Source: Prostheceraeus crozeri (lineage: Eukaryota > Platyhelminthes > Polycladida > Euryleptidae). Taken from it: DNA of 64,000 nt. Positions 1 through 64,000 of the stretch are shown here, piece after piece. The stretch covers positions 62,001-126,000 of the forward strand of contig CAJQUW010009000.1 in the NCBI GenBank assembly GCA_907163375.1. The letters run 5' to 3'. Below the pieces are notes generated by a model that was not told the origin of the DNA, searched no databases, and saw only the letters and a list, made by a program, of their open reading frames with translations. A program made the position numbers and the translations under genes. Every line of letters begins with the position of its first letter. The first letter of the stretch is position 1.

Positions 1-239
1 TCTACTTAACGAGAGCATAAATCTGAATAGATTCATGAGCAAATCATTGACTGAACCTTTAGGTCACGAGTACCTTGCATTTTAAATCATACAGCCCAGG
101 CAAAAAAGTCTGTTGACAATCAGAATTTTTACACCAATTCGTTCGCATTTTGCATTGCATAATATGTTATCGCAATTCGTTAATTATGCACTTCTGGTTT
201 GTTATGCGTATCCGAGGAGATAAATGTCAGACAACTGAT

Positions 240-1500
240 TTCAAATTAAATTTGATTTCAAATGTGACACAATTGCCGACCGCCTTTTTCATTCTTTTTC
301 TGCCAACGTGTAAAAGATTGGACGCCCGAAATGTGGGAGCAGGTTCTATTGAATGATGAGACCACTAAAAGACAGCATGGAACAGTATGGATGCAAAGCT
401 CGTCTGGTGGCCCAGGTACACGACGCGAGCGACGCAACTGTCTTGTAATTGTGAAACCACAGAATTAGACACGTTGTCTCTTCTTCCGTTGGACAAGAAA
501 GGAAACATTAGAACATGTAATGCCTTTGAAATGGCACAATCTGCTGACATAATACCACAGAGATGGAACAATAAGCAGCCAGTTCGACATTAAACACGCC
601 AAATTGTGCGAAGTTTCATTGACTGTTATCATGGACTTCTAAATAACCATGATAGCTAGGCGCCCATGCTGCTATCAACCGGATCACACAGCAAAGAGAC
701 ACAGACCATATTAAGTTCTACAGAGAAACTTGTGAACGTTTTTTCGTGCGCCTGCTAACTTTTTTAGCAATGATTGGAGGGCCCAACATTATCGAGGAAA
801 CTGCAATGATCTGAATTCTTCGAATCTGAAGGAATCGTGACGATGGGAGCATTTTGAAGGAATTCACAGCAATCCGCAAGTAACGCACGACTATTTCTCC
901 TATCTATGTATGGTATTAAAAAATTCTTTTTGCCCACTGAGTAAGTTCCTGCATGTGGCATCGTTTTGAATCAGTTTGCACTTCTAGCAAAGTGATACGC
1001 TTAAACAATATAATTCTGTGTGTGAAACACTCACCATGTGTGATGGTTTTGGGGTAGCTTGAATGCTACGGGACGAAGCAATTTATGGTTTGTTCCTCCA
1101 AATACCACGATGAAGATAGCTAATTGACTAGAAATGCCCCAGGATCGTCTTTTGCCGATAATGGGGAAAAGACAAACCGCAATTTTTATGCATGACGAGG
1201 TGAAGGTGGCTGCAGCAACAGTCACTAACAGTGCCTTCTCCATGGGAAGGCCCAGACTTGGAATCTTGGAATTGGACAGAAAATCTCTGGTAGGTAATGA
1301 AAACAAAGGTGGCGGAGCGCAAGCCTATAAGCGGTGCATCTTCATGAAGTTATTCGTGATGTCTAGTGTCACAAGATCAACAAGGAAACTTGCAAAAAGT
1401 TTGCACACAGCATACCGGACATGTTCAGTGAATGATTGAGGACACACCAACTATTAGCGTAAAGTGAAATAAATAGAAGTATGACCGACGAGTTTATATG
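240..1500 (+). pseudogene. Decayed Tc1-like transposase, split by a hAT MITE
   Basis: Remnant of a Tc1/mariner-superfamily transposase (cut-and-paste DDE nuclease). Reading around 310-457 gives a region like the first catalytic block of Tc1 (DWTPEMW, then LNDETT where the family has a serine-Asp-Glu motif). After the MITE at 458-1020 the same kind of reading resumes at 1029 with VKHSPCVMV, then GRSNLWFVPPNTTM, and near 1180 a stretch where the second catalytic Asp would lie (FMHDEV). Stops and frame changes are present (for example at 1054 and 1115) and the third acidic block is hardly recognisable. The 8-bp target duplication of the MITE lies in the coding relic, so the transposase was there first. 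I could not fix this element's terminal repeats. Confidence 0.6.
458..1020. mobile_element. hAT-type MITE, copy 1
   Basis: A 563-bp non-coding element that begins CACAGAATTAG and ends TATAATTCTGTG, giving short terminal inverted repeats. It is flanked by a perfect 8-bp direct repeat TGTGAAAC at 450-457 and 1021-1028, the duplication size of hAT elements. Two further copies lie at 3816-4337 (inverted) and 33421-34018 (same orientation), each with its own perfect 8-bp duplication. Copy 1 holds an extra segment of about 40 bp near 625-670 that the inverted copy lacks. It interrupts the Tc1 relic at 240-1500. Confidence 0.85.
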
Positions 1501-2043
1501 CTCTTACACCTGTCATCTCTGTAATATATAGATTAATAATTTGAAAGCATTGTTTTCATTTCTAGTGTCTCACTGTATCAGATTTTCAAACAGACGCTTT
1601 GTCTAGGCTGTAAAGTTGTAGTAGCGATTATTAGCAACAATATTAACATTGTCATATTATTCTTCTCATGCTTTCATGAGCTCTCATTAACCAGCAATTC
1701 AAATTTCATTTTGTAATTCCCGTTGGATGAAAATTGAGAAAGTTGGACGAAAGAAACTAACAACAAAATTATTTCTTTTATTCGTCTTCTTTAAGCAGTG
1801 TTACTTATTCCATTGTGAACAATGAAATGCAATACAATTGCTTCACAGTGAAGGCTGAATGATGTGAACAAGGGATTAGGTTCAGGCGTCTACTTAAAAC
1901 TTATCAACACTTTTCTCCTTTGCAAGCTCATAGCGTCAATTCTATAGAATGATTACAATTTGCTATGATGTCATGTGAATAATTGATTCTGTTTCCACCT
2001 CATTATAGCCTTGTTATTGGCAGCTGCGCTTGTTTTATAAATA
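1501..2043. other. Spacer, no gene seen
   Basis: AT-rich sequence between two Tc1 relics. I see no coding signal or clear repeat here; the left part may be the 3' end of the first Tc1 relic. Confidence 0.5.
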
Positions 2044-3429
2044 CAGTCATGGAAGAAATATAGAACCCGATAAGTTGCAACATATTGTTGGCAGCAATCG
2101 ATGTTAATAACCACAAATCAACATTCGCCAGTGTTCTATTATAATCTAAACGAACGAATGCGATCATGCTGATACTGCGGACAGTCTATAAATATCTGTT
2201 AATTTGAGTTAACACTACACAAAGAAACCAACATGATGTTAATAAAATGGTTTGGAAGTGTCATTTCATTCTAGATCGCTGTCAGATATGGCTTCACGCG
2301 GTGCCGACGTAACTGAGTTTATGAAAGGTCAAATTTATGCATTAAGGACTCATGCATTATTTTCAAAACCAAAAAATAACTGAGTGCTTGAGCATTTCAG
2401 AGAACACGGTCAAAAAGTAGTCTATCTTCAGAGATTGTCTGTCGATGGACAAGCTGAGGGAAGCAACCGAGGTGCTTGTGGGCGGAAGAAAGTGACTGTC
2501 AGGATGTCTTCAGAAAATCCTTTCATGTCTGCCAGAGAAATAAAGCAGGACTCGCATCTTGAATGTGACAGAAGAACAGTTTCGAATCAATTGCAAGATG
2601 CTGGTCTCAAGTCCTCTGCACCAGCAAGGAAGACTCTACTGACTGAAGACCATTAAGATTGCAGACTTGAATGGGCTCGGGAAAAATCCAATTGGAGCTC
2701 TAGAAGGTGGAAGACAGTTGTGTTTTCTGATGAATCGCGATTCTGCCTAGGACAATCCTGCGGGCAGCATGCTCGAAGACCCTTTGCATGCCGATATTCG
2801 GAACCTTATGTTTGCAGCGTTCCCAATAGGTCTGTGGCTCATGCAATAGTATGGGGTATTTTCTGTAAACGGCTTCACGGGTTTAGTCAGAATCGAATCC
2901 CACATTGATTCTGAACAGTATACTAATATTCTTGCAGAGCACCTCGTGCCAATTTGGCCCATGATATCTCAAGGAAACGGCATTTTCCAGCAAGACAATG
3001 CGCCTATCCATACTGCCCTTCGAACGCGAACATTTCTTCAACAAAATGATATCAACATCCTTGACTGGCCTGGCCTCCTTACAGCCCTGATATGAACCCT
3101 ATCGAAAATGTGTGGGGTATAGAATGGAACTGAAATTGCAAGGGAATATGAAAATCTGTCTAACTTTTACGAACTTTTTGCTACTTTAGAAGAAATTTGG
3201 AGAGAACTGATGGAAGTGCGAAGTTATCGGAAATCACTAATTTATTCTACGACTGATCATGTGGAAGAACTCATACGTGCTGACGGAGGCATCACAAGAT
3301 TTTAATATTGCACTTTTATTACTATCATGATGTTCATTTATCGGAGTAATAATAGGTATGTGAAAATGACGCAGGAGCAAGTCTTGAGTTTTCATTTTTT
3401 CACCGGGTACTACACTTTTTCCATGACTG
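2044..3429 (+). mobile_element. Tc1/mariner element with TA target duplication
   Basis: A 1386-bp DNA transposon. The left end reads CAGTCATGGAAGAA and the right end TTTTTCCATGACTG, inverted repeats differing by little, each next to a TA dinucleotide (2042-2043 and 3430-3431), the target site of this superfamily. The interior encodes the damaged transposase at 2288-3303. Confidence 0.85.
2288..3303 (+). pseudogene. Tc1-like transposase, frameshifted
   Basis: Transposase of the 2044-3429 element. The start ATG at 2288 opens MASRGADVTEF. The N-terminal helix-turn-helix region is recognisable around 2400-2640. The catalytic blocks are VVFSDESRF near 2718, QQDNAPIHT near 2990 and PDMNPIENVW near 3090, which fits a DD34E transposase with all three acidic residues still readable. 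Breaks: stop codons near 2382 and 2655, another at 2906, and frame changes near 3070 and 3120. The element is therefore inactive but not very old. Confidence 0.8.
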
Positions 3430-3815
3430 TATAAGGCAATTCACTGAGCTCGAGTTAACTCGTAGCTATGGAGTAATACGATACATGTGCCACTGACCGC
3501 GTTGTAGAGGGAATATCATGAGAAGCGAGGAATCTCATGTTCAAATGAAGGGAAACAATTTAAATCACTGGAATAAAAGAAATAAAAAGAGAGCCCAAAG
3601 AAAAAAAACAGATTTCATTAACCCTTATCGTACAGTCGCTTGCACTTTTGTAGCAATACGGTAAAACATTTCATTTATACATTTCCATAATGGTTGCGTA
3701 AACTAAGTATCTTTGACGATGAAGAAATTGTAACAGTATACTTTCTCAAGAAGATTTAATTGTTTTTCAATAAATCTTCATTTCAAATTTTCTTTCCCTA
3801 TTTCAATGGTATAGC

Positions 3816-4337
3816 CACAGAATTAGATTGTTTAATCGTATCACTTTGCTAGAAGTGCAAACTGAATCAAACAGATGGCACATTTAGGAACTTAATAAGT
3901 GGGCAAAGAGAAATTTTTAATACCTTACAGAGATAGGAAAAATAGTCGTGCGTCGCTTGCGGATTGCTCTGAATTCCTTTAAAATGCTCAGATCGCCACG
4001 ACTCCTTCAGATTCGAAGAATTCAGATCATTGCGCAAAAGTTTTCTCGATAATGTTGGGCCCTCCGATCATTTAAAAAAAAGTTAGAAGACGCATGAAAA
4101 AAAGTTAACAAACTTCGCTGTAGAACTTGACATCGACTGTGTATCTTTGCTGTGTGATCCGGTTGATAACAGTCACTGAAACTTTGCACAATTTGGCGTG
4201 TTTAATGTTGAACTGGCTGCTCATTGTTCGATTGCTATGGTAATTAGTCAGGAGAGTGTGCCATTTCATTTACGCTACATGTTCCAATGCTTCCCTTCTA
4301 GTCAAACAGAACAAGAGACGAGCTGTCTAATTCTGTG
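3816..4337. mobile_element. hAT-type MITE, copy 2 (inverted)
   Basis: A 522-bp copy of the MITE at 458-1020 in reverse orientation. It is flanked by a perfect 8-bp duplication GGTATAGC at 3808-3815 and 4338-4345. Because it is inverted relative to copy 1, the two look like the arms of one large inverted repeat, but each has its own target duplication, so they are separate insertions. Confidence 0.85.
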
Positions 4338-4940
4338 GGTATAGCTGTCTATACAAATCGCAGCGGAACAGCGACAAAAGCCCCCCGACAAAAGCAACCT
4401 CGACAAATTGATGCATAATGTACTGTATGTAAATCTGTCTCCATATGGAATACATACTTCTTTTACATGCTAACACTTTCATTTTTATATCAATCAATTA
4501 CTTCTACTTAAACGTAAGACTTTGTCAGAACTTGCTTGATAATTGCAGATTGATAACATCTGGCTGATTCTATAGATTTGCACACATGGCTTTATTCTGG
4601 ACAATCTGCTCACCTGCCGCATACCAGTCTGTGTCAGATCGGATTACGATTACGTGAACCAACATGTCAAGTGGCTTAGGATTTGACAGCTCAAAATGAA
4701 TCGCAAACCAAATTTTGATGTCAAAACTTGAAACCTTGTGATTTTAAATCATTATTAAGTGAAATCATCAGCATGGAAGTTATTCAAACCCACAAAGGTC
4801 ACAAGAAAATTGTTTTTGAAAATTACATGTATGTGAAAAAGAAGAAGCGGCATTCACAATGTTACTGAGTAAGTAGGGTTGTCAGCCGATATTTCACATG
4901 TCATTTTTCTATGAAAGTCGTTCATATATCTCCAATTCCA

Positions 4941-4980
4941 AATTAGACGGCCTTAATTGCATGATTAAGGCCGTCTAATT
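4941..4980. repeat. Perfect 17-bp hairpin
   Basis: Two 17-bp arms (AATTAGACGGCCTTAAT and its exact reverse complement) surround the 6-nt loop TGCATG. No gene lies nearby, so a terminator role is not supported. Confidence 0.8.
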
Positions 4981-5445
4981 TGCTATGTAATACCACTAAG
5001 GTAGGAGCAATTCACCGTTCATCTCCGCATTCCCAGTGAAAATGGCATTCAGATGATTCCTATGATTAACAATTTGGATTCGTAGATATCGCAAGCTTGA
5101 CATGTTTTAATGTTATGAGCTGCTCGGGCTATGTAGAAAATTATCATAGGTTTGAGTCTTTTGCAGATCAAAATCTTGGATTTTTGATGTCATAGATTTT
5201 TGGTTCAGTAACAATGCATATATTACCTTTCAAATGATCAGCCTAAATCGTGTGGCGCTACGCGCCAGAGAATATATCTTCATTATTATAAAGATTTCAT
5301 TCATCAATTAATTTTATAGCACAAGCATTTCATATATGAAATATATCTATTATCTATACTATATACACTATAGGGTATATCCATCTATGATAATATACTT
5401 TATAATCAACTTTTCTGTTTTAGCATGATAAGGCATTTACTTACG

Positions 5446-5562
5446 CAATTAGTGCAAAGTTTCCATCTTTGCTGCATTTTTCGAGATCAATATTTCTATG
5501 CACAAGGCCTAAAGATTCGAAAAATGTGTTAAAGATGGATACTTTGCACTATAGTTGCGTAA
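5446..5562. repeat. Imperfect inverted repeat, MITE-like
   Basis: The arm at 5446-5490 (TACGCAATTAGTGCAAAG followed by TTTCCATCTTTG) is matched in inverse by 5516-5562 with a few mismatches. The whole is about 120 bp and could be a tiny foldback element. Confidence 0.55.
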
Positions 5563-7061
5563 ATAACTATTTCAGTGCAGTTGGTTGATGCATTTTCATC
5601 GAACAATATTCTTTTACACCAGAGGCCTGGCAATCTGTCCATAGCGCAGACCACAACATAGCTCCATTGGCAAGGCCATGATAAAAAATGCGATATTTTC
5701 CTTGATAATATCGATTATTGCTTATTATTCATTAAACAAAGCACCATTTCGAATAGTAATGTGAAGGCTGAAATTGATTCATTGAAGTGAACTTCAATTT
5801 AATTGACGGCTTTTGTGCTGACAGTAAACAAACATCACACCAGGCATGTTTTGCATCCCTTTTTGCCTTCCTCATGCGTACGCGTCCCTACCGCCGGTTT
5901 ACCTGCCTAGTATTCTCTGCAGATGAACCGCATCACAACCAGTCGGCATATGAGATGCCTCAGGCTTACTCGCAGAGAATAAGTTTCTGATCACAGTCTC
6001 CGAATCAAGGCTGAATCTGTTGAATAAGAAGTGAACCAGAATTCCTGGGGATTTAAAACATTAATCGAACAGGAGTAAGGGCCGAAACGCGAATCCTTAC
6101 CCAAGTTCCTGCTGATGACCTCAATTGCACATTTTTTCTATTAGGTAATCTGTTGTAGTTGTTATTTCCTTTAACCTGTAGGGAACGCCACATGGGCCCT
6201 TTTGAGGGATCAAATTCTTTTCACTTACCGTTATCTTCTACATACTTCATCTTCTCCTCAATCAAGGCATTAAATTTCATTCTGACGCAATTGACATATA
6301 CAAGCATCTGGGCGACCAGACCTGCAGATTAAGTTTTGTCAATGTAAGCAAATTCCACAATTACTACACTGCCCACACCACAGAGTGGCAGACAGGCAGG
6401 AGTTCTCGTGCAAGTTGGCAAATTTTTTCTCACCCTACTTATATTTACACAGACTTTTTTTTATTACCTACAATTTGAATATGATCAACATTTACATTTG
6501 TGTTTTATTCTTATTTTTCACATTGGTTTTACTTACTGAATAGTTCGATTTGTGATTTAATTAATTATTAATTGTGTTTCGCCTAAGGTTAGCCCTTGCA
6601 AAATTTGACATGTCTTTTGGGCAGATCCAATGTCAATTGATAAGCAATCTAAGGGCCATATCTGGCCCGCAGGTCAGAGGTTGCCCGCCCCAATTTTGCA
6701 CAATTAGGGAAACTCTGAAACGTTGAATAGAACGCATTGACACGGGCACTACAGGTGCATATTAACTTTTTAGCTATGATGGCCGCTATCTGTTGCTATT
6801 TGACTCATAGCATTTATTTCAAGCTATGCCGGGCTATTTCCAACTTTTAAAGAATTTTATTCTATGCATGCATAGATTTCTTCACTCTCCTATTCATAGA
6901 TGTCATCTGTAAAGTTCTACTTTACAGTGCATGGACAACTTTACAATTAAGTCATGGAGCCCGAGAAACTTTGGAGTAGATGAAAATCATTTTTATTGAA
7001 TGCTTTGATAACAAGTATGAAATACTAGAAACAGCAATTAAGACAAATTAGTCTTATAACA

Positions 7062-7876
7062 TCATAAGTTAATGACGACATTGCTACAATTTGACAAATT
7101 AAAAACATTGAAAGTCTTTTCTTCCGTAGTAGTGACCCCGTTTCCCATCCTTTTTGACATCTCAAGTTTGGCAGCATTTGTGTTCTCTAGGTATTTCATT
7201 GCTGTATTTTCCGATTTCCAATTGAAGTGTTGCTTCATAGCCACTGAGGAAGTATTTTCTTCTGCCAGTTTATTCGCTGCAGAACGGCGTAAGCAATGGC
7301 CAGTGTACTTTTCCGGTTCAGGAAGTTGTAGATATTCAGCTACATAGAAGCTGATTTTCCGCAAAGTATGCATGCCCATTGGCTGCTTGGTAAAGTACCA
7401 TGAGCTGTCCTTTCTTTCACGGTATGTCTTGAACATTCTTCCATTTCCTACACCACATCTACTCAGTTCATTGTCATAAATCTCAATGAATCTGCAGTAA
7501 TCTAGAGGAATGTTAAATTTATTCTTTATCACCTCTCCTTTTTGTTTGCTCACTGTATAGGTAATCCACATTCCGGTGGTTTCATTAAATTCGCAGTCCT
7601 CGCACAAAATGTTTGTAAGATCTGCGCATCGTAATCCACCGTAATATCGACCGTAGCTTGGTACTTGTTATTGATCATCGAATAGTATGTCCATAAGCTG
7701 CTTGATGCTTGTTTCTTTTCATTTCGCGGGTAATCGAAGTATTCAATAAAGTCATATTCGGTTGGTCGATCTTGCTTCTTAGTAAATTCTAGTAATGCAT
7801 TCCAAGCATCGTTGTAACGTTTTCTGCTCTTGGCTGGAGTCAAATTTTCCATTATTTCGCTGGCCGATCGCTTCAT
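7062..7876 (-). pseudogene. Crypton-type tyrosine recombinase, frameshifted
   Basis: Two overlapping minus-strand reading frames form one tyrosine recombinase of roughly 270 residues. The N-terminal part (7876 down to about 7615, starting MKRSASEIMENL) looks like a core-binding SAM-like domain. The C-terminal part (to 7062) has the catalytic H-x-x-R box in YTGHCLRRSAANKL, then HFNWKSENTAMKYLEN with the probable nucleophile Tyr. This combination is seen in Cryptons and their domesticated relatives, which move DNA by strand exchange at a tyrosine without terminal inverted repeats. The two frames change phase near 7610, by a small indel or an unrecognised intron. A retroelement such as DIRS is less likely because no reverse transcriptase lies nearby. 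Confidence 0.65.
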
Positions 7877-8160
7877 TTTGAGGAACGATTCTGTACAGAA
7901 TTAGTATAGAAGTGGAGGATAGTATCCTAATGATTGTAGAATCAAATTTCAAATTCTGTAATCATAGAAATGCATCAATTGTCTTCGTCTGCATATAACT
8001 GCATAGAATAAAATTACATACACTCATTGGCAAAGCTTTTTACAATACTAGTAAACTTTCTATGACTCGATCGCTGCGATCTCGTCACTTTACCTCTTAT
8101 TGTAAAGTGACGCTTTACCAATTTCGTGTAAATAATTATTATTCTCTCTCGTACCATGAG

Positions 8161-8500
8161 CTATGCAGCTTTAATCATCAGATGGGCACTGATTGGGAAG
8201 ATATTATTTAATTCTTTTCGATTATGATGATGGAAAATATACTCATTGACAACATTATTGCCGATGCGCTTTTTTATATAAAAAAGAAATTTAATCGCTT
8301 TAAATTCACTAGCATGCTCCAGCTTTAATACATTCCGTAATGCGAGATCGAGCTGTTCGAAGATGATGGACATTACAACGCGACCGCCAATGAAATAAAA
8401 AATCCTCCGGCCCTTTAAGACTTTCTGTCATTGTTGACCATTTCAAGCCGATGGCCATTACACCACTCAACTCGTCTTCTTCGATGTTCAATGTAAAACG
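8161..8500 (-). pseudogene. Unrecognised coding remnant
   Basis: Two minus-strand frames that overlap near 8380 look like a single broken reading frame. The upstream part contains NIEEDELSGVMAIGLKW and the downstream part SIIFEQLDLALRNVL followed by EHASEFKAIKFLFYIKK. The residue composition looks protein-like (amphipathic helices, no low complexity) but I do not recognise a family. It lies about 300 bases upstream, on the same strand, of the Crypton recombinase and could be part of that element. Confidence 0.3.
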
Positions 8501-8894
8501 GAATTTGCACAGTTGGCCCTATATCAGCTTTCGCCGTATCAGAAATTGTGTATCAGCTTCTCTCAACTTTCGATATGCAGTTCGAACACCAGCTGCAGTA
8601 TAAATTCGCACCAACCTTCCAGCACACTATCGGTATGGAACACACATAAATCTACTCATTTTGAAAAGCAGTGTGCATAATATTGTTCGACTATATTTGT
8701 AGAAATTCGTCCACAGCGCTTCATTACAACTACCATGCATGTGGTAAACTGATCATGTGCTATTTTATCAGAGCTGAGCGATGATGGATAATTATTTTAA
8801 ACTTCCAACTGTTTACATTTGTGGCTCGGAAGTTTTATAACTGCATGCATGCATGGACGCATTTATGCAATGTTGTGAAAGTAGAAAGTGATAT

Positions 8895-9368
8895 CACTAG
8901 GTGACATGCCACGCTCAATCACGCGTAATTCACGCGTGAACCACGCGTAATTACACATGACCCCAAACATCCGTGGCTATGCGGGATATTGCTGCAATAT
9001 CTCTTATGTAAGCTAGTATAGTTGGCAGTCCTGTTATATAGACTTTGCGTCTCATGTGTCTGCATGTATCAGAGGCTAAACAATGTGATAGGACCTCAAT
9101 TTCATGCTCAGGGAAGACAGAACATGCTTAGCGGTTTATTCATGGTTCAAGCGGCAGCGCAGACAACCGTAGACGACGCGCAAACTATAAACGCTCGCCA
9201 GAGCGTATTCATAGACATTTCCCATATTTTAGCAGCATCAGATTAAGTGATTTCTGACTCTCAGTGCAGCGCGTATGTACGCGGGTAGAAGAATAGAATG
9301 TCCTTAACCACGGATGCTTGGGGTGTTCCGTAATTTCGCGTGAATCACGCGTGGCATGTCACCCAGTG
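8895..9368. mobile_element. CACTA-ended MITE, about 474 bp
   Basis: The element starts CACTAGGTGACATGCCACGC and ends in the near inverse GCGTGGCATGTCACCCAGTG. Inverted similarity continues inwards for roughly 80 bp with repeated ACGCGT motifs. Copy B of the duplication has the uninterrupted sequence GGGATATATTGCC at the same point, so this is an insertion with an apparent 2-bp AT duplication. A truncated relative lies at 52192-52480. The ends suggest a non-autonomous CACTA/EnSpm element; no transposase is present. Confidence 0.75.
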
Positions 9369-10115
9369 ATATTACCTCAAACCAGGACATATATAAAGAT
9401 ACATGAAATAAACTTCAATTCAGATCAACGGTGATGTGTTCATTATGTATGTCAAGTACAGAATTTCGATAATACAGGCCAATGCATTATTTCGAGAAAT
9501 TTGAATTTAGGGATAAGCCCATAACACAACTGAGGAAAGATATCAAGTTTGAATCAACTCCAAATCATTGTTGGCAACTATTTGTGAAAATTTTTTTTAT
9601 CAGGTTTTAAAAAGTTTATCAGGTCGATCCGATTGTCGAAGTCGGAGTCCTTTCATATTTTAGGACTCTGATTCCGATCCGTGAAAATCTCTATGGATCC
9701 CTACCCCACATCCCTTTGAATCAAAAGATTAAACTACAAAGAGAAACGAGTGTGGTTTTAGCAGGAAGCATGGGGTCCGTTATGCTTCTGTTTGCTTTGT
9801 ATTCTGTATAGGTCACAAGTAAAGAGACGTTTATTTGTCAATACTGGAAATCAAGCATTTCAATATGAAGTCAAACACAAAGTTAGGATAAATACATCAA
9901 ATAAGTGATTTTCTTGCTAGCTGTCTGTTATAAAGCACGGACCATCGAGGAATGTAAGAGGATGACCGACATGATGTCATGTATAGACTAATATAATGAG
10001 ACATCTCTTCGATTTCTCAGTGTTATATGGCAAATGAAAGCTCGGCATCTCATTTGCAAATATCCTTTGTTAACGATCCTTTCTATCTACCGAGGCGTTG
10101 TAAAGAGGACACACA
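9369..10115. other. Non-coding part of duplication A
   Basis: Sequence shared with 21608-22335. It contains the inverted motif GGAGTCC/GGACTCC around 9645-9670. No gene is supported; this lies 3' of the lectin gene. Confidence 0.5.
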
Positions 10116-10495
10116 CATCACGCATAAATGTCTCGATGTCACAAATAAATGTTTCGATGTCACGCATAAATGGCTCAATGTCACGCATAAATGGCTGGAT
10201 GTCACAAATAAATGTCTCGATGTCACGCATAAATGGCTCAATGTCACGCATAAATGGCTGGATGTCACAAAAAATGGCTGGATGTCACATATGAATGGCT
10301 TGATGTCACAAATAAATGGCTGGATGTCACGCATAAATGGCTGGATGTCACACATGAATGGCTTGATGTCACAAATAAATGGCTGGATGTCACACATGAA
10401 TGTCTCGATGTCACACATAAATGGCTGGATGTCACGCATAAATGGCTCAATGTCACGCATAAATGGCTTAATGTCACGCATAAATGGCTCAATGT
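10116..10495. repeat. 21-bp minisatellite, about 18 units
   Basis: Head-to-tail units of 21 bp of the type GTCACGCATAAATGGCTCAAT; one unit near 10265 is a base short. Variants end in CTCAAT, CTGGAT, CTCGAT or CTTGAT and partly follow a three-unit order. The first unit as read from the lectin gene overlaps the gene's stop codon, so the array lies in the 3' untranslated region. Copy B has only two units (22336-22376). Long open frames on both strands arise because 21 is divisible by three and are not genes. Confidence 0.95.
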
Positions 10496-11265
10496 CACGC
10501 GTATCTACCTTCACATAGCCCATAATATATATTTTGTCGAGTTGGATGGTTGCAATCAACGTCGTTCCATTTGAATTCGTTCCCGGTGTTGCCAGGTTTT
10601 AAGTATTCTAAACAATTTTCATTATCGTTACTAGGTTCGGTAGGATGATAGAATGTAAACGGACACATGGTTTTGCCATCCTGCAGCAAACAATTATTAT
10701 TTGGTTGGTCCATTGCACCGATCCAGAACTTAGCCGTATATAAATTCCATTCAGCAGCATGATAGATATACTTTGAAGGGAGATTTTCTATGATCACATT
10801 CCTGATAAACTCATTCTCTGCCATGTCATCCACAGTGATTAGATACATACCAAGCTCTCCACATCGGATCCTGTTTTCACTATATGTTCCAGGACTCTCC
10901 ATTATCATGTAAAGATGACCTCGAAATCTCCATGTCAGTTGAATTGGATGATTGGGTAGTCGCACCATGAAACTTTTGGAGTGCTGATGACCATCACAGG
11001 CACGGGTTAGCAATGTGCAATTCTTATTTTCCTTGTTGAAAAGGATGCTCCTACACCTGTTGTCTGAAGCACATGATATTGCACATTTCAATTTTGAAGA
11101 GCAGTATGTGCTTGCCATTATAACTTGAGAGCAGGGAACACCTTGTCCGAGCTTGAAATACAAGGGATCGACCACCATGAAGTGATCTGTTGACAATGAA
11201 TGACATATAACTGCGACGCAGATCACACTAAAAGTGATCAAAAGAATAGTTTTGTTATCAATCAT
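10495..11265 (-). CDS. Secreted PAN/C-type lectin protein A
   Basis: Single-exon frame of 256 residues. Residues 6-22 form a hydrophobic signal peptide. Residues 44-90 hold six closely spaced cysteines (45, 55, 61, 65, 71, 83, 90) in a PAN/apple-like pattern. Residues 110-253 form a C-type lectin-like domain: Cys135, the core WIGAMD at 181-186, an EPS tripeptide at 210-212 where Ca-dependent sugar binders often have EPN, and the WND triad at 233-235 before Cys238 and Cys251. Such proteins bind carbohydrate outside the cell, often in immunity or adhesion, which is inference here. The TGA stop lies in the first minisatellite unit. Copy B differs by six residues. No poly(A) tract suggests a retrocopy. 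Confidence 0.85.
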   Translation of the reverse strand: MIDNKTILLITFSVICVAVICHSLSTDHFMVVDPLYFKLGQGVPCSQVIMASTYCSSKLKCAISCASDNRCRSILFNKENKNCTLLTRACDGHQHSKSFMVRLPNHPIQLTWRFRGHLYMIMESPGTYSENRIRCGELGMYLITVDDMAENEFIRNVIIENLPSKYIYHAAEWNLYTAKFWIGAMDQPNNNCLLQDGKTMCPFTFYHPTEPSNDNENCLEYLKPGNTGNEFKWNDVDCNHPTRQNIYYGLCEGRYA

Positions 11266-11761
11266 GAAGGCTGTGATGACTGAATTTCCGTTTTCGGTTG
11301 TATGTTGTTTGCTCTTGCTCTGAAATCTGAATAGCGCAGGAAGTCATTAAAATTTAAAATAATAGAGTTTAAGACAGAATAAAGTTTTGGGATTGGCTAA
11401 GGATGAGGTTTAGATTACATTCTCAAGATTCCCTGCGCAGGAACAATTGCGAATGGAGAATGCCATTTAGAATATCACTGTAGAGTTTGTAGTATGGAAC
11501 ATCTTTTGAAGACATGTTTTTTGCTTTCACGATAAACAATGCATCCGTACAACAAATTTTAAGCTTATCTCATCAAGAACAAAGACACAAAGTTAAGAAT
11601 TACACTACTTATTGTGCTGTCATTGGTGATACGTAGTATGCATGTATGTCATACTTCGCCGCAGCGCCTGTTATTGGAAGCATGCTCAACATTTTCCCAC
11701 TTATTCCAGATTTTCCCCTCATCCAGTACCCACAACAATCCCCATCAGTTTTAATCAATGT

Positions 11762-11765
11762 TTAA
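11762..11765. other. Empty piggyBac target site (TTAA)
   Basis: Copy A reads AATGTTTAAAAGGGCTATG here. At the matching place in copy B the TTAA is duplicated around a 2.2-kb piggyBac element. The intact site shows that the element inserted into copy B after the duplication, or left copy A precisely. Confidence 0.85.
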
Positions 11766-12067
11766 AAGGGCTATGATTTTAAAATGTTTAAAATATGAGT
11801 CATCGTTCTTTTGTCTTAAATATTTTTTCTTTATTCCAGCTTCTTTTCAAGTTAAGCAGCCTATTAGATGTGTCGGCAGTCTTCAAAGCTGCAGGAGGAG
11901 GTTGAGATATAAAAATGGAGATATTTGCAGCACAATTAAAATTAAAACCGAAGTTGTCGTACATGAAAAATTGCTTATGCAATAAAAAAGTCTACATTGT
12001 GTAAAGAATATGGCATATTCGAAAGCTTGCAAGAAATGGAAAGCGACTTACACCGGATGGGTCTCAA

Positions 12068-12588
12068 TGCACTTTTAGAAGAAGAATCCTTCAACATCTG
12101 AATGAAATGGACAGTAATGTATAGTATCTGCGGCTTTCTGCTTGTGGCATAGCGTGTCTTTGGCATGTTCTCTTCTTCACAAGATACAACAGATTTCAAT
12201 ATGTTTTAATTCAACATAATGATTCAATAATATCATTTCATAACTTGCTATAATCAAGAAGAAAGTTCAAAACCTTTGATACCAGCCAACTATACAAATC
12301 ACATCGAATTTGTGACGCTTTCTAAAGTACACACGCTTTCTAAGCATTCCAAGTGATTTCAATTCATTCATGTAGAAGTCCAGCATTTTGCTGTACAGTT
12401 GACAATTATACAGGCTTCCACTGAAGCCGGTCAAAATAAAGACCGCCTGTCAGAGAGGATCTACATGTAATGAACTAAATGGCTGGAGTATATCTGGGCC
12501 TATTTTAATTTAGGCTACCTAACCTTACGATTATTAGAAATGACGTTAGTGCATTTCAAAGTTAAGGTTAGGTATCTTAAGGTGATGC
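12068..12588. other. Segment absent from duplication B
   Basis: About 521 bp present here and missing between the matching flanks in copy B (near 26301). I see no terminal repeats or target duplication, so deletion in copy B is as likely as insertion here. Confidence 0.6.
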
Positions 12589-12760
12589 TAGGTTCCTTAA
12601 AGTATCTGAGGTGGTGACTCAGCTTCAAGAGAAACGTATAGGTGCGCAAATCGCTTGCATTCACATTCGTTATACTCGTATATTTTCGTTTCCAACACTC
12701 GGTCTGCATAAATGAAATCTTTTACAGGAGGACATTCCAATGAAAGGCTCCTAATCTTAC

Positions 12761-13257
12761 CACCTTCAGAATGTCATGCTCCCTTAAGGCCTTAAGGCTA
12801 TTTCAATCTGAAGAGAGCATTATCTCACTCAAGCAATATCGAACAATTCAATGCCTCTGCCTGTCACGAGGTGGAATAGACATCTTATCTAACGTAATGA
12901 ATCTACACCATTGAATGCAAGCCTTTTTAATTCATGAATGAATCAGGAAACGAATGACTTTTCATTTACTGCAGAATGAGTATTGGAAACAGAAGGTTAA
13001 ATAAAAACGGTTATTGCTCTCTTAATGAGTCATAAAGATAGTCGTTGTTTATCAAGATAAGTGGCATGAAGTTCTTGATGGCAGGTAGTTCGCTATCCAC
13101 ATTTGCAAGAGAGAATATACTGTAGCTAAAGACGCGTTTCAAGGTAGCTAAATGATCCATATTCCTGAAATCTCAGATGCCATGAAAATAGTGTCTATTG
13201 CACCATAAAAGTGCTTTTCTTTCCATAAAAAGCCTTGAAATGATTTCACTGTAAATA
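12761..13257. other. Spacer, no gene seen
   Basis: AT-rich single-copy-looking sequence between the duplication and the next transposon. Nothing further recognised. Confidence 0.5.
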
Positions 13258-14920
13258 CAGTCCGTTTCATAAAAAGTGGATCATCCTAAAATTTGACTAA
13301 ATAAAACATAAGTATGATACAGAAAGCATTTTTCATGTTATTTCATGTCCCTAATATATTTAAATGTCCTTATATAATCTGATAAGCTATGATACAGTAA
13401 CGGTTCTTAAGAAGCTAATATTTTGTGGCCCTACCCTTATTGTCAATGACATTACCAATTCGTTTAGGCATTGATTCGATGATATCGTTGAATTTTGATT
13501 GATCTAACTTTCTCCACTCTCTTTTTAACAGTGACGTAAGTTGTGATACGCCATCTGTAGGTAGCAGTGAACGACGAACGTTACGTTTTAGAATACTCCA
13601 TACATTTTTTATGGGATTCAGATCAGGAGAACGAGCTGGCCAAGATAATGTCCTAAGCCCTAATTGAGACTTGCATAAGTTGACTCTACTACTCCTGTGA
13701 CACGTAGCATTATCATCCATATATAAATAACCAAGTCGATGGATCACCAAGTTGATCTGTCATTTGGCCAATGTTCATTCGTAAAACATTCACATAGCGT
13801 TCAGAATTCATGGTTCCTTGCTGCATGTGAAGTTCAGAGCGGCCATTGGTCCAAATGCCCGCCCAAATCAGTAGAGTCGCACCACCTTGTACCCGGGGAC
13901 GATGTAAATGTCTCGGAATTTCCTGATCAGATTTTATCCATAATCTCAATCGACCATCACTATCCTTCAGACGGACTGATGCCTCATCAGACCAGACAAC
14001 CCGATCCCATTGATTTCGCCAGTGACAATGACTCATTGCCCATCTGAGACGTCTTTTTGTATGCTGATCTGATAATTCGATCTGAGAGGGCCTCTCACAG
14101 CACTTGAAATTCGACTCAATAAGTCTTCTACGAATAGTGGACTTAGAAATAGACGAGTCTAGTGCAGCCATCTCAGTTAACGAGAGACTTGGATCAACTT
14201 TAACAAATCTCAAAATTAGGCGGTCTCTACGTTTGGATGTTTTGCGTGGACGGCCAGAGCCCTCTTTACGACAGAGTCGAAAATCATCATTATGCCATCG
14301 ATGCACATTTGTGTAAGGGACATTTAGTCGCTTGCTTGTAGCTCGCAAAGAAAACCCTAGTTCTTCTAGCAAGGCTGACACTTTGCCTTTTGTGAATGCA
14401 ATCTCGTTATTGTTCATTTGTGCTTTGTATTGTTTTCAACCGGTAAGAGATAGATTTCTAGCTGAAAGCAATCAGGAGTGATGCCAACACCACCGCAACG
14501 AAGTCAGGAAGCTATGGAACATGAAGTCCAGTTAATCACATGTAGCAGTTACATTATTGTTGATGAATAATGGTGCTATACTGGCTCTGATTGACCGATT
14601 TTCTTTATTTTTGTTTTGCTTGATAGCTTTTGGCTTGTAGAACAACATATTACATAACAAAGAAAACAAATGTAATTTTATGAGAGTGAGGTATGATTTT
14701 GTGTAACATTGCTAAATGAAGATCAAATTATCTACTACTTTTTTATCTATAACAGGAAAGCAACTCAATATTCATGCTTGAAATTTCCAACAATGACATT
14801 AGTAAGCACAAGTGACATATCTTCCAAACTTCAGAGAAATTTGTTCAAGTTTGGCGGAGTTAGACAAAGTTGAAGTTAGGTGATGTTTAAGGGTGATCCA
14901 TTTTTTATGAAATAATCTGC
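13258..14920 (-). mobile_element. Tc1-like element, about 1.66 kb
   Basis: Inverted ends: the left reads CAGTCCGTTTCATAAAAAGT and the right end has the near inverse (TGATCCATTTTTTATGAAAT at 14894-14913). TA lies next to both ends (13256-13257 and 14921-14922). The interior is the transposase read on the minus strand. The right end abuts the 3' side of the LINE at 14930-19430. Confidence 0.8.
13415..14417 (-). pseudogene. Tc1-like transposase with one frameshift
   Basis: Transposase of about 330 residues in two frames. The first (14417 to about 13713) has the paired-type helix-turn-helix DNA-binding region, the GRPRKTSKR basic linker and the first catalytic Asp in VVWSDEAS. The second (to 13415) has YMDDNATCH with the second Asp, then SPDLNPIKNVW. 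In Tc1 proteins the final acidic residue sits in the NPIEN motif; here it is Lys, so catalysis should be lost even without the frameshift near 13730. Confidence 0.85.
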
Positions 14921-15117
14921 TAGTTTGATTATCAATGAGAGAAAGAGAGAGAATCGTATATTTTTCAGAACTGAAAATTACATATAGTCGATTGCAGCTG
15001 TACAATGAATGATAACTTGCAATAATAACAATACAATAAATTCACATATTAACACAATGCAAAAATTCAATGCCTGCATGAATACTCGATTTACAGATAT
15101 ATACATATATACATAAA

Positions 15118-15903
15118 TCACCGAAAAAGATAGATAAAACAAAAAGAAAAAGTAAGGAAAACTACATGAAACACAGAAAATGTAACTAATTGACGAGTAC
15201 ACTCACAACAATGCAAAAACATCGTTGCTTGCTCTTCAAAACAGCAATGAATAGGACGGAATGCTATACAAGTGCATCCGGCTCCACATATTAGCCGATG
15301 GGCCCGTTTTTGAAAGCGTTCGAGCTTACACATTAGCGTCTTTGATAGCTTGACATAGGCCGGAGAAGTTACATGAAAAGAGATGTTACAATAAGCATGG
15401 TAGACCACTTTTAACACTCGGTTAGACAAAACATTTTTCAAACATCTACTTACATAAAGACGTTGAGAGGCACCCTCTAAGATGTCACTAATTTGAAAAT
15501 GCCATGACAAGGTTTCACAAAAAAATAAAGCCCAGTACACGAAGTTGAGACACTTTTGTGGACATAGAAGGTAACGAGCAAACTTTCAACTTTGATTTCT
15601 GTTTAAGAAGTTAAGTTCTTGACTTTTCTTTACATTGAGTGTAAGTCCGACACTCGTGAATTTTTCCTCGATAACAGATCATGAAAAAGCACACTGAGAA
15701 ACAGACTCAATCCTTTCGATGATAGTCAAATCATCAGCAAATTTCACACAATGAATATATTCTGAATGGACATATAGGAGGCGTAAAACAGCGGACCAAG
15801 GACTGACCCCTGGGAAACTCCCGAAGTGGCACACATCAAATGCCTCAAACATCACTGAATTTTCACCATTGAAGCCCTGCCACACAGATATGATTTCAGC
15901 CAC
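15118..15903 (-). pseudogene. LINE reverse transcriptase, C-terminal half
   Basis: Carries the reverse transcriptase active-site box as KFADDLTII (15679-15903 frame) with FADD intact, then after a phase change the thumb and C-terminal region (15118-15540), with LSWHFQISDI and LERFQKRAHRLICGAGC, typical of the segment after the palm in CR1/L2-type LINEs. Frameshifts and stops make it inactive. Confidence 0.75.
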
Positions 15904-15919
15904 AATAGAAAGCCATGGT

Positions 15920-16767
15920 CATAGAGTAGGGATATATAGGTAGAGTGTCGACTCAAAAAAAGTATCTGTATATACAGTAAAATTTTTATATGAAAAGATT
16001 AAGTTTTTGTGGAGATTACATTCCCGTGGTCCAAAAAATTATTTGAGCACTTTTGATTAAGGGTCAAGATTTACCAATTTATAAACTACCAAGATGACTC
16101 TCCTACATAAGTAGTATGAAACAAGTTGGATATAAAAAAGAATGAATATTTGCTAATAAGCATCCCAACTAAGCGGAAATCAAGCTGATTATGAGGGGAA
16201 TTTCATGAATTGTATTATGATGAAAGTCTTCATGAAAAAGTCGCGATATTATTCGTGCTTTCTTGGCTGAAATTTCAAGTTTCTAATTCAATTTTCACCG
16301 GTATGATTTTATGATTCACTAAATTCATGTTTCATTTCTAGAATCTGAATAGTGATGTTGAACCATTTACATCTTTCAAAGTTAAGTGAAGTCATTGTCT
16401 TTGATTATGTGATTTTGCTCTGCCAGTGGCAGGTTGCCTGTGATATGATCATGCTTAAGAAAATACTCTTGAGGTTGAGCATGAAAGTAATAGCAACCTA
16501 TCGAATTGCTAATTTAACAAACATTAAATCTCCAAGGCTGTCATGACACTGAGAATCTGTAAAATGCCATCATTCCTTCTGCATTACAATAATGATCACT
16601 CAATTCCGTTGTTATTTCTACAGGACCGCAAAAAATTGCATATCTCACATTTGTTACCAATACCACCTGTATCTCCCTTGAGTTCATTTAATAAAATCGA
16701 AAGTGTATACACATTGGGGATTTAATAAATGCGGAGTTACCACTCCACCTAATATACTTACTATATG
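15920..16767. mobile_element. Non-autonomous hAT-like element, 848 bp
   Basis: Starts CATAGAGTAGGGATATATAG and ends in the near inverse ACCTAATATACTTACTATATG. Flanking 8-mers GCCATGGT (15912-15919) and GACATGGT (16768-16775) match at seven of eight places, as expected for a hAT target duplication. No transposase is encoded. It sits inside the LINE reverse transcriptase; a second full copy is at 38399-39227. Confidence 0.75.
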
Positions 16768-16775
16768 GACATGGT

Positions 16776-17710
16776 TGAAGCCGGAGGTGTTTAGAAAATT
16801 TATAAGTCGATGGAAATGAAGTCTGTCGAAGGCCTTTGAAATATCCAAAACAATCTTTCGTACAGCTATGGTCTCTCTGGTCTAAAAATGAGGTCACAGC
16901 ATTGTGGATATCCAATAGAGCACTGGGAGGGGAGCCAAAAGGTCTGTAAGCATGTTGATTTGCACCATATAATGAAACTAACTTTTTTTTAATGTTCGAC
17001 AACACAAGGCGCTCAAATATCTTTGCAAGTACCGAGGTCATTGATATCGGAAGGAAGTCACTCACGGTTGGGTGGGCTTTTTTGGGAGTAGGATGCACAA
17101 AGGATATCTTGAAACACTTAGGAAAGGTCTCTGTTGATATTGAATGATTGAATATCAAAGACAAAAGTTTACACAAGAAATCGGCACCAACTTTCAATAG
17201 TCTGGACGGGATCAGATCAGGATCGCAACCCTTCCGGATCTCCAATCGAAGTAACTCCCACAATACATCATCCGTCGATATTACAAAGTTCCACTTGCGA
17301 TTAGCTATGTAGAGCACACAATTCAACATCAGGTGACGAGTTGTAATTCTTCTGAAACTCATGTGTGAACGCTGACAACATATTCTCATTCCTGGATGAG
17401 ATCTGATCTTCTGAAAAGGATTAAAAGCTGAAGAGCCTCTTATTTTCTTCACCACCTTCCAAAGACCATTTACACTTTCTTTATGGTTATTCACACAGTT
17501 CTTCTTAGCCCTGATTAATTCACTCTTCACTTTGAATTTATAATGCCCATAGAGTGGCCAATCTTTCCTTCTGAATGCATCCCATCTCTTGTTGATTAAG
17601 AGTTTCAATAGACGGGTGACCCATGGCTTATCCCTTGAGGTAATTGTCACCATTTCACAAGGGATAGCATTCATACAGTAGTAAAAAGAATGAAAAAAAC
17701 AATCACACAT
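16776..17710 (-). pseudogene. LINE reverse transcriptase, N-terminal half
   Basis: Contains the pre-finger region SRDKPWVTRLLKLLINKRW and YGHYKFKVKSELIRAKKNC, followed by KGCDPDLIPSRLLK and FLPISMTSVLAKIFERLVL, the conserved finger blocks of LINE reverse transcriptase. The frame loses similarity near the MITE junction. Confidence 0.75.
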
Positions 17711-17918
17711 TTCATTGACAGACAGGTTATCATTTGTGACCTAAGGAAGACAGATCATAGAGACTCTGGCTATAAAGTCACGCAAATGAGACTCACGGAA
17801 ATCCCAAACAGGAATTACATACGGCCGGGTGAAACGATCGCAGCAAATTCGTCAAAAAATATCAACAAAAAAATCAACAAATATCTTGTCTAAAATAGAA
17901 TTAGCACGCGTAGGAGTA

Positions 17919-18302
17919 TTAACCTTGTTTTTTTGAAGCCAAATCTTCCTCAAAAAGTGGAGTACAAGGAAAGTCATTAAAATCACCAGCTATAATGATG
18001 TTGAAATCAGGGTTCGATGAAAGAAGAAGGTCAAATTCATCATTTACACAATTAATGATGTCTTCATGATCCTTTCTGGATAATCCTGGTGGAATATACA
18101 CAACACAGCAAATGATCTAACGAGTTGGCATCTGCAATTTCACAAATAAAACTTCGCAGGATGAAGGGAACTTATTTACAGGTAAATGTAAAGTCGATTG
18201 AATCTGATCATTCACCAACAGACATACACCTCCGCCTTTGCGAATTAGACGATCTTGACGATAGAACTTGGAATGCGGAATGCTGAATAAATTATCGGTC
18301 AT
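17919..18302 (-). pseudogene. LINE APE-type endonuclease remnant
   Basis: Two short frames carry endonuclease blocks: RKGGGVCLLVNDQI in 18117-18302, and IIIAGDFND in 17919-18101, where the Asp-Phe-Asn triad is part of the metal-binding active site of APE-like LINE nucleases. The frames are interrupted and shortened. Confidence 0.7.
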
Positions 18303-18446
18303 TTGATCATTTAGTCATGATTCTGTTACTATAGCAATGCCAGGATTGAAGTGACTCATTCAGAGACAAAATCATCAAACTTGGGTAACAAGGATCTCAC
18401 GTTACACAGAAAAGAAGAAGCGTTATTATATCGCTTTTAAAACCAT

Positions 18447-19315
18447 TCAGCGAAGATTTTGTATATCAGCACGGTTTACCACTTTTCCACGATCAATAAC
18501 CACATCTTCACCAACCTGTCGACGACCTTTCAAATCCAATCTTACATTTCCCTCTTGTAACTGCTGGGTAGGATTTACGTCCTGATGAACGAATACGTTA
18601 TGAAAGGAATTAGAGTTACGTAGACTCCTAGACTTTCTCAAAATTTCGACTTTCTTGCCAGCTTACGCCACCCTGACTTTCAGAAGTCAAAGAGCATCGC
18701 TTCTAGATTTTCCAGCCAATTTGTTGTCAGATATATCAACATGTCAGATATATTTAATTTATCCAAAACCTTTTCAACTTGAGATAAATCCAAACCTTTT
18801 CTCTCTTCAATTAAACCGGTAACCTGTTCAGGTATACCATGAAATATGAGATTGTTTGCTCTCGCCAATATACCCTGGAATTCGTCCATGCATAGGTTAA
18901 AGTTCCCCTCCATATCACACTGCACTTTCATCATATTCTGCTTTAAAATCGCAACTTCAAATGACAGTTCATTATGATCTTTACGCACGCTGACCATCGA
19001 TGTCGCGATTGCCTCTATTTGAGCAGACAATTTATCTTCCATCGTCTCAAGGTCATTTCTCAAAGAAGATATAAAAGAAACACAAGATTCTTCAATTCTA
19101 AAAAATGAGATGAAGAAATGGATCCCTAACGAGTATTCCGAACTGATAGAGACGTCATGATAAGCCTTAAGGCGGACTCGAACCAAGCAAAAATATAGCA
19201 AAGACGCGCTGTCTACCCGGACCTTAGACAACAGGGCGATCCAGCAACTCGGTAACCGAAAGAACGGAGAAAACAGATATATGACGAATGATATGACGCT
19301 GAAACCACGTGACAA
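18447..19315 (-). pseudogene. LINE ORF1-like protein
   Basis: The 18680-19315 frame has a coiled-coil stretch (SLRNDLETMEDKLSAQI onwards) followed by ARANNLIFHGIPE, the opening of the RNA-recognition fold of LINE ORF1 proteins. The 18447-18641 frame continues with VFVHQDVNPTQQ and LDLKGRRQVGEDVV. ORF1 proteins coat the element RNA. The first 70 or so residues of the long frame look like read-through of upstream DNA. Confidence 0.55.
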
Positions 19316-19430
19316 AAATCGATATTCGCTAAATCTCGCGCGAGACTGCTGTTACTGAACTGCTTCTGAACAGCTGATTTCTCTTGCTGACAATACCAGC
19401 AGTCAACAGACGAGCAAGAAACCACACGAA

Positions 19431-20029
19431 GATCAATAATCCATAGAATTGTGTGCAGATCTCAGAAAATGGTTGTACTCAATTCCGATCCAAAAATAGA
19501 CTGACGAAGGACAAAGTGGAAATCCAAGTCGAAGCGGTGGAAATTGACCGAAGTGAGCTTATATCACTAGAACATCAATGCGACAGCAAAAAAACACAAT
19601 TGACCACAACCAGAAGGACCACAGACTTCAGCGAAGAGCACAGATTTATTGTGAAGGTTGCAACAATATCACAGAGTCAAAAAACAGAGTCTGTGGCTGC
19701 CTATCACCAGAGATATCGAAAACTAATCGCAGACAATCAGCGAGAGACAACCGACAAACGAGAGCAAATTAAATGAGAGTGTTAAATGAAAGAGTACTAA
19801 AATTACCTTACTTTATTCACAGAAGTACTGAAATGCTTTTTAAGTGCTAATTGAGTAAACGTGATGAAATGTCAATATAGCAGGAACTACGAAAAGGGAA
19901 AGAAAGGTAGGGTGTATATTTAAAAGTAGGTAAGTAAGTAGGTGTGTATTTGAAATAAATGAAAATCATTTTGTTCACAATGAGTTTACAGATCAGTTAT
20001 AAGGATGAGTATGAACATGAAACCAATAA
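19431..20029. other. Spacer, no gene seen
   Basis: An open frame of 107 codons at 19453-19776 is Lys/Thr/Glu-rich but matches nothing I know. It may be the 5' untranslated part of the LINE. Confidence 0.4.
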
Positions 20030-20400
20030 CTAGAAAAGTAGCAGTGACATCGGTATGAAGGATGAAATATAGAAAGACACAGAGAAGTCAAATCATGACA
20101 TTGGGTTATGACGACGAAAAGACCAATGAAAATAGGAGTTAGCTCGTCTCTGAGTCTTTGAGAGTTCCAAACGGAAGTGCTGTGTTCTTTCCAGTTTCTT
20201 TGGGACATAGTGGCAAAGGGGGTGGTTTGGGTCATCACATTTCTTGAGGATGTTTGTTGTCAATCTGTGTCTCTATCGTTAAAAGATTCAGCAATGTGTA
20301 CTCCCAGACACCGATGATTCTAGCAGTACGTCTCTCAAGAGTCTTCACTTTTCATTTGATGAGCACTGTCAGTTTCCCAAATAACGGTGTTGCACACAGT
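20030..20400 (-). pseudogene. LINE C-terminal fragment
   Basis: The minus strand shows TLERRTARIIGVWE around 20310-20350 and, in another phase, HYVPKKLERTQHFRLELS near 20160-20215, like the extreme C-terminus of LINE reverse transcriptases. Only about 120 codons are recognisable and several stops intervene. Confidence 0.4.
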
Positions 20401-20684
20401 AGTATTGACATGACTTAGAAAGACAGTAGAAGTAGCAGTAGCAAGACTGCAAAGGTGAAATTCTGATTGAGCTAGCAAAGGCCATTTGATTGCACTTTAA
20501 TGTATGTCTTCCATTGTGTCAAAATTGTCAATAATTGAAGGAGCATCAATCAGTCAGTGCGTTAGTCAGCACTTGGGTGGATAATGAACATGAAGATCAC
20601 ACGATGACTTCTGTTGCGTAAATGGGAAGTAGGTAGGACAACAGCAATTTATCGATCGAACTACACCACTGCATTGTCATAACA

Positions 20685-21318
20685 TCACTTCACACCATAA
20701 ACTTTATTTCTACATTTCACAGGTGCAAAAAAAAGAGAAAATAAGAATCAAAAATAAATATTTCGCGAAAGCATGGCTTAGGCATTCGAACGCATTAGGA
20801 TAATTCCCAATCGACCAAAAAATTCCTTATTCACTCTGCAGGAGATACATTTATTGCTGCAGAGAAAAGTGTCAAGCCAGTCTCGTACGAAAATGAGCAC
20901 TGTCTCGCACTGTCTCCAAAGTCTCCGTAGACGACCATGGCGAATGGCACACATGCCTACCACATTCTATTACATTTTGAAGAGTTGGCATTCAATTTGC
21001 GTTGATCGGCTGCTGCAACATATGATCCCGTGGTAGCACCTGCGTCCTAAGTCCCACACTGGGAGAAGAATCCACACCGGACAGCTTGTACTTTCTACAT
21101 AGGACATCTTCATTCTTTTCAAAATTCATCTACAATATTTGTCAAATTCATGTTTCTATGTATTTGATGCGTAACTTTTTTCTTTGTGAATGACAAATAT
21201 AACATTATTATTATTATTCACACTTCACAGAACCATCTCCGCTGTATCACCGGTGGTTTGTCATTCTCTCCGACTGTGCTTTGAGTTCGGCCAACGTTTT
21301 CCACACTCTCCGATTGTG
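20685..21318. repeat. Direct repeat D, left copy
   Basis: About 630 bp that recurs at 26713-27271 in the same orientation. The left copy carries an extra stretch of about 110 bp ending in an ATT microsatellite (21200-21217) and lacks about 40 bp found in the right copy. It ends exactly where lectin duplication B begins. Confidence 0.85.
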
Positions 21319-22335
21319 CAACCTTCCAGCACACTATCCGTCTTGTGACACACATAAATCTACTCGTCTTAAAAAACAGTGTGCATAATATTGTTCGACT
21401 ATATTTGTAGAAATTCGTCCACAGCGCATCATTACAACTACCATGCATGTGGTAAACTGATCGTGTGCTATTCTATTAGAACTGAGCGATGGTAAATAAT
21501 AATTTTTTTTAATAATTATTTTTAACTTTCAACTGTTTGCATTTGTGATCGGATGTTCAACTGCATGGATGCATTTGTGCAACGATGTGAAAGTAGAAAG
21601 GGATATATTGCCTCAAACCAAGACATACATAAAGAAAGATACATGAAATAAACTTCAATTCAGATCATTCAATTCATTATTTATGTCAAGTACAGAATTT
21701 CGATGAAGTAGGCCAATACATTGCTTCAAGAAATTTGAATTTAGGGATAAGCCCATAGCACAACTGAGTAAAGATATCAAGTTTGAATCAACTCCAAATC
21801 ATTGTTTTTACTATTTGTGATAATTTTCAAAATATGTTTATCAGGTCGATGCGATTGTCGGAGTCCTTTCATATTTTAGGACTCTGATTCCGATCCGTGA
21901 AAATCTCTGTGGATACTGACTCCACATCCCTTTGAATCAAAAGATTAAACTACAAAGAGAAATGAGTGTGGTTTTAGCAGAAAGCATGGGATCCGTTATG
22001 CTTCTGTTTGCTTTGTATTCTGTATAGGTCACAAGTAAAGAGAAGTTTATTTGTCAATACTGGAAATCAAACATTTCAATATGAAGTCAAACACAAAGTT
22101 AGGATGAATACATCAAATAAGTGATTTTCTTGCTAGCTGTATGTTATAAAGCACGGAACATCGAGGAATGAAAGAGGATGACCGACATGATGTCATGTAT
22201 AGACTAATGTAATGAGACATCTCTTCGATTTCTCAGTGTCATATGGCAAATGAAAGCTCGGCATCTCATTTGCAAATATCCTTTGTTAACAATCCTTTCT
22301 ATCTACCGAGGCGTTGTAAAGAGGACACACACACA

Positions 22336-22376
22336 CGCATAAATGTTTCGATGTCACGCATAAATGGCTCAATGTC
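22336..22376. repeat. 21-bp minisatellite, two units
   Basis: The short counterpart of the 18-unit array at 10116-10495. It lies just past the stop codon of lectin gene B. Confidence 0.9.
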
Positions 22377-23145
22377 ACGCGTATCTACCTTCACATAGCG
22401 CATAATATATATTTTGTCGAGTTGGATGGTTGCAATCAACGTCGTTCCATTTGAATTCGTTCCCGGTGTTGCCAGGTTTTAAGTATTCTAAACAATTTTC
22501 ATTATCGTTACTAGGTTCGGTAGGATGATAGAATGTAAACGGACACATGGTTTTGCCATCCTGCAGCAAACAATTATTATTTGGTTGGTCCATTGCACCG
22601 ATCCAAAACTTAGCCGTATATAAATTCCATTCAGCAGCATAATAGATATACTTTGAAGGGAGATTTTCTATGATCATATTCCTGATAAACTCATTCTCTG
22701 CCATGTTATCCACAGTGATTAGATACATACCAAGCTCTCCACATCGGATCCTGTTTTCACTATATGTTCCAGGACTCTCCATTATCATGTAAAGATGACC
22801 TCGAAATCTCCATGTCAGTTGAATTGGATGATTGGGTAGTCGCACCATGAAACTTTTGGAGTGTTGATGACCATCACAGGCACGGGTTAGCAATGTGCAA
22901 TTCTTATTTTCCTTGTTGAAAAGAATGCTTCTACACCTGTTGTCTGAAGCACATGATATTGCACATTTCAATTTTGAAGAGCAGTATGTGCTTGCTATTA
23001 TAACTTGTGAGCAGGGAACAGCTTGTCCGAGCTTGAAATACAATGGATCGACCACCATGAAGTGATCTGTTGACAATGAATGACATATAACTGCGACGCA
23101 GATCACACTAAAAGTGATCAGAAGAATAGTTTTGTTATCAATCAT
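22375..23145 (-). CDS. Secreted PAN/C-type lectin protein B
   Basis: Paralogue of the gene at 10495-11265: same length (256 residues), signal peptide, cysteine pattern, WIGAMD core, EPS and WND motifs. By direct comparison there are six replacements (positions 42, 50, 147, 157, 168 and 249) and about seven silent changes. Allowing for the larger number of replacement sites this suggests purifying selection on both copies, a rough count only. About 200 bp upstream of the start codon is nearly identical to copy A, so both probably share a promoter. Confidence 0.85.
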   Translation of the reverse strand: MIDNKTILLITFSVICVAVICHSLSTDHFMVVDPLYFKLGQAVPCSQVIIASTYCSSKLKCAISCASDNRCRSILFNKENKNCTLLTRACDGHQHSKSFMVRLPNHPIQLTWRFRGHLYMIMESPGTYSENRIRCGELGMYLITVDNMAENEFIRNMIIENLPSKYIYYAAEWNLYTAKFWIGAMDQPNNNCLLQDGKTMCPFTFYHPTEPSNDNENCLEYLKPGNTGNEFKWNDVDCNHPTRQNIYYALCEGRYA

Positions 23146-23759
23146 GAAGGCTGTGATGACTGAATTTCCGTTTTCTGTTGTATGTTGCTTGCTCTTGTTC
23201 TGAAATCTGAATAGCGCAGGAAGTCATTAAAATTTAGAATAATAGAGTTTAAGACAGAATAAAGTTTTGGGATTGGCTAAGGATGAGGTTTAGATTACAT
23301 TCTCAAGATTCCCTGCGCAGGAACAATTGCGAATGGCGACTCTATTCAAAATATCACTGTAGAGTTTATAATATAGAGCATCTTTTGAAGACATGTTTTG
23401 TGCTCTCACGATAAACAATGAAACTGTGGTAAACAAAATGCTGGTTCATCCGTGCAACAAAATTAAAGTTTATCTCATCAAGAACAAAGACACAAAGTTA
23501 AGAATTACACTACTTATTGTGCTGTTATTGGTGCTACTTAGTATGCATGTACGTCATAGGCCTACTTCGCACTCCAGCAGCCAAGTTTGCTAATGGGGTC
23601 AGAAAACCCATGAATGTCTCAGAAGGAATGAGAATATGCTTTGACTGATTGCCACATTGCCAGTTATGGGTAACATGCTCAACATTTTCCCACTTATTCC
23701 AGATTTTCCCCCTCATCCAATACCCATAACAATCCCCATCAGTTTTAATCAATGTTTAA

Positions 23760-25996
23760 CCCTAGGACGTACAAAATGTTTTTATGCCGACTTTGTACAA
23801 TGAGGTCATTTGACTCATCATTTTTTTCCAGCATTAAAATTCGATTATTTTAATTTAATTAGACCAGGAATTTTTCTTAATCATGCTGTATTCAAGAAAT
23901 TCTCAATTACTTTATGTTCATGTAGTTTGAAGATTCATCACTTGAAATAGGGCCTACATGTACATTGTACATGTACATTTGGTATAGAATATCAGTACAT
24001 CTAAAATAATGATGGAAAAAATTTCCCTTTTGCAAAATAAAAAATCAATTGTTCCAGGAATGTTATTATAATCATAAAAATATTTCATTATACTCTGGTT
24101 TCAGAATACGGGATCATACATGTACATATTTTCTTCATGTAGTATTTACGAAAACCTGTCAATCAGAAACACAATTTGAGTAGAGATGAATCGTGCGAGT
24201 GACGTGCTTTCCACAAACCCATTTTTGGCAAATGTCACACTTGTTCGATGTTCTGCTTTGATTTGAGGAGTCACACATTTGGCAGTTTGCTCTTTTGCAA
24301 GAATCTCGCCGTTGAAAGTTGTCACGATCTACCGCACACAACGCACGGTGAACTGCAGGGTGTAAAGAGGAAGCTTCAGCGCGTTCTTGTTGGTGCCTTG
24401 AGATCAACTTTTTGCTCAATTCGTAAATGAATTGGAATCGTGTTTTAGGTTCAGAGCTGATCTCACGCCATAAAATGAAAGCATTTAAAGCGGCAATGTC
24501 CAAGATATTGGAAAACACTCCAAGCGGCCACCGTCTCGACACCATTTTGGTCGTGAAGTGACCTAACATTTGATCTACCGTGTCCACGCCTACTTTGAAT
24601 TTATTATAATCCAAGATGATGTGAGGCTTTCTTTTCGGTGATTGGTCGACTGTATCACGCAAATTGTTCGAAGACAAAAGAACAACCACTTTCTTCCTTT
24701 TAGCAACGTAACTCACCAACCAGCACGGCATCTTTGTTTTCATGAAAAGCAAACAAGGACGAATAGAGAGGACGATCACCTTGAGTTAGTTCTTTTTTGG
24801 TATTTCCGTTCGATGCGATCTGATAATCCCCAAAAGCGTCATACTCATACCTCTAGCACGCAAAGTGCGAGCCAGTTTGAGAGATGTAAAAAAGCTATCT
24901 GTGACCACCGTGCATCCGCTATTTCTGTAATCTTCGGTTAGTTTGAGAACCACCGACTCACCAAGAGAGCCTTTCCTTACCTCATTCTCTTTTCCGAGAT
25001 ATGGATTCACAGAAAGTACGAAATATGTGGAGGAATCGGCAGCAATCCAGAATTTTATTCCAAATTTTGAAGTTTTCTGTGGCATATATTACAAGAACGG
25101 GCATCTTTTTCTTGATGGGAAGAGTTGTTTGTCAACCGTTATGAATTCATGAGGCCAATAAAGGCGAGCTATGGCATCTTGAAAGAGAGTAAACACTTCC
25201 CTCGCAGAGGCGAACTTGTCATTTCTGTAGCGTGCGTTCCGGGTAGATTTATCATCGAAGCATAAAACTCGCAAAATTGTCTTGAAGCGTTGAAATCCGT
25301 TGAAGCGTTGAAACAAACGTCAGTGATACGTAGACAATGACCGTGCCACTAACCTGTAAATACCTACTTCTTCCTTGCTGACAAAATACACTTCTGAGCG
25401 TCAGTCTCTTTATATCCATCACACAAGACAATATAGCTATACCAGCATGCAAATCTAGAAATTTACTAGTAACTTGTAATAGAAAGTTTGTTCATGTGTC
25501 ATTCTTACCTATAATAATGTAAAAAGTTCGTGCTTTTCGTGTTAGAAGCTGACGATGAAGTTCGTGTTAGTGTTCGTGTCGTGTTGAGGCTAAATTTCCA
25601 AAGAACGCACACATCTCATCTGCAGATATTCGAAAACTGGTAGGTGGATCGTGCCTCCAAGGTTGACTGTCATCCAATCAGTGCTTAGGGACATAGAATA
25701 ATGTATAGATATCTTATTTTTCAGTCTAGGCTGGGCATCAGCTGATTTTCGATGAAATTTTGAGCGTAAAATTAGAAAATGTCAGTTTGAGTCAAAATGA
25801 CCTCATTGTCCAAAGTAAGTAAACTTTCTGGAATTCCTTTCATAGATGATATTGGGAGCTAGAAATTTTATCATTTATAATTGAGAGCATATCATGAAAT
25901 GTCAGTGAGTTTCATATGAAAAAAATGAGGATTTGATGTTCTGTAGACATTTGAATTCTCAAATGAGTCAAAATGACCTCATTGTACGTTCTAGGG
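23760..25996 (-). mobile_element. piggyBac element in a TTAA site
   Basis: A 2237-bp element with inverted ends (left CCCTAGGACGTAC, right GTACGTTCTAGGG, with GAGGTCATTTTGACTCA next to the ends), flanked by TTAA at 23756-23759 and 25997-26000. TTAA duplication is diagnostic of piggyBac. The matching site in duplication A is empty. Confidence 0.95.
24159..25452 (-). pseudogene. piggyBac transposase, frameshifted
   Basis: Three minus-strand frames make one piggyBac transposase. 25089-25316 has RVLCFDDKSTRNARYRNDKF and ITVDKQL, holding the first catalytic Asp region. 24786-25085 has SKFGIKFWIAAD and VVTDSFFTSLKLARTL, with the second Asp. 24159-24779 has DYNKFKVGVDTVDQM, with the third Asp, and ends in a Cys-rich zinc-binding tail (CKRANCQMC through CDICQKWVCGKH). 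All key acidic residues are readable, but the frame changes near 25087 and 24783 break the protein and the N-terminus is short. Confidence 0.85.
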
Positions 25997-26712
25997 TTAA
26001 AGGGCTTATGATTTTAAAATGTTTAAAATATGAGTCATCGTTCTTTTGTCTTTAATGTTTTTTCTTTATTCCAGCTTCTTTTCAATTCAAATAGCCTATT
26101 AGATGTGTCGGCAGTCTTCAAAGCTGCAAGAGGAGGTTGAGACATGAGAATGGAGATATTTGCAGCACAATTAAAATTAAAACTGAAGTTGTCGTGCATG
26201 AAAAATTGATCATGCAATAAAAAAAGTCTACGTTGTGTAAAGAATATGGCATATTCAAAAGTTTGCAAGAAATGAAAGCGACTTTAACCGGATGGGTCTC
26301 AACCATTAGGTTCCTTAAAGTATCTGAGGTGGTGACTCAGCTTCAAGATTACGTATGGGTACGTAAATCGCTTGCATTCACATTCGTTATACTCGTATAT
26401 TTCCGTTTCCAACACTCGGTCTGCACAAATGAAATCTTCTACAGGAAGCCATTCCAATGAAAAGCTACTAATCTCACTGGCGAATTTCAAATAACTTTTG
26501 AGAGTTATTAGGAATGTAGCCATGCAATGAAGTCAAGTCACTACAAGTGGAGGAACTCGGTGGAAACACCATTGACAAGGTCTGTGGTTGTCGATAAACC
26601 TTGACAACTAAGTAAATACCAGGAATCCTCATTTAACTGATTTTAATCGGTTAACCGGCTAAAAATATAAACGATTAACCAGTTACAAAAAATTAACCGG
26701 TCCCAGCCCTGA

Positions 26713-27271
26713 TCACTTCTCACCATAAACTTTATTTCTACATTTCACAGGTGCAAAAAACAAGAGAAAATAAGAATCAAAAATGATTATTTCGCGAAAG
26801 CATGGCTTAGGCATTCGAACGCATTAGGATAATTCCCAATCGACCAAAAAAATTCCTTATTCACTCTGCAGTAGAGACATTTATTGCTGCATAGAAAAGT
26901 GTCAAGCCAGTCTCGTACGAAAATGAGCACTGTCTCGCACTGTCTCCAAAGTCTCCGTAGACGACCATGGCGAATGGCACACATGCCTACCACATTCTAT
27001 TACATTTTGAAGAGTTGGCATTCAATTTGCGTTGATCGGCTAATTGGTAGCACCCGCATTGAGGATATTGGAAGCGCTGCCGTAAGATCAAGTGCTGTAG
27101 GGCGTCCTAAGTCCCACACTGGGAGAAGAATTCACACCGGACAGCTTGTACTTTCTACATAGGACATCTTCACACTTCACAGAACCATCTCCGCTGTATC
27201 ACCGGTGGTTTGTCATTCTCTCCGACTGTGCTTTGAGTCCGGCCAACGTTTTCCACACTCTCCGATTGTGC
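26713..27271. repeat. Direct repeat D, right copy
   Basis: Right partner of 20685-21318. The sequence carries on beyond 27271 without interruption, so this is probably the undisturbed arrangement. Just to its left (26640-26705) is a short run of TTAACCGG-type motifs. Confidence 0.8.
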
Positions 27272-28715
27272 TTTGAGTTTGCACATGAATGCGCGGACAT
27301 ATATGTTTCGACTATCTTAATCATATGAATCGTTATTTTTGTAGTCACAAAAAGTGGGGTGCAGTAAAAGTTTGTTGTTTTAATTTCAATATTTATGCTA
27401 TTAGCACTTGCTGACTGCATCTTAGCAATTCATTCCCTATTGTCTCATTATGTCGTACAGAAACCCTTGTATAAAGCCTACACACTTCCTCTTCCTAGGA
27501 ACATATTGTTGATCATAACATATTGTTGACCTAGGAACATTGGTTTGATCATAACCACAATTCTATATTTATCATTTTCTTCAAAATGAATGTAATTTTA
27601 TTGATTCAAATGCACAAGTGCTTAACTGTCACGGCAGTTCTTATAAAAGGATGTGCTTATGGCAAACAACGGGTTGGCTATGCCGCACGGCATTTATCGA
27701 CTGGTGGAGGCAAATAATTAAATGAGCACTATGGTTTCGAACCCAAAGAGTTCTGAAACGATTACTACTAATATTTTCGAACTCAAAGAGCACTAGATTT
27801 TGGGACTCTCTTGTTAGTCATTGTTAGTAGGCTATACAGGTTCACCACTCTTTCTAGCACTCATTTAGGACTTTGTGAATAACAGTGAGGACAACTTCAA
27901 AAATCTTTAAATGAAGGATTCAGGGTTGTCTAATATTGCTTCTTAGAACAAGAAAATCGCAAGCTAAATTTAAGAAAATAGCCCTATCATCGAATAGGCT
28001 AATATTGAATCAACCAGTCAAATCTAACTTTAATGGGAGCAGAAATGTTGAATTCACTTCTTATTGATTTAGTAAAGTACGTCATACATTGCAAGGCTCA
28101 TGAATGATAGGTTCTGTGACCGGTGGATTATCGCCTCATTTGAGTAGCAATTAGTAGCCTAGTGAACGATTTGGCGTTTATAAACACGTGAGATTATAAA
28201 CACTCATTCGTTCTCCAACCGCTTATATGACCAGCTACTAAGACAGCAGACGGAAAAATGTAGTGATCGTGTGGTATTTTACTAAAATGGCATGCTGTAT
28301 TAAATTTTCGTGAATATCATGAAAACCATAAAATTTCTTGACCAACAAATTTTTCGTAATTATCATCTGTGCTCCCAATTGACCGTAACTAACCACTTGA
28401 GAAATTGAAATACGAGTATTTGCCAAAATTGTCTGTGAAGCATCCGCTTTATATGGTATAAAGTTTATCAAAATTCAGCCACAACTTAAACACGAGCATT
28501 CCATTCGAGAATGCAATTTCATTGTGCAATTATTTATGAAGCGGTCTGCATATTCTCAATTGCCGCATTATTTTCCTATAACACAAAAAAGCTACCTCTA
28601 ATATAATGTAAAGACTCACTTTTCATTCAATTACATAAAATCTGCTTAGCATCATGTAGTTTTCGATGATCATAGAAAGTTATAGCATCAACTTTACAAT
28701 GATCAGTAATAGGTT
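27272..28715. other. Spacer, no gene seen
   Basis: AT-rich sequence without coding signal. The only structure noted is a pair of CCTAGGAACAT direct repeats near 27495-27540. Confidence 0.5.
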
Positions 28716-30480
28716 AGATGATGATGATAATTCTTTATTTCGTCAATACAAAAGCGGTATTTGACAGTAAGGGGGAGGGGATACAAAACAACATCAAGAC
28801 GCATACGAAAATTTTACAAAGCTTTTGTTGTACATGGCTGATCGACGCTGTAGTGGAAGCAAAATTCTGCTATGCCGCACGGAGCGAGAAATGCTTCTTT
28901 TGACAAAATATTGAGAGAGGGGAAGGAAGTCTTTGTGTCAAGCAATTTTCTTGATTAGCTTGATGCATGACCCATCCAGCATATCGCGGAGACAAGATTG
29001 ATGGTCGCTGCAGATATTGGCCCACTTCCGAGCAATACGGTCAAGCCTCTCAAGTTTGCGAAAGTTATTTTGAGGCAGATCACAAATAAGTGGCCAGCAT
29101 GCAACAATATGGCAGTAAACGTAGCTGACATAAACTTGCCAAATGATTTCATCAGAGTTACGATTGAGCTTCATGCGTTTTACAAAAGACATCTTCCTGC
29201 AACATTTTGCATAAAGATCTGAAAAATGACTGGACCAACTGAGGTCAGACTGGAAAAATACTCCTAGGATCTTCAAACAATTTACATTTTCAATTATATG
29301 ATCCAGGATAACAATAGGAGTGATAACATCAAAACTAGAGATTCTGCTCATGCACATCGTTTCAGTTTTCATAGCATTGATAACCAGTCTTTTAAAGGCA
29401 GCCCATTCGGAGAAGGTGTCAATATCAGTCTGGAAGGAGCACGCGTCATTTGAATCGAAAGAGTCAAGATGAAGAAGAGTAATATCGTCCGCGAAAGCAG
29501 CTATCTTCGTATTTTCAAAGGTTGAGAGATGACTTATGTAGATAGTAAAAAGTAACAGGCCAAGAACAGAGCCCTGAGGAACTCCACTGGTAGTGTTTTT
29601 CCACGAAGTTTGAAAGCTATTCGTACAAACTCTTTGAAGGCGATCACTTAAGAAACTTCTAATGAGAGAAATCAAGTGAGGGGAACATTCAAAATTTTTT
29701 ATCAAATTCTCCAAAAGTAAGTTGTGACTTATGCAATCAAATGCCTTTCTGAAGTCCACTGCAAGAACTCTGACGATGTCAGATTTGTTAAGAGAAATGT
29801 GCTGGAGAGCTGTTAGCCGAATTGATAAAAGTGCGTTTGTGCATCCACCAAAGCCATTCGAGATATAGGCAAACTGTCTTTTGTCAAGTTGTTGAGTCAA
29901 AGCCGGAAGAAGTACTGAATTTCTTATCAGTTTTTCAAGAATTTTACTTGGGAAAGGAAGAATAGAGATGGGGCGGTACTCATCACTGTCTTTTTTGGGC
30001 AAGGGAAGTACATTAGCACATTTCCATTGTTTTGGGAAAATTCCGGATTGCATACAAATGTTCAGAATAATAGTTAAGGGAGTAGTAAGAGCTTCAGCGA
30101 AATTACGATAGAAGAATCTTGGGAGACCTTCAGGCCCGCACGAGTTTGACTTACAACTCCTGATGAGGTTGAATACTTCTGATTCATGAACAACAGAGTC
30201 ATTACGGGAATAGGTACGGTTATCTGAGAAGGATTGAATGTCAAGAGGAGAAAAGTTCGACATAAACAGATTATTGAGCTCTTCAGCTTTATCCTGTGTC
30301 AAAGGCAAATGTTTGGAGGAACTACTGAGCTGATGTTTTATTGACTTCCATTTCTCGGAATGAGTTAGAGAAGACTGGCGAGCAAAGTAGTGATCTGTAG
30401 ACTTAGCTAGCTCACTGATGAAATGTTCACGTAATTGGAGAAATTTGGCGTAATTACCGCGAGATAGAGATTAGGGGCAG
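28716..30480 (-). mobile_element. 5'-truncated LINE with ATC tail
   Basis: On the minus strand a reverse transcriptase frame runs to 28938, followed by a 3' region ending in a short ATC microsatellite (28716-28728), a tail type found in several LINE families. The coding sense continues upstream of 30308 to about 30470 (AKFLQLREHFISELAKS), then stops at a MITE boundary, so the 5' part is missing. Confidence 0.8.
28938..30308 (-). pseudogene. LINE reverse transcriptase, long open frame
   Basis: An uninterrupted 456-residue frame. Blocks in order: SCKSNSCGPEGLPRFFYR, EYRPISILPFPSKILEKL, VLAVDFRKAFDCISHNLL with the first catalytic Asp, TSGVPQGSVLGLLLFTIY, then AAFADDITLLHLDSFDS with the YxDD-type FADD box, and a thumb ending near KLERLDRIARKWANICSD. 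All catalytic Asp residues are present, so the domain itself looks intact although the element lacks its endonuclease. This is the youngest LINE in the window. Confidence 0.85.
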
Positions 30481-30494
30481 ATTAGGTAAGTCTA

Positions 30495-31488
30495 CACTGT
30501 AAATCGCTCAATACCAATCACATACGAAGGATGCATACCAAGATATTTTTTGGTATATTTCTGTATGATCTTGGTATATATTTGTATGCTTTTCGCATGT
30601 TATTTCAAGTGTGGTATGCTTTACATACTAAAGCCATACCAGCACAATGTTAAAAGAAAGCATCAATCATGTCCAAAGTATGTTGATTTAAGGCCTTTTG
30701 TCAATAAAGATCACACTAATGCTACTACAGCTTTGTAAGTAGTGAGATAATGACATTTTATAGTCAAACTAACAATACTGAATTCGATTTTAATACATGT
30801 AAGTCCGAGGCATTCCATAAATAATCAATAAGTATTTGACCATCAACAATTATGCATTATGTAATTTTGGAACTAAGCATATTATCAATCCAAAATAAAG
30901 ACACATTATAATTCATGAACGCAAAAATAGTTATGTTTGAGATATATAAGTCAACATGGTTGCTGAAAAGTCATCGTTTTATTGAAATGATGATTATCAA
31001 TTTAGTTCAAGGAAATGAGCTAATTATGAGTCTTGTGAATGCTATCAGACAAGTTGCAAAGATGACATGCGGCTTTAGTTTCACAATAAATCTAATCTAG
31101 TTAAATACCACACTTTCACAAAGAAATATTCACGACTGGTATTACTGGAAAAAAGTGATTTGTAAGTAGTATGTAGTATAACATATTTTTTGCCATATGA
31201 CATAAAGCTATTCATACGAAACACATACGAAACACATACCAATTTGCATCGGGTCTCGTATATAAAACATACCAAGAATTCGTATTTCAACGTAAAACAG
31301 CCAATCACAGTTAGCATAGTTCGTATCGTTTACATACCAATCACATACGAAAGTAAATGGCCATTCGTATGAAAAACATACCAGATTTCTTTATATATAC
31401 CAGAATCTCGTATCAAATGTTGGTTTCAAATTGTATGTAAACTTGGTATGTGTTTGTATGTAATTTTCGTATCCAGCGATTTACAGTG
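30495..31488. mobile_element. TA-flanked MITE, about 1 kb
   Basis: Starts CACTGTAAATCGCT and ends in the exact inverse AGCGATTTACAGTG, with TA on both sides. The interior, especially near both ends, repeats CATACGAA and CATACCAA motifs many times on both strands. No transposase. The TA duplication suggests mobilisation by a Tc1/mariner-type enzyme. Confidence 0.75.
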
Positions 31489-31822
31489 TAGTGCTACCGT
31501 ACTCTTCAGTTTTGCCACCTAATCTAAGATTGAAGCAGGCTAAGATGTAAGATGCTACTTTGTTAAAGTCCCTTATTAATATACTTTAATAACCCTCGAC
31601 CCCCCCCCCGCCGCATTTTCCCGAACGAGTCCCACTGGGGAGGGGCGTGTTTCACCCCCTGCTGATCTCCCAAACTCACATCAATTTCGCTAAACCACAC
31701 ATCAATCGAAAGAGCTTTAAAACGAAATTCAGAAAAGCAGCATTATCTTCATTTTTAAGGTCATGCCTGGGTTGAGGTGAAGTTCAGAGGTCAACTTTTA
31801 GCAAATTTCCATTATATCACTA
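31489..31822. other. Spacer with a C-run
   Basis: Non-coding. A run of about ten C near 31599-31609 and GC-richer sequence to 31670 stand out. Nothing else recognised. Confidence 0.5.
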
Positions 31823-32957
31823 CAGGTTTTGGACTTCATCAGTGACATGTAAAACAAGTAACGTGAACTAGTGATTTCAATAGCGACAGCGGATTTCATT
31901 AGTGACACAAGGACTTCAAATGAAGACATCGAGAATTCAATTGATGACATAGATATTTTCATTGAGAAATGGGTCACATCAAGAGTGACATCTGGTAATT
32001 CATCAAAGATCTTGCGAAAACAGTAATGACAGCATTGAATTGGTTAATTGACATTCAAATGCAAATTTGTAGCAAATGCCAATTAGGAATCCTACCACTC
32101 AATTCAGCATTGTCAATACTGAATTAAACATACGATCTATTTTGAATGAAGTCTATTTTTTTTGCTTGAAAGGTAGCCACAAGAAAGCGCCTTTGCAGTG
32201 CATACAGCATCCCCAGCTGATATCCCAACAATTCATGTATTTCAGAATTGATGAACCTGACTAATTAAAATGCAGCGCAATATAAGAACACCTTTCCATC
32301 CACATGTCTATATATTATTTCTTATAGGTTTACATGCACTTTTGCTGATGAGTTGTTACATCTTGAAGTTGCAGCATAGATGGAATATAGGTGGTTGTTT
32401 TCTGAAATGAGTTGGAGCAATGCAGGGCCGTTATTTCGCTCAAATTTTGGGAGGCAATCTGTAAAAGTGTCGCTTGCTTTAGTTGCGCAGGTTGCTGCTG
32501 CAGTTGGTAGCGAACTTCTGCCATTTGCCTTTTAACAGCGGCTTTCCAAACACTGAAACTGTTATCCGCGATGTTTAAGAAAGGACTATAAGCAGGTAGG
32601 TACTTGTGATGACGTGCTTGTGGAAGCCGAGCATCATGAACTCGCAGATGGCAAGGAGCTTGTCAAAATTTGTGAAGGCCTCAATTATCCGACGCTTGTC
32701 TTGTTCTGCAATTCGACTTCTTGACATTGTGGTAGCTCAGCATTCGATAGCAATGCATCCATCTGGCTTATATTTCTATTGAAATCCTAATGCCACTCAT
32801 GAACATGCTTCATTTCTACAAAACATCACAATGTCCGAGTTGAAAGCCTTTTGTCACTCATGAAATCAGATTGTCGATAACCAACGCATTATGTCTGTAT
32901 TGAAATCAGACTGTCACTGATGATTTCTAGGCAGTCCTGCTTGAATTCCAAAACCTG
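31823..32957 (-). mobile_element. Internally deleted IS630/Tc1-type element
   Basis: A 1135-bp element. Ends CAGGTTTTGGACTTCA and the inverse TTGAATTCCAAAACCTG, each next to TA (31821-31822, 32958-32959). Subterminal GATTTCAATAGNGACA-like motifs recur inside both ends. The transposase keeps only its two extremities. Confidence 0.75.
32330..32730 (-). pseudogene. IS630-like transposase, central part deleted
   Basis: The minus strand starts near 32727 with MSRSRIAEQDKRRIIEAF, an N-terminal DNA-binding helix region, and after a short stretch passes straight to the C-terminal catalytic region (LPAYSPFLNIADNSFSVW onwards). The first two catalytic Asp blocks are missing, and the final acidic residue is Asp where Glu is usual (NIADN). 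It can only have been moved in trans. Confidence 0.65.
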
Positions 32958-32959
32958 TA

Positions 32960-33410
32960 TTTGAAATGGAGTATGACAGCAAAAACTAATAAACCATAGA
33001 CTGATCGAATGATCTGGTCAAGGTGATTAATAGAATGATAATTATTAATCGCTATGAGATTTCATCATTTTCATTTGATGAGATCAAAAGTCAATCCAAA
33101 ATCACAATTGACAAAAGATGTAAATGGGTCCATATTACTATTCAGATTTAAGTGAATCATAAAATCAGTGGCGTCTTCTCAGTACCTGCGAGGCCTTCGG
33201 CGCATCCTCAAAAATAATTTTCCAACAATTATAAAGATAGAAGGTGTTGTCATTCATTTAAATTCGATAGCTTCTCCTCGTGATAGCTGTGCACAGCTTT
33301 CCGTCTCAAAATCAGACTCTCAACCTCAAGAGTGAACAGTCTTGCAGCACGTGCTCGAATCACAGCTGTTTTCTTCAAACAATTAGACACACAAGCTGGT
33401 CGTGTGTCCA
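32960..33410. other. Spacer, no gene seen
   Basis: AT-rich non-coding sequence up to the composite element. Confidence 0.5.
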
Positions 33411-33420
33411 GACCACAGAC

Positions 33421-34018
33421 CACAGAATTGGATTCATCTGCGCGCGCTTCGGTTTCCTAGAAAGGAAGATTTGTATGCAACCTTAATATCGAAATGGCAC
33501 ATCACATCACACAACTTGCTACTTCTCGAATGGATAATTCATGTATCGCTTGCTATTGGAAATGGCAAACAATAAGCTGTCAGCAAAGGACACCAGAGCC
33601 AGTGAGAGATGCGTGCGTGGTGTGCTATCACTTCGCACACACCGAAACACACATCGATGTCTGGCTTCGATTCAATGTATGCACTATACAGTGAGCAATG
33701 CCGAGGAGAGGATGCGTGTTTCGTACTAATTTTCGTACGCCTGCTACTTTCTTTAATAATGATCGGAAGGGCCAACATTATGGAGAAAACTTGTGGGCAA
33801 TGATCTGAATTCTTCGAATCTGAAGGAATTTTGGCAATCGAAGCACTTTGCTGGAACTCACATTAATCCGCAAGCGACGCACGACTTTTTTTCCTATCTC
33901 TGTAAGGTATTAGGAATTCCTTCTTGCCCACCTAATAGGTTCCTCAATGTGCCGTCCATTTCGTATTAATCACACTTCTAGCAAACCGAAGCAGATAAAC
34001 AAAATATTTAATTCTGTG
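33421..34018. mobile_element. hAT-type MITE, copy 3
   Basis: A 598-bp relative of 458-1020 in the same orientation, starting CACAGAATTGG and ending TTTAATTCTGTG. It is flanked by the perfect 8-bp duplication CCACAGAC (33413-33420, 34019-34026). The target is the terminal repeat of the composite element. The last 290 bp are closest to the other copies. Confidence 0.85.
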
Positions 34019-34229
34019 CCACAGACCTAGGATTAGGGAAGACTGCCTGCTCTCATAAACACGTGAAGCCGGTAAACAAATCACAACAGTGTCTCTCGCC
34101 AGAAAATACTTGGGCAAGAAGTTGGCGGATACTATTAGAGTCGCACTCGCGGCAATTATTCATTGATAAAAGCGATCATAATTAGAAGCTCACATGATAA
34201 TAGGCAAACATTTGCACCATTTCCATTTG

Positions 34230-35053
34230 GAAATCGGTTGGAGCCAGGGAAAAAACCAAGGTGTTCGGTTCACGTTTTTCTTTAAAAAAAGAGACACGAT
34301 GCATTTCGTGCACCTCCGGCGCACATGTTCACGCGAATAATGAAGACATTGCAGTTGGTGACAGACGCTCAGACGATGACATCATAGCGCGGATGATGTG
34401 TGACTACAGTGCTAAAATAAATAATGTACTCAGATAAATACTACTAAAATTAAAAAACAAAAGTAGAAGGACAAAGTCAGAAAAAAGGAAAAAGAGAATT
34501 GAAAGTCGAGTATCAAAGTACCTCACTCCACACTGATCCAACGCTGCATTCCACCTTGTTGACACTGTTGAACTTCTTGGACCACAACGATTCTTTGATG
34601 ACACGTCTTCGGTATATGGGATCGCTGTCAACTGTACCACAATTTTCCCAATTGACAGCGATCCCATATACCGAAGACGTGTCATCAAAGAATCGTTGTG
34701 GTCCAAGAAGTTCAACAGTGTCAACAAGGTGGAATGCAACGTTGGATCAGTGTGGAGTGAGGTACTTTGATACTCGACTTTCAATTCTCTTTTTCCTTTT
34801 TTCTGACTTTGTCCTTCTACTTTTGTTTTTTAATTTTAGTAGTATTTATCTGAGTACATTATTTATTTTAGCACTGTAGTCACACATCATCCGCGCTATG
34901 ATGTCATCGTCTGAGCGTCTGTCACCAACTGCAATGTCTTCATTATTCGCGTGAACATGTGCGCCGGAGGTGCACGAAATGCATCGTGTCTCTTTTTTTA
35001 AAGAAAAACGTGAACCGAACACCTTGGTTTTTTCCCTGGCTCCAACCGATTTC
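34230..35053. repeat. Near-perfect 0.8-kb palindrome
   Basis: Two arms of about 402 bp (34230-34631 and 34652-35053) are reverse complements with only a few mismatches, around a 20-bp spacer. Mirrored open frames of 126 codons on each strand are a by-product. A 15-bp direct repeat GCACCATTTCCATTT lies just left (34214-34228) and a little right (about 35079-35093) of the arms. High arm identity means a recent origin, active gene conversion, or an assembly artefact. Confidence 0.9.
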
Positions 35054-35579
35054 GAAATATAATGCAGGGACTATTCAAGCACCATTTCCATTTATATATG
35101 TAATCACGCAGTACGTACGGTGTCTGATACAAGTGTTTATTCAGTCTTTTCGCAATTACAGCTTAATACAATTGCATCTCTTTGCATGGCAAGTTTATAT
35201 ATTAAAGTACAATTAGTCGCTTTGTAGATAGACGAACGCTTCTTCTATGAAAGGAATATGATCACTGATCGCCTTCGTGATTGCCCGTTTGTATAATGAA
35301 TATGTTTTACTCCCAACTTATTTGCTAGAATCAGTGAATCATGTGCTCGCAATTTATGAACATTTTCAATGCAAATCCAATTAATTTCATTAAGTGCCAC
35401 ATCAGAATAATTGTGAGTAACAATTTGATAGTCATGCAATAGATTTCTCATCTATTTCTCATTCTTGCGCAATACTGCGCATTTGCAACTGAAAGCAATT
35501 ATTTGCAGATCAAACATGTTCATATATAACATAACACAGAGGTCGCAGCCGTTAACTTGCTAGCAGTGTTTTTGAACGG

Positions 35580-36305
35580 ATCAAAATTCCGCTTTCGCTC
35601 ACTCATTTGTTCTTAATCGCCATTTCGCTCGCTCACCGCTCAGTTCCTCAAAATCATCCTTTCGCTCGCTCACCGCTCAAAATCATTGAACAATGCCGCT
35701 CCCTCGCTCATTTCTCGATAATACCCTCCTTGATTCCACAAACATTTTTATGCTCAGAGCTTTTCCATGCTTTAGATTAAATAAATACCTTTTAGGGGTT
35801 AAAGGGAAATTCATCATTTCATTTTTAGCTGAAATTTGAAACACACCATGAAATAATGTAGGCCATCATCATGCCAAATTAGCAATTGCACAAAATTAGT
35901 TGAAACAATATATTTTGATGAACATAACCACAGAATTCTTTTTGTATGCATAGAAATGGGCAATAATCTGAAGTTAATCTTCCATGATGATCACACGAAT
36001 CAGTACATACATTTCTTGGCGCATTACTCAGACGAAATTCGCAAGGTGTGTTAAGCAACTATGTATTCCGTGGACAATTGAAAATGTCATAGAAAGCATT
36101 TTTAAGACTTCAAATATTTCGCTTTCTTCATTATCTGATCTTTTTTGCTTTTTCTAAAAATGGCTCGTTCAACCGCTCGCTGATGACAAAAAATCAACGC
36201 TCGCTCGCTCAATTGTTGCTCACAGAATACTTTTTTCGTTCGATCATCCGCACATCAAAAAACTTGAAAAAATGCCGCTCGCTCGCTCAAAAGCTCTGCT
36301 TGCTG
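35580..36305. repeat. Clustered CGCTCGCTCA motifs
   Basis: Two clusters (about 35580-35720 and 36170-36305) contain at least ten irregularly spaced copies of CGCTCGCTCA or close variants, all on the same strand, in otherwise AT-rich DNA. Between them lies ordinary AT-rich sequence. Spacing is not constant, so this is not a simple tandem repeat. Confidence 0.7.
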
Positions 36306-37058
36306 GACATTGTTATATGAGAATTTACATGGTGACAAAGCAAGCAGGATTAAGAGGCGAATGCTTTCAAATTATTATATAGAACCATTTTGCAAGTGTA
36401 AAATTTTCTAGTTTAATTTAATCATTTTTATTAGGAGGTTTAATTTATATTTTTTGTAAACTTGACCAATATTAAGCAAGATATTTTATAAAACCATATT
36501 CAAGATTTCTGGGCTCATGAAATACCTAAATAAAGACGAGCGCTAACTTCAAGTCAGTGTGAATATACAGTTTCAAGGACATGCCACTTTTGTGCTTTTG
36601 GCTGTTTCTACTTCTCCATTTCTTCCTTTTCTTTGGGTGTTGAGCCGGTTGATGAATCAAAACATGTGTCTGATATGTGTTATAGCGAGGAACACAACAG
36701 AACACATCTTCTGAATAATTTCAGTCAAGAATAAAATTATCAGTTATATTGTCTACTTCAATGACAAAAGCAAGATGTGGGCGTGAAATTTTGATTTTAT
36801 TAGCATCCTCTCAACCTGCTTCATGCCTGAGGTGTCACACATTTGTTAATTTATCAATTTAGCAAGATATTGCATGATGTAATTCAAATAAAACATTGTC
36901 ATCTACCGATCTTTCATGTTTTGACGCTGGCTAACTCCAACTTCTTGCCCAAGTATTTTCAGCGGCCGTTGATGTAAACAAAAATCGCGGCTTCAGCGCA
37001 AGTAACGGTGAATGAATGAAAGCAGGCAGTCTTCCCTAATCCTAGGTCTGTGGTCGAG

Positions 37059-38221
37059 ACGGATGTTCAGACAGCGAAAGAGAGTTGTGTGCGTGTGAGG
37101 CAGTAAGCGCACGCGCGCGCGCCAATTTTGGCTTTCCCGATAGACATAATGCTTTGCTCTCTCCAATTTTTGCAATGAAACCATTGATATAGATCCCACC
37201 TATTTTTATATCAATGAATGTGTAGGTGTTTGTCGGCTTCTCAGCCGTGGTGACCTCTTTGGTGCGTGTGTGCATGTGGGCTTTGCCGCCTATGATGCGG
37301 TATTACTGTGTCTCGTAGGTGTTTGTCGGCTTCTCAGCCGTGGTGACCTCTTTGGTGCGTGTGTGCATGTGGGCTTTGCCGCCTATGATGCGGTATTACT
37401 GTGTCTCCCAGTCTCCCATGTATGGCGTCACACTCTTGCCTTCCATTCTCGTGCGTCAAATTACATGACGTCATATTTTCGCATAATTGGGACCTAAAGT
37501 GAAAGTCGGATATACATTTCTGTCTATATCATTGTGATGTGTTGGCCTGAGTAATAAGAAAGCGAATCGACGCGGAACGCTGGCCTTTTTGATTTGCAAC
37601 ACTACAGAATGAAACTCTATGCAATTCGTGATCGAGGCGCGGTGCCTAAATATAGTAAGGGAAGCGCAACCCAACTGTTCCTAGCTTCCCCTAATGTGAG
37701 AGAGGCCACTACATCAACAGTAGCAGATAGATGACGTTCAGACAAGACTACAATCAGATGATCAGCGCTCTCCAATGAATGCAGAGTAATGCATCTGACT
37801 CGAACACCCAGATTCGGCAGAATTCCGTAATTATTTTTACGTGATTGATGTGACGCTATGTTTAGCACTGCAGATGAGATCATAACCACGCCTTTCGTTC
37901 GAAGGGAATATACTGAAAAAATGACAGTCGAGGCCGTGAGAAACGCAAGAAAATGTTGGCCTTGCCTCATTTTTTCTCGAGAAAATGTGGTCTGGACAGA
38001 GAGGGGATATAGTAATCTCAGCCCCTTGAGTACGGCGGTTAAGCGACATGAGCAATTACTTCTCATGTGCACATTCACTTGGCCTTAAAAATGTTCAGGA
38101 AATTGTTATTAAAAATTCAGCTTTATTGAAAATTAATGTTGTAACGTCGCTGGTATAGAAATAGTATTTCAATGCCGAGTGAAGGCCTATGGTCTGGGAG
38201 CACGCGACGCCACTGCATAAA
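37059..38221. other. Spacer with one tandem duplication
   Basis: Contains a short GC microsatellite near 37110-37120 and the 93-bp duplication at 37222-37407. Open frames of 60-150 codons on both strands show no recognisable motif. Confidence 0.5.
37222..37407. repeat. Perfect 93-bp tandem duplication
   Basis: Two head-to-tail copies beginning GTAGGTGTTTGTCGGCTTCT at 37222 and 37315, identical over the unit. The frame through them repeats because 93 is divisible by three. Confidence 0.9.
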
Positions 38222-39418
38222 ATTAATTGTACCGATGAAAATGGAATTAAAAACTTGAAATTTCAGCCAAGAAAGCACAATAAGATGTCAACGTCTTTAA
38301 TATTCAGGTTAATTTCCACTTAATTGTGATGCTTGTTAGCAAATGTTCATTCCTTTTGATATCAAACTTGGTTCATACTACTTGTAAAGGGGTTTCATCA
38401 TAGAGTAGGGATATATAGGTAGAGTGTCGACTCAAAAAAGTATCTGTATACAGTAAAACTTTTTATATCAAAAGTGTTTTTGGAGACTACGTTTCTGCGG
38501 TCCAAAAAAATATTTGAGCAGTTTTGAAAAAGCTAAATTTTTGCCAATTTAAATACTACCGACATGACGCTCCGTTATAAGTAGTATGAAACAAGTTGGA
38601 TATCAAAAGGAATGAACATTCGCTAACAAGCATCGTAACTAAGCGGAAATTGTGCTGATGATCAAGGAAATCTTATTAACGCCGTTATAATGGAAGTCTT
38701 CATGAAAAAGTCGAGTGTTGTGCTGTCGTGGCTGAAATTTCATATATTTAATTCAATTTTTGGTCTTGACTTTATGATTCACTAAATTAATGTTTCACTT
38801 CTTGAATCTGGATAGTAATGTGGACCCATTGGCATGCTTCAAAGTTAATTGAAATCATTGTCTTTGATTCTGTTATTTTGCTCTACCAGTGGCAGGTTGC
38901 TTATGAAATAATCACGCTTTAGAGGATTCTCTTGAGGTTCAGCATGAAAGCAATAGCAGGTCATCAAGTTGCCAATTTAACAAGCATTACCTCTTAAAGG
39001 CTGTCATGACACGGACGATCTGTAAAATAATCGTCCGTCTGCTTTATGCCATCATTATCAGTCAATTCCGTTGTAATTTCTTCAAAACTTCATGAATGTG
39101 CATATCTCACATTTGGAAACAATTCCGACTGTATCCCCCTGGAGTTCATTTGATAAAATCGAAAGTATATACACATTGGTGATTTAATAAATGCGGAGTT
39201 ACCACTCTACCTATATATCCTTACTCTGGTTTCATTTCGGTAGTATATAAACAATAATTTGGAAAAATAGCTTTTTAAAACTGCTCAATTAATTTTTTGG
39301 ACCGCAGGAACGTAATCTCCGAAAAACACTGAATCTTTTCATATAAAAAGTGTCACTGTATAGAGATACTTGTTTGAGTCGACACTCTGCCTACTACTGG
39401 TATATATTTAGTCTATGT
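38222..39418. mobile_element. Outer hAT-like element, inverted and split
   Basis: Parts at 38222-38390 and 39236-39418 are two pieces, in reverse orientation, of the same family as 15920-16767. They join into one element when the 829-bp insertion between them and one target copy are taken out. The far end of the outer copy is missing near 38222. Confidence 0.75.
38399..39227. mobile_element. Inner hAT-like element, 829 bp
   Basis: Same family as 15920-16767, starting CATAGAGTAGGGATATATAG. It is flanked by a perfect 8-bp duplication GGTTTCAT (38391-38398 and 39228-39235). It inserted into an inverted copy of its own family. No coding capacity. Confidence 0.85.
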
Positions 39419-39540
39419 TCTAGACATTGACGGAATCAATTCTTACATACTATGGACATCACTACATCCAGAATGGGAGCACGTACTAACTGATATGTAA
39501 ATCACATATAATATATTCTATTGTTATTTTTACTTTTCAA

Positions 39541-39849
39541 GGAAAGAACTATAGAAGAAGACTCGTCCTAAGAGAGGTTGGCCGGACCCTCGTGGAACCC
39601 CTCATTCAAAGACGTCTTACGATACTGCAGCTGCAGCTTCAGGTCAAACGCACGATAAGGAAAGTTGGATTTGAGGGAACGCCTTCAGAAAATCGGCACC
39701 ATAGTATTCCACCCCTGGCGACAGCGAGAGATGTCATTTGTGTGAAGAAAGACGCCAAATTCGTTTGGGTTGTGCAGTCTGATCGGTTCGTTTACGAAGA
39801 CCATTCAATTCAAGTGACGAAATGTAATAACTGTATCGATGCTGAATAA
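39541..39849 (+). pseudogene. Transposase C-terminal remnant, piggyBac-like
   Basis: A frame of about 100 codons reads RRRLVLREVGRTLVEPLIQR, then RHHSIPPLATARDVIC and ends CNNCIDAE. The first part resembles the segment before the zinc-binding tail of PGBD-type piggyBac transposases; the Cys pairs are partly lost. I see no terminal repeats. Other transposase families are possible. Confidence 0.35.
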
Positions 39850-42815
39850 GGATATAGTTTTGATACTTTTTCTATACATATACAGGAATCCTTGTTTCAT
39901 TTATGCAAGCTGCCAAGAAAATCACGTGACTCTAATGTTTGTGGAATAAAACAGGAAATATCGCCATGTAACGTTTAGTCTCTATCTGAAGAATTAGTGT
40001 GCTAACATATTGTATGTGCGGAGTAGAACGGTTACTGAGTATGATATAAGGTACTTAATGAACCTCAAGGAAAAGCAAGGATTCTTTCCATTTTCCACCT
40101 ATCTCTCTCTCTCTCTCCATGCCTTTTGATGTATTAGTTATAGGCTATGCATCTTAGCTGCATCTTACAAGGATGCGGAGTCCCGGAGTCCTATCATTTT
40201 TGCTGGAGCGGAGTCCTATCAAATGATGGGACTCAGCCTCCGGATTTCGGTCCACAACTATAACCGAAATATAATACAAACAAATTATTTATCCTCGTGC
40301 ATGGCTGTCACTGCCTTGATGTCAACTTTCTCCGTCAAACAAAAGTACAGAGACACTGTTGCATGCAAAGCTTGTAATAGTTGAGGGAATGAACCGTGAT
40401 AGTGAAAAGAGGATTGTCTTTTCACTCAGTGATTTAGTAGAGAGCAAGCCTTCCTAGCCTCGATCACACCTACACACCAAAGGTCACATCAGAGACAAAA
40501 ATGAAATTCTAGTTTGTTTCAGATCATTACTTCTTACCCTCACGTTAATCGTGTGTGATGGCTCCTCCAAAGCGCATCTTAAAATCGAAAGTGTACTCAT
40601 ATTTTTTGAAGAAGGATGGGAGATTGTCCTGCCTGGTAGAGATGGGAGGAACCGAGTCGTATGCATCCAACTCAAAGCGACATTTAATTAACTTTCATTG
40701 AAAATGATTGATAATTGATGCAGCAATAATCATTAAAGATAGGTTCAGTCAAGCCTATAATGATCTATGATGTAGGTTAACAGTTTTTCTACAAAAATAG
40801 GCTATGTATGCTTGCCACCCGGAGTCGGAGTCCTATCAACCCCCGGAGCCGGAGTCGTAGTCCTATCAAAGTGATAGGACTCCGCATCCCTGGCATCTTA
40901 TAATCGCATTTGTAGAAATGCATATTCATATTATACAAAGTATGTAGTATTACATATCCATGAATGCACTTAAATGTACATTGTAGGTTGCTTGCATCTA
41001 TAAATGTTCTTCGCAAGAGATATACATGTTTTTATCTTAAAAAGTTAGCATAAAGCATGAAAACAAAAACGGTCAAACCGGTGGAGGTCTGACCGGCGCC
41101 GATATATTGCAGCTGTTTATTCACATCAACAAGGGATTCCCTTCCTTTTAGAACGTATGCCGAATGTATGCCAAAATATACATCGGCTCCATCCTCAGAC
41201 ACCTATATTTCGTTAATCCATCCGTCGAATTTAAATGCATCGTGCCTCTGGCATCACTTTCGAATTTTATGCATTTGCCATCGATAGTACCCATGTACAA
41301 AACTAATAAGCCTACAGAATACTTGAAAGGAAATTATGAAAACTTCTGTGATAGATCATGAAGTCTTAATGCTTTTTAATTGGTTAAGATAGGAAATTTG
41401 AAATTTTCAAGCCATCAATGTCCAATAAACAGCGAAAATGTTTCTAAGATTAACATTGTGATTTCAGTTTCAGAAGAAATTGTCTTCCATAGAACGCAAT
41501 GTGCTCCTCAATTTGATATTGAGCAATGAAATTCTGAAAATATTTTGTACACAATGAATTTTCCATAAAGATGAAGAAAATGTCTTCTATGTGTGGATAG
41601 AATGAACAATGTAAGATTGCTTATTGCGAGCGAAGGAAAGATATAATGTATAATGCCACGTCAATGATTGATATCGTATCCAGAATTTCATCCGTGGATG
41701 ATCCATAGAGTGTTGTAGGTTTTAAAGCGTGTCATTACCTACATATTCTTGTGTATTCTAAGATCTGATTAAGTGCGATATTTATTTCGATGAGCCTGTG
41801 GAAATCATAGATTGCAAGATGCTTTCTTGTAATCTGATTGATCGTCGATCGAACATTGGGTTTAAAAATGCAGTTTGTATGTTCACAATTATGTACTGTA
41901 TATAGGCCATATGATACATTTGCAACTATATACATTCCTCATTTATGTCATTTGCGTCTTTCTTGCGGTATAGTGGCGGCGGAAATCAAACGTGTTTCAG
42001 CCACCTGGTTTACATGAGTTGCAGCCGACATCATGACTAAGGTATTGAGGAGTCGTCAAGAAAACTACATGCTATTTTGCAGTGCAATCAGTAGAAGGTC
42101 CGTGACGACATTAAGTTAAATGTGAAAGTCAAAGAATTGGATTGTTTATTTCTGTCTAATTCTATCCAATTATGAGGTGCAAGAAATACAACTGAAATCA
42201 AAGTCCAACGCAATGGTCATCCGCTCACTTCCAGAGCATTTTCGGTGTAATTGTATGTTACACCACGAGTTATTTCAACGACGGCGAAGCTTGAGCGATT
42301 GCTGCAGCCGAATTGCAACACATGAGAATTTTTTCTCAATTAGCACATGAGGAAGGAAGTGCCTGTTAATTCGAGAATCAATGATACCGGTTACTTTACG
42401 ACTAGCGGTAGTAAGTGATAGGATGAGTAAGTGTGGTGTACAATATTCTCTGCAAACAAGCACAGGTGACTTCAATGGGCAATTCATTTTTACATCGGCA
42501 AGGCATTTGGACTTGATGGAATGGAAGACTACCCTCATGAAAAGCTTTCATGAGATCTCATGTGATTTGATGCAGATTCATGAGATTTTTATGAGAGCTC
42601 ATTAGATTATGATATTCTCATGATATTCTCATAAGAAAATATTTATGATGTTCTCATGATGCTTTGATGAGGATATAATGAGTGGTAATGAGAACATTCA
42701 TGAGGTTTTTTATAAAAATAAGTTTATAAGTAAGTAGTAAGGTATGTACGCTAGCCGCGAAAGGAAGGAGTCATAAGAAAGCTTATTCAGTCGATGAGAA
42801 TCTTCACGTTTAGTC
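39850..42815. other. Spacer with LINE tail and small repeats
   Basis: No gene. A CT microsatellite lies at 40102-40119. Several GGAGTCCTATCA-type motifs occur at 40165-40245 and 40815-40885, related to the GGAGTCC motif in the lectin duplications. Near 42535-42720 there are many TCATGA/CTCATGA motifs. A LINE tail lies at 40550-40690. Confidence 0.5.
40550..40690 (+). repeat. LINE 3'-end fragment
   Basis: Shares about 140 bp (GTGTGATGGCTCCT onwards, with AATCGAAAGTGTACTCATAT) with 50518-50700, where it follows the C-terminal coding relic of a LINE. Here only the tail remains. Confidence 0.6.
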
Positions 42816-43200
42816 TACAGGGTGAGTCAGAATAGTGGACCCGAGTTTCCATCGAGATTGCGGCAGATAAAGCCAAGGAATAAACGTGCTTCAACATCTA
42901 AACATTCTATAAAACATAAAATTCTATCTAAATTATATATTGTTTGAATTAATTATTATTTATTTGATATAATTTGTTTGTTTTAGTTATTTGATATAAT
43001 TTGTTTGTTTTAGTTATTGGATTTGAATTTATCAGATGGCTTACACTATCGAAGAAAAGGTTTATTTAGTATCTTGGTGTATTACTTATGAAATTTGAGG
43101 ATGGTAAAGAAGCGCCAGAAAGGAAAAGGTTATTTGAGACCGCATTATTCTCTTCGTGTGGCGTCAATTCTTAAACGAAAATGTGTATAAAGGATAAAAA
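42816..43200 (+). pseudogene. Mariner-like 5' end remnant
   Basis: Begins near 42821 with CAGGGTGAGTCAGAATAGTG, like the end of some mariner-type elements. At 43036 a short frame MAYTIEEKVYLVSWCI resembles the N-terminus of transposases of this superfamily but stops after 20 codons. A 27-bp tandem duplication lies between them (42961-43017). Confidence 0.35.
42961..43017. repeat. 27-bp tandem duplication
   Basis: Two copies of a unit containing TTTGATATAATTTGTTTG, head to tail. Confidence 0.8.
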
Positions 43201-43736
43201 GCAACATTATAGAATATATCACATCAATCTGCAACAGCCTTTTCGAAGTGATGCATGTGCTGTATAATTTGACTTAATAGCATTACTATGCAAGATGTTG
43301 AAAATATACAATCACAGTTCAAAATAATGGTTTATTCATGCGAATATTGAAATAGTATTGTGGACATGGCGTGGGAATGGTCTGGGTAACGTGGCGAGGC
43401 TAAGAGAGCCTCAACAAATAAAAAATGCCAGAAAAGTAAATTTAGAAGCATGAAAAAGCAGCTGTTAATTTATTAATGATATGAACATCATGAAATTTGA
43501 TGAGATATTTCCTGCGAAAACGTTCCAAACCCGTGTGAAATTTCATGAGACATATATGAGAAAAAATCTCATAAAAATCATGTTGAATTTTCCTGAGGGT
43601 ATTTCTCATTTTGACTTTGTCAAGGAGATACTTGATCTTCAACAGAGAAGGAACGACAAGTTTTACAGCGGTTGGATAAATTGTTGTTTTGTATTGATCT
43701 CAACAATATAATTTCTTGGCAAACGGGCCTTCATTA

Positions 43737-44497
43737 GAATTCAAATTTTAAGGTGGGAAACTGAAGTAATGTTGCTACCATTTTTTTATAAGCCACGACG
43801 ACTAAGCGTCGTTATCATCAGGGCACATATCATAAAAAGAAACTATTCAACAACATGGGATCAAAATTTGAAAAGGTGAAGATGTAAAAATAGATATTTG
43901 TAGCAATGGGCTGTGGCTTTCGGAAATCATAGTTATGCGATTATACGGCAATAGCATGTGAGCGTTTCCAAAACTAAAACTAAAAATAATAAAAAATAAT
44001 AAATAATATTATATAACAAATAATAAAAATTTCTCATAATATGATCGGATTTCCCGCCGATCACGGTCATGAAACAGATAGAACCGGGTTACATGGCAAC
44101 AATTGCAAAAAATAATGATCTGACTGAATAATAAAAATTAATGATCTGTAATAAATAATTAATTACAGAATCATAAACATCATCATGAGACTCATAAAAG
44201 ATATAAAACATTTATAAAATCTTTAGATCACGACATAATGAAAAGAGTATAAAATGTGAAGTAAATGAAGGGTTCTAGTCGATCAAAAGGCATCTATCCT
44301 CACATTCTTGCTTATTATTGATGGCAGGATTATCGCGCTGAATCGTTGTTGCCTCTTTAAGTCGCAGGCTTATTGAATATTCTGTAATCAATGTATTATG
44401 ATTTGTGCCCTGATGACAACGACGCTTAGTCGCAGAAATATATTGGCTTATAAAAAATGACAACAACATTACTTCAATTTCCCACCCTAAAATATAA
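43737..44497. repeat. Inverted arms of a Penelope-type terminal repeat, ribozyme candidate
   Basis: Arms of about 95 bp at 43737-43835 and 44402-44497 are inverse copies. Each contains CTGATGA followed by a short hairpin (CGAC, loop GCTTA, GTCG). In the right arm GAAA follows at 44435-44438, which together form the core of a hammerhead ribozyme; in the left arm GAAA is lost. Penelope-like elements carry hammerheads in their terminal repeats, and a Penelope coding relic lies at 45083-45654. I could not draw a convincing stem III. Confidence 0.4.
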
Positions 44498-45082
44498 TAT
44501 AATTTCGAATTAACGATGGATAGGCTGCGATTTCTGATATCTGATTATTTGGATTGAGGAACTTTTATTCCTATCATCATTATACAACAAGTGTAAATTA
44601 TACACATATAGCAGTGACATCCATAGACAGCAGTCCATATGTGCATACTTATGAGCCAAGGCAGAGAAAGAATGCGGTTCGACGTTTGGAAGTTTATCTC
44701 CATAGTCAAAGTTCTATCATTGTAGCTAAAATTGTTTGCGTTTTCCAAAATTTCGGGAAGCACTCGAAGGAACAAGCAGAAAATTAAACACTTGCTTATT
44801 GTAGTAAATAAAAACTTGCAATTTTCCTCATGACCACGCCTGTTCTCTGGTGAAGATACAACAAGAATTGACAATCGAAATGATAATGTCACAGAGACGT
44901 AAAATGATTAGAGCTAACATCAGTCATCGATTCTCTGATGAAGTAGCTAAATGAATATACATGTAAAAGGTCAATAAACTGTACATTACTAATAAAATCG
45001 CGCAGTAGTAACAACATTTACATTAATTTATAAAGAGAAGTTGATAAACTGAAAGAGGTAAGTGCACATGAATGTCTATGAA
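44498..45082. other. Non-coding, part of Penelope-like region
   Basis: About 100 bp near 44795-44890 (with CAATTTTCCTCATGACCACG) is repeated in inverse at 45630-45720, bracketing the Penelope coding relic. No gene seen. Confidence 0.5.
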
Positions 45083-45654
45083 TTAACATAGTCTTAGAAT
45101 GAATAATCTTTCTTTTTGAATGCACAAATTTGGGTTGAACTTTCGGATTGAAACGCTTTCTGTAATGGCGAGTTGCAAAGGGCCTCTAGGATTCTCAAAT
45201 ACACTGAATCCCTGCTTTTCTTGTTGTAGCATGTGGTCTTTTTGGTCACATTCTGTTAGGTGCCTTGTGATTGCAGACTGAGGTGGGAGTTTTGATTTGG
45301 GTCTTACGTTGGACGCATACAGCCATTTGGGTAAATGCTCCTTCTGGCGAGTAGTCAAACATCTCTCAATCTTCCCAATGTATCTTGCTCCACAAGAACA
45401 GTCGTATTTGTATATAATCATAGGTTTTTGGGTGGGTGGGATGATGTCTTTGACAGAGTTAGGAGCTAAAATTCGTGTCCGGAAGTTTGGAATGGCATTA
45501 AGATGACAGTATTTGCTTTGGATGTCTTCACGAACCTTTCTCGCAATTGTTTCACTGATTTTACCATAATATTGGATTTCATAGAAGAATTTCTTCTTTT
45601 CGGCTGAAATAGGTTTTTCTTTTTCCGCTGTGACTTTATCATTTCAATTGTCAT
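45083..45654 (-). pseudogene. Penelope-like element, GIY-YIG endonuclease end
   Basis: The frame 45083-45421 is a GIY-YIG nuclease domain: IIYKYDCSCGARYIGKIER (the IYK and YIG tracts), TTRQKEH with the catalytic Arg, ITRHLTEC, and the ES pair near AITESVSIR. The upstream frame (45466-45654) gives the linker expected in Penelope-like retroelements between reverse transcriptase and nuclease. The reverse transcriptase itself is missing, so the copy is 5'-truncated, and a phase change separates the two frames near 45460. The nuclease nicks DNA to prime reverse transcription in this class. Confidence 0.75.
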
Positions 45655-45720
45655 TTCTTGTTATATCTTCACCAGAGAACAAGCGTGATCATGAGGAAAA
45701 TTGCAAGTTTTTATTTACTA

Positions 45721-46579
45721 CAGTCTATTTTCAAAATTGCGCCAACCACCAAGTTATACACTTGCTTATCATGCTTTCATCATCATCTGGTTTTCAAAAT
45801 GGTTTCTTTAACCCTTTCAAGTATGAATTATTTTCAAAATCAGTGCTTTTTTCAAGTGCAATTTGCGGGCGTTCTAGGCATTGTACGAGGTTGAGACTGG
45901 TGCCAATAGCATCGCATTGGTCTCTTCTTTCTCTTGGTTACAACTTTTGCCGCTGAGCGATGCTGTTCCAAAAGCTACGGATCAAAATGTCCTCAAAAGG
46001 GCAGAATGGCAGAATGTGCATGAGAGGGTCAAAGTCATTTTCAGATGACTGAAATATGCTTCCGATTTCACTACTTATTATGGAAAAATCTGATAGCACA
46101 AAAACTGCCCGTGCGAATAGAGTAAATATTAAAGCTATAGTCAGTTTTGGTAATTACAGGTCAGCCTCTTTAATTGAGAGTCGAGCTTTATTATCATATA
46201 TAAACATCTTTTATGTTGTATTTTGAACGGACTATACTACGGCATTTATGGCATTTGAAGCATGCATACACTTTGACCTCCTTACTTCTTAACGATCTCC
46301 TTACTTCTTACTCCTTCTTCTCGACTCATTTCTTTCAAAATTGCATTGAAAATACTTCAACGCACTTAGAAAATATTCGCTCAAGCTTGGTTCTTGGCAT
46401 ATTATAATTATTTGAAAGCTTTTGATTCTCTACTCTAAATCACAGTTGTCTGGTGAGAACTTTGTAATGGAGAAGTTTGCCTTCTTCATTTATCCAGTAG
46501 TGTGTCAACTATCTAAAGGACCGCCATCAAGGAGTCGCTGGACTCCAATATGAAGAGAAGTGAATCTTGTGCCATTTCT
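45721..46579. other. Spacer, no gene seen
   Basis: AT-rich sequence with several short frames and no motif. A local tandem of CTCCTTACTTCTTA occurs near 46280-46310. Confidence 0.5.
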
Positions 46580-47170
46580 TGAGTACTACGAGGCTCTATC
46601 ATTTCGCCTTTTTTATTTGCAGCTCTTTGCATATGGGGTCTTTGCTAACGTCTAATTCTAATAATTTTATGATCAAGCAGGCCGGTTGATATCATCACTT
46701 TCATTCATAATGAGCAAATGCCAAATGTTGAATACTGTATTGAGCATGTTAAAAGTTGGTACGAACAAAATGGCCTCAAATTGAACGAAAAAAGACTCAA
46801 ATCCTGTTGGTCAAAAAAAATATTCCTTCTCTATCACTGTCTATATCATCATTTAAACTGTACAATCCATGAAAGTTCCTGCCGATCACCACTTATGATC
46901 ACCAATTATCTTGTAATTTGCATACTGACAACCAATGCAAGAAAGCCGCAAAACATCTGTTTTTGATGCGCGACTTTCAACAAAGGAAAATCTCATTTGT
47001 ATTTACAATCATTTTGTCTTGCCCGTCTTGGAGTACTGTAGCCCTTCATTTATTTGTTCAATTGACAAAAATTCCGAAAAGGTAGGGAAGATTCAAGCGC
47101 GATATCATCACATACATGTAATATGTGGTCTTCATTGTGATTGCGGAGAATTACTGTCTCTCGCGTAAAG
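46580..47170 (+). pseudogene. LINE reverse transcriptase fragment
   Basis: In changing frames: a palm-like stretch near 46600-46660 (FLFAALCIWG), then HVKSWYEQNGLKLNEK at 46745-46795, the segment after the FADD box, and at 46980-47150 YNHFVLPVLEYCSPSF followed by VGKIQARYHHIHVICG, the C-terminal thumb. Family as in the LINE at 14930-19430 or close to it. Several frameshifts. Confidence 0.6.
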
Positions 47171-47659
47171 AGAAATAATCAGTCACGAAGACTATTTTCG
47201 GCTATGTTCAACGACAACCATGCTCTTCCTACATGACTTCCACCAACACTGCGATTTTCTGGACATTGTGAGATGCCCTTTTGTAAAACACATAGAAGAT
47301 TTCGTTCACATATACCACATTGCACATCATAGTATCTTTGACTTAGTCTGCGATTTGCGCATTCGTCAACCTCTGTGAATATCTTATTCTGAACATCGAA
47401 TCTGTACAAATTATCATCAACTTTGAAATTTATCGATGTAGCGTCTTGTAATGGGACCGATTATTGTTATAAACTGTCGTAAATCATCTTCTGTGCTGTC
47501 TGATTTTCATTCTGATAATGAACGAGTATTATTATTAGAATTGTTTACAGACCAAAAAGTAGTTTTATGTATTTTCTCCAAAGGCAATCTTCAGATTTTG
47601 GGAATTTTTTACGGGGTTAGTGATCCAACCATACGCAATCAGCATGCTTTAAGCAATTA
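47171..47659. other. Spacer, no gene seen
   Basis: No convincing coding region. The left part may be the C-terminal end of the LINE fragment. Confidence 0.4.
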
Positions 47660-48380
47660 GTCCGGCAGCCAGAACGAGTTTCTGCAGGGAACGAGGCCGA
47701 AAGTGAGACCTTCACAGAATGCTGTACATCCTATGCCTACTACGAATCGGCACGTCTGCCGAGTTCTAGTGAGTTCCTCTTCTTGTCAGACAAGATCAAA
47801 GAAAAACACATGTAAATCCAATGGGACGCGGATTGCAGTTTTTGGCTGAAATGAAATTTTGTATATTTTCTCTGATTAAACGAAAAGTACTTAACCCAGA
47901 GTTATAATTTTTGGCATGGAATGTCTTCAGGTCATTTCCTTTCATTTTCATACATCCCTGTCTATATAGCTAAACCCATTTAGATTTGGCGAGCCTCTTA
48001 ATGTCGGCAAACACAAACATTTTGAGCTACTTTATCCACATTCAACCATATTCTCACATGCATTACGATTAGATGCATGATAAAAGCACATGCACACTAT
48101 AGGAAATGACCTGAAGACATTCCATGCCAAAAATTATAACTCTGGGTTAAGTACTTTTCGTTTAATCAGAGAAAATATACAAAATTTATTTTAGCCTAAA
48201 ACTGCAATCTGCGTCCCATTGGATTTGCATGTGTTTTTCTTTGATCCTGTCTGACAAGAAGAGGAACTCACTAGAACTCGGCAGACGTGCCGATTTGTAG
48301 TAGGCATAGGGTGCACATCATTCTGTGAAAGTCTCACTTTCGGCCTCGTTCCCTGCAGAAACTCGTTCTGGCTGCCGGAC
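47660..48380. mobile_element. Foldback MITE with 0.28-kb inverted arms
   Basis: A 721-bp element made of two arms of about 280 bp (47660-47940 and 48100-48380) that are inverse copies with few mismatches, around a 160-bp centre. Ends GTCCGGCAGCCAGAACGAGT and its inverse; TA on both sides. No coding capacity. TA suggests mobilisation by a Tc1/mariner-type transposase. Confidence 0.85.
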
Positions 48381-49061
48381 TAAATGTCAAGTCTGGTGTA
48401 TGCTTTCACCACCGGTACCAATGAAATGACAATCAGAAATATTATCAAGTGAAATTGTGGGGGCCACTAGCAAGTAAAACTGGTTCTAGATTCGCAGTAA
48501 TATTACAAAAAAGCTGAAGTTTGATCAAATCCTGAGCTGAATCTGATTTTAATGAATCAGCCGAGTAGTTAGAAACGATTGCTCATTGTGTCTGAAGCTA
48601 TATTTAGCGCTTTACTCAACAGCAATGAGTATGCCTTGCATCAGCTAATTCGTATAATCTTATCAGTTAACCTTACATTATTCGACGAATAGATATGACG
48701 AAAGAAAAATTTCCGAACGTCTATCAACAATATTCTATAAATATTTATCGGAGGAACTTCGAGAGAGTGTTTTCAACTATTGTTATCATGATAGTTGTGC
48801 TTCCAAAAATGTGTGGGATGTGTAGTAGGTGCGTGCGTGGAATGTTGGAATCTCGATGTACCGGAAATCTGAGTCATTGTCAGCTCTATTTTTTATTTCA
48901 TGATGGAATTATGCTTCCGCCTGGGATGTACAGAAACTCAATTCTGAAGACTTTTGGTACTTCCAATCTGGTGTTCCCAAAAAAGTATGCAAATGCGTAC
49001 AACATCCAAACGTTGTCTCCATGATTGCGAACTGATGACTTTTCAATTTGAAAATTGAGTA
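48381..49061. other. Spacer, no gene supported
   Basis: A 109-codon plus-strand frame at 48695-49024 has several Cys (MCGMCSRCVRGM) but no recognisable domain and no neighbours that support it. Confidence 0.4.
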
Positions 49062-49800
49062 CCGTATTTTTTCGAATGCAACCCGCGGGTTATACGATTT
49101 TTTTCAGTGATTCAGGTGCGGGTTCTATTTGAGGGCGGGTCATATGTAAAAATATGCTAACTCACATTACGTTGAACCACAATTTCGCTTTTTTAGTGTG
49201 TGGGAGTGATTCGCAAGAGTTTTCAGACATGTGGCATCACAAGCGATGATCTCAGTCAAATTCAGTGTTTGAAACCAGGCCAACTAGCCGAAGACGCAAT
49301 GAAAGTCCTTCTCTGTCGAGGCGAAGAAGATGAGAAACAGGAATCGAAAATCGAAGGAGAAGAGGACTATGACAGCGAAGATGAAGTGCAAGAACAGCAG
49401 TTGAATGAGGACGAACTATCCGCTGTCGTTGGTTGATTTGACAGCCTATTGTTAATGACATTGGTTTTGTTTACCGTATACTTTTTATCTTTATCAATTT
49501 CTTTGATAAAGCCCTTTTTTCCATCTGATCATTTCACAATGTAATTTTTCAAGAAGAATACGTATTCCTTTAACAAGCAATATTATTTTTAGACCATGAT
49601 GACCCGGTAGACAGGTTATATACCGGTACTACATAACCTAATTTATAAAACCAAGTCAATGCGAGCAGTATAAAGTGGCTATACTTACATAGTCACATTG
49701 TTATGATAGTGCTTGCAAAACAATATAGTGAAGACCTCCTTAATTGATGATTTTAGGTGCGAGTTCTATTTGAGGCCGGGTTGTATTCGAGAAAATGCGG
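49062..49800 (+). mobile_element. Internally deleted pogo/Tigger-like element
   Basis: A 739-bp element whose ends (CCGTATTTTTTCGAATGCAA, right end the near inverse TTGTATTCGAGAAAATGCGG) abut TA on both sides (49060-49061, 49801-49802). A subterminal motif GGTGCG(G/A)GTTCTATTTGAGG occurs near both ends in the same orientation. Inside is the tail of a transposase (49200-49436). Confidence 0.7.
49200..49436 (+). pseudogene. pogo-like transposase C-terminal remnant
   Basis: The frame begins VIRKSFQTCGIT, resembling the SIxKSFxxCGI motif near the end of Tigger/pogo and CENPB-related transposases, and continues into an acidic tail (EEDYDSEDEVQEQQ). The DDE catalytic core is absent. Confidence 0.5.
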
Positions 49801-50026
49801 TAAGCATTTCTAAAAATTCAAATGTTCAATAAATACCGGTTGACTATTAGTTGAAACACATGCAAGCACAGGATTGAAATAAAATACATAACTTAGAAAA
49901 GTGTGAAAAATGGTGGTACTAGATTCTTTGACTGTTGTACTCTAGATTTTGTTGCACATTACCTACTAGAGAAAGATCTCTGGTTTATTCCAGTAGATTA
50001 TTATAGACAAACACGACAGCAGTCGT

Positions 50027-50700
50027 GTGGCAGCAAAGCGTGGCAGTTACCTATTGAAGTGTAGCAGAGACGAAAAATATACGCGTGCAGTCATCGACAG
50101 AGATGCGGGTAGAGAGGTTGAAGATGTTGACCAAGATGAGGCGATGGTACCCCGAAGCTCAGTGTTTGCGAAGATCAAGCAAAAGTTGTATCAAAAATGG
50201 AGCAACCGCCTTAGAAGAGACGGTGAGATACAGCATAAATGGCCACAACAGAGAGAATCTCCGACCTAAGAAAGCGTGGAAAAGAAGGGATCAGTGTCAT
50301 CTGGCTCAGCTCAGTGGAGAATCAAGATGGCTAAGAAAGTTCGGCCAAAGATTCGCAAAGTGACCGACAACTATTGTAGGTGGTGCAAAGAAACCTCGGA
50401 ATCCATCGATCACCTGATGGAAGCCTGGAAGAATTCGGAAGTTCGTAGCCTACGCAAAAAATGGAGCATTACGGAACGGAAAGACATCCAAATTAACCCT
50501 CTTCATTTCAAAAACTTCGTGTGATGGCTCCTAAAAGCGCATATCAAAATCGAAAGTGTACTCATATGTCTTGGAGAAGGATGGGGATTTTCCTGCATGT
50601 TAGAGACTGGAGAAAAACCGTGTGAAGCACACATCAACAAGATGGGAGGAGCCAAGTCACATGTATCCGACTTAAAGCGACATTTGATTCCTCGGAAGCA
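50027..50700 (+). pseudogene. LINE C-terminal and 3'-end fragment
   Basis: Overlapping frames carry a Cys-His cluster CRWCKETSESIDHL near 50375-50420, followed by a basic helix, like the zinc-knuckle region at the very end of several LINE polyproteins. The 3' end (50518-50700) recurs at 40550-40690. Frames change near 50270. Confidence 0.5.
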
Positions 50701-51211
50701 GTGGCTTGACTAACTTGCTCCTAAACATTATGAAAACATCATGACAACCGATGTTATTTTGTTGCAGATTATCAGGCAGACTGTCCTGGTCACAAAATGA
50801 TATTCACAGAATTTATATTATGTGCAACACACTTTGATTCTTCTGAAGATCTAGCAACATTAACGTGGATCGTTGTCTGACCGAGCAGTTGAAATTGCCA
50901 TCAGCAAACAGCTGTATGTCTGTTGTAGTCACACTAACCTACGCAATGCGAAAAGTCGGATTTCTATGGATAAGTGTTCGGTTGAAATAAATACAGAAAA
51001 ATGGTGCTCTTGTTAAATACATATTGGACCGATTCAAGCTGATCACAATTAGCGCTGATACAACAAGCTGAAATGGCGAGCAGGAAACTAAAACAAACAA
51101 GAATGACCAAAACACATCACACACAGGTGATACGGAAGCCGTCTTGTCGGAATACAATTGATATAAGAAGTCAATTGAAGTTGAAATAAGAATTGCCTAT
51201 CTCACATCTCT

Positions 51212-51332
51212 AGAGGTCTGTTGGTTAGAGCACAGGTCTAGTTAATTAACCTTGGTCGTAGGTTCGAATCCTACCAGACGCACATCTTTTGCATGGCAAT
51301 TTGATCTATCGCTTATTTAATTTCATTGTTGT
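51212..51332 (+). mobile_element. tRNA-derived SINE, copy 1
   Basis: A degenerate tRNA-Thr-like head (GTTGGTTAGAGCACAGGTCT and the B box GGTTCGAATCC) with a 4-bp TTAA insertion in the anticodon arm, followed by a tail shared with copy 2 (CACATCTTTTGCATGGCAAT then AATTTCATT). The broken D and anticodon arms exclude a functional tRNA. Confidence 0.6.
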
Positions 51333-51507
51333 TAATTGCATTCACGACATGGCTAAAGATGCTTTGGTGGACAATCGATCCCCGCTACTTGCCTTAATGT
51401 CGGCGGTCAGAATTGTGACGAGTTATTTATTCATCGATTATTATTGCCTTGACAACTGATGTGTGGTGGTGAGGGTTTGATCCTGCCAATTGACAGAGTC
51501 GCGTAGG

Positions 51508-51634
51508 TGCCTCGTAGCTCAGTTGGTTAGAGCACAGGTCTAGTTAACCTTGGTCGTAGGTTCGAATCCTACCAGCCGCACATCTTCTGCGTGCCAATTT
51601 GATCAATCGCTTATTTAATTTCATTTTTGTTAAT
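51508..51634 (+). mobile_element. tRNA-Thr-derived SINE, copy 2
   Basis: The head has both polymerase III boxes (TAGCTCAGTTGG and GGTTCGAATCC), a T arm GTAGG/CCTAC, and an anticodon loop CTAGTTA with AGT (Thr). The acceptor stem pairs poorly and the anticodon stem has an extra base, and a tail is shared with copy 1, so I call it a SINE or tRNA pseudogene. Confidence 0.6.
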
Positions 51635-52191
51635 CCACCTTCGGCTGTTTAATTCACGAAGTCAATAAACAAAGCGTGTTGCACATAATATAAATTCTGT
51701 GAATATCATTTTGTGACCAGGACAGTCTGCCTGTTTATCTGCAACAATAACATCGTTTTCATAATCTTCAGGAGCAAGTTGGTCAGGCCATTGCCTCCGA
51801 GGAATGTCGCATTTCTGCCTGCTGTTGGAAAATTCTCCCCTAAAAGTGCAATCATAATCATGATACTGACAAATCTCATTTTGAGCTATTAATTGAATGT
51901 TCGATCATTACACTGTTGAGTGCATCAAACTCAGAAGTACATGGTTCTATCTACATAAACAATTGGCATTTTGCGATATTTGACCCTCCATAACTTGCAA
52001 AACGACTGGAATTGCAACTTAAGAATTGTCGCTTTACTGATGTTGGGTGACAATCTACTACATATTAGAATTGATAAGAAGCTCGTGTTTAGGATTTTGC
52101 GGACGAATTTAGGAAGAAATTGTCAGCAGCTCCCACACTAAAATGGCATGTCGTTGTGTTACTTTAGTTGGCCTGTACTTGCACTAGGTGA

Positions 52192-52480
52192 CATGCTACG
52201 CTCAATTACGGGTAATTCACGCATAAACTACGCGTAATTACACATAACCCTAAACATCTGTGGCTATGCGTGACATTGCTGCAACATCTGTCGGCAGTCC
52301 TGTTATACAGACTTTGCGTCTCATGTGTGTGCATGCATCAGAGGCTAATAAACAATGTGATAGGACCTCAATTTCATGATCAGGGAAGACAAAACATGCT
52401 TAGCGGTTCATTTATGGTTCAAGCGGCAACTCAGACAGCCGTAGACGACGTTCAAACTATAAACGCTTGCTCGCGCGAGT
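52192..52480. mobile_element. CACTA-ended MITE, right-truncated
   Basis: Relative of 8895-9368, beginning CACTAGGTGACATGCTACGC. Similarity runs to about 52470; the right terminal repeat is missing. Confidence 0.75.
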
Positions 52481-52485
52481 AATGG

Positions 52486-52880
52486 GCAAAAGACCGTTCC
52501 AGGACACCATAAAATTCAAAAAAATAGTATCTTTAAAAACGACATAAATTCATGAATTTAGACCCTTTTTCAGGTTTTTAAGACCTAAATAAATGAATTT
52601 AGTCCATTCAAAAAGTACCATTTTTTCAAAAAATGGCATTTTTAAAAACGACATAAATTCATGAATTTTGGTCATTTTTCAGGTTATGAAGACCTAAATT
52701 CATAAATTTGGGCGTTTTTAAAAATACCCAATTTTCAAATTTTTCAAAATCTCAAATTTGAGAATTACAATTTTCTTGCTTAAATCATGACCGTTCCAGG
52801 ACACCGAAAATCAGAAAAGTTAAGGATCTCAAATTTGTGATTATGATCATTTTCTTGCTCAAATCATGACCGCTCCTGGC
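52486..52880. repeat. AT-rich repeats at the edge of the virus-like element
   Basis: A unit of about 116 bp with TTTAAAAACGACATAAATTC and AAGACCTAAAT recurs from 52532 and 52648. GACCGTTCCAGGACACC occurs at 52490 and 52787 and a variant at 52868. These lie directly left of the virus-like genes and could be part of its terminal repeat, which I cannot test because the right end is outside the window. Confidence 0.55.
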
Positions 52881-53195
52881 GTTCTTACAATTTGCACTCA
52901 GATAAACACTCAATTGTAGAGAACATCTGCTTCTCGCATTTATGAATAAAAAGCATTTCAGTGTAAAGAGCTGTGTCCTCCAACTCAAACATTTGAAAGG
53001 AAACAATGTATGAAAGAACAAACAGCTGCTACTACTCTGTGAAACAATGAGATTTTAATTGTACGTTAGGCAAGTTGTTTTACTTCTTGTTAGTGCGTCA
53101 GCACACCCGTATGACGTTAAGATATCTGCCAGCTGTACTGTTTTCATTTATCTCTCTCGTCTGTCATTGTATCGTGTGCTGCGCTGTGATCAGTC

Positions 53196-53869
53196 ATGTC
53201 AACACAAGAAGTTATCGAAGAGCAGTCAAACATTATTGCTACGTTTCCGGAGTTATTTACAGAAATTTCAAAACGATATATTTCCAATGATAAGAAGGAA
53301 GAATATAACACTTTCATCATTGAACAAATGGAGAAATTTCCTATTATTTTTGACCCTACATTTTTTGATAAGGAAAGAAAACGGAGAAGAAAAGCAAAAC
53401 GCTTACTCGTGAAAGAAAAGAAAGAAAGAGAAAGGGACGGAAAGATTGACAACCTTCATCATCAATTAACGACGTCTTTATCTACCCGATATGAATTTGT
53501 GGATTCCTTAGAAGACTTTGTTGAGCCTTCAGGAGATACTGATAAAGCCATTGCAAATTTAAATACTCTTTATGTGATGGAGAAGAAAAATAACGTTATT
53601 AACATAATGATGAAAATCTACCTGGGAAACACGCGAATTATTTACTGGATCTGTGTGAAAAGGATAAGGCATACTTTCAACATTTATTGCAAACTAATAA
53701 CATTTCTTATTCAAGGACTGAAATTGCATTTGCAATTAAATTAGGTAAGATGGCATCTATTTTTCCAAAGATTTGTAGACTAAATGTACCCTTACGTTTT
53801 TTGAAATCGAATTTATCATTGTTAGAAAATTGTCTTCGGAAATATGAAAGCTTTTGGAAAGAAGCTTAA
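53196..53869 (+). pseudogene. Unknown left-end gene of the virus-like element
   Basis: Two plus-strand frames overlap at 53687-53744 and look like one protein of about 225 residues broken by a phase change near 53630. The first starts MSTQEVIEEQSNI and has a strongly basic segment (KERKRRRKAKRLLVKEKKER) at residues 59-80, a possible nuclear localisation or nucleic-acid-binding region. The second ends in KYESFWKEA. I do not recognise the family. It is the first gene of the element and is followed by the 123-bp repeats. Confidence 0.5.
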
Positions 53870-53884
53870 AAGAACTTAAAAGTA

Positions 53885-54200
53885 GTAGTAGCTGATTTTA
53901 TTTTATTTTACTGGAGAACAAAAATTCGTTGTCCACGCTGTGGACATGTTGTTAATGCAATTTGTAATATTATAGTTAATAACCGATTGTTTTAAGGAAG
54001 TTGAATAGTAGTAGCTGATTTTATTTTATTTTACTGGAGAACAAAAATTCGTTGTCCACGCTGTGGACATGTTGTTAATGCAATTTGTAATATTATAGTT
54101 AATAACCGATTGTTTTAAGGAAGTTGAATAGTAGTAGCTGATTTTATTTTATTTTACTGGAGAACGAAAATTCGTTGTCCACGGTGTGGACATCAATATT
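53885..54200. repeat. 123-bp tandem repeat, about 2.5 units
   Basis: Units start at the GTAGTAGCTGATTTTATTTT motif, spaced exactly 123 bp (53892, 54015, 54138 for the same base). Each holds a perfect hairpin TGTCCAC-GCT-GTGGACA (GGT loop in the third). One frame reads RTKIRCPRCGH in every unit, like half a zinc ribbon. The third unit ends early. Confidence 0.9.
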
Positions 54201-54311
54201 TGTAGACTTGTGGGGTTGCATTTTTGTAAATATACATATTGAAATATCCATGTGTTGTTTTTAATTTCTCATTTACGGGAATATAATAGAAACATTTTGT
54301 CTTCTATAAAA

Positions 54312-54488
54312 ATGAGCAACATAAATGAGTTTTTTAAATTATACGGCAAACAAACTACGAATTTCGATTTAAATGAGATTGCTAATCAATTGGGAATAAA
54401 GAATTTTCACATATTGATGAGGGATGAATTACTACTGATAAAAGATGTACGAAACACTAACTCTACTAATAAAAATGTAGCAATGTAA
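54312..54488 (+). pseudogene. Truncated duplicate of the protease N-terminus
   Basis: From the ATG at 54312 the frame runs MSNINEFFKLYGKQTTNFDL and on for 58 codons, very like the first 47 residues of the protease at 54627. Similarity then stops and the frame ends. No catalytic residue is included. The ATG upstream at 54252 is less likely as a start because the similarity begins at MSN. Confidence 0.6.
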
Positions 54489-54773
54489 CGTTTTAATTTA
54501 CATTAAATTAAATCATTTCAAAATCGAATAAGTAGTAAGGAAAGTCATCATTAGAGAACAGTTTTAAATCAATACCCCCTCCCTTCTGTCTTCTAGGGGT
54601 CCCTTAAGAAATTTTTTTATTATAAAATGAGCAACATAAAGGAGTTTTTTAAATTATATGGAACGCAAACCACGACAAATGTCGACCTAAAGAAAATCGC
54701 AAATGAATTAGGAATAAAGAATTTTCATGTTCTAATGAGAGACGAATTACAATTCCTAAAAAATAAGCCAACA

Positions 54774-54802
54774 GGAACCTTCAGTTCCCGGAACAAAGTT
54801 CC
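54774..54802. repeat. Double hairpin inside protease
   Basis: GGAAC-CTTCA-GTTCC, one base, then GGAAC-AAA-GTTCC. Two 5-bp stems in a row, read in frame by the protease gene. Confidence 0.75.
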
Positions 54803-54908
54803 ATCAATAACTATAAATTTCATAACAAATCTTCATACGACAGATGAAAAAGGAATACATTGGTCTGCAGGCATCTTTAATAAAAATCGAGATAATTATT
54901 ATTTCGAC

Positions 54909-54932
54909 CGCCCGGAGGCTGAGAACTATTAG
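54909..54932. mobile_element. Double-hairpin insertion with 6-bp target repeat
   Basis: 24 bp (stems GCC/GGC and GAACT/AGTTC) between perfect direct repeats TTCGAC at 54903-54908 and 54933-54938. The reverse strand aligns with the GAACC-GAA-GGTTC ... GGGC-TTC-GCCC type seen at 62120-62306, so it belongs to the same family in the other orientation. It carries the TAG that ends the protease frame. Confidence 0.75.
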
Positions 54933-55109
54933 TTCGACTCTTATGGATTGCCTCCAACAAACGAAGTTAAAAAATTACTTGGCAATGGAATTTATAATAC
55001 ATTTCAAATTCAAAAACCGGGAACTACTTATTGTGGTCAATTATGTCTTTATGTTTTATTTAAATTACAAAAAGGAGTACAATTTCTTGATATTATGTTA
55101 GAATTGAAC

Positions 55110-55168
55110 GAACCGTAGGTTCTATGGCTACGCCTAACAAGGGAATTTCATTCCCGAAACGTTAGTTC
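55110..55168. repeat. Double hairpins between protease and integrase
   Basis: GAACC-GTA-GGTTC then GGC-TAC-GCC at 55110-55134, holding the protease stop codon, followed by GGGAAT-TTC-ATTCCC at about 55140-55154. They lie between convergent genes. Confidence 0.7.
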
Positions 55169-55189
55169 CAATAATAATGATAATGATAA

Positions 55190-56551
55190 TTAAAAATCAG
55201 TGCGTTGTAATTCATTTTGATAAAAACGGCCTCTGATATCCTCATTATCTAAATCTTTAATTTCATAAGTAATCGGATCAGTTTGATTTATTTTACAAAC
55301 TTCAAATATCTCTTTCGTCCAGTATCCGACGAAGCCTTTTTCAAATTTATTCTTATATTTAAATATTCTAACTCTATCTCCAATTTTAAATTTCGGCTTA
55401 AGTTTCTACAAATTCGGATTACTCTCATTCGAATAATTATTCTCGAATATTTTTTTTCTTATCAAATCAGGGTCGTCAGAAGCATTCTTTGGAGTTTCTT
55501 CAATACCAGAATGAACTTTATTATTGTACTCTTCTACAATTCCTGGTAATATCTTCAACCATTTCTGATTTCTTTGCTCAGTAAATTTCTTGAATAATTT
55601 ATTTTTTAACGTCCGATTGAATCTTTCTATCACTACGGCCTTCCCTGCATTTTCAGTTGAATAAACAGTTTCAAATAGTGGCTGAACGTTTCGGTTATAA
55701 AATTCCGACCCTTTATCAACAAACAATTTTTTTGGCTTTCTCTTACTTTCTTTAAAGATTTCTTCAAACGCATATTTAACTGATAGACCACTTTTATTTT
55801 TTAAAGGCTTTACCCAAGCGTATCGTGTATATAAATCTATAACGGTCAATGCGTATTTGTAGTCCCTTTCATTCGGCATATGAATAAGAACAGCACTCCA
55901 AATATCATCTTTATTAAATACTTTTACTTTCAATAAATATTTCGGCTTTCTGTATTCCCTATGAATTTCGGACCCATAGCGTCCTAGGTCATTCGACATT
56001 TCAGACGCGTAGGTTCGAGCGTTGCTCTCAGACAGCTTAGCTGTCGTTTCATTTAAACCCTGACCGAATAATATTTTAGCTTGTAAAGCTTTCTTAACAA
56101 ACATTCTTTCAATTTTTTCTCTAAATGTAGGATTCTGAATACTATCTAATTCTTGAATCATTTTCTTATCAGCTGCATGTCGAGAACTTAGATCATGATT
56201 TCGATAAGCTAAATCATGTCTATAAGCGGCGGCATCTACTCTATTTATTAGTTCTTCACCTGGTTTCGGATTATTATTCTCATCTAGTCTGATATCTAAT
56301 CGAGTTCCTGGACCGGTATATGAATGACCAGGAAGATGTTTTTCTTTCGAATATTTACTCCAAATAAATCCAGGAAAGTTTTCTAATGTTTTTTGTATGT
56401 CACCACCGTAGGTAGTAGCCAAACTTTGTTTGTCGTCGTTACCTTCATAAATTTTACAATTTGAGTTTTTATGTACTTTTAAGAGATAATTCAATAAATC
56501 TAAATTAGAAATTTTTAATTCAATTAAATTTTCGGAATTTTTAGAATTCAT
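55190..56551 (-). pseudogene. Integrase fused to a PLA2-like domain
   Basis: The 381-residue frame 55406-56551 joins two domains. Residues about 75-160 are PLA2-like as in parvovirus VP1: a GPG calcium loop at 80-82 and the HD pair at 112-113, used to breach membranes on entry. From about residue 185 it is a DDE integrase: W218 opens the core, the place expected for the first catalytic Asp holds Val221, the second Asp is 279 (FVDKGSEF) and the Glu is 309 (IERFNRTL). After the TAG at 55406-55408 the same frame continues to 55190 with an SH3-like integrase C-terminus (KIGDRVRIFKYKN). A double hairpin at 56017-56045 lies at the junction of the two domains. Integrase inserts the viral DNA; this copy should be inactive. 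Confidence 0.75.
56017..56045. repeat. Double hairpin at the PLA2/integrase junction
   Basis: GAGC-GTT-GCTC, TCA, GACAGC-TTA-GCTGTC. It is read in frame and encodes about ten residues between the two domains. Confidence 0.75.
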
Positions 56552-56598
56552 TTTAAAAGATAAAAAAATTTAAAAGATAAAATAAATGTTTACCTTAT

Positions 56599-56611
56599 GG
56601 ACCAAAGGTCC
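56599..56611. repeat. Single hairpin before gene end
   Basis: GGACC-AAA-GGTCC just 3' of the next minus-strand gene (56620-57102). The same stem occurs at 59428-59440 and in degenerate form near 57260. Confidence 0.7.
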
Positions 56612-56619
56612 TGAGGTTA

Positions 56620-57102
56620 TTACCGAATCATACTAGGACTTAGATATATTCCAGAACCATCTTTAGTTTCTTTAATTTCAATTAAATCATCAACATTGTG
56701 GAGAATAATTTTAAGAACTCGTTTTCCTTCATCAACTAAATTTAATTTACTAATAAAATTATCTACTATTCCGTCACCCCTAGCAACTTTCTCTAACTCT
56801 CTATTATGACGTTTTTGTTCTTCTAATGCTGCCTTCTCTGATTTATTTTTATTTACTGCTTGGACAATACCAGCTGTCCCGCCTGCAACACTTCCTGCAG
56901 CTGCTATGCCACCTATTATTAGTGGAATTAATGGGAGAATTCCACCATTCTTTTCTTCTTGTAATTGAATATTCTCTATCATTGGTTTACTTATGTAATA
57001 CTTTTTTTTGTTAATCGTAATAGTTTTAGGGGTATTTTTGTCAACAATATTACGTAATTTTAATTCAACAGTTTTATTATTATTACTTTTCGCTTGCGAC
57101 AT
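56620..57102 (-). CDS. Small virion protein with hydrophobic Gly-rich helix
   Basis: Intact frame of 160 residues. After a Lys-rich N-terminus, residues 53-82 form a Gly/Ala/Ile-rich hydrophobic segment (GGILPLIPLIIGGIAAAG onwards), then a charged coiled-coil stretch (AALEEQKRHNRELEKV). Small proteins with such a segment occur among the virion genes of adintoviruses and are thought to act on membranes or the packaged core; the role is inference. It sits between integrase and capsid genes on the same strand. Confidence 0.65.
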   Translation of the reverse strand: MSQAKSNNNKTVELKLRNIVDKNTPKTITINKKKYYISKPMIENIQLQEEKNGGILPLIPLIIGGIAAAGSVAGGTAGIVQAVNKNKSEKAALEEQKRHNRELEKVARGDGIVDNFISKLNLVDEGKRVLKIILHNVDDLIEIKETKDGSGIYLSPSMIR

Positions 57103-57109
57103 TTTTAAT

Positions 57110-57279
57110 AAAAAAATTTTAAGTTACGAAAAATTTTAATCTATTCTAGTTATTAAAAATTTCAAGTTACCAAAAAATTTTAAGTTACCAAAAAATGTTA
57201 ATCTATTCTAGTTATGAAAAAAATTAATTAATCGACAAAGTGTTGGGCTTTAACCGATCGGCCAAAGGTCCTTAGGTTA
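57110..57279. repeat. AT-rich intergenic repeats
   Basis: A TTAAGTTAC-CAAAAAATTTT type unit and the stretch AATCTATTCTAGTTAT each recur two or three times. The gap ends in a degenerate hairpin (about 57253-57275) related to the GGACC type. Confidence 0.65.
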
Positions 57280-58614
57280 CTAACTTATCCTTGACATCTT
57301 TCCATTAAGAATTTCAATAGAATATTTTACATCTTCTAGCAATAAACCATAAGCCATCAATGAAGTTGTGGAATCTTTCTTTTCAATATTAATTGTTACA
57401 TCATAACCAGTCTTGATAATATCTTCAGATTGTGCACTTAAATCGAAACAGAGAACAGGATATAAATGTTCCAATCTCCAGGAGTTAATTGTGGTTCAAC
57501 TCCAAATTCTATACAAAGATTTCGATAAGAATCATATCCTTCTATAAATTGATTATTGGTATCATCGAATCTTAATGGATCAATTGGATATCGGGTTTGA
57601 TTTAATGAAACTTGTAAACTTCGAATTGTATTAATATGGAAGAGATTATTGTTCTTATCAAAACTTGGAGAATTATTTCTTTGAAAAGTAAGCAATAAAT
57701 ATCTTGGAGTATTCGCAGTTCTAGTAAAATGCCAGTTAAATCTTTGTTCGGAAAAAGTTACTGAACTAGCAGTACGCTTTAGAAAATTTACTGGAATTGG
57801 TTTGTTAGTATTTAATCTTTTTGCAATAGCTGTTTCAATCTCTAAACTAGAAGTAATATGCTTAATCCACCATTCAAGTCTATCAATTTTTAAATATGCT
57901 TTTTTTCCACTCTTACCAAAAAAGATTAATTCATTATTTGCTGTACGATGAATTATTAATTAAAATTTTAATTGATATGATATTTTATCATAATCTAAAT
58001 ATCCGAATAATGGAGACAATGACCAATTTACTGTCTGTTTACTTTTCTTGTTAAATTCACGCCTTTCTTTATATGCACTATTGTTTGTTTTATTTAAATG
58101 TTTTGCAATATTTTCTACATCTTTCGCAATTCCTGCTGCATCTGTTCCAGCGTGAGTTAAATCATCAACAATTATACCATCATTAGTATCAGGAAACCAA
58201 CCTTCGATTTCATACTTTTTATTATTTTCACCAATTATTACAAATCTAAGCATTGTATCAATTACACCTGGAGAATCACTTATTGTTTCTATATTTTGAG
58301 TTGCAACATCTAAACGCATTTGTGTAAATAATCTTGGAAAAAAATTATTCTCTAGTGCAATATTATCGGTTTCTGGTAATGGTGTTGTAAAATTGGCATC
58401 ACTATACAAAGAATATTCACAGTGTAAAAATGAATCAGGTAGATATATATAACTCTGCTGATTATCAACTTCAAAGATTAAATCTCCTCCAGTATTTACT
58501 CTACTGGAAGATCCGGGGATTCATAGCAATTCTTATATAGTCATTCTTTTTTTGATTATAACTAACACCTGGTGGTTTATCTAATTCAAATTTATTTTCG
58601 ATAAGCGAAGACAT
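57280..58614 (-). pseudogene. Hexon-like major capsid protein, three breaks
   Basis: About 440 codons on the minus strand. The start ATG at 58614 opens MSSLIENKFEL. A phase change in a C4 run near 58515 is followed by a long frame to a TAA at 57960-57962; the same frame then continues to about 57475, where a second phase change leads to the last part ending at 57280. Recognisable stretches include FFPRLFTQMRLD, WFPDTNDG, LEWWIKHITSSLEIETAI and, at the end, YPVLCFDLSAQSEDIIKTGY. This pattern is that of the double-jelly-roll major capsid proteins of Polintons/adintoviruses, which form the icosahedral shell. The breaks prevent a complete product. Confidence 0.7.
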
Positions 58615-58664
58615 TTTTATAAAAAATAATTTGACTTTTTGTTTTTCTCACACACAGAAAAAAT

Positions 58665-58770
58665 TCTGCTAAAATAATTTTACTAAAATAATTTTACTAA
58701 AAAAATTTTGCTAAGAAAATTTTGCTAAGAAAATTTTGCTAAGAAAATTTTGCTAAAAAAATTTTACTAA
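58665..58770. repeat. 14-bp AT-rich tandem repeat
   Basis: About seven units of GCTAAGAAAATTTT or close variants between two minus-strand virion genes. Confidence 0.85.
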
Positions 58771-58781
58771 AAAACATAATT

Positions 58782-59369
58782 TTAGAATTTTGCTAGACCA
58801 GCTCCGCTACAGCTTTGCTGGTTAAACCGAAGGTTGCTATTAATAGCATTACCTCTTATTTCTTCAATTGAAAGAACCGTAGGTTCAATTGAACGTTTTA
58901 TGGCTACGCCTGATTTCTTCTTATGTTTGCTATCAGACGGAGCTCCCCTCCTCAAGGTTTCCCCAACAGCAATGTTAGCAATTTTATTTTTTGTTTCCTC
59001 TGAAAGTTTTTTTAAATTTTTTAGTTCTTCGGAATCATTCCTAAGTTTACGAATAGCTTCTAGTTGTTTTAATTCGTTTTGAGACTTGACAGCATTTGAT
59101 ATTGCACTAGCTGTACTACCTATAGCAGCTGCTCCTTTTGCAGCAGATGTAATCAAATCTTTATTATTTTTAATTAAGTTAACGATACTTCCAATACCAG
59201 AAAAGATGCCAGCCCCTTCTTTTTGGACGGCACCTGCGGTGCCTAGGAACTTTTGTGTTCCGACTGTTTCTCTATTATCATAATGATAAACAGGATTCAT
59301 TCGTGGTTCATGAGCAATTCTTTGATTTGAAGCAAAATGTTTAAGATTGTGTTTATAAATTATAGGCAT
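58782..59369 (-). CDS. Amphipathic minor virion protein
   Basis: Intact frame of 195 residues. Residues 48-98 contain GAGIFSGIGSIVNLIKNN followed by an Ala/Gly-rich helix and a coiled-coil segment, reminiscent in layout (not provably homologous) of membrane-active minor capsid proteins such as adenovirus pVI. A double hairpin at 59230-59262 is translated in frame near residues 36-46, and another near 58872-58915 around residue 155. The C-terminal codons (58797-58830) also form hairpins. Confidence 0.6.
   Translation of the reverse strand: MPIIYKHNLKHFASNQRIAHEPRMNPVYHYDNRETVGTQKFLGTAGAVQKEGAGIFSGIGSIVNLIKNNKDLITSAAKGAAAIGSTASAISNAVKSQNELKQLEAIRKLRNDSEELKNLKKLSEETKNKIANIAVGETLRRGAPSDSKHKKKSGVAIKRSIEPTVLSIEEIRGNAINSNLRFNQQSCSGAGLAKF
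59230..59262. repeat. Double hairpin inside virion gene
   Basis: GGCACC-TGC-GGTGCC, TA, GGAAC-TTTTGT-GTTCC. Read in frame on the minus strand. Confidence 0.8.
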
Positions 59370-59413
59370 TTTTTAGGATTAAATTTGACTTTTGGGAAAA
59401 AATATTTACGATC

Positions 59414-59440
59414 GGCTAAAGCCTCGAGGACCTTTGGTCC
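59414..59440. repeat. Intergenic double hairpin
   Basis: GGC-TAAA-GCC, TCGA, GGACC-TTT-GGTCC, between two minus-strand genes. Confidence 0.75.
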
Positions 59441-59455
59441 GTTTAAGATTTGCGT

Positions 59456-60333
59456 TTGTGAATGGACAACAACTTCGAGATAACTTTATTAATTGACTGT
59501 TGCACTTTATCTATTGCGTCAAGCAGCGTGTGATGTACTTTAATTTCTTTTCTATTAACTTGCATTTTCTGCTGATTAATCTTCAACGCCGTTTTAAGAG
59601 CATTTAACTTAATTTATAGAACATCTAATTGTCTTTTAACAGAATCCAGCTGTTCTTGATTTTCTTTAGAGTATTCTTGTAAATTTTTCTTTAATTCATT
59701 TTCTAAATTGATTTTAAGAGTTTTCATTTTATCAACTCTTTGATTAAGTGAGTTTACTTCATTTATTGTTCTATTCATCTTTTTCATTTGTTGAGTAATT
59801 TTAGAACTCAATTCATCAACACTTTTTTGGAATGTAGTTTGTAACTGCTTTAAATTTTTTTAAATTCTTTCAGGTAGTTTTTCTATTTCATCTTCTAATT
59901 GTTCTTTTAACATTTTTATCTGATGTTTATTTTTAATGACTGCAGATTTTAAATTTATAGAAAGTAATATTAAAAATTTTTGATTGTTCTGAAATCTTTT
60001 TAAAAAGTTTTGCTATATCTGCTTCTAGCTCTCTATCCTTTTTTATCAAGTTTTAATAGTTTTTCGTTTAATGATTTGTCATTAAGTTTTAGCAACTTTA
60101 ATTCATTCATCAGTGGAAACCAAAACATCGGTTATATATTTTTCTTTTAAATCATTGATTTGTGTATCAACATATTGTTTATTTGTCAACTCTGTATTTT
60201 GTTGCGGAAGAATAGAAAGATGCAATGGACCAGATAAAACGTCTCCAGTTTTCATGATATAATTTTCTATTTCTATTTCTAATTCACGATTATTCGGAAC
60301 ATGTGCACCTCCACCAACATTTGGTAACATCAT
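59456..60333 (-). pseudogene. Fibre-like coiled-coil virion protein, frameshifted
   Basis: The start at 60333 opens MMLPNVGGGAHVPNNREL. Residues 27-60 hold YIMKTGDVLSGPLHL and TNKQYVDTQINDLKE, a motif pair shared by many phage tail-fibre and viral spike proteins. After a stop at 60103 the minus strand continues in shifting phase with Lys/Leu/Glu-rich coiled-coil (for example 59614-59811, MSSKITQQMKKMNRTINE). This suggests a trimeric fibre with the head to 59456. At least three frame changes. A receptor-binding role is inference. Confidence 0.55.
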
Positions 60334-60379
60334 TTTTTAACAATAAAAAAATAAAATTTTTTCTAATAAAAATAAAAAA
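60334..60379. promoter_or_regulatory. Divergent intergenic gap
   Basis: Only 46 bp, almost all A and T, separate the start codons of the minus-strand virion genes and the plus-strand replication genes. A shared bidirectional promoter is implied by position; no TATA box can be singled out in such sequence. Confidence 0.4.
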
Positions 60380-61706
60380 ATGGAAAAACCAAATTTAAAA
60401 AAATTATATTCGCCCGCATCATCCTGTTCTTCTTATTCGACGAGATCAACGGGATTTGAAAATAAATGTTTTGATAATAATAATAATAATAATCCATGTA
60501 TAGATGTTAATCTTTTGTTTGAATTACAAGCCGAAATATTTAGAGAACAGACTAAAGGTTTACCTTCTATAGAAACTAATTATTGTTTATTTCCGGGGGA
60601 TCCATTTATTAAATTTATGGATATTGTTAGTAAATATAATGATGTAGCTTATGTGGAATTAAATAAAGAAAATATGGTTATTATTGGTCATAATAATGTT
60701 TATGGTTTTATTAGAGCAGTTTTGCCGATTAGTAATACTGATTGGATAGGAACTAAAATTATTAATTATATCAATATTAAAGAATTAGTTAAAAAATTAA
60801 AATCTTTTTCGAAAGAAAAAATTAGATTATTTGTTGACGATCAAAATCAATATAACATTCACATAGAGAGTAAAAAAACATAATGAAGAATTATTATGTC
60901 AAGTTTATTATAGAGACACAATTTATAAACGAGAAACATTAGAAATGCCGCAAAGATATGATGATGATACTTATATAGGATTATATTCAAACTTAAATAT
61001 TAATTTGTTAAAATCTTATATAAATGGTTTAGCTCAAAAAGAGAAAATTTATATGTCGACTACACCTTATACTATTAACAATGACCATAATCATAATCAT
61101 AATAATCCTCTGAATCATATTGAAGAAACTGATAATATAAATGATGATTCTGTAACATCTGAAAAAGGTGTAAATGGTAAAAAAGATTATAAAAATTTAA
61201 GTGAAGAAAAATTTATATCTCATAGTGATGTACATGATATTAATACTACATATAATCAAAATTTATCTAAATTTCATTTTCTTACAATTGAAAATAATAA
61301 TGATGGTATAGTTGAAGATACTGTTAGACAACTATGTGTCGGGTCTACAAAATTTAAATTAGGATTTACATCTAATCAATTTAAAATTTTATCATCTTTA
61401 ATAAAAACTAAAAGTGATTCAGATTATGGTGGTGTTATTAAATTTTCCAAAAGAGATCAAAGACCAATATTTTTCTCTATTATATTATTATCAGATAAAA
61501 GATGTAATTTAGAATTAGATATTCCAATAAGAGAATGGTATCCTATCATGGAAGGGCATCCTATACCAAAAAGTGTAATTTATGATGTTGAAGAAACAAT
61601 TTATGATGATGATGAAGAATCAATTGATGATGATGATGAAGAATCAATAGTTAGTGAAAATAAATTTAAATTATCTTTTGATAAAACATTATATGATGAA
61701 ACTTAA
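60380..61706 (+). pseudogene. Unknown acidic two-part protein upstream of polymerase
   Basis: Two frames (60380-60883, 60945-61706) are probably one gene broken at an A7 run near 60871. The first part has a Ser-rich N-terminus and an Asn run, then a compact domain (NKENMVIIGHNNVYGFIRAV, KIRLFVDDQNQYNIHI). The second has a Lys/Asp linker, a domain with KFKLGFTSNQFKILSSLI and FFSIILLSDKRCNLELDI, and a highly acidic tail. The paired beta-rich domains and the position before the polymerase make a sliding-clamp-like role conceivable, but I see no proof. Otherwise unrecognised. Confidence 0.45.
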
Positions 61707-61745
61707 TATGATAAAACTTAATATGATAAAACTTAATGTGATAAA
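61690..61745. repeat. 15-bp tandem repeat after stop codon
   Basis: Three to four units of ATGATAAAACTTAAT covering the end of the acidic gene and its 3' flank. Confidence 0.85.
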
Positions 61746-62119
61746 GAAAATAAAATAACTTAAGAATGTGAAATATATAATAATATATGATAACTCTCAA
61801 GTCCTTGATATTAGAATGTTTATATCTAAAATTAAAACACAAATTTTTCTTTAAAAAATAAAAAATGGGAAATACCAAGTTTTATTGTGTCTTATGTAAA
61901 AAAAAGTTGCAAACAAAAAGAAGTTATCAATCTCATTTAAATAGTAAATTGCATTTACAAAATGTAGATCGAGTTGATGAAGGAAATATATTAAAATTAA
62001 ATAGTTATAAAAAACTATCTAGAAACATTGCCTACTGATATAAAAGTTAAAAAAATGTTTGATGATTATTCACATTCGGAATATAAAAAAGTTTTTAATA
62101 GTGAAGATGAGACCATACA

Positions 62120-62144
62120 AACCGAAGGTTCTAGGGCTTCGCCC
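62120..62144. repeat. Double hairpin inside polymerase, 1
   Basis: AACC-GAA-GGTT, CTA, GGGC-TTC-GCCC. Translated as TEGSRASP. Confidence 0.85.
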
Positions 62145-62217
62145 GTACCAGATGGAAGATATTTATTTAGCGATACTGATGAATTTGATGAAGCTGAACG
62201 AACCGATGAAGCGGAAC

Positions 62218-62242
62218 GAACCGAAGGTTCTAGGGCTTCGCC
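62218..62242. repeat. Double hairpin inside polymerase, 2
   Basis: GAACC-GAA-GGTTC, TA, then GGC-TTC-GCC. It follows an 18-bp tandem duplication (GATGAAGCKGAACGAACC) and is translated as RTEGSRASP. Confidence 0.85.
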
Positions 62243-62280
62243 ATTAACAGATATAAAATATTTATTTAATGAATCTGTTC

Positions 62281-62306
62281 GAACCGAAGGTTCCAGGGCT
62301 TCGCCC
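62281..62306. repeat. Double hairpin inside polymerase, 3
   Basis: GAACC-GAA-GGTTC, CA, GGGC-TTC-GCCC. Flanked by GTTC and GTTG, a possible short target repeat. Confidence 0.85.
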
Positions 62307-63825
62307 GTTGAACATAATGAAACCGATGAAACTTTTTATAATGTATTAACAAATTTTTATAATATATTTAAGAAATCTTTCAAATGTTATATGAATGTAG
62401 AAGTACTTTATACAAAAAATGGACCTGATGGAATTCCTGAAGAAATAATACAAGGACATTTTACAAATTCACAAGAAATTCATAATGTAAATGATATACA
62501 ACCCATATTTGAATCGATGATACTTAAATTAGAAAATTGTATAATTGAAGCCCAGTTACGTGAATCTGGTTGGAGATTTGTTAAAATACTATCTAAGAAA
62601 ATAGTAATTGATAAATATAAAAATAATACTGGTGGTAGTTATATTCCTTTACCTTTCAGTTCACCACAAATAATCAACATAAAAAATGAAGATGATTATT
62701 GTTTTCTGTGGAGTATTATAGCACATTTACATCCTGCAGAATATCATAAAGAAAGACTAAGTCATTACAATAAAGAAGAATACATAAATGAATTTGATCT
62801 TTCTGATGGCTTAGATGAATTTCCATATGATTATAATAGGTTAAAAAAGTTTCATAAAAAGAATAAAAATTTAATAGAAGTAAATGTTTTTGAATTAAAT
62901 GTGAATTATGTTTCTATTGGTAAAATTACTCCACTTTACTCAGATTCAAAAAAATTTTATTTGAATAATAAAAATTTATGTCAATCAGAAATAGTATATA
63001 ATGATAGGGGAAATTACATGCATCATAATATTTTTTACCAAAGAAATATAATATGTACTGAAAATTTTCAAACTGTTAAAACACTATCACCAATAATGAT
63101 TAATCATAATAATTATAAAGGACGTAATTATAATTATGATTATGATTCCGATTATTTATCTTTAGAATATCAACAAAAATTACAAAATTTAAATGAAAGT
63201 TTACAAAAATGTAAAACAGATTATCAACAACAAACAAAAATATTAGTACAAGAATATGGTCATAATTATCAAAATAAGATAGAAACGATTCAAAAATTAA
63301 ATGAAGACAATAAAGAATTAAATAATGAAGAAAATGAAACCAATCAAAAAAAATGAATCTTTAAAAAAATGTCTACAACAATATAAAGAACAATATGATA
63401 AAGAATATAGTTATCAGCTACAAATATTAAATCAAAATTTTCATCGAAATACATTTAATCTTACAAAAGAAATTGATGAAACACATGAAATATATCAAGA
63501 TAAATTTGAAAAATTAAAACAAACAAAACAGCCAGCACAAGCGAATATATTATATTATCAGGGTCATTTTATATTGTGTAAAGATGTTTCTATATCACAA
63601 AAACTTCAGATAATGCCAATTTTCCTTGTCTCCAATGTATGACAAGTTTTAGAACTAAAGAAGAAATGAATAGACATTTGGAGAATTGCCAACAAAATGA
63701 AGCAGTCAGAAACACATTTCCTAAAGATGATTATTTAGAATATAATAAATGGTATTTTAAAAATAAAGTACCCTTTACTATTTATTGTGTTTTTGAAGCA
63801 TATAATGTTAATATGACACAAAATC

Positions 63826-63893
63826 GAACGGAAAGTTCCAGGGCTTAGCCCGATTGTGATAATTGTACGGGCCAAGCCCTAGAACCTTCGGTT
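63826..63893. repeat. Two inverted double hairpins inside polymerase
   Basis: 63826-63851 (GAAC/GTTC and GGGC-TTA-GCCC) and, in opposite orientation, 63869-63893 (GGGC-CAA-GCCC, TA, GAACC-TTC-GGTT), 17 bp apart. The first contains TAG at 63846-63848. Confidence 0.85.
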
Positions 63894-64000
63894 TTTAATT
63901 ATGAAAAAAGTGCAGCTGAACAAGGTAAAGAAAAATATTTATTTGAACAAAAACCATTATGTTGGGGAATGTACATTCATTCAAATTATCCTGAATTATT

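What the first reader, a model, noticed from the sequence alone, without database searches (positions are those of the whole stretch)
54774..63893. A family of mobile-looking double hairpins confined to the virus-like element
At least ten GC-rich 25-33-bp units share one architecture: a 4-6-bp stem with a 3-nt loop, a 1-4-nt linker, then a second such stem. One subfamily (GAACC-GAA-GGTTC-TA-GGGC-TTC-GCCC) recurs at 62120, 62218, 62281, 63826, 63869 (inverted) and 54909 (inverted); others have different stem sequences (56017, 59230, 59414, 54774). They sit in AT-rich coding and intergenic DNA and I saw none elsewhere in the 64 kb. In architecture they recall double-hairpin elements of chytrid fungal mitochondrial DNA and bacterial palindromic elements found inside genes. 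I know of no such family in Polinton/adintovirus elements.
Basis: partly seen in the sequence, partly recalled or inferred. Interest (0 to 1): 0.92.

Follow-up and report, generated by a model that had tools for sequence, protein, structure and literature searches.

The report
Tiny jumping hairpins inside a virus-like element
A virus-like element present in a great many copies in an animal genome carries 21-36-letter double hairpins that some copies have and near-identical copies lack, with three letters of the target repeated on either side, so they look like unusually small mobile DNA units.

Summary
The window's right end lies in a Polinton-type element (window 52478 to about 70247; terminal inverted repeats, 6-bp target duplication CGCGCG) of which the host genome holds many copies. 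I count about 16 GC-rich double hairpins in the window's part.

In 96-99%-identical copies from the same genome, whole units are present or absent at the same base. At 8 sites the empty allele equals the filled allele minus the unit and one 3-bp stretch of target; a ninth site failed this check. Genome-wide, site 62280 gives 726 filled and 689 empty exact pattern matches. Geometry: target triplet, one base, hairpin 1, short linker, hairpin 2, target triplet. At several sites one hairpin is exchanged for another. Inserts at the 8 sites, all coding, are multiples of three; intergenic ones need not be.

A pattern for the main subfamily matches 5,980 places in 2.05 Gb (reversed control 0). All 28 places examined lie in copies of this element. 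The mover is unknown. A uniform 3-bp duplication argues against the element's integrase (6 bp) and plain template switching. I favour, as an inference, a structure-specific nuclease acting on extruded hairpins.

The parts
52472..52477 (.). 6-bp target duplication CGCGCG of the whole element (other copy at C7476:132248-132253 = L078:248-253)
   Evidence: both ends aligned; five other element ends have other bases outside AGTAATGGG, so CGCGCG is not part of the repeat. That Polintons typically duplicate 6 bp is recalled
52478..52833 (.). left terminal repeat region with internal tandem repeats; inverted match at L078:1-247
54770..54802 (+). family D unit (site S9) in the protease-like gene: AAC-A-GGAACCTTCAGTTCC-C-GGAACAAAGTTCC
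   Evidence: 1 empty (L064) and 11 filled among 12 readable of 30 loci; target triplet AAC in L048/L064
54906..54938 (+). site S8: GAC [CGCCCGGAGGCTGAGAACTATTAGTTC] GAC in the protease-like gene; this copy has an in-frame stop TAG where the other filled copies shown read TGG
   Evidence: 5 empty, 9 filled of 14 readable among 30 loci; alignment
55110..55134 (+). A-type unit with loops GTA/TAC, intergenic (S12)
55141..55169 (+). double hairpin GGGAATTTCATTCCC / GAAACGTTAGTTCC, intergenic, variable between copies (S13)
   Evidence: failed the flank check, not counted among the 8 sites
56017..56045 (-). family B unit in the linker between the PLA2-like and integrase domains
   Evidence: stretch absent in the 74%-identical protein P0074, but this linker varies freely among relatives, so the absence is weak evidence
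56599..56624 (-). family E unit between gene ends; one to three modules in other copies
57260..57285 (-). family E unit after the capsid-like gene; 5 of 24 readable copies are bare here, 3 more lack an E stem, others have one or several units
58810..58835 (.). double hairpin CAGCTTTGCTG-GTTA-AACCGAAGGTT
58874..58910 (+). A-type GTA/TAC unit interrupted by 15 nt between its hairpins
   Evidence: read by eye
59229..59261 (+). double hairpin in a coding frame, present in all 7 copies compared
59414..59440 (+). intergenic double hairpin; each hairpin occurs in two versions, in all four combinations among 7 copies
62115..62147 (+). site S1: triplet + 27-bp A unit (62118-62144) + triplet GTA in the N-terminal part of the PolB ORF
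   Evidence: 11 filled, 18 empty, 1 unreadable of 30 loci; alignment
62214..62246 (+). site S2: A unit 62217-62243 (target GTA, both triplets changed in this copy)
   Evidence: 11 filled, 14 empty, 5 unreadable of 30
62277..62309 (+). site S3: GTT [27-bp A unit 62280-62306] GTT
   Evidence: 15 filled, 15 empty of 30; genome-wide 726 filled / 689 empty exact pattern matches
63822..63854 (+). site S4: A-type unit, this copy with a stop TAG in hairpin 2; in some other copies hairpin 1 is replaced by the GACATC-NNN-GATGTC type. No empty allele seen
63868..63894 (-). site S5: A-type unit in inverted orientation, missing in some copies (L022, L038, L039, L042)

Best explanation
These are non-autonomous mobile units. 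Each is a 21-36-bp GC-rich block made, at nearly all sites, of two hairpins; it inserts as one piece into a Polinton-type element and leaves a 3-bp duplication of the target. Shown by comparison of copies: block presence or absence at fixed positions, the 3-bp duplication, both alleles in copies whose flanks differ by under 1%, exchange of single hairpins at a fixed position, and location of all examined A-type places in this element. Inferred: that the filled state is the derived one; that units multiply while the element replicates, because none was found in host DNA; that the mover recognises folded hairpin pairs rather than sequence, because unit families with unrelated stems (A-F and the S8 type) share one architecture; and that it makes a 3-nt staggered cut. 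My preferred candidate, weakly held, is a branched-DNA nuclease such as the endonuclease-VII-like (HNH) domain found in the PolB ORF of a relative. Recombination between copies then spreads and shuffles the alleles. Coding inserts survive mainly where unit plus duplication is a multiple of three and lacks a stop, adding 8-13 residues.
For: Empty and filled alleles at S1, S2, S3, S6, S7, S8 and S10, S9. Nine allele pairs were put through one check: left flank plus right flank minus one triplet equals the observed empty allele in 8 of 9 (S13 failed). Among those 8, a direct repeat of at least 3 nt is intact in 6 of the alleles typed (chance about 0.10 each); S1 shows it in two other alleles (L032, L042); S2 shows it only by combining alleles. 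Genome-wide S3: 726 filled vs 689 empty, controls 0. Flank divergence averages 1.9%, and the closest filled/empty pairs differ by 0.6-0.8%. All four filled/empty combinations for each pair of S1, S2, S3. Insert lengths at the 8 coding sites 24, 30, 33 or 39, all multiples of three; 29 and 31 among intergenic ones. Hairpin exchange: S2, S3, S4 and 59414. Tandem units at 57260 separated by TAT/GAT-C. 28 of 28 examined A-unit places in element copies. EndoVII domain in relative P0001. The element's own duplication is 6 bp.
Against: No enzyme, excision product or fresh insertion event was observed, and direction (gain versus loss) rests on repeated use of the same unit and on protein relatives. 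Each of five sites needs 6-11 state changes on the flank tree, so alleles move by recombination or repeated gain and loss, which these data do not separate. Some sites are ambiguous: S6 duplication 3-5 nt, S5 read by eye with one mismatch, S13 failed the check, S10 has only one strong hairpin, S4 shows no empty allele. The EndoVII link is guilt by association. The 28 places came from the first 100 of 5,980 listed, not from a random draw; some share an element copy; 13 of them match the terminal repeat region (L083 by 68 nt only). Counts and places cover only subfamily A; B was asked for and not answered, C-F were not asked.
Confidence: 0.72

Rival explanations
1. Replication slippage: during strand-displacement replication the new strand jumps to a folded unit elsewhere on single-stranded element DNA, copies it and returns, so no nuclease is needed.
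For: The element encodes PolB; that such replication exposes single strands is recalled. Hairpin modules are shuffled.
Against: A constant 3-bp duplication at sites with different sequence is not predicted; the ends fall at the same place relative to the hairpins.
Confidence: 0.2
2. The units are old parts of the element, and the polymorphism is precise loss (deletion between the flanking 3-bp repeats) plus recombination.
For: Unit 59229 is present in all 7 copies compared and unit B recurs in most integrase-stretch loci; each of five sites shows 6-11 changes on the flank tree.
Against: The same unit sequence at several sites still requires earlier copying; relative P0001 lacks the S1-S5 inserts and P0002 the S4/S5 pair at protein level; deletion between 3-bp repeats would have to be exact every time.
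Confidence: 0.12
3. The hairpins are selected signals for 3' ends of element transcripts, like the hairpin rule reported for Mimivirus (recalled).
For: Several lie at gene ends (56599, 57260, 59414), and stems there change on both sides while pairing is kept.
Against: At least 9 of about 16 units in the window lie inside coding frames (by eye); the site after the capsid-like gene is bare in 5 of 24 copies.
Confidence: 0.1
4. Assembly artefact.
For: Highly repeated elements are hard to assemble (inference).
Against: Hundreds of exact matches of each S3 allele across many contigs.
Confidence: 0.02

Closest known systems
GC clusters / GC42 of yeast mitochondrial DNA (PMC4478555, passages read)
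   Same: GC-rich hairpin units, presence/absence between strains, short target duplication (AG), merger and shuffling of units, mechanism unresolved
   Different: organelle DNA; 42 positions; 2-bp duplication; mostly intergenic
Double-hairpin elements of Allomyces mitochondria (Paquin et al. 2000, not read; described in passages of PMC2800124)
   Same: double hairpins, also inserted in genes, different frequencies in close relatives
   Different: PMC2800124 reports no flanking duplications there; here a 3-bp duplication; virus-like nuclear element instead of mtDNA
Inserts bypassed in translation in Magnusiomyces mitochondria (passages of PMC5009743; further detail recalled)
   Same: short inserts in coding genes; here the target triplet is often a whole codon, so the codons before and after the unit match
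   Different: the Magnusiomyces inserts disrupt frames; here coding inserts keep the frame and can be translated through
Rickettsia palindromic elements (recalled; not tested)
   Same: palindromic inserts kept in frame inside proteins
   Different: longer (about 100-150 bp, recalled), bacterial
MITEs of nuclear transposons (recalled; not tested)
   Same: non-autonomous, short target duplication
   Different: 27 bp of two separate hairpins leaves no room for ordinary terminal repeats; found in one element family

Membership tests
Mobile double-hairpin elements (Allomyces type) | two adjacent hairpins with short loops and linker | tested here: met
   234 pairs of 45 kinds in 70 loci, some loci overlapping
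Mobile double-hairpin elements (Allomyces type) | no flanking duplication | tested here: not met
   3-bp duplications
Mobile double-hairpin elements (Allomyces type) | located in mitochondrial DNA | tested here: not met
   units lie in Polinton-type element copies; the 4.3 kb read of the COX1 contig holds none, the rest of that contig was not read
Yeast GC clusters | presence/absence polymorphism with a short target duplication | tested here: met
   3 bp here, 2 bp in yeast
Yeast GC clusters | sequence homology to yeast clusters | not tested
   no yeast sequence was compared
byp-type bypassed inserts | insert disrupts the frame and is skipped by ribosomes | tested here: inconclusive
   at the 8 coding sites with clean empty alleles every insert length seen is a multiple of three; skipping itself cannot be tested here
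Polinton (the carrier) | PolB, integrase, ATPase, terminal inverted repeats, 6-bp duplication | tested here: met
   (integrase match just under Pfam's cut-off, 32.0 vs 32.6 bits)
Polinton (the carrier) | protease and capsid genes | tested here: inconclusive
   read by eye as adenain-like and capsid-like; the pieces scanned gave no such Pfam match

The most novel reading that the evidence does not exclude
A structure-guided transposition system of eukaryotic DNA viruses: 21-36-bp paired hairpins, recognised by fold and not by sequence, are moved in trans by an element-encoded branched-DNA nuclease with a 3-nt stagger, which would make them among the smallest mobile units in animal nuclear DNA and a source of in-frame protein insertions in viral genes.
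Probability: 0.3. Interest if true: 0.95.

Novelty: new variant of a known kind. Interest (0 to 1): 0.86.

Why it matters
Mobile hairpin units have been described from organelles, where the mechanism is still open (passages). Here hundreds of near-identical carrier copies in one genome, with both alleles at nearly equal frequency at one site, give the insertion point, the duplication and the exchange of parts to the base. This makes the mechanism testable, and it shows a route by which DNA viruses could gain short in-frame peptide insertions.

Tried and rejected
Complementary loops: the two loops of family A pair with each other (GAA/TTC, GTA/TAC), which I took for a pseudoknot. It fails for families B, C and E, and the two A versions mostly sit at different sites, so I dropped it.

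Relatives in IMG/VR: six scans gave no relative; the seven pattern hits look unrelated by eye. One distant relative came from a bacterial bin (L008) and has 0 double hairpins in 7.2 kb. Phage records: none for the integrase protein.

Integrase as mover: the element's duplication is 6 bp, the units' is 3 bp. Terminator role as the whole story: site 57260 is bare in 5 of 24 copies.

Literature: ten searches of an open-licence library, lists capped. No title or abstract listed is about hairpin units in Polintons or adintoviruses; four unit peptides and two unit sequences are in no paper of that library. Beyond listings I saw passages only of PMC2800124, PMC4478555 and PMC5009743.

Its COX1 looks bivalve-like to me, by recall only.
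Full report
Where it is. The window is G000:C7476:62001-126000 of a 2.05-Gb assembly with 14,165 contigs. Its first 52 kb are animal host DNA with lectin-like genes and transposon remains (by eye). The rest is one part of a Polinton-type element. Its terminal repeats begin at 52478 and end at L078:247, about 17.8 kb apart, and both ends are flanked by CGCGCG. Five other element ends have different bases there, so CGCGCG is a target duplication and not part of the repeat. Genes recognised by Pfam are an integrase joined to a phospholipase-A2-like domain (the integrase match is just under the curated cut-off), PolB and a packaging-type ATPase. The protease-like and capsid-like genes are read by eye. 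Several frames are broken in this copy. First-look candidates for three stretches number 1,106, 4,612 and 3,560; only 40 were scored in each.

The observation. Seven strict double hairpins stand against 0.34 expected by shuffling; the part before 53883 is at chance level, 14 against 8.8. Reading by eye and by similarity brings the window's total to about 16.

Empty sites. Thirty copies of the PolB-ORF stretch differ by 1.9% on average in a unit-free part. Three 27-bp A units are present or absent as blocks. The empty alleles read ...GTACCAG...GTAACAG and ...GTTGAAC; the filled ones have the triplet, sometimes with a changed base, on both sides of CGAACC...GCCC. Filled/empty/unreadable counts of 30 are S1 11/18/1, S2 11/14/5, S3 15/15/0, and beyond the window S6 20/9/1 and S7 19/9/2. 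In the protease-like gene, among 30 copies of the integrase stretch, S8 is 9/5 with 16 unread and S9 11/1 with 18 unread. S10, next to the endonuclease-VII-like motif, is 6/14 with 10 unread. Unread means that my search pattern did not match. Genome-wide, S3 has 689 exact matches to an empty pattern and 726 to a filled pattern; reversed controls are zero. The two patterns differ and the filled one spans the unit's right edge only, so the ratio is rough.

Duplication and geometry. Nine allele pairs were put through one check. Removing the unit and one triplet gives the observed empty allele in 8 of 9; S13 failed and is left out of the site count. Among the 8, an intact direct repeat of at least 3 nt is present in 6 of the alleles typed, with a chance of about 0.10 each. 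The other two are S1, whose repeat is intact in L032 and L042, and S2, where no sampled allele has both triplets intact. In most, one base precedes hairpin 1 and the second hairpin ends flush with the triplet; S9 and S7 fit with one base changed or shifted, and S10 has one strong hairpin only. Units of 27, 30, 21 and 36 bp give coding inserts of 30, 33, 24 and 39 bp. Intergenic inserts of 29 and 31 bp also occur. By eye, the triplet is a whole codon at S1, S2, S3, S6, S7, S8 and S10 but not at S9. In the window's own copy the units at 54909 and 63826 each carry an in-frame TAG that the other filled copies shown do not have, which I read as decay of this copy.

Parts are exchanged. At S2, S3 and S4 hairpin 1 of family A is replaced in some copies by GACATC-NNN-GATGTC, with hairpin 2 unchanged. 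At 59414 each hairpin exists in two versions, in all four combinations among 7 copies. At 57260, of 24 readable copies, 5 are bare, 3 more lack an E-type stem, and others hold one or several units. All four filled/empty combinations occur for each pair of S1, S2 and S3, and each of five sites needs 6-11 changes on a tree of the flank. Recombination among copies is therefore likely, and repeated insertion is not excluded.

Confinement. An A-unit pattern matches 5,980 places, reversed control 0. Eight places and 20 more with the unit masked all match the element, 28 of 28. Thirteen of these match its terminal repeat region, six of them also the neighbouring end of L077; the weakest is L083 (68 nt). 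The places came from the first hundred listed and some share a copy. The window's host part has none within 3 mismatches, and the 4.3 kb read of the mitochondrial COX1 contig has no double hairpin.

Relatives. The 62%-identical P0001 lacks the three S1-S3 inserts and the S4/S5 pair; the 93%-identical P0002, which starts after S3, lacks the S4/S5 pair. The integrase relative P0074 (74%) lacks the stretch that holds the 56017 unit, but that linker varies freely in the family. A 54%-identical relative on a 7.2-kb contig has no double hairpins.

Mechanism. Shown: block presence/absence, 3-bp duplication, shuffling, location of the examined places. Inferred: that filling is the derived state, copying during element replication, recognition by fold, a 3-nt staggered cut. 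The element's own integration duplicates 6 bp, so its integrase is an unlikely mover. The endonuclease-VII-like domain in the PolB ORF of P0001 is a candidate because that family cuts branched DNA with a short stagger (recalled). No result here ties it to the units.

Comparison. Yeast mitochondrial GC42 shows an AG duplication, merger and shuffling, with an open mechanism (passages of PMC4478555). Allomyces double hairpins lack duplications (passages of PMC2800124). The present units behave like the first and look like the second, but I file them in neither, by location and duplication. I found no report in the ten literature searches (named under Tried and rejected; lists capped, open-licence papers only).

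Holding the draft against the calls changed these points: 8 of 9 instead of 8 of 8 in the flank check, 96 instead of 97 element loci, coding inserts counted at 8 sites instead of 10, and the 6-bp duplication, which needed and got a further test.

Noticed in passing
window 55409-56551 (-): Integrase core joined to a phospholipase-A2-like domain in one frame; most of the 120 best-listed of 599 relatives have both domains.
   Followed up: partly
window 52478-64000, L077, L078:1-247: A 17.8-kb Polinton-type element in very high copy number in a 2.05-Gb animal genome; the closest copies are about 2% apart, which suggests a recent burst.
   Followed up: partly
window 53883-54251: Three head-to-tail copies of a 123-nt repeat next to the protease-like gene.
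   Followed up: no
window 10495-11265 and 22375-23145 (-): Two nearly identical lectin-like genes in the host part, which suggests a recent duplication.
   Followed up: no
window 54309-54446 and 54624-54764: Partial duplicate of the start of the protease-like gene ahead of the gene itself.
   Followed up: no
window 61679-61742 and equivalents in L017-L046: 15-nt and other short tandem repeats with copy-number differences between element copies, distinct from the hairpin units.
   Followed up: no
G000:C6227:15936-17282 (L099): Host COX1 reading frame that runs on well ahead of the usual start, with 8 TGA read as sense.
   Followed up: no
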